Origin: Candidatus Rifleibacteriota bacterium
Lineage (GTDB): Bacteria; Riflebacteria; Ozemobacteria; Ozemobacterales; Ozemobacteraceae
NCBI GenBank assembly: GCA_022704885.1
Contig: JAKJFO010000031.1
Span: 10,335 to 30,523, forward strand
Direction: 5' to 3'
Length of the DNA stretch: 20,189 nucleotides
The notes beneath the pieces were generated by a model. It searched no databases. It was not told the origin of the DNA and worked only from the letters and a program-made list of their open reading frames with translations. Position 1 is the stretch's first letter, and every line of letters starts with the position of its first letter. Made by a program: the position numbers and the translations under genes. This document shows, piece after piece, positions 1-20,189 of this stretch.

Positions 1-1864
1 CCGCCGATACATATAATAGCCCTGATTCAACAAGTTTTTCAAGGGTCTGTGCAAAATCGGGGAGGGGAATATCAGGCCAGATTTTTTCCCAGGTGGCGGC
101 CCAGCAACATTCATCAGCTCTCACCTGCACCGCGGCCATGATGAAGGATGCCGCCAGACCGGGCCGAATGACGTCAACCTCAGGTGTGGCAGAGAGGTCG
201 GGCTCGAAGCGGTAGACCACCGGCGCCGGCGAACGTGGAACGCGTTGCTTCTGATTATCAGAAATCAGGGCAGCAGGATCATATTCATACCATAATACTC
301 TGTAACCTGGCTGCAACCGGAAACCGGTTCTTCGCACAATACTGGCAAACTGAGGGGTAAATGCTGGATTGCTGCTTACTGGCACTTTTTGAGTCAGTCT
401 TAGTTCATGTTCGAGCAGCGAAGGTAACATTTTCGTTTCCTGATTGTCATTGCAGGTATCGGTGGTGAACTTCTGCAGCTGTCTGGCGATGTTTTCAGGG
501 CTGAAATTATAAAAGGCCAGGTCGTTGCTGCGCCAGTAATCAGCAAGACTTATAAAAAGCTGTGATGCGCAACCCGCATAAAGGCGGTTGACGATAAAAT
601 TAAGACTGTGCGTAAAGCGCCGGCAGTTATAGATTCCTTCGACCAGTTTGCCGATATCCTGAATATGAATGGCTTCAGCCTGGCTGAGCCATTTTGTTCG
701 CAAAACCGTATAGGGTGGGGTAGGCATTGCAGCAATTTCATTTCGCTGCAGTGTATTTTCAAGCGGTGTGCCGCGCAGAACCTTGACCAGACTAATCTGA
801 ATGCTGTCTGCCTGCAGCTGCCATACGTCATCAAGGCTTTTGCAGAAGTCGGCGAAACTGTCTTCAGGAAGTGCACCGAGAAGATCCAGGTGCAGATGAC
901 ACTTTGTGCGCTGTTTAAGCTTCTGCACCCTGTCTCTGAGTGTTGCCAGGTCAAAGCGACGGTTTACCGCACGTAATGCAGCCGGATTAGTAGATTGTAC
1001 GCCGATTTCAAGATGAAACATTCCCTCGGGGGCGTCTGATAACAGATCGATGATATCTTCACTGAGAAAATCAGCCTGAATCTCGAAATGAACATTGATA
1101 TTTCTGGTGTTATGTGTCTTGACGTAGCCGATGATTCTTCGGGCGCGGGCATGATCGTGGTTGAATGTCCGGTCGGCAAATCGCACCTGGCGATAATCGG
1201 ATTTGAAGAACCAGTCAAGATCAGCCTCAACCCGTTCTATCGAAAAGTAGCGAAGATGTCCGAGCACTGAGCTGAGACAATATGAACAGCGCGATGGGCA
1301 GCCTCGTGATGCCTCGTAATAGGTGAAACTGTGCCTTTTTTTATAAAATCCGGCTTGAAATGGCGAGGGAATCGAGTCGAGATCTTTAATAAGCTCGCGA
1401 TCGTCATTTATTATGATTGCGCTGCTGTCACGCCAGGTTATTCCTTTAACATCAGCAGCCGGATAACCGGCGATCAATTTCTGCAGCAGTTCGGCAAAAG
1501 TCACTTCTCCCTCTCCGCGAACGATGAAGTCGATGCATTCATGCCTCTGCATCAGCCATTCAGAATTGTAAGAAACCTCTGGACCACCAAATATGATGAT
1601 GGTATCGGGCAGAGCAGCCTTTATTGCACCTGCAATATCGATCGTTCGCAACAATGACCATATGTATACCGAAAAAGCCAGAATGTCAGGCTTGTGCAAA
1701 ATCAGTTCTGCGATTATGCCTTCGTTTGTCTGGTTGAGGTCGAACTCGCAAATGTCGATGGGAATGCGGCCGGGATCTTTTTCCCAGTATGCTTTGATAT
1801 AGGCCAGAGCCAGTGCGCTGTGTGTGTGTCGTGTGTTGAGAGCTGCTGCTACAATTTTGGTCAT
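1..1864 (-). CDS. B12-binding domain radical SAM protein with DUF4080-like C-terminus (3' end outside window)
   Basis: The minus-strand frame is open from an ATG at 1864-1862 to the left edge (621 codons, no stop), so the C-terminus is missing. Residues 1-135 resemble a cobalamin-binding Rossmann domain (start MTKIVAAALNTRHTHSALAL; FGGPEVS near 92-98; RGEGE near 116-120). A radical SAM core follows with the iron-sulfur/SAM motif EASRGCPSRCSYC; cysteines at about 189, 193 and 196 have the CxxxCxxC spacing, and LEIGVQS is further on. The C-terminal part (about 400 onward) fits the DUF4080 extension seen in this family. Such proteins carry out radical chemistry with SAM and often cobalamin; the substrate cannot be told. 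It is transcribed away from its neighbours. A promoter lies directly against the ATG with no room for a Shine-Dalgarno site. Family assignment is firm, function unknown. Confidence 0.88.
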   Translation of the reverse strand, partial: MTKIVAAALNTRHTHSALALAYIKAYWEKDPGRIPIDICEFDLNQTNEGIIAELILHKPDILAFSVYIWSLLRTIDIAGAIKAALPDTIIIFGGPEVSYNSEWLMQRHECIDFIVRGEGEVTFAELLQKLIAGYPAADVKGITWRDSSAIIINDDRELIKDLDSIPSPFQAGFYKKRHSFTYYEASRGCPSRCSYCLSSVLGHLRYFSIERVEADLDWFFKSDYRQVRFADRTFNHDHARARRIIGYVKTHNTRNINVHFEIQADFLSEDIIDLLSDAPEGMFHLEIGVQSTNPAALRAVNRRFDLATLRDRVQKLKQRTKCHLHLDLLGALPEDSFADFCKSLDDVWQLQADSIQISLVKVLRGTPLENTLQRNEIAAMPTPPYTVLRTKWLSQAEAIHIQDIGKLVEGIYNCRRFTHSLNFIVNRLYAGCASQLFISLADYWRSNDLAFYNFSPENIARQLQKFTTDTCNDNQETKMLPSLLEHELRLTQKVPVSSNPAFTPQFASIVRRTGFRLQPGYRVLWYEYDPAALISDNQKQRVPRSPAPVVYRFEPDLSATPEVDVIRPGLAASFIMAAVQVRADECCWAATWEKIWPDIPLPDFAQTLEKLVESGLLYVSA

Positions 1865-1870
1865 GCCGCT

Positions 1871-1899
1871 ATTCTAACGCAAACAATTAAGGCTGACAA
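1871..1899 (-). promoter_or_regulatory. Sigma-70-type promoter of the radical SAM gene, predicted leaderless
   Basis: On the minus strand TTGTCA (1899-1894) and TAGAAT (1876-1871) are separated by exactly 17 bp. The -10 box ends six bases before the ATG, so the expected transcription start is the A of the start codon at 1864. No Shine-Dalgarno sequence is present. The boxes and spacing are seen; promoter activity and leaderless translation are inferred. Confidence 0.6.
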
Positions 1900-2218
1900 A
1901 ACTATATTTGTTGCAGTCAGACCAATTACCCATAACAAGACCATAATGAGCAATACAGTGTGAAAAGATTTTACATGTGCCAAATTTTCATCTAACAACT
2001 GCTGTGAATTTAGCACACAATTTGAGCTTGATTGTGAAATAAATCTCAATATGCGGTTGATAAAACATCCGGATGGCTTTGAATTGGCCTCTTCTGTTTG
2101 CTTTAACGCGGTCTGGATGCTACAAGTCATTATATTGTCAGGTGTGTGAAAAAAATACACTTGTGTAATTTTTTTACTACCTTTATTGCTAAAACAGGCT
2201 AAAATTCAATCTGAAAAG
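1900..2218. other. Gene-poor stretch upstream of the sigma-54 promoter, with inverted repeats
   Basis: I see no convincing gene here. A 99-codon minus-strand frame (2160-1861) is AT-rich, resembles nothing I know, and overlaps the promoter of the radical SAM gene. Two inverted repeats are visible: CACAAT/ATTGTG with a 9-bp spacer (2016-2036) and TACAC-TT-GTGTA (about 2155-2166). They lie roughly 80 to 230 bp upstream of the predicted sigma-54 start, where enhancer-binding activators usually bind. Their role as activator sites is inference. Confidence 0.3.
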
Positions 2219-2235
2219 TTGGCACGGAACTTGCT
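2219..2235 (+). promoter_or_regulatory. Sigma-54 (RpoN) promoter, -24/-12 type
   Basis: The sequence TTGGCACGGAACTTGCT matches the sigma-54 consensus (YTGGCACG-N4-TTGCW) at essentially every position. The invariant GG is at 2221-2222 and the GC at 2233-2234, ten bases apart. The expected transcription start is near 2246, reading rightward. No gene starts close downstream on this strand; an intrinsic terminator lies about 300 nt away. Sigma-54 promoters need an AAA+ enhancer-binding activator; none is encoded in this window. Confidence 0.8.
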
Positions 2236-2245
2236 CTATTATTTA

Positions 2246-2545
2246 CGTAGTTCTTTGAAAAATGAAAAAGCGTTTTCCGGGTCGTTTAAAGTATATTCAT
2301 ACTTTGTAAAAGCACGGTCTCTCCATGGAAACACAACGGTCACTCTCTAAGAAACAGCACAATCAACTTCTGAACACTCAAACAGCCACATCATCACATA
2401 TAACTCATTCAACACCACAGATAATGAATTGCTACAGCATGACCCGGAAAGCTTTTTATAATTTTGTCATCCGACGATGACTCAACAATCCTCTCAAAAG
2501 ATCCTCTCACTTTGTCCCCGGCTTTTTGAACCGGGGATTTTTTTT
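2246..2545 (+). ncRNA. Candidate sigma-54-dependent small RNA (about 300 nt)
   Basis: The unit is defined by the sigma-54 promoter (2219-2235) and an intrinsic terminator (2515-2545) on the same strand. Inside it I see two perfect hairpins, AAAGTAT-attc-ATACTTT (2288-2305) and GTCATC-cgac-GATGAC (2466-2481), then a duplicated 9-mer ATCCTCTCA (2488-2496 and 2501-2509) in the unstructured stretch before the terminator. Only tiny reading frames exist: 15 codons from 2262 and 51 codons at 2325-2480. Neither has a Shine-Dalgarno site or a recognisable product, although the 51-codon frame could be a real small protein. Ends are estimated from promoter and terminator. Function unknown. Confidence 0.5.
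2515..2545 (+). terminator. Intrinsic terminator of the sigma-54 unit
   Basis: A 7-bp G/C-rich stem TCCCCGG / CCGGGGA (2515-2521 with 2531-2537) has a 9-nt loop and is followed at once by eight T's (2538-2545). It is oriented for plus-strand transcripts. The minus side lacks a T-run, so it would not stop the rseC transcript equally well. Confidence 0.85.
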
Positions 2546-2595
2546 CCCAGAATTCTACTGACGGTCTGCGATTTTCATCAGTCAGACAGGCCGAC

Positions 2596-3072
2596 TTATT
2601 TCTGACTGTTTTCAGAATTATTTGATGTCGCGGCAGAATGTGGAAGGATCCCAACTACCTTGAGGCTCAATTTCCGGACTGGCCGTGTTCTGGCAATTAT
2701 TGCAACCAGGCCGAAGGCCAGAGCCATGCCCACAAAACCTGAGATCAGTCGCCAGAAATCGCTGATTGTATTTCCAATCATCTGGCAGAGCCATGGGGCG
2801 CCTGCCATGCCTGAAAGAAATCCTACGACAGGCAGGCCGAAGATCAGCAGGGCTGCTATTGTTCCTTCGCCCGGGTGTAAATCGAGAATTACTTCATCAC
2901 CAGGGTTGACCTTGAAGCCTTCGGTCATTGCCTGGATCTGTTTTTTAGCTGAGCGCTTTTCGCCATCGAGCAGACCGGTACAGGCATGGCACCCTTTGCA
3001 TTCCGGTCGCGGTTCTACTTCAACTGTGGCAAAGCCTTCTTCGACTGCGATAACTTTTCCCTGAAGACTCAT
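2596..3072 (-). CDS. rseC: RseC/MucC-like (SoxR-reducing system) membrane protein
   Basis: The 158-residue protein has the RseC layout. A short N-terminal beta-rich part carries clustered cysteines (PECKGCHACTG; Cys25, 28 and 31), followed by GDEVILDL, then two transmembrane segments at about 70-92 and 106-128 and a polar tail. In Enterobacteria RseC acts with the Rsx (Rnf-type) complex to keep SoxR reduced; in many anaerobes it is found beside rnf genes. Here it lies one gene beyond the rnf-plsY operon on the same strand, so a role in assembling or serving Rnf is plausible. No soxR is visible. The ATG at 3072 is preceded by a modest GGATAA-like ribosome site. Family call good, role inferred. 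Confidence 0.75.
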   Translation of the reverse strand: MSLQGKVIAVEEGFATVEVEPRPECKGCHACTGLLDGEKRSAKKQIQAMTEGFKVNPGDEVILDLHPGEGTIAALLIFGLPVVGFLSGMAGAPWLCQMIGNTISDFWRLISGFVGMALAFGLVAIIARTRPVRKLSLKVVGILPHSAATSNNSENSQK

Positions 3073-3095
3073 CTGTGGTTATCCGATCTAATAGT

Positions 3096-3104
3096 TGATA
3101 TAAT
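3096..3104 (+). promoter_or_regulatory. Extended -10 promoter of the secreted-protein gene
   Basis: TGATATAAT (TG at 3096-3097, TATAAT at 3099-3104) is a perfect extended -10 element. No good -35 box is visible, which is common for this class. The predicted start is near 3111, giving a leader of about 20 nt before the ATG at 3132. It lies in the 59-bp divergent gap shared with rseC. Confidence 0.5.
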
Positions 3105-3131
3105 TAATTACAGAAGCATTTTACCGCAAAA

Positions 3132-3707
3132 ATGAAAAAAACAAAAAGAGCAATATTCTCACTGGCATTCCTGATGACATTAAGTCAGGGATCTCTTTCA
3201 GCGCAGATGCCAAACTTTTTTGGAAAACCGCCTGAACCGTCTAAGCCTGCTACTTCTGCGCCGGCAGAACCGGCTAAGCCTCAGGCAGAAGCTGTAGCTG
3301 CGCCGCAGTCAGGCTCTTCTGCTTCGACTGCGGGTTCAATGTCAAGCCTGCTCTACGATCCGATGATGGATAATCATCTGATAGCTCCTCTGCCAGGCCA
3401 GGAAATTGGCGCTTTCGGACTGTCAGTCAGGCAGGTGGAAGATATGCTGCGTGCAAATGGCGCCAAAAATTACTCTTATGCATTCGGAAAATATAGCCGT
3501 ATGGTAATTTCTGCCTACATCGTCACGATCTATTTTGATCGATCGAGAATCGTAGGCGGCATTTCGGTTGAACCCCGCCCGCCATATCAGACAATCGAAC
3601 CCGAAGCGCGTAAATTTTTCCAGGAACTGTTTTTGAGCAATGCTGATATGTCAAATTTTGAAGCCAATATTTCCAGCACGAGATTCGAACTGAAGTATAA
3701 GCCTTGA
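3132..3707 (+). CDS. Secreted hypothetical protein with Pro/Ala-rich linker
   Basis: I do not recognise this 191-residue protein. It begins with a clear signal peptide (MKKTKRAIFSLAFLMTLSQG, likely cut after SLSA near residue 24). Residues about 30-72 are a low-complexity linker rich in proline, alanine and serine. The remainder (about 75-191) looks like one small folded domain with alternating beta-type segments, such as ISAYIVTIYFD and VGGISVEPRPP, and no cysteines. It is probably periplasmic or tethered to the envelope. The start codon has no Shine-Dalgarno site. It stands alone on the plus strand between two minus-strand genes and converges on plsY with 16 bp between the stops. The coding call rests on signal peptide and composition; function unknown. 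Confidence 0.75.
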   Translation: MKKTKRAIFSLAFLMTLSQGSLSAQMPNFFGKPPEPSKPATSAPAEPAKPQAEAVAAPQSGSSASTAGSMSSLLYDPMMDNHLIAPLPGQEIGAFGLSVRQVEDMLRANGAKNYSYAFGKYSRMVISAYIVTIYFDRSRIVGGISVEPRPPYQTIEPEARKFFQELFLSNADMSNFEANISSTRFELKYKP

Positions 3708-3709
3708 GT

Positions 3710-3736
3710 TGATACTGCTGGTATCAGTTGTCTTTT
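3710..3736 (+). terminator. Weak candidate terminator after the secreted-protein gene
   Basis: TGATAC (3710-3715) and GTATCA (3721-3726) form a perfect 6-bp stem with a 5-nt loop directly after the stop codon. Five T's follow at 3732-3736. The stem is short and the T-run is offset by about five bases, so it is weak. It overlaps the 3' end of plsY on the other strand. Confidence 0.35.
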
Positions 3737-4431
3737 TCGCTGTCCTGTGAATCTTCAACCTGAGTGGTGCCGTTATTGGCCGCCAGCCCGGTTTCAGGAT
3801 GAGGCTCCGGAGTTGAGGGCCTGCCTGATTTGATGCCAAGGTAGTTTTTCAGCTCACTGCGATGCTCCCACATTGTCCATGACGACATAAATGCGACAAT
3901 GTAGAGATAGTTAATGTCGTCAGGTTTGACCAGAAACACCCAGGCAATTGAGAGAAGCGGCATTGCACCGGCCGCGCTCAGGGCTCCTGGCTTGCTGGAA
4001 AGACCCCAGAACGCCAGGAACATGCCGAGAAGCAATGAAATCAGGGCGGGAACATGAAGAAGGGTTACCATTACCCCAAAGGTTGGAGCAAGTCCCCTGC
4101 CGCCACGAAATGCAAGAAATGGGCTGTTGCAATGTCCGATGACGGTAAGAATGCCGCCGATGCCAACAACCCACCATTGTGAGTATGCTTCTTCACCGAT
4201 CATCCTGACGGTGACCGGGTAGACAGCTAGAAATCCCTTCAGGCAGTCGAGCAGACAAACGACTATTCCGGTGGGAATGCCGAGAATCTCGAATACTTCG
4301 CCTGGCGACCTGGTATCTCGACTTCCGGGCAGAAGCAGGGACTTGCCGGCCTTGATGCGAGCGATAATTTCTCCGAACGGCAGGCTGCCAATCAGAAAGC
4401 AGGCCAGAAAGTATGGTATGAAGGTTGCCAT
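3724..4431 (-). CDS. plsY: PlsY-like acyl-phosphate glycerol-3-phosphate acyltransferase, divergent
   Basis: PlsY is an inner-membrane enzyme that moves an acyl group from acyl-phosphate to glycerol-3-phosphate, the first step of phospholipid synthesis. The 235-residue product has the family's membrane pattern (GSLPFGEIIAR at the N-terminus), the LDCLKGFLAV motif near 61-70, the GH...FRGGRG motif (His100, Gly110-Gly113) and the late WEHRSELKNYLG segment (about 188-199). The usual first motif GSGNxGATN is replaced by GSRDTRSPGE at 36-45, so catalytic residues normally expected there are missing or shifted. A hydrophilic tail of about 35 residues extends beyond typical PlsY. It is the last gene of the rnf operon, 12 bp after rnfB. 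Family membership is likely; standard activity is less certain. Confidence 0.72.
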   Translation of the reverse strand: MATFIPYFLACFLIGSLPFGEIIARIKAGKSLLLPGSRDTRSPGEVFEILGIPTGIVVCLLDCLKGFLAVYPVTVRMIGEEAYSQWWVVGIGGILTVIGHCNSPFLAFRGGRGLAPTFGVMVTLLHVPALISLLLGMFLAFWGLSSKPGALSAAGAMPLLSIAWVFLVKPDDINYLYIVAFMSSWTMWEHRSELKNYLGIKSGRPSTPEPHPETGLAANNGTTQVEDSQDSEKDN

Positions 4432-4443
4432 CAGAAGCGCCGA

Positions 4444-5454
4444 TCAGGATTTATCGATCATTTTGATACACTTTTTCGGGCACTTTTCGGCGCAAAGGCC
4501 GCAACCTACGCATTTTCCGGGAATAATCGAGTGTTTTTCCTTCGGGGTTCCACCATTTACCGCAGAAAATTTGCAGACCTTGAAACATATTGTGCAGCCG
4601 ATGCAGGCAGCTTCGTCGATCTCGGCAACTCTACCTTTGAAGTTCGGCTTATCTTCCATGATGATGGTTTTCTGAGGACACTTGGCAACACAGGCTCCGC
4701 AACCAACGCATTTTTCGTAGTCGATATGGGCCAGATTGTTTTCGACCTTGATTGCATCGTAAGCGCAGACCTTGACACAGAGGCCGCAAGCTATGCAGCC
4801 AACTTTGCAGACCTTACGGACTTCAGCACCGCGGTCGGTCGAGTTACATTTGACGTGAACGGTTTTTTCCTTATCAACCAGCTCTATGAGCTGCTTGGGG
4901 CAGGCAAGCACGCATTTGCCGCAGGCGACGCATTTATCTTCATTTACTTCGGGAAGATGGTGCGGGCCAATTTTAATTGCGTCGAACGGACAGGCGGCGA
5001 CACATGAGCCGAGACCCATGCAGCGATGCGGACAAAGCCACGGGCCGTTCTGCAGGAGAACTGCCGCCTGACAGTTGGGAACGCCCATATACTCGAATTT
5101 TTTGTATTCATCGGTATCAAGGCCGTTGCACTTGACCAGGGCAGCTTTGTAGACCGGCTTCTTTTCTGGGGCATCGATCTTGTTGAGGCCGAGAAGGTCT
5201 TCGATTTTCTTGCGGTTTTCGGCTGCCATGACCGGGCAAAGAGTTGGCGCTGCACCTTTGGTTACTATGGCTTCGGCAAAACCAGCACAGCCGGGAAAGC
5301 CGCATCCACCACAGTTGGCGCCTGGCAGCAGCTCAAGAGTCTGTTCGATTTTTGGGTCTATTTTGACTTCAAACTTCTTCGAGGCGAAAGAGAGAACAGC
5401 TCCAAAGATGAAGCCGAGAATTCCAAGCGCTAAGACTGCTGTAAGTATTTGCAT
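4444..5454 (-). CDS. rnfB: Rnf complex subunit B, long polyferredoxin form
   Basis: RnfB is the ferredoxin-accepting iron-sulfur subunit of the ion-pumping Rnf complex. The 336-residue product starts with a transmembrane anchor (about 3-25). Then comes the RnfB N-terminal cluster motif (Cys48, 51, 56, 73; GANCGGCGFPGCAGFAEAI) and the family segment with Cys109 and Cys128 leading into CPHRCMGLGSCVAACPFDAI. I count six ferredoxin-type motifs: from Cys141, 175, 220, 249, 284 and 315. They are arranged as three tandem pairs. That gives seven [4Fe-4S] motifs in all, against three in enterobacterial RnfB of about 190 residues. It is 14 bp after rnfA with an AAGGA ribosome site. Confident. Confidence 0.96.
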   Translation of the reverse strand: MQILTAVLALGILGFIFGAVLSFASKKFEVKIDPKIEQTLELLPGANCGGCGFPGCAGFAEAIVTKGAAPTLCPVMAAENRKKIEDLLGLNKIDAPEKKPVYKAALVKCNGLDTDEYKKFEYMGVPNCQAAVLLQNGPWLCPHRCMGLGSCVAACPFDAIKIGPHHLPEVNEDKCVACGKCVLACPKQLIELVDKEKTVHVKCNSTDRGAEVRKVCKVGCIACGLCVKVCAYDAIKVENNLAHIDYEKCVGCGACVAKCPQKTIIMEDKPNFKGRVAEIDEAACIGCTICFKVCKFSAVNGGTPKEKHSIIPGKCVGCGLCAEKCPKKCIKMIDKS

Positions 5455-5468
5455 ATTTTAGTTCCTTG

Positions 5469-6047
5469 TCAGACCAGACCGGAAAAGCCCATGAAAGCAG
5501 TTGCAAGAAGACCGGCAGTGACGAATGCTATCGGTGCTCCCTTCATGTTTTCGGGAATCTCAGAGATGTCGAGCCTTTCGCGGATACCTGCCATGATCAG
5601 CAGGGCGAAAAAGAAGCCAAGCCCGGCGCCACCAGCATTTACTGTCGCCTCAACCAGATTGTAGCCCTTTTTGATATTGATCAGGGAGATGCCGAGAACC
5701 GCACAATTTGTGGTTATCAGCGGCAGAAAGACGCCGAGAGATTGATAAAGAGCTGGCGCAACTTTTCGTACTACCATTTCGACGAACTGAACCAGCGAAG
5801 CAATGACCAGAATGAACGAAATCGTCTGCAGATAATCAAGTTGCAGAGGCATCAGTATGAAATTCTGCACACTCCAGGTGACGACAGAAGCCATCAACAG
5901 TACAAATATGACCGCAAGCCCCATGCCAACAGCAGAGTCGATTTTGTTTGAAACTCCGATGAACGGGCACAAACCCAGAATCTGGCTGAGTACCACATTC
6001 TCGATAAAAACAGCGACGATAAAAATGGCGATAAGTTCTGCACCCAT
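5469..6047 (-). CDS. rnfA: Rnf complex subunit A
   Basis: This is a membrane subunit of the Rnf complex, homologous to RnfE and to NqrE. The 192-residue protein has the family start with FIVAVFIENVVLSQILGLCP, followed by FIGVSNKIDSAVGMG and later TNCAVLGISL. RnfA and RnfE each carry conserved cysteines (here in LGLCPF near the first helix and in NCAVLG) that hold an intramembrane iron-sulfur cluster between the two subunits. Six transmembrane helices are expected in inverted-repeat topology. The start is 1 bp after the rnfE stop, with a strong GGAGG site located inside the rnfE end, so translation is probably coupled. Confidence 0.96.
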   Translation of the reverse strand: MGAELIAIFIVAVFIENVVLSQILGLCPFIGVSNKIDSAVGMGLAVIFVLLMASVVTWSVQNFILMPLQLDYLQTISFILVIASLVQFVEMVVRKVAPALYQSLGVFLPLITTNCAVLGISLINIKKGYNLVEATVNAGGAGLGFFFALLIMAGIRERLDISEIPENMKGAPIAFVTAGLLATAFMGFSGLV

Positions 6048-6048
6048 T

Positions 6049-6645
6049 TTAATTGCCTCCTTTAACGGCCATGAGGCGTTTGAGAGCTATGAGCAGGCCA
6101 AAAATTATAAAGCCGCCGGGCGCCATAATCATTATCAGAGCCGGGTCGTTTTTGAAAAAGGGAATTGCGTGGCCGAACAGCTTGCCTTCTCCGAGGAGTT
6201 CTCTGAAGAAAGCTATGCAGCATAGCGCGATGGTAAAGCCGATACCCATTCCTATGGCGTCGAGCAGAGAATCAAACACTGTGTTCTTGTTGGCAAAAGC
6301 CTCGGCGCGACCGAGAATTATGCAGTTCACGACGATTAGCGGAATGAAGATGCCGAGACTGGCTGAAAGCGTCGGAGAGTAAGCCGCTATCAGCTTGTCG
6401 ATGATGGTAACGAAAGTGGCAATGATCACTATGAAAACGGGAATTCTGATTTTAGAAGGAATAATGCTGCGCAGAAGTGAAATCATCATATTGCTGCCGA
6501 TGAGAACGAAAGTGGCGGCAATCCCCATGCCAACTGCATTGGCCAGTGATGATGAAACTGCCAATGTCGGACAAAGGCCGAGGCCTATTACGAAAATCGG
6601 GTTTTCTTTCCAGAATCCTTTGGTAAGTTGCTGTGTCGGGGTCAT
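6049..6645 (-). CDS. rnfE: Rnf complex subunit E
   Basis: This 198-residue membrane subunit is homologous to RnfA and to NqrD. Family features are the soluble start MTPTQQLTKGFWKENPIFV, the cysteine-containing LGLCPTLAVSSSLANAVGMG, and VNCIILGRAEAFA in the middle. These match the RnfA motifs and fit the shared intramembrane cluster. The ATG overlaps the rnfG stop (ATGA), with the AGGAG ribosome site lying inside the rnfG 3' end. A start at the overlap is therefore well supported. Confidence 0.96.
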   Translation of the reverse strand: MTPTQQLTKGFWKENPIFVIGLGLCPTLAVSSSLANAVGMGIAATFVLIGSNMMISLLRSIIPSKIRIPVFIVIIATFVTIIDKLIAAYSPTLSASLGIFIPLIVVNCIILGRAEAFANKNTVFDSLLDAIGMGIGFTIALCCIAFFRELLGEGKLFGHAIPFFKNDPALIMIMAPGGFIIFGLLIALKRLMAVKGGN

Positions 6646-7259
6646 TTCTGTTCTCCTGATTGCGGCAAAGAGGGCGCTGCGGCTGGAGCTGAGAGGGTTG
6701 GCAACTGGCCTTTGACTTTTTCGTATGCACTCATAGCATCTCTGATGCCAGCACAGAAGGCCCGGGAACTTATCGTTGCAGCCGTAATTCCATCGACATC
6801 GCCACCGTCCTGTTTGACCAGAAATACCGGTTGGGGCTTCGTTTCCAGCAGTTTCTTGAACGGTGTCATAAAGACTTCATCAGCGAGTTTGGTGCCGAGT
6901 CCCGGGGTTTCTTTCTGCGAAAGAATTTTGACTCCTGAGATGCTGCCATCGGATTTCAGGCCCAAGACCATCTCGATGGGACCACCATAGCCTTTGGGGG
7001 CGACATTTACCACGATACCTGCCAGTTCTCCATTTTCAGCAAAACCGGCCGTGTATTCCAGACCTTCTGCTGGATTTTGCGGCTTTACTTCTTTAAACTG
7101 TCTGGCCTGTGGCAGGACCTCGGCACGTGCCTGTTCAAGCTGTCTGAGCTTGTTTTCCAGGATTTTGGGAGCGGTCTGAGATTCGGTCACAGCAAGAAGA
7201 ACACCGGCTATCGCCGATACTACGAAAAGAAAAAAGCCCATGCGTAACATGTCGTTCAT
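6642..7259 (-). CDS. rnfG: Rnf complex subunit G (covalent FMN carrier)
   Basis: RnfG is a membrane-anchored flavoprotein of the Rnf complex. A longer reading frame begins at 7358, but I choose the ATG at 7259: it has a strong AAGGAGG site seven bases upstream, overlaps the rnfD stop as ATGA, and gives the normal form MNDMLRMGFFLFVVSAIAG with its single membrane anchor (about 7-24). The 205-residue product has an FMN-binding domain with ETPGLGTKL (about 117-125) and the flavinylation motif DGITAATISS, where Thr162 should be linked to FMN by a phosphodiester bond. The Ala/Pro-rich tail ends near 205. ApbE, the flavin transferase needed for this, is not in the window. Confidence 0.95.
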   Translation of the reverse strand: MNDMLRMGFFLFVVSAIAGVLLAVTESQTAPKILENKLRQLEQARAEVLPQARQFKEVKPQNPAEGLEYTAGFAENGELAGIVVNVAPKGYGGPIEMVLGLKSDGSISGVKILSQKETPGLGTKLADEVFMTPFKKLLETKPQPVFLVKQDGGDVDGITAATISSRAFCAGIRDAMSAYEKVKGQLPTLSAPAAAPSLPQSGEQK

Positions 7260-8311
7260 GCTGTTGCCTCCTTCTTCGCTATAGTGCCGAATTTGCGAGG
7301 GGCGGTGTACTTGTCGATCAATGGCACAAGAGAATTCATGATAAGAATTGAATAGCAAACGCCTTCCGGGTAGCCGCCTTTCATTCTGATAAGCAGCGTG
7401 AGAGCGCCGCAGCCAAAGCCGAATATCAGCTGCCCCTTACCGGTCATTGGAGAAGTGACCATATCGGTGATCATAAAAACGGCACCGATGATCAGGCCTC
7501 CTGTCAGCAGGTGAAACATTGCATATTCAAGTGAGCCGCCGAATATCAGGGCGCCACCAAATACGGTGGTACACATGGCCAGCGGGCCGTGCCAGGTGAT
7601 ATGTCCGCGGATCAGAAGATAGATTCCGCCAAGCAGCAGTGCAGCCTTGGAGGTCTCGCCGAGAGAGCCGCCGAAATTGATGCCCCAGAAGAGATCTGAA
7701 AAACTGATTTGAAGTGTGCTGAGCGTGTGGTTGACCAGAGAGGTTCCTGATTCAGCAAGCTTTTTCATGACGTCGGCATCAGTTCCGGCAATTTTGATAA
7801 AGCCCAGCGGAGTTGCACAGGTAATCGCATCTGCACCGGTACCAGGCTTAAGCCAGGTGGTCATATAGACCGGCCAGCTGCCAAGAAGCAGAGCACGGGC
7901 AACATGTGCCGGGTTGAATATGTTCTGGCCGAGACCGCCATAAACCTGTTTTCCAAGGGCAATGGCTATGAACCCGCCAATAAAGGCAATCCATACCGGC
8001 AGGGCCGCAGGAACGCAGAATGCCAGCAAAATGCCGGTGACAACGGCGCTGCCGTCATATATACAAACCGGCTTATTCATAAGAAATTTTTGAATCAGAA
8101 ATTCGGCGATAACTGCGCCGAGAACGGAAGCCAGTATCACCAGTGCTGCCCGGCTGCCGAAGTTGTAGAAAGCCATGGCGAGTGCCGGCACCAGTGCAAG
8201 GTTTACGTCCCACATGACGCGGGCAGCCGTCAAGCCTGAAAAAACGTGCGGTGAGCTGGTTACCAGCAGCCTCGGAGAGGCAGGAGTAATTGCTGCTGTA
8301 GTTGTGTTCAT
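7256..8311 (-). CDS. rnfD: Rnf complex subunit D (covalent FMN membrane subunit)
   Basis: RnfD is a large membrane subunit related to NqrB that takes part in ion translocation. The 351-residue protein shows the family segment GLGQNIFNPAHVARALLL (about 127-144) and the flavinylation site ITCATPLG, where Thr167 is the probable FMN attachment residue; a Gly is more usual at the Cys165 position. The C-terminal part has TDMVTSPMTGKGQLIFG and YPEGVCYSILIMNSLVPLID, both typical. Eight or more hydrophobic segments are visible. It starts 8 bp after the rnfC stop; its AAAGGA ribosome site overlaps that stop codon. Confidence 0.95.
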   Translation of the reverse strand: MNTTTAAITPASPRLLVTSSPHVFSGLTAARVMWDVNLALVPALAMAFYNFGSRAALVILASVLGAVIAEFLIQKFLMNKPVCIYDGSAVVTGILLAFCVPAALPVWIAFIGGFIAIALGKQVYGGLGQNIFNPAHVARALLLGSWPVYMTTWLKPGTGADAITCATPLGFIKIAGTDADVMKKLAESGTSLVNHTLSTLQISFSDLFWGINFGGSLGETSKAALLLGGIYLLIRGHITWHGPLAMCTTVFGGALIFGGSLEYAMFHLLTGGLIIGAVFMITDMVTSPMTGKGQLIFGFGCGALTLLIRMKGGYPEGVCYSILIMNSLVPLIDKYTAPRKFGTIAKKEATA

Positions 8312-8319
8312 GATAACTG

Positions 8320-9657
8320 CTATCCTTTACTGGCTGTCGCCTTTTTGCGCTCAGCCATAACGTTCTTTTTGCCGAGTTTGAAACTCTGTACCAGTGGCAG
8401 GGAAGACGGGCAGGCATATGCACAACAACCGCACTCGATGCAGTCGAGCATGCCGATTTCGTCGACCTTGTCCCATTTGCGATGATCGATGAGCTGTTTC
8501 ATCTTTTGCGGCATCAGACCCATTGGACAGGCTCTTATGCAGTTGCCGCAGCGAAGGCAGGCGGTTTCGCGCGGTTGCGCCGCTTCTTCGCTGTCCCAGC
8601 AAAGCAGGCCGCTGGTTCCCTTGATTATCGGGATGTTAAGATCGAACAGGGCAAAACCCATCATCGGGCCACCCATGATGACTTTTTTCAGTGGCACATC
8701 CTGTTTGAGGCCACCTGTCATCTGAATGAAGTCGGCTACTGTTGTGCCGATGCGAACCCGGTAATTACCTGGGTTTACCGCGCAGTTTCCTGAAAGAGTC
8801 ACGATTCTTTCAAGCAGAGGGCGGCGCAGATTGACCGCATCAGCAATCGCTGCTGCCGATGCAACGTTCTGAACGACGACGCCGATGTCCATCGGCAGGC
8901 CGCCTGACGGCGTTTCACGGCCGAGACATGCATAGATGAGCTGTTTTTCGCCACCTTGCGGATATTTGACCGTGAGAGGCTGCACCGACATGTTCGGAGA
9001 ATTTTTGAACTTGTCTTCAAAGATTTTTATGGCATCGGGTTTGTTCATCTCTATGCCGATGATACCTTGTTTTGCGTTCAGAGCCTTCATGAGCAGCTGC
9101 AGACCGTTGATTACTTTGTCGGATTCTTCCAGCATCAGGCGATGATCTGCAGTCAGAGCTGGTTCACATTCGACGCCATTCAAAATAACCGTATCGATTG
9201 GCTTGGTGTCAGGCGGAGAAAGCTTTACGTGGGTTGGGAAAGTAGCGCCGCCAAGCCCTACCATTCCAGATGCCTGAATTCGCCGCTTTATCTCTTCGAC
9301 GCTGAGATCAAGACCGTTCTCATGTGTATAAACGGGCTCTTCAGCAGATTTGTCGCGCTCGATAACGATGGCCGGCGATGGCACGCCGAAAGGATGCATA
9401 AAATTGCCGACTGCTATTACTGAACCAGAAACTGTCGCGTGAATTGGCGCAGAAACATAGCCGCCTGCCTCTGCGATAACTTCGCCGCAACTTACCTTGT
9501 CGGTTATCTTATGGGTCGGCTTTGCCGGCGCGCCTATGTGCTGAGAAACGTGAAGCACCACGCGGTCTGGCAGTGGCAGATTCTGAATGGCCCTGTCAGC
9601 AGTGAGCTTCATTTCTGGCGGATGCAGTCCGCCTGCAAATGATTTTGGCTCAAGCAT
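8320..9657 (-). CDS. rnfC: Rnf complex subunit C (NADH-binding)
   Basis: RnfC is the cytoplasmic subunit that binds FMN and NAD(H) and carries two [4Fe-4S] clusters. The frame stays open upstream to 9717, but I choose the ATG at 9657: an AGGAG site lies eight or nine bases before it and the product then begins with the family start FAGGLHPPEMK. The longer version would begin with residues unlike RnfC and its codons lie in the leader. The 445-residue product has GMVGLGGATFPTHVKL (131-146), NGVECEPALTADHRLMLE (about 160-177) and the cluster motifs at Cys367/370/373/377 and Cys406/409/412/416. It is the first gene of the operon. Confidence 0.95.
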   Translation of the reverse strand: MLEPKSFAGGLHPPEMKLTADRAIQNLPLPDRVVLHVSQHIGAPAKPTHKITDKVSCGEVIAEAGGYVSAPIHATVSGSVIAVGNFMHPFGVPSPAIVIERDKSAEEPVYTHENGLDLSVEEIKRRIQASGMVGLGGATFPTHVKLSPPDTKPIDTVILNGVECEPALTADHRLMLEESDKVINGLQLLMKALNAKQGIIGIEMNKPDAIKIFEDKFKNSPNMSVQPLTVKYPQGGEKQLIYACLGRETPSGGLPMDIGVVVQNVASAAAIADAVNLRRPLLERIVTLSGNCAVNPGNYRVRIGTTVADFIQMTGGLKQDVPLKKVIMGGPMMGFALFDLNIPIIKGTSGLLCWDSEEAAQPRETACLRCGNCIRACPMGLMPQKMKQLIDHRKWDKVDEIGMLDCIECGCCAYACPSSLPLVQSFKLGKKNVMAERKKATASKG

Positions 9658-9707
9658 TACTATTGCTTCTCCTGAAAAACTATGACTCTGAATTTCGAAA
9701 ACGCGAT

Positions 9708-9736
9708 ACAATAACATATTGCGCTGGAGTTTTCAA
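9708..9736 (-). promoter_or_regulatory. Promoter of the rnf-plsY operon
   Basis: On the minus strand TTGAAA (9736-9731), a 17-bp spacer and TATTGT (9713-9708) form a sigma-70-type promoter. A TG one base upstream of the -10 box makes it an extended -10. The predicted start is near 9701, giving a leader of about 44 nt. I see no clear operator. Confidence 0.6.
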
Positions 9737-9769
9737 TGATTGAATATTATTTCACATGGCGTAAGCTGG

Positions 9770-9798
9770 TTGAATGATTTGGCAAAATGCTGTATTTT
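9770..9798 (+). promoter_or_regulatory. Possible promoter of aat
   Basis: TTGAAT (9770-9775) and TATTTT (9793-9798) are 17 bp apart, each matching four of six consensus bases. The predicted start near 9805 gives a leader of about 18 nt with no Shine-Dalgarno site. An alternative -10, TAAAAT at 9814-9819, lies too close to the start codon and lacks a -35 box. Confidence 0.35.
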
Positions 9799-9822
9799 TC
9801 TGGATTAGATCGATAAAATTTT

Positions 9823-10464
9823 ATGAGTCATATAACATTTCCCGACCCGGAATGGGCGAATGAAGACGGTCTGCTGGCATTCGGCGGCAATCTTGAGCCG
9901 GATACGCTTTTGCTGGCCTATTCATCAGGAATATTTCCCTGGTCGGTGCGTCCGATCACCTGGTGGTCTCCCGATCCACGCGCAGTTTTTGAATTGTCTC
10001 GTTTCAGGCTGAGTCGTCGCATGGCCAGATTGTATCGCAGTGGCAGATTCTCTTTTTCAATAAACAGAAATTTCGTAGAGGTGATGAGGGGTTGCGCACG
10101 TTCTGCTCCAGGGCGCGAAACAACCTGGATCAGTCAGGAATTCATCGACGCTTACACCAGATTGCACGAACTTGGCCATGCACACAGTATAGAAGTATAT
10201 CTCGATAATCGTCTTGCCGGAGGGATCTACGGGGTTGCCATAGGTGGCTTTTTTGCTGGCGAATCAATGTATTCAGCATGTTCCAACGCTTCTACCATGG
10301 GACTTATGTTTCTCATCGACCACCTGCGCCGCCGCAACTTTGAACTTTTTGATTCGCAGGTGATAACTCCCCACACAGCAAGGCTGGGCGCGATAAATAT
10401 CGAGCGGGTGCAATATCTTCGCAGACTGAAGGCTGCTGTCAGCAAGGATTGCGCATTTTGCTAA
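9823..10464 (+). CDS. aat: Leucyl/phenylalanyl-tRNA--protein transferase
   Basis: Aat attaches Leu or Phe from aminoacyl-tRNA to proteins with N-terminal Arg or Lys, marking them for ClpS/ClpAP degradation (the N-end rule). The 213-residue product matches the family along its length: FPDPEWANEDGLLAFGGNLE (residues 5-24), AYSSGIFPW, WWSPDPRAVFEL (about 48-59), GRETTWISQEFIDAYTRLHE, GGFFAGESMYS and the end motif FDSQVITPHTARLGA. Length is normal for the family. The start codon gives the standard N-terminus but has no Shine-Dalgarno site. It is divergent from rnfC and 79 bp before the amidase gene, which has its own promoter. Confidence 0.95.
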   Translation: MSHITFPDPEWANEDGLLAFGGNLEPDTLLLAYSSGIFPWSVRPITWWSPDPRAVFELSRFRLSRRMARLYRSGRFSFSINRNFVEVMRGCARSAPGRETTWISQEFIDAYTRLHELGHAHSIEVYLDNRLAGGIYGVAIGGFFAGESMYSACSNASTMGLMFLIDHLRRRNFELFDSQVITPHTARLGAINIERVQYLRRLKAAVSKDCAFC

Positions 10465-10481
10465 ATAATAAACCTGCGCGC

Positions 10482-10510
10482 TTTAAACTCTGCTGTAAAC
10501 CTGATATAAT
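10482..10510 (+). promoter_or_regulatory. Promoter of the amidase-chemoreceptor pair
   Basis: TTTAAA (10482-10487), a 17-bp spacer and TATAAT (10505-10510) are visible, with TG at 10502-10503 giving an extended -10 (TGATATAAT), the same element as before the gene at 3132. The predicted start is near 10517, with a leader of about 27 nt that lacks a Shine-Dalgarno site. Confidence 0.6.
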
Positions 10511-10543
10511 CTCTGCGTAAATTTTCTGCCGATATCTATATAT

Positions 10544-11968
10544 ATGGAAAAATTTGTGACAAAACGATATACCCTCAGATTCCTGCTGTTTACAATGGTT
10601 TTGGCATGCCAGTTAATGACCGCTTCGGCCGCAGAAGACTCCAGAATCACTGATATACGATTCTGGCAGAGTCCTGAAGAAGCTCAGGTCGTGCTTGATA
10701 TAAGTGCTCCACCACGAGCGACAACAGTATCTCAGCTGCGAGACGGCACTCTGTATTTCGATATCGAAAACTGTGCGTTCAGGCCGGGGCGCCAGCGCTA
10801 TCCGCTACAAAACCCATTTTTAGAAGTGTTGACCGTTCAGCAGCTTGCCGATCATCGTGTCAGAGTGTTTTTCAGAGTCCCAGAGGGAGTCGAAGCCAAG
10901 ACTTTCGTGTTGCCGGTAACGGCCAGCAAAGGCGATCGTATCGTCATTTTTCTACGAGAACCTCAGGCGCAACTGATAAAGCGTCGCAATGCCGAATTGA
11001 ACGAGGTTAACCGTCTCAAGGCTGAAAATGTGAAGATCGTGGTTCTTGATCCGGGCCATGGCGGCGAAGATCCGGGCACCAGAAACAATGGCATTATTGA
11101 GAAAAACTATGTAATGACTATGGGGAAGCTGGTCAAGGCGTATTTTGATCGAGATCCGCGTTTTAAGGCTGTGTTGACGCGGGATGGCGATTATATCATT
11201 CCCCTGCAGCGACGCCGTGAGATTGCCGAACATCTTGGAGCCGACGCTTTTGTCAGTCTGCATGTAAATTACAATTCCCGCAAAGTCATTCGTGGCATCG
11301 AGGTATATTATGAATCTCCACGTGGAGCAGTCGGCGAAGCAGAACGACTGGTAGCTGAAATGGAAAACCAGGTCGACTTTGCCGGAGTTACCGCAAACGA
11401 CAGCAGTAGCGAAGTCAAACGCGAAATCGTCGAGCGTCAGGCTGCAATTATGAACAAAAGCCGGCAACTGGCCGAACGGGTTGAAGTGCAACTGGGGGCC
11501 TCGGTCGTTGAACTTCCTTCGCGTGGTGTTAAACGGGCGGGGTTCAAGGTGCTGCATTCGATGGCCATGCCTTCAATTCTGGTTGAATTCGGTTATACTT
11601 CAAATCTGCAGGACGCGACGATCCTCAAAAATTATAATGCCCGCACCCGCATGGCTCAGGGTATATATCTTGGCGTCAGAGACTTTCTTCTGAACCCGAT
11701 TCAGGAAGGCCTCGACACCTCATACCTTGATTATATAAGAACTGCAGAGGCCAACAAAAAGGCTCTTGCCGAAAGACAGAAAAAAGCAAAGGCGAAAAAG
11801 GCAGAAAGCAAGAAAAATGCTTCCAGATACCGGGTCAAGGCCGGTGATACTCTTTCTAAAATAGCTGTGCAGCACAAGGTTCCGCTTGCCAGATTACTTA
11901 ATTTAAACAATATTGGCAGCAAACATGTTATCAAAGTTGGCGACACTATTTTAATTCCAGCCAGATAA
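10544..11968 (+). CDS. Secreted N-acetylmuramoyl-L-alanine amidase (AMIN, Amidase_3, LysM)
   Basis: This zinc amidase cuts the bond between MurNAc and the peptide stem, typically to split septal peptidoglycan. The 474-residue protein has a signal peptide (about 1-30, ending TASAA), an AMIN domain (about 33-140) that usually targets the enzyme to the division site, and an Amidase_3 domain (about 163-382). Zinc ligands appear to be His172 in DPGHGG, Glu186 and His240 in SLHVN, with catalytic Glu348 in VEFGYTSN. A Lys/Ala-rich linker (about 402-426) leads to one C-terminal LysM (428-473, YRVKAGDTLSKIA). It resembles AmiC/AmiB-type enzymes; the C-terminal LysM is the AmiB-like feature. It is followed 12 bp later by a chemoreceptor gene. 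Confidence 0.93.
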   Translation: MEKFVTKRYTLRFLLFTMVLACQLMTASAAEDSRITDIRFWQSPEEAQVVLDISAPPRATTVSQLRDGTLYFDIENCAFRPGRQRYPLQNPFLEVLTVQQLADHRVRVFFRVPEGVEAKTFVLPVTASKGDRIVIFLREPQAQLIKRRNAELNEVNRLKAENVKIVVLDPGHGGEDPGTRNNGIIEKNYVMTMGKLVKAYFDRDPRFKAVLTRDGDYIIPLQRRREIAEHLGADAFVSLHVNYNSRKVIRGIEVYYESPRGAVGEAERLVAEMENQVDFAGVTANDSSSEVKREIVERQAAIMNKSRQLAERVEVQLGASVVELPSRGVKRAGFKVLHSMAMPSILVEFGYTSNLQDATILKNYNARTRMAQGIYLGVRDFLLNPIQEGLDTSYLDYIRTAEANKKALAERQKKAKAKKAESKKNASRYRVKAGDTLSKIAVQHKVPLARLLNLNNIGSKHVIKVGDTILIPAR

Positions 11969-11980
11969 AGGACTTCAAGC

Positions 11981-14335
11981 GTGGAATTTTTCAAGAACTT
12001 AAAAATTAAGACCAGACTTTTCTTTACGATGGTTCTGGTTTCATTGATTCTTCTCGGTCTGATTTTTTTCACTTCTGAACAGATTCGCAGCGCCGTCAAA
12101 ACCCAGATCCCTGTTCAGATCCAGACCATTCTTGGTTCTGAAGCGGGCAAAATCGGCGTTTCCCTGCAGAGTTTTGAACGGGTCGGCGAAAGCGTGGCCA
12201 GGATGAATTCGACGATACAATATCTGTCGTGGCTTGAACAGGCTTCTGAAGAGGTTGAACTTATCGAACAATGGAAACAGATATTAAAGACACCAATTGA
12301 CGGTCTGCTTGTAAAAAGCGAAGACTATCTGCCCAATGATCTGATAGAGATAGCCATCATTGACGGGGAAGACAACACTGTTTTTCGCGTTGGTACTAAT
12401 GGCGTCGACCTGCCACTTTCTGATCCTCCTTATAAACGTTATATTTCGCGCAAAATGTACGATACACTGGAAGCTGAAAATGTTTTTCGCAGCCCGGTGT
12501 TTTATCAACAGCAGCAGAGCGAAGAAGACGAATTGCGCGAGCGAATCTGTTATATCTTCAAACCGATTCTTTTACAACGCAAACGGCTTGGAATTGTCGC
12601 AGTCGGCATTAGCCTTGAGACGCTGTTTGAGAATGTGCCAGGGTCTCTGTCTACCGTCGGTGGAAAAACCTCGTTACTTTCGAGTGAATATTCTCAGAAC
12701 GGGTTTTACCTCGCTCACGCCGATCAGGGATGTATTCTCGACCCTCAGAAACGAATTTTCCTCAACTCCGACGACCCGGAACTCCAGGACCATGCAGAAC
12801 GAATCGTCAATAACAGAAGCGGTTTTTACGAGTTTCTCACCGGTGACAGATCGAACGTGCTGCTTGCAGCAGCACCTGTTCCTAATTCGAACTGGGTAAT
12901 CATGACTGCCGTCGATACCCAGGGTATGATGGGTGCTCTCAATAAAGCCCAGAATTTTTCAATCTTTTTGATCGTCTTTGGTCTTATTGTTATGACCGGT
13001 ATCACGATGGTGGTTATCACTGGCGTAGTTAACCAGATTCGCGGAGTATCACAGGGACTCGAAGAGATTTCGCGTGGTCGAGGCGACCTTACCAAGCGCC
13101 TGGCTATCATCGGTAAGGATGAAGTTACCGAGGTTTCCGATCGCTTTAACAAGTTCATTGGCTATATTCAGCGCCTGCTGCTTCAGATACAGGATGTTAT
13201 CAACCGACTGTCTCACATGGCGAACGGAATTTCCAATCTGACCCTGCAGTCGAACGAATCGATACAGAACATCTTTGGTAATACGCAGCGAATAACTAAA
13301 GCCACCAAGGATTCCGCTTCTACGCTTGAATCAACCGCAGCCGCCATTGAAGAAATTTCGGCTAATTCTCAACTTATCGCCAAACGCTCGAATCGTGCTT
13401 ACGAGGAGTCGGTGCAGAACAGACTCAAGGCTACACAGGGCATGGAAGCTGTTCGTGAAGCCTCCACCACGATCAAGGAAATTGAAAGAGCAGTTGGTGA
13501 TTCATCGCGAGTTCTCGAGGAACTCAAGAATCAGTCGCGCAAGATCGGTAAGATCGTTCTTACCATCACTGCAATTTCCAGGCAGACGAACCTGCTCGCC
13601 CTGAACGCCGCAATCGAAGCCGCGCGCGCCGGGGAACAGGGCAAAGGCTTTGTCGTCGTTGCCGCCAACGTTAAGAAACTGGCTGAACAGAGTGCAAAGG
13701 CAGCCGAAGAAATCGGCGCGCTCATTGGCGAAATTCAGCACAAGACTAACAAGGCCGTCGAAGAAATGAGCCTTGGTAAGGATAAGGTGCAGGAAGGCGT
13801 TAAAATCATCAATCAGGCCGGTGGCTATCTTGACGAAATCGGCATGGCATCAGAAAGTGTCAATGTTCAGGTGCAGGATATCAGCAAGTCATCTGTCGAA
13901 CAGAGCAAAAACATCGAAGCTATCAGTCTTTCGATCGAAAATCTTTCGATTACCACCAAAACAACGACCAAGGAAGTTGATGGCGTTCTCGAGTCTCTCA
14001 AATCGCAGCGCGATTCAATTCAGGATATGGCAAAGATCACCAAACATCTGAGCATGGTTGCAGACGAAATGAACCGAATGCTCGCTCACTTCGTTCTCGA
14101 AGCTCGCGAAATTACAGACAGTATTAAATCCAGCAGAAAATCGGTTGGTCCAGAAGAAAACGAAGATTCTGAAACCAGTGATGCAGAAGTTCTCGACGCG
14201 AATGAAGGCGCCAGTGACGACAATTCAGAAGAAAAGTCCGGACAGAATGCTGGCTCTGAATCTGAAGATTCTGAAGCCCCGAACATTCAGGAATCCGAAT
14301 CATCAAAGTCTGGCAAAGCTCGCAAAGCGAAGTAG
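11981..14335 (+). CDS. Methyl-accepting chemotaxis protein with periplasmic Cache-like sensor
   Basis: The start is GTG at 11981 with AAAGGA about eight bases upstream. The 784-residue product has TM1 (about 12-30), a roughly 290-residue periplasmic part whose second half looks Cache-like ([20 protein letters not shown] near 293-312), TM2 (about 326-350), a HAMP domain (about 350-402) and a long cytoplasmic signalling coiled coil with its hairpin tip near 533-575 ([20 protein letters not shown]). It would control CheA in chemotaxis or a similar pathway; the ligand is unknown. Oddities: the normally conserved Glu of VAxEVR is Asn563, and the C-terminus is a 60-residue Glu/Asp/Ser-rich tail (about 723-784) without a CheR-binding pentapeptide. 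Probably co-transcribed with the amidase. Confidence 0.93.
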
Positions 14336-14416
14336 ATTCTGCCAGGAGCCCGGTAAAAGCGGAAACTCCCAGATTGAATTCCTGAACTTTTATGTGACAG
14401 ACAACTGGAATTGCAT

Positions 14417-14450
14417 AAAAAAACAGTCCCGGCCAGCTGGCCGGGACTGT
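14417..14450 (-). terminator. Strong intrinsic terminator between convergent genes
   Basis: A perfect 28-nt palindrome (14423-14450; arms of 14 bp, ACAGTCCCGGCCAG and its complement) lies between the chemoreceptor and the minus-strand secreted hydrolase gene. Read on the minus strand the hairpin runs into seven T's (14423-14417). On the plus strand the following bases are not T-rich, so it mainly serves the minus-strand gene but may also slow plus-strand readthrough. Confidence 0.88.
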
Positions 14451-14473
14451 CTGTTATAAGGACTTTCTATCAG

Positions 14474-17005
14474 TTATCTGTGCAGGTTGTCGAAGCGCTG
14501 CAATTGCTCTACCTGGCTTTTCAGGCTTTCGATTGTAGAGCTGTCACCATATTCGGAGAGCAATTCATCGATGCTGCTCATGGCCGCGGCATCTCCATCG
14601 AGTTCACCGCGCAGATGCTGCATTACAATTGGAGAAAGCTCTTCAAATCTGTCGGCGCGAATTTCTGCGTCGTCTTCGTTGTCGAGACCCGCAATATACT
14701 CAAGCACTTCGCGAATGTTCTTTTCTTTGCCAAGGCTGAGCCAGTGGATAACGTTGCGGTTGAACGGAACGGTATCGAGGTCGCCGGGGCTTGTATAGAA
14801 GTTATCCTGATAAAGAGCTTCACCGAAGCAGGCAATTCGACCAAGTCCGAGGTCTTCGGCAACAGCTACGGGTATTGGCAGCACGGGCGTGTGGCTGGCA
14901 TAAATGTATGCATCTCCAAGTGCGTCTGCATCAGAGTTGTAGGAGTCTTCGTCGCCGGTTGCGAGCAGAAACAGATTTTTGCTGGCTACCAGGCCTTTGC
15001 TGGTTGAATTGATAAATGTGCACGAATCTCTCAGCAGAATCTTTTTGACACTTCCAGTAATGGTTTCTGTCGGGAAATTCTTGATGAAAGGCCGGTATGG
15101 CGGGCCGATATTGTCGGTCGGATCGCATGCCTGGTCATCGTTGAAGCGGATCTTGCTGCCGACACCCTTGAGAACACTGTTGAACATGTCTGGATTCGAA
15201 AGATTGCGAAAGTCTGATTTGCCGAACATGATCAGTGATCCGCCGCCAGAAACGAATTTCTTAAGCGCGGTGATTTCTTCTTTTTTGAAGTCAAGCGTCG
15301 GATGCGGGATTGCGATTACGAATGCATCCTTGATCATTTCGTAGGTAATCGTTTTGGATATGCTGCGCAACTGTATGCCATAATGCTGGAACAGATCCAT
15401 TTTCATGCCGGCGAAGCGGCCGGTGAAGTAGTCTTTATTGCCATGTACACAGTCTACCAGCATGGTTTTGGCGTCGAGTATCACAATCGTTGAAGTAGTA
15501 TCGATTATGGCTGTACCCTTCTTGAGTACAGCGATGAGTTCAACTTCACCCAGCCAGTCGATCTGAGCCGGAAAAGCGGTCTGGGCAGTTTCGTCGGCAT
15601 TTAGTGAATCGAACTTGGTTTTGCCAATCAGATTGTCAGCGCTTATGGCTGAATGATAGACTTCGAGGGTTATCCCGGTGGCCGCAACAGCTGCCGGGTT
15701 TTTAACCGGTATGACAACCTTGAACGGGTGCTTCATATAGAGTTTGTCAAAGTTTACGCCGATGCTGACGATTTTGGGTAACGGATCTTCTGATCCGGCA
15801 GGAGTTGTCAGGGTGCTTTCAAACGTGATTACTTTGTCTGTCTCTCGCGGATCGCGGCTTTCGACTCTGAAATTGTAGGTCGAAGAAGGCTTGAGGCCGG
15901 TTAAGGTGACGGTATGTGTCTTTACCGCATGATCATATACTTTTGAATTGTTAAGACTGCTTTCTCCGTAAAACACCGCAGTTGTACCGGCTTTATTGGT
16001 TGTCCACTGGATAGTTGCCGAATTGGCTGTCAGAGATATGACTTTTGGTTTCTGGGCGAATTCTATGATACTGTTATCGGTGACAAATCTAACGGTTTTG
16101 CCATCAGTGAAGCTCTCGACGTGACCATCTTTGTCAGTTCTGAAAACCTTCATCTTGTGATATTCATAGATATCAAGGACTGTCTGAGTCGGGTGTCCGA
16201 AGGAATTGCCAGTGCCGGCGCTGATTACGCCATATTCAGGCACAACTACATCCATGAAAGAATGTGAAGAGGAAGTTTTGCTGCCATGGTGACCAGATTT
16301 GAGAACGGTGCTTTTCAGCTTGCTGCCATGCAGGGCGACCATGTCTGCTTCTGGTTTCTTTTCTGCATCTCCGGTCAGAAGGTAGCTTACCTGGCCGGCG
16401 GTAACCTTTATTACGATAGACATGTCATTCGGATTGATTTTCAGGTCATCCGGTAATTTGTTATCGGGGTCATCCCGGCGGGCGTCACAATATAGAACTT
16501 CAGCCTTGATTCCTTTGCCCCAGTTGAGAAGTTCGCCCATTACCGCCTTGCGATATGGAATATTGTTCTTGTTGATCAGGTCGCGCAGCTGCGCATATAT
16601 CAGGCCATCCTGTGGGCCGCGCTCGGGATCGCTGTTGTCGCGTTCTTCATCTGACGAAATTTCTGTGTCGTTAGAATAGACGAATTCGCCGAACGTAAAT
16701 TCTCTGAGCAGTTCGATGAATCCGCCAAAATGATCACGATGTGGATGCGTGATATAGGCATGATCGATATGCTTGATGCCTTCTTTTTTGAGATAGGGAA
16801 TGATATAACGCTGGGCGGCATTACGATTGTCGTCACCGGCGTCGATCATGATGGTTTTCTCTGCAGAGCGGATCAAAATACAATCGCCCTGATGTACATC
16901 GAGAAAGGTTACTCTGAGGAGGGGCGCTTCATTTGCATAAGCCGTTGTTGCAACACAAGCCAGCAGCAACATCAATACGGCTGCCTGCGCGATTCTATGT
17001 ATCAT
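14474..17005 (-). CDS. Secreted ComEC-like metallo-beta-lactamase fold protein with FN3-, CARDB- and DUF4350-like domains
   Basis: The frame is open to 17188, but the ATG at 17005 has an AAGGAG site nine bases upstream and yields a clean signal peptide (1-24, ending TTAYA). The 843-residue product begins with a ComEC/Rec2-type metallo-hydrolase (about 28-310): FLDVHQGDCILI, HPHRDHFGG (His87, His89, Asp91, His92), LLTGDAE (Asp213) and SGHHGSKTSSS. Next come an FN3-like domain (about 320-402; WTTNKAGTTAVFYG, LTGLKPSSTYNFRVES), a CARDB-like beta domain (about 408-510) and a DUF4350/GATase-like Rossmann domain (about 513-760; VSGGGSLIMFG near 585-595). A helical tail follows. The chemistry could be nuclease, phosphodiesterase or phosphorylcholine esterase; I cannot decide. 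It is monocistronic with its own promoter and terminator. Confidence 0.85.
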   Translation of the reverse strand: MIHRIAQAAVLMLLLACVATTAYANEAPLLRVTFLDVHQGDCILIRSAEKTIMIDAGDDNRNAAQRYIIPYLKKEGIKHIDHAYITHPHRDHFGGFIELLREFTFGEFVYSNDTEISSDEERDNSDPERGPQDGLIYAQLRDLINKNNIPYRKAVMGELLNWGKGIKAEVLYCDARRDDPDNKLPDDLKINPNDMSIVIKVTAGQVSYLLTGDAEKKPEADMVALHGSKLKSTVLKSGHHGSKTSSSHSFMDVVVPEYGVISAGTGNSFGHPTQTVLDIYEYHKMKVFRTDKDGHVESFTDGKTVRFVTDNSIIEFAQKPKVISLTANSATIQWTTNKAGTTAVFYGESSLNNSKVYDHAVKTHTVTLTGLKPSSTYNFRVESRDPRETDKVITFESTLTTPAGSEDPLPKIVSIGVNFDKLYMKHPFKVVIPVKNPAAVAATGITLEVYHSAISADNLIGKTKFDSLNADETAQTAFPAQIDWLGEVELIAVLKKGTAIIDTTSTIVILDAKTMLVDCVHGNKDYFTGRFAGMKMDLFQHYGIQLRSISKTITYEMIKDAFVIAIPHPTLDFKKEEITALKKFVSGGGSLIMFGKSDFRNLSNPDMFNSVLKGVGSKIRFNDDQACDPTDNIGPPYRPFIKNFPTETITGSVKKILLRDSCTFINSTSKGLVASKNLFLLATGDEDSYNSDADALGDAYIYASHTPVLPIPVAVAEDLGLGRIACFGEALYQDNFYTSPGDLDTVPFNRNVIHWLSLGKEKNIREVLEYIAGLDNEDDAEIRADRFEELSPIVMQHLRGELDGDAAAMSSIDELLSEYGDSSTIESLKSQVEQLQRFDNLHR

Positions 17006-17034
17006 ACTCTTATACTCCTTATACGCGCTGGATT

Positions 17035-17055
17035 CAGATTTAATAATAAAATCTG
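17035..17055. repeat. Inverted repeat in the leader of the secreted hydrolase gene
   Basis: CAGATTT and AAATCTG are perfect 7-bp arms separated by 7 A/T bases. The repeat lies about 8-28 bases downstream of the predicted transcription start (near 17063) and 30 bases before the start codon. It could be a repressor operator or an RNA hairpin in the 5' leader. The symmetry is seen; the role is inferred. Confidence 0.4.
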
Positions 17056-17069
17056 CACCACGTATAGAA

Positions 17070-17098
17070 ATTCTACTGAGATATATAGAATGTGTCAA
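17070..17098 (-). promoter_or_regulatory. Strong promoter of the secreted hydrolase gene
   Basis: On the minus strand a perfect TTGACA (17098-17093) is followed after exactly 17 bp by TAGAAT (17075-17070), five of six matches. The predicted start near 17063 gives a leader of about 58 nt. It is the best sigma-70 consensus match in the window. Confidence 0.75.
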
Positions 17099-17173
17099 TG
17101 CCTGGCATAACTTTTTTTGACAAATATTTAATACGAAAATTGCGATTATAAGTGGAATATCGAATGTTGATAG

Positions 17174-17219
17174 TAACAAAACTGCCACCGGCAGAGAGTT
17201 TGCTCTGTCGGTGGCAGTT
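17174..17219 (-). terminator. Intrinsic terminator after nrdJ
   Basis: A 17-bp stem (17180-17196 with 17203-17219) containing one G-T type mismatch and a 6-nt loop lies 19 bases after the nrdJ stop. On the minus strand TTTTG follows at once. It separates nrdJ from the secreted hydrolase gene, which has its own promoter just downstream. Confidence 0.8.
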
Positions 17220-17238
17220 CGCGGGGTCAGTTAAAGCG

Positions 17239-19530
17239 TCAACCGCATTTTGAATAGCCACAGGATTTGCAGATTACGCAACCTCCCTCGTGTTCGAGGG
17301 GTTCACCGCATTCCGGGCATGCGTAGCCAGGTTCGGCGTTATCAAGCAGAAGATCTTTTTTATCGGCTGGTTTGCTTTCTTTGTTTGTCGGTACATTCTT
17401 GGTGAAAGAATCGCGTGAACTCAGGTGATACTGTTCGATGACCTTGCCAATGGCGTCCGGGCAGGAGAGTACCTTGATTCCGCCTGACATGGCGCCGCGC
17501 TTGATGGTCGACATGCATCTGATGCCTTTGAGCTGGTCGATGATTTCCTGTACATCGACGCCGGCACGTAATGCCATTGAAACCAGGCGGGCGGTCGCTT
17601 CTGACTGAGAAGGACAGCCACCTGCACGGCCGAGGCTGGTGAATACTTCGCAGATTCCCTTTTCATCGGAATTTACAGTGACGTAAAGATTGCCGCAGCC
17701 GATTTTGACTCGTTCGGTTACGCCGACGGTGCGTTCGGGTCGTGCACGGGGTGTGACTCGGGTACTGTCAGATTGTCGTGTACCCTTTTTGCCGCCGCCT
17801 ACGTTAAGAACCTGTTCGTCACGTGAACCATCTCGATATACGGTGACACCTTTGCAGCCAAGAGTGTGGGCAAGTCTGAAAACGGTTTCGACATCTCTGA
17901 TCGTCGCTTCGAATGGGAAATTGACGGTTTTGCTGACGGCATTATCGGTGTGCTTCTGAAAAGCAGCCTGCATACGGATATGCCATTCTGGAGAAATCAT
18001 ATGACTGGTTACGAATACTCTCGCGACATCGTCGGGAACTTCGCTGATTCCTTTGAGGCTGCCTTGTTTGGCAATTCTTTCCATGAGAGGTTCAGAATAA
18101 AAGTTGCGTTCACGCGCTACCCTTACAAAATCATGGTGTACCTCAACCAGTTTCTCGTTCTCCATGACATGCTTTTCGTAAGCTATGGCAAAAAGTGGCT
18201 CGATTCCACTTGAGCAACCTGAAATCATGCTGATGGTGCCGGTCGGTGCTATCGTGGTGACAGTAGCATTGCGTAAAGGCTGCATCTTTTTCTCGGCAAA
18301 AATTGACTTGTCAAAATTGGGAAAAGGCCCACGCTCTCTTGCGAGCTCCTGTGATGCAGACCAGGCCTCGCGTTTAATGAAACCCATGACGGTGTCAGCT
18401 GTTTCCAAAGCCTTTTCACTGTCATAGGCCAGTCCGACCTTGATCAGCATGTCAGACCAGCCCATGACGCCAAGCCCGATCTTGCGGTTGGCCCTGGTCA
18501 TCTTGTCGATCTCAGGAATCGGATAACGATTCTGGTCGATAACGTTGTCGAGAAAGCGCACAGAAAGCGAGATGATCTCACGCAACCGGTCAAAATCCAC
18601 TTCCGGCTTGCCATTTTCCTGTTTAACGAAGCGCGCAAGGTTGATAGACCCAAGGTTGCACGACTCGTATGGCAGAAGTGGCTGTTCGCCGCAGGGGTTG
18701 GTTGACTCGATCAGGCCGACCTGCGGTGTCGGCTGATACCTGTTGATCCGATCCAGAAAGACGATACCCGGTTCTCCGTTGCGCCAGGCACGCTCTACAA
18801 TCATGTTGAACACTTTGCTGGCCTTGAGTGAACGCACGGGTTCACCTGATCGGGGGTTGATCAGATCATATTCGTTGTCGCGCTCCAGCGCTTCCATGAA
18901 TTTATCTGTTATCGCAATGCTGATATTGAAATTGGTAAGTTCGTCATTTTTTTCTTTGCAGGTAATAAAGTCGAGAATATCTGGATGGTCGACCCTGAGT
19001 ATACCCATATTGGCACCGCGTCTGGTGCCGCCCTGCTTGATCGTTTCGGTGGCCGTGTTGAAAACTTTCATGAACGATATTGGCCCGGAACTGACGCCGC
19101 TGGTCGAACTGACTATATCATTGGCCGGGCGCAGCCGCGAAAAACTGAAGCCGGTGCCGCCACCAGATTTGTGGATGAGAGCAGCATTCTTTACCGCGTC
19201 AAAAATGCCTTCCATCGAGTCCTCGACCGGTAGAACGAAACAGGCTGAAAGCTGCCCGAGCTCTTTGCCGGCATTCATCAGCGTCGGGCTGTTCGGCAGA
19301 AAATCGAGATCGGTCATGATCTTGAAAAACAGGTCTTCGAGTTCGCCGGCCTGATAGCGGCTGTTGGGATAATTGTTCTCGGCTGTCGCAATTGCCCTGG
19401 CAACACGGCGGAACAAATCTTCTATAGTTTCTGTCGGCTTGCCGTCGGGGCCACGAGTGAGGTAGCGCTTGGCAAGAACTTTCTGGGCGTTGGGCGAGAA
19501 GCGGTGAGAAATGGTAGTTGTCGGGTTCAT
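17239..19530 (-). CDS. nrdJ: Adenosylcobalamin-dependent (class II) ribonucleoside-diphosphate reductase
   Basis: NrdJ reduces ribonucleotides to deoxyribonucleotides with a radical made from adenosylcobalamin, so it works with or without oxygen. The 763-residue product carries the expected catalytic set: Cys97 (GQLSACFVLP), Asn278/Cys280/Glu282 in STNPCGEQPLLPYE (Cys280 is the thiyl position) and Cys291 in SCNLGSINL. The 11-residue spacing between Cys280 and Cys291 is typical of NrdJ. PTGTISMISGCSSGIEPLFA follows near 425-445. A TSCPD domain (about 595-690) and a C-terminal zinc ribbon (CPECGEPL...CKSCGYSKCG, 740-763) end the protein. No N-terminal ATP-cone is present. An AGGAT site precedes the ATG. 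It follows aroB by 19 bp. No NrdR box is visible within this short gap. Confidence 0.96.
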   Translation of the reverse strand: MNPTTTISHRFSPNAQKVLAKRYLTRGPDGKPTETIEDLFRRVARAIATAENNYPNSRYQAGELEDLFFKIMTDLDFLPNSPTLMNAGKELGQLSACFVLPVEDSMEGIFDAVKNAALIHKSGGGTGFSFSRLRPANDIVSSTSGVSSGPISFMKVFNTATETIKQGGTRRGANMGILRVDHPDILDFITCKEKNDELTNFNISIAITDKFMEALERDNEYDLINPRSGEPVRSLKASKVFNMIVERAWRNGEPGIVFLDRINRYQPTPQVGLIESTNPCGEQPLLPYESCNLGSINLARFVKQENGKPEVDFDRLREIISLSVRFLDNVIDQNRYPIPEIDKMTRANRKIGLGVMGWSDMLIKVGLAYDSEKALETADTVMGFIKREAWSASQELARERGPFPNFDKSIFAEKKMQPLRNATVTTIAPTGTISMISGCSSGIEPLFAIAYEKHVMENEKLVEVHHDFVRVARERNFYSEPLMERIAKQGSLKGISEVPDDVARVFVTSHMISPEWHIRMQAAFQKHTDNAVSKTVNFPFEATIRDVETVFRLAHTLGCKGVTVYRDGSRDEQVLNVGGGKKGTRQSDSTRVTPRARPERTVGVTERVKIGCGNLYVTVNSDEKGICEVFTSLGRAGGCPSQSEATARLVSMALRAGVDVQEIIDQLKGIRCMSTIKRGAMSGGIKVLSCPDAIGKVIEQYHLSSRDSFTKNVPTNKESKPADKKDLLLDNAEPGYACPECGEPLEHEGGCVICKSCGYSKCG

Positions 19531-19549
19531 TTTGCCATCCTATCTGTTC

Positions 19550-20189
19550 TTAAATATTGCAGGCATTAAGAAAAAAATCTTCAATTTTATCGGGGGTTAC
19601 TTTATGTACGAATGTCTTTCCGAGTGATTCGGGCAGAATAAAGCGGTAACCATCGTCTGCTTTCTTTTTATCCTGCGAAAGGGTCTTCAGCAGCTCTTTT
19701 CTGTCAAGTTCAGCAGGAATTTTCGTTGGCAGAGAAAATTCGGTGAGAATGTGCGCAAGATTTTCGCTGTAATTTTCTTCAAGCCTTCCAATCGAGCCAG
19801 CAGCTTTCAAAGCCATCAGCATTCCCAGACCAACTGCTTCACCGTGATGAAGTCTTATATAATTGCCGGCGGCCTCAAGAGCGTGACCAAACGTGTGCCC
19901 AAGATTCAGATGGGCGCGAACACCCTGATCGAGCTCATCTTCGGCGACAAAAGACTTTTTGATATGAATCGATCGACGAATGAGTCGTTGCAACAAAGAA
20001 ATCTGCTTAGCTTTGATGGCGTCGATGTTTTTGTGGATGAACCGGAAATATGCCGAATCGGCGATCGCCCCATGTTTAACCGCCTCGACTAATCCATATG
20101 CCAGTTGAGACAACGGCAGGGTTTTTAAGACCGAGACATCTATTGCGGTCAGAGCCGGCTGATAAAAGGTTCCGGCCAGATTCTTGCCG
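19550..20189 (-). CDS. aroB: 3-dehydroquinate synthase (5' part outside window)
   Basis: AroB converts DAHP to 3-dehydroquinate, the second step of the shikimate pathway, using NAD+ and a divalent metal. The minus-strand frame is open to the right edge, so only the C-terminal 212 residues (family length about 360) are present; a TTG at 20113 is internal. Visible family motifs are GKNLAGTFYQP at the very edge, LPLSQLAYGLVEAVKHGAIAD (the Glu is a metal ligand, the Lys binds substrate), RAHLNLGHTFGHALEA (metal-binding His) and LHHGEAVGLGM. The DKKKADDGYRFILPE segment is the usual C-terminal substrate contact. It is 19 bp upstream of nrdJ on the same strand and likely co-transcribed. Confidence 0.95.
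   Translation of the reverse strand, partial: GKNLAGTFYQPALTAIDVSVLKTLPLSQLAYGLVEAVKHGAIADSAYFRFIHKNIDAIKAKQISLLQRLIRRSIHIKKSFVAEDELDQGVRAHLNLGHTFGHALEAAGNYIRLHHGEAVGLGMLMALKAAGSIGRLEENYSENLAHILTEFSLPTKIPAELDRKELLKTLSQDKKKADDGYRFILPESLGKTFVHKVTPDKIEDFFLNACNI

What the first reader, a model, noticed from the sequence alone, without database searches (positions are those of the whole stretch)
2219..2545. Isolated sigma-54 transcription unit encoding a probable structured small RNA
Seen: a near-perfect -24/-12 element at 2219-2235, two perfect hairpins (2288-2305, 2466-2481) and a strong terminator with eight T's at 2515-2545, all on the plus strand, with only 15- and 51-codon frames between and no Shine-Dalgarno site. 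Known: sigma-54 drives small regulatory RNAs such as Qrr in Vibrio and GlmY/GlmZ in enterics, often for nitrogen, envelope or quorum control. Inference: this is an undescribed activator-controlled small RNA of about 300 nt, or less likely a small-protein mRNA.
Basis: partly seen in the sequence, partly recalled or inferred. Interest (0 to 1): 0.75.

Follow-up and report, generated by a model that had tools for sequence, protein, structure and literature searches.

The report
Phylum-wide sigma-54 small RNA family
In an uncultured bacterial phylum, Riflebacteria, a 300-base non-coding RNA predicted to be made from a special activator-controlled promoter belongs to a conserved multi-copy family, and stripped-down copies of its key segment also sit in viral sequences, which suggests a control switch that viruses may copy.

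Summary
The window comes from Candidatus Riflebacteria. 2219-2545 is a non-coding, structured sigma-54 transcription unit and one member of an RNA family seen only in that phylum: 19 of 39 phylum genomes carry its core, 0 of 342 others searched. Nearly all members end in an almost invariant 26-nt module with two tandem UCCUCUC seeds, then a terminator; 27 of 31 places examined have a sigma-54 promoter match. (2) In two genomes a variant module follows that operon's last gene. (3) Most RNAs start with a boxA-like motif. (4) Four viral contigs with different hallmark genes carry the module alone before a terminator, three behind a good sigma-70-like promoter, as predicted 50-60-nt RNAs. Most likely it is an Hfq-linked trans-acting RNA pairing through its seeds; no target was found and expression is untested.

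The parts
2144..2160 (+). Upstream activator site (UAS): dyad containing GTG-N9-CAC, centred about 94 bp upstream of the predicted start
   Evidence: Sequence. GYG-N9-CAC is present upstream of 25 of 28 family members and 23 of 23 ptsN loci parsed, control 35 of 795 segments. 2138-2165 is 75-89% identical to the four aligned copies against 33-35% for the upstream flank.
2219..2235 (+). Sigma-54 promoter (-24/-12), TTGGCACGGAACTTGCT
   Evidence: 13/13 consensus positions; only exact hit in the window; conserved in L004, L001 and both L002 copies. RpoN core-binding domain found in 15 of 18 genomes searched.
2246..2545 (+). Predicted non-coding RNA, about 300 nt
   Evidence: Start inferred as 12 nt after the -12 C; end at the T-run. 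Coding frame not conserved. Expression not tested.
2249..2261 (+). boxA-like motif AGTTCTTTGAAAA at +4
   Evidence: A 16S-23S spacer motif of G021 (L241), picked by eye, is matched at 10/12 or more in 19 of 28 members, mostly starting at +4 to +6 (about +30 in the G010 and G017 copies); control 6 of 2641 segments.
2266..2283 (+). 5' strand of long-range helix P1
   Evidence: Pairs with 2441-2456; 16 of 16 pairs kept in 7 of 7 sequences, 14 never vary, one compensatory.
2288..2305 (+). Hairpin P2
   Evidence: 95.2% of cells paired over 7 sequences, one compensatory pair.
2306..2440 (+). Variable, C/A-rich, G-poor interior
   Evidence: 2313-2435 is 55-77% identical to the four aligned copies; length varies across the family.
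2441..2456 (+). 3' strand of long-range helix P1
2466..2481 (+). Hairpin P3
   Evidence: Paired in 7 of 7 class A sequences; class B members have GTCGCGTCCCCGCGCGAC instead; no such hairpin in the folds of G016 and G018.
2489..2514 (+). Core module TCCTCTCAAAAGATCCTCTCACTTTG with two tandem UCCUCUC seeds
   Evidence: 27 places in 19 of 39 phylum genomes with up to 3 mismatches, backward control 0; 21-nt core in 0 of 342 genomes outside the phylum; its first 20 nt exact in 4 IMG/VR contigs.
2515..2545 (+). Intrinsic terminator TCCCCGG-N9-CCGGGGA-T8
   Evidence: A stem-loop plus T-run follows the module in 28 of 28 rows of A3, with different stems in different members.

Best explanation
The locus is a gene for a sigma-54-dependent trans-acting regulatory RNA. 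Shown by sequence comparison: a conserved upstream dyad, a sigma-54 promoter, a boxA-like 5' end, a long-range helix enclosing a variable domain, a short hairpin, an almost invariant module with two tandem UCCUCUC seeds, and a terminator; two or three copies in several genomes; no conserved protein. Inferred: an NtrC-like response regulator, encoded beside the EIIA/RsbW-like/NDK operon that carries the same upstream sites, binds the dyads and with sigma-54 turns on both the operon and the RNAs; the boxA-like start lets polymerase read through the untranslated C-rich interior without Rho termination; the module, with Hfq at its U-tail, pairs with GA-rich (Shine-Dalgarno-like) mRNA sites and represses them. 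The 5' domains would set stability or exposure of the module. Phages that carry the module alone behind sigma-70-like promoters would make the same effector without the activator.
For: Conservation and non-coding status. Family and phylum restriction: 27 places, 19 of 39 genomes, backward control 0; 19 of 381 genomes; 0 of 342 outside the phylum. Sigma-54 promoters: 27 of 31 places at 11/13 or more, control 19 of 540. A site-plus-promoter pattern drawn from the RNA genes, searched over 39 genomes, gives 17 distinct places: 16 are RNA loci, as designed, and the only other one is the ptsN operon beside an activator gene. Upstream site: 25 of 28 RNA genes and 23 of 23 ptsN loci parsed, control 35 of 795. 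Variant module directly after that operon in G007 and G012. Hfq in 38 of 39 genomes, two hfq genes in 17 of 19 module carriers. boxA-like start: 19 of 28 against 6 of 2641. Helix pairs kept, two compensatory pairs. Four viral contigs with module plus terminator; sigma-70-like promoter of 10/12 in 3 of 4.
Against: No target was found. TGAGAGGA-N3..11-ATG is no commoner in 10 module carriers than in 10 non-carriers, and the best conserved candidate keeps its site in only 4 of 10 homologues, 2 of them exactly. No expression data. Covariation is thin: the count of pairs changed on both sides is reached by 142 of 500 shuffles and that of further pair types by 376. The activator is assigned by neighbourhood and shared sites, not by binding data; the ptsN promoter scores (9-12 of 13) are not above chance by themselves. 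Three copies (G002A2, G015, G023b) lack the dyad pattern. G023b has only the second seed intact. The pattern missed many RNA loci. The boxA yardstick was picked by eye. Viral hosts are unknown; the Mu-like transposase finds only weak or partial matches in 3 of 39 phylum genomes. The promoter in L209 (8/12) is at chance level.
Confidence: 0.6

Rival explanations
1. The RNA is a protein-binding decoy. The tandem UCCUCUC module titrates an RNA-binding protein, in the manner of CsrB or RsmZ, instead of pairing with mRNAs.
For: Near-invariance of both seeds and their spacing, no target enrichment, tandem gene copies, and a viral version that is just module plus terminator all suit a fixed ligand of a protein.
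Against: The module holds no GGA, the motif of CsrB/RsmZ (recalled), and the number of seeds is two in nearly all copies. No candidate protein is known. CsrA was not searched.
Confidence: 0.22
2. The module is not a trans regulator but a terminator-linked processing or attachment sequence. Phages would carry it as an attachment core or as a borrowed terminator.
For: In L209 the module lies next to an integrase gene, the usual place of attP (recalled), and its promoter match is weak. The copies precede a terminator.
Against: L208 is Mu-like (transposase, MuB-like and Gam-like proteins); L210 has it beside portal and head genes and L211 beside a terminase gene; no integrase among the proteins scanned, though only 3.9 of 42 kb and 11.7 of 22 kb of those two were held. 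Three of four have a 10/12 sigma-70-like promoter 36 nt before the module, control 10 of 9912 positions. An attachment site needs no dedicated promoter.
Confidence: 0.08
3. The main function lies in the boxA-like start: the RNA titrates NusB/NusE or tunes antitermination and rRNA synthesis.
For: boxA-like motif in most members; in G021 11 of 12 positions match the 16S-23S spacer motif of the same genome.
Against: The best conserved part is the 3' module. No boxA-like motif was seen by eye just upstream of the module in the two operon copies or in L209, L210 and L211. In rRNA, boxA acts in cis.
Confidence: 0.06
4. It is an mRNA for a small protein of 51 codons.
For: An ATG frame of 51 codons exists in the window, and 48 codons in L001.
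Against: In-frame stop at codon 9 in L004, no ATG at that place in the L002 copies, single-base indels in the interior.
Confidence: 0.02

Closest known systems
Qrr small RNAs of Vibrio (LuxO/sigma-54/Hfq)
   Same: Several related RNA genes, sigma-54 promoter, upstream sites for an NtrC-type response regulator, Hfq in the genome. Known facts from passages of PMC2680268 and the abstract and outline of PMC10162802.
   Different: No Qrr among the Rfam matches (that Rfam holds a Qrr model is recalled); boxA-like start; module also found after a protein operon and in viral contigs; the proposed activator also faces a ptsN operon. The activator scores 349 bits against the LuxO model cut-off of 800.
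GlmY/GlmZ with QseE-QseF (GlrR) in enterics
   Same: Sigma-54 sRNA activated by a response regulator encoded next to it, which also activates a protein gene (rpoE); QseF upstream site TGT-N12-ACA (passages of PMC6075780).
   Different: No GlmY/GlmZ among the Rfam matches (that Rfam holds them is recalled); site is GTG-N9-CAC; the proposed protein target is an EIIA/RsbW-like/NDK operon; no RapZ link tested. GlrR model 329 bits against cut-off 763.
LhrC1-5 of Listeria (LisRK)
   Same: Five-copy RNA that needs the LisRK two-component system, with redundant CU-rich sites that bind lapB mRNA and are predicted to block its Shine-Dalgarno sequence (passages of PMC4132741).
   Different: LhrC has UCCC in three sites and binds Hfq without needing it for lapB; no sigma-54 promoter was mentioned in the passages seen. 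Here two UCCUCUC copies and a sigma-54 promoter; target pairing not shown here.
AgvB-type phage sRNAs
   Same: A small phage RNA that interferes with a host sRNA circuit (passages of PMC12197685).
   Different: AgvB mimics the mRNA targets of a host sRNA; the viral copies here carry the host RNA's own seed in the same sense.
mmgR/suhB (RF00519) and Burkholderia anti-hemB (RF02837)
   Same: Sub-threshold covariance-model matches over module and terminator (18-27 and 21-24 bits).
   Different: Far below gathering scores (41 and 49.5); in the window alignment the anti-hemB match rests almost wholly on the terminator; treated as chance or convergence.

Membership tests
Sigma-54-dependent small RNA (general kind) | -24/-12 promoter | tested here: met
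   13/13 in the window; 27 of 31 places at 11/13 or more, control 19 of 540
Sigma-54-dependent small RNA (general kind) | Upstream activator site | tested here: met
   25 of 28 upstream regions, control 35 of 795
Sigma-54-dependent small RNA (general kind) | RpoN in the genome | tested here: met
   15 of 18 genomes searched; 10 of the 12 module carriers among them; the window's own genome is not held
Sigma-54-dependent small RNA (general kind) | Transcription observed and lost without RpoN | not testable with these tools
   No expression data
Qrr | Qrr covariance model | tested here: not met
   Not among the matches with E up to 2 for 2200-2570, nor at gathering score in the window
Qrr | LuxO as activator | tested here: not met
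   Candidate activator 349 bits, cut-off 800
GlmY/GlmZ | Rfam model of GlmY/GlmZ | tested here: not met
   Not among the matches
Hfq-dependent trans-acting sRNA | Hfq in the genome | tested here: met
   38 of 39 phylum genomes
Hfq-dependent trans-acting sRNA | Base-pairing with mRNAs | tested here: inconclusive
   No enrichment of TGAGAGGA-N-ATG; candidate site kept in 4 of 10 homologues
CsrB/RsmZ sponge | Repeated GGA motifs in hairpin loops | not tested
   The module holds no GGA, but GGA was not counted over the whole RNAs; definition recalled
boxA-antiterminated RNA | boxA near the 5' end matching the rRNA motif of the phylum | tested here: inconclusive
   19 of 28 at 10/12 or more, control 6 of 2641; but the yardstick is one spacer motif picked by eye, and an automatic pattern found no such motif in the three 16S leaders or spacers
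boxA-antiterminated RNA | NusB/NusE recruitment | not testable with these tools
   Needs binding or ChIP data

The most novel reading that the evidence does not exclude
Much of a bacterial phylum uses a portable 26-nt RNA effector, two UCCUCUC seeds plus a terminator, that one sigma-54 activator switches on in several formats (long structured RNAs and, in two genomes, the 3' end of its ptsN operon). Phages of different kinds have captured the bare effector behind constitutive promoters, and so carry the output of the host circuit as 50-60-nt mimic RNAs.
Probability: 0.42. Interest if true: 0.82.

Novelty: new variant of a known kind. Interest (0 to 1): 0.7.

Why it matters
It gives an uncultured phylum a regulatory RNA circuit with a likely activator, co-regulated operon, RNA chaperone and a precise effector sequence, all testable. 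The portable module, the boxA-like start on a sigma-54 RNA and the same-sense viral mini-copies are not features of Qrr, GlmY or LhrC in the passages seen here or as recalled. If the viral copies work, they show phages borrowing a host small RNA's seed itself, whereas AgvB imitates the targets of a host small RNA.

Tried and rejected
Rfam at gathering and relaxed thresholds: only sub-threshold matches, dismissed. Coding frame: rejected. Targets: counts of TGAGAGGA-N3..11-ATG gave no excess in carriers. I fetched 60 stretches at the listed places (of G020 only 1 of its 10 hits, of G010, G017 and G018 none); one search kept 36 proteins and paired four sets; two proteins, one from each of two sets, were scanned and are HATPase_c_2 and TPR proteins. 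The HATPase_c_2 candidate has TGAGAGGA in G004 and G002, TGAGGGGA in G006 and G001, a partial GAGAGG in G020 and G016, and no such site in the other 4 of 10 homologues seen. Duplex energies of the module with 24 start regions, some starts estimated, were unremarkable (best -12.0; background 5% level -13.4). The INPHARED phage and PLSDB plasmid collections gave no real match. The viral host test through the MuA-like transposase was inconclusive. A covariance model was not built. CsrA was not searched.

Full report
WHAT IS THERE. The window has no genome of its own in the collection. Its RnfB protein is 95% identical to that of Candidatus Rifleibacterium amylolyticum CH46 (L004), 91% to HGW-Riflebacteria-1 (L001) and 87% to another Riflebacteria MAG (L002), so it comes from Candidatus Riflebacteria. 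The unit lies in the gap before rseC (2596-3072, minus strand; PF04246), facing it tail to tail. Folding energy alone is only mildly unusual.

CONSERVATION. BLASTN finds the unit in the same place in L004 (87%), L001 (79%) and twice in tandem in L002 (78 and 76%). Against L004, L001, L002a and L002b the promoter is 80-100% identical, P1 strands 90-100%, P3 88-100%, module 97-100%, terminator 84-100%; the interior is 55-77%, the upstream flank 33-35% and the downstream flank 25-51%. The 51-codon frame is stopped at codon 9 in L004 and has no ATG there in L002; L001 keeps 48 codons. On seven class A sequences all 16 pairs of the long-range helix are kept in every sequence; 14 never vary and one has a compensatory A-U/G-C change; hairpin P2 has another. 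Covariation score and cells paired are reached by only 2 and 3 of 500 shuffles, but the count of pairs changed on both sides by 142 and of further pair types by 376. Other classes have different sequences that mostly fold into a similar enclosing helix; the shortest members (G018, G019, G022; 144-184 nt) have little of it (minimum-energy folds read by eye).

FAMILY. A BLASTN search of 95 relatives found matches in 20 genomes and 31 listed places, two of them pieces of one unit. The 26-nt module with up to 3 mismatches occurs at 27 places in 19 of 39 genomes of the phylum, none with the pattern read backwards. The 21-nt core with up to 1 mismatch occurs in 19 of 381 genomes, the same 19 of the phylum, so 0 of 342 outside. 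Exceptions inside the family: G007b and G012 have a variant module (below), G010b and G017b small changes, and G023b only the second seed. Of 31 places examined (window plus 30), 27 score 11 or more of 13 against the sigma-54 consensus and 15 score 13; of 540 control segments from the same loci 19 score 11 or more and 4 score 13 (neighbouring tandem copies were not excluded from the control). For G017b that script scored the neighbouring copy; its own promoter, read, also has 11 of 13. For G012 it did not land on the module. The four low scorers are G007b (9), G012 (10), G019 (10) and G023a (9). Alignment A3 has 28 rows; G007b, G012 and G023b were left out of it, though a terminator follows each of them by eye. 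Rfam has no match at gathering score for the window and only sub-threshold matches in 15 loci and in 2200-2570.

ACTIVATOR AND REGULON. The pattern GTGNNAAANNNNCAC, 45-75 bases, TGGCA-N6-TTGC, drawn from the RNA genes, was searched in 39 genomes: 18 hits at 17 distinct places, backward control 0. Sixteen are RNA loci, as designed (other RNA loci were missed), and the only further one lies before a ptsN-like gene in G002. There an NtrC/AtoC-like response regulator (REC, sigma-54 interaction domain, Fis-type HTH) ends just upstream, and an EIIA (PF00359), an RsbW-like ATPase and NDK follow. Close ptsN homologues (23 of the 24 loci taken up were parsed, L112 was not, and remoter paralogues were not examined) have GYG-N9-CAC in the 170 nt upstream in 23 of 23; RNA genes have it in the 160 nt before the promoter in 25 of 28 (not in G002A2, G015, G023b; G007b, G012 and G023a not counted); control segments, not limited to intergenic DNA, 35 of 795. 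The best -24/-12-like element before ptsN lies at the same distance, 52-69 nt, in 20 of 23 loci, but scores 9-12 of 13 and often has ATGC at -12; scores of 9-10 are common in control segments, so the constant distance is the support there. Regulator orthologues of 63-92% identity precede ptsN in the four further loci checked, L114-L117. In G007 and G012 a variant module (ATCCTCTCAAAGATCCTCTCATC) plus terminator directly follows the last gene of that operon. So RNA genes and operon form one predicted sigma-54 regulon, and the module can also be a 3'-UTR product. That the neighbouring regulator is the activator is inference.

boxA-LIKE START. The motif AGYTCTTTGAAAA or close to it sits at about +4 to +6 in most members and at about +30, behind a small hairpin, in the G010 and G017 copies. 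16S was found in 4 of 19 genomes. In the three complete ones an automatic pattern found no such motif in leader or spacer (one spacer is masked, one cut off); by eye I picked GATCTTTGACAA in the 16S-23S spacer of G021. It matches the RNA starts at 10 of 12 or more in 19 of 28 members and 9 or more in 23 of 28; 2,641 control segments give 6 and 74. In E. coli a boxA upstream of a long non-coding 5' region is reported to prevent Rho-dependent repression; the same paper doubts that this is its main role in rRNA (passages and section headings of PMC4807359). The C/A-rich, G-poor interior looks like a Rho loading region (recalled criterion), so protection from Rho is a reasonable inference, not shown.

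VIRAL COPIES. The exact 20-nt core is in 4 contigs of IMG/VR (two looser patterns added none, and the G007 variant none). Their hallmark genes differ: L208 has transposase, MuB-like and Gam-like proteins; L209 an integrase; L210 portal and major head proteins; L211 terminase and helicases (ten proteins scanned). In all four the module is followed by a GC hairpin and a T-rich run, read by eye. In L208, L210 and L211 a sigma-70-like promoter matching 10 of 12 starts 36 nt before it; 10 of 9,912 control positions reach 10 or more. L209 has 8 of 12, which 649 control positions also reach. Each would yield an RNA of roughly 50-60 nt starting at the module. For L209, next to an integrase gene, an attachment-site reading is also possible. 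Since the core was seen only in Riflebacteria among the 381 genomes searched, these viruses may infect that phylum, but a transposase search in the phylum was inconclusive.

MECHANISM. Hfq (PF17209) is in 38 of 39 phylum genomes, with two genes in 17 of 19 module carriers and in 5 of the other 20. A duplicated CU-rich stretch just before a U-tailed terminator is what one expects of an Hfq-linked RNA that blocks translation starts, like the redundant UCCC sites of LhrC, which however binds Hfq without needing it for lapB (passages of PMC4132741). I could not find the targets: TGAGAGGA-N3..11-ATG occurs 1-27 times in the 10 carriers and 2-22 times in the 10 non-carriers searched, and the best candidate is kept in only 4 of 10 homologues. 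A protein decoy therefore remains a serious rival.

KNOWN RELATIVES. It works like Qrr and GlmY in being a sigma-54 RNA under a response regulator and like LhrC in its seeds. It is not a member of Qrr or GlmY/GlmZ by Rfam or by the activator's model scores. In the held library 'Riflebacteria' with 'small RNA' gives 0 papers; 'Riflebacteria' alone gives 40, of which 15 were listed and none by its title concerns small RNAs; 'UCCUCUC' with 'sRNA' gives 26, of which 8 were listed and none by its title concerns a bacterial sRNA family.

Noticed in passing
L083 5407-11061 (G002:C128); L114-L117: Cluster Era, HEAT-repeat protein, NtrC-like regulator, then EIIA, RsbW-like ATPase and NDK in G002; the regulator-ptsN junction is kept in four further loci. 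No histidine kinase gene was seen among the L083 proteins scanned.
   Followed up: partly
39 phylum genomes: Two hfq genes in 17 of 19 module-carrying genomes and in 5 of the other 20; the second match is weaker and often in a longer open frame.
   Followed up: no
L209 3666-3685: In this viral contig the module lies beside an integrase gene, so host RNA genes might serve as phage attachment sites.
   Followed up: no
window 2596-3072 and class A loci: rseC homologues lie in 12 of 28 fetched RNA loci (two pairs share one gene; 3 at only 23-27% identity), a conserved neighbourhood.
   Followed up: partly
L245-L248: A HATPase_c_2 protein gene with TGAGAGGA or TGAGGGGA just before its start in four close species; possible target, weak.
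   Followed up: partly
L005 (SABV01000129.1): A record titled Erysipelotrichia bacterium encodes RnfB 85% identical to the window, and its genome (G005) carries a class B RNA; probably a misnamed Riflebacteria MAG.
   Followed up: no
window 14474-17188, minus strand: 904-aa frame with metallo-beta-lactamase and phosphatase N-terminal domains (fn3 and ABC_transp_aux below cut-off); function not studied.
   Followed up: no
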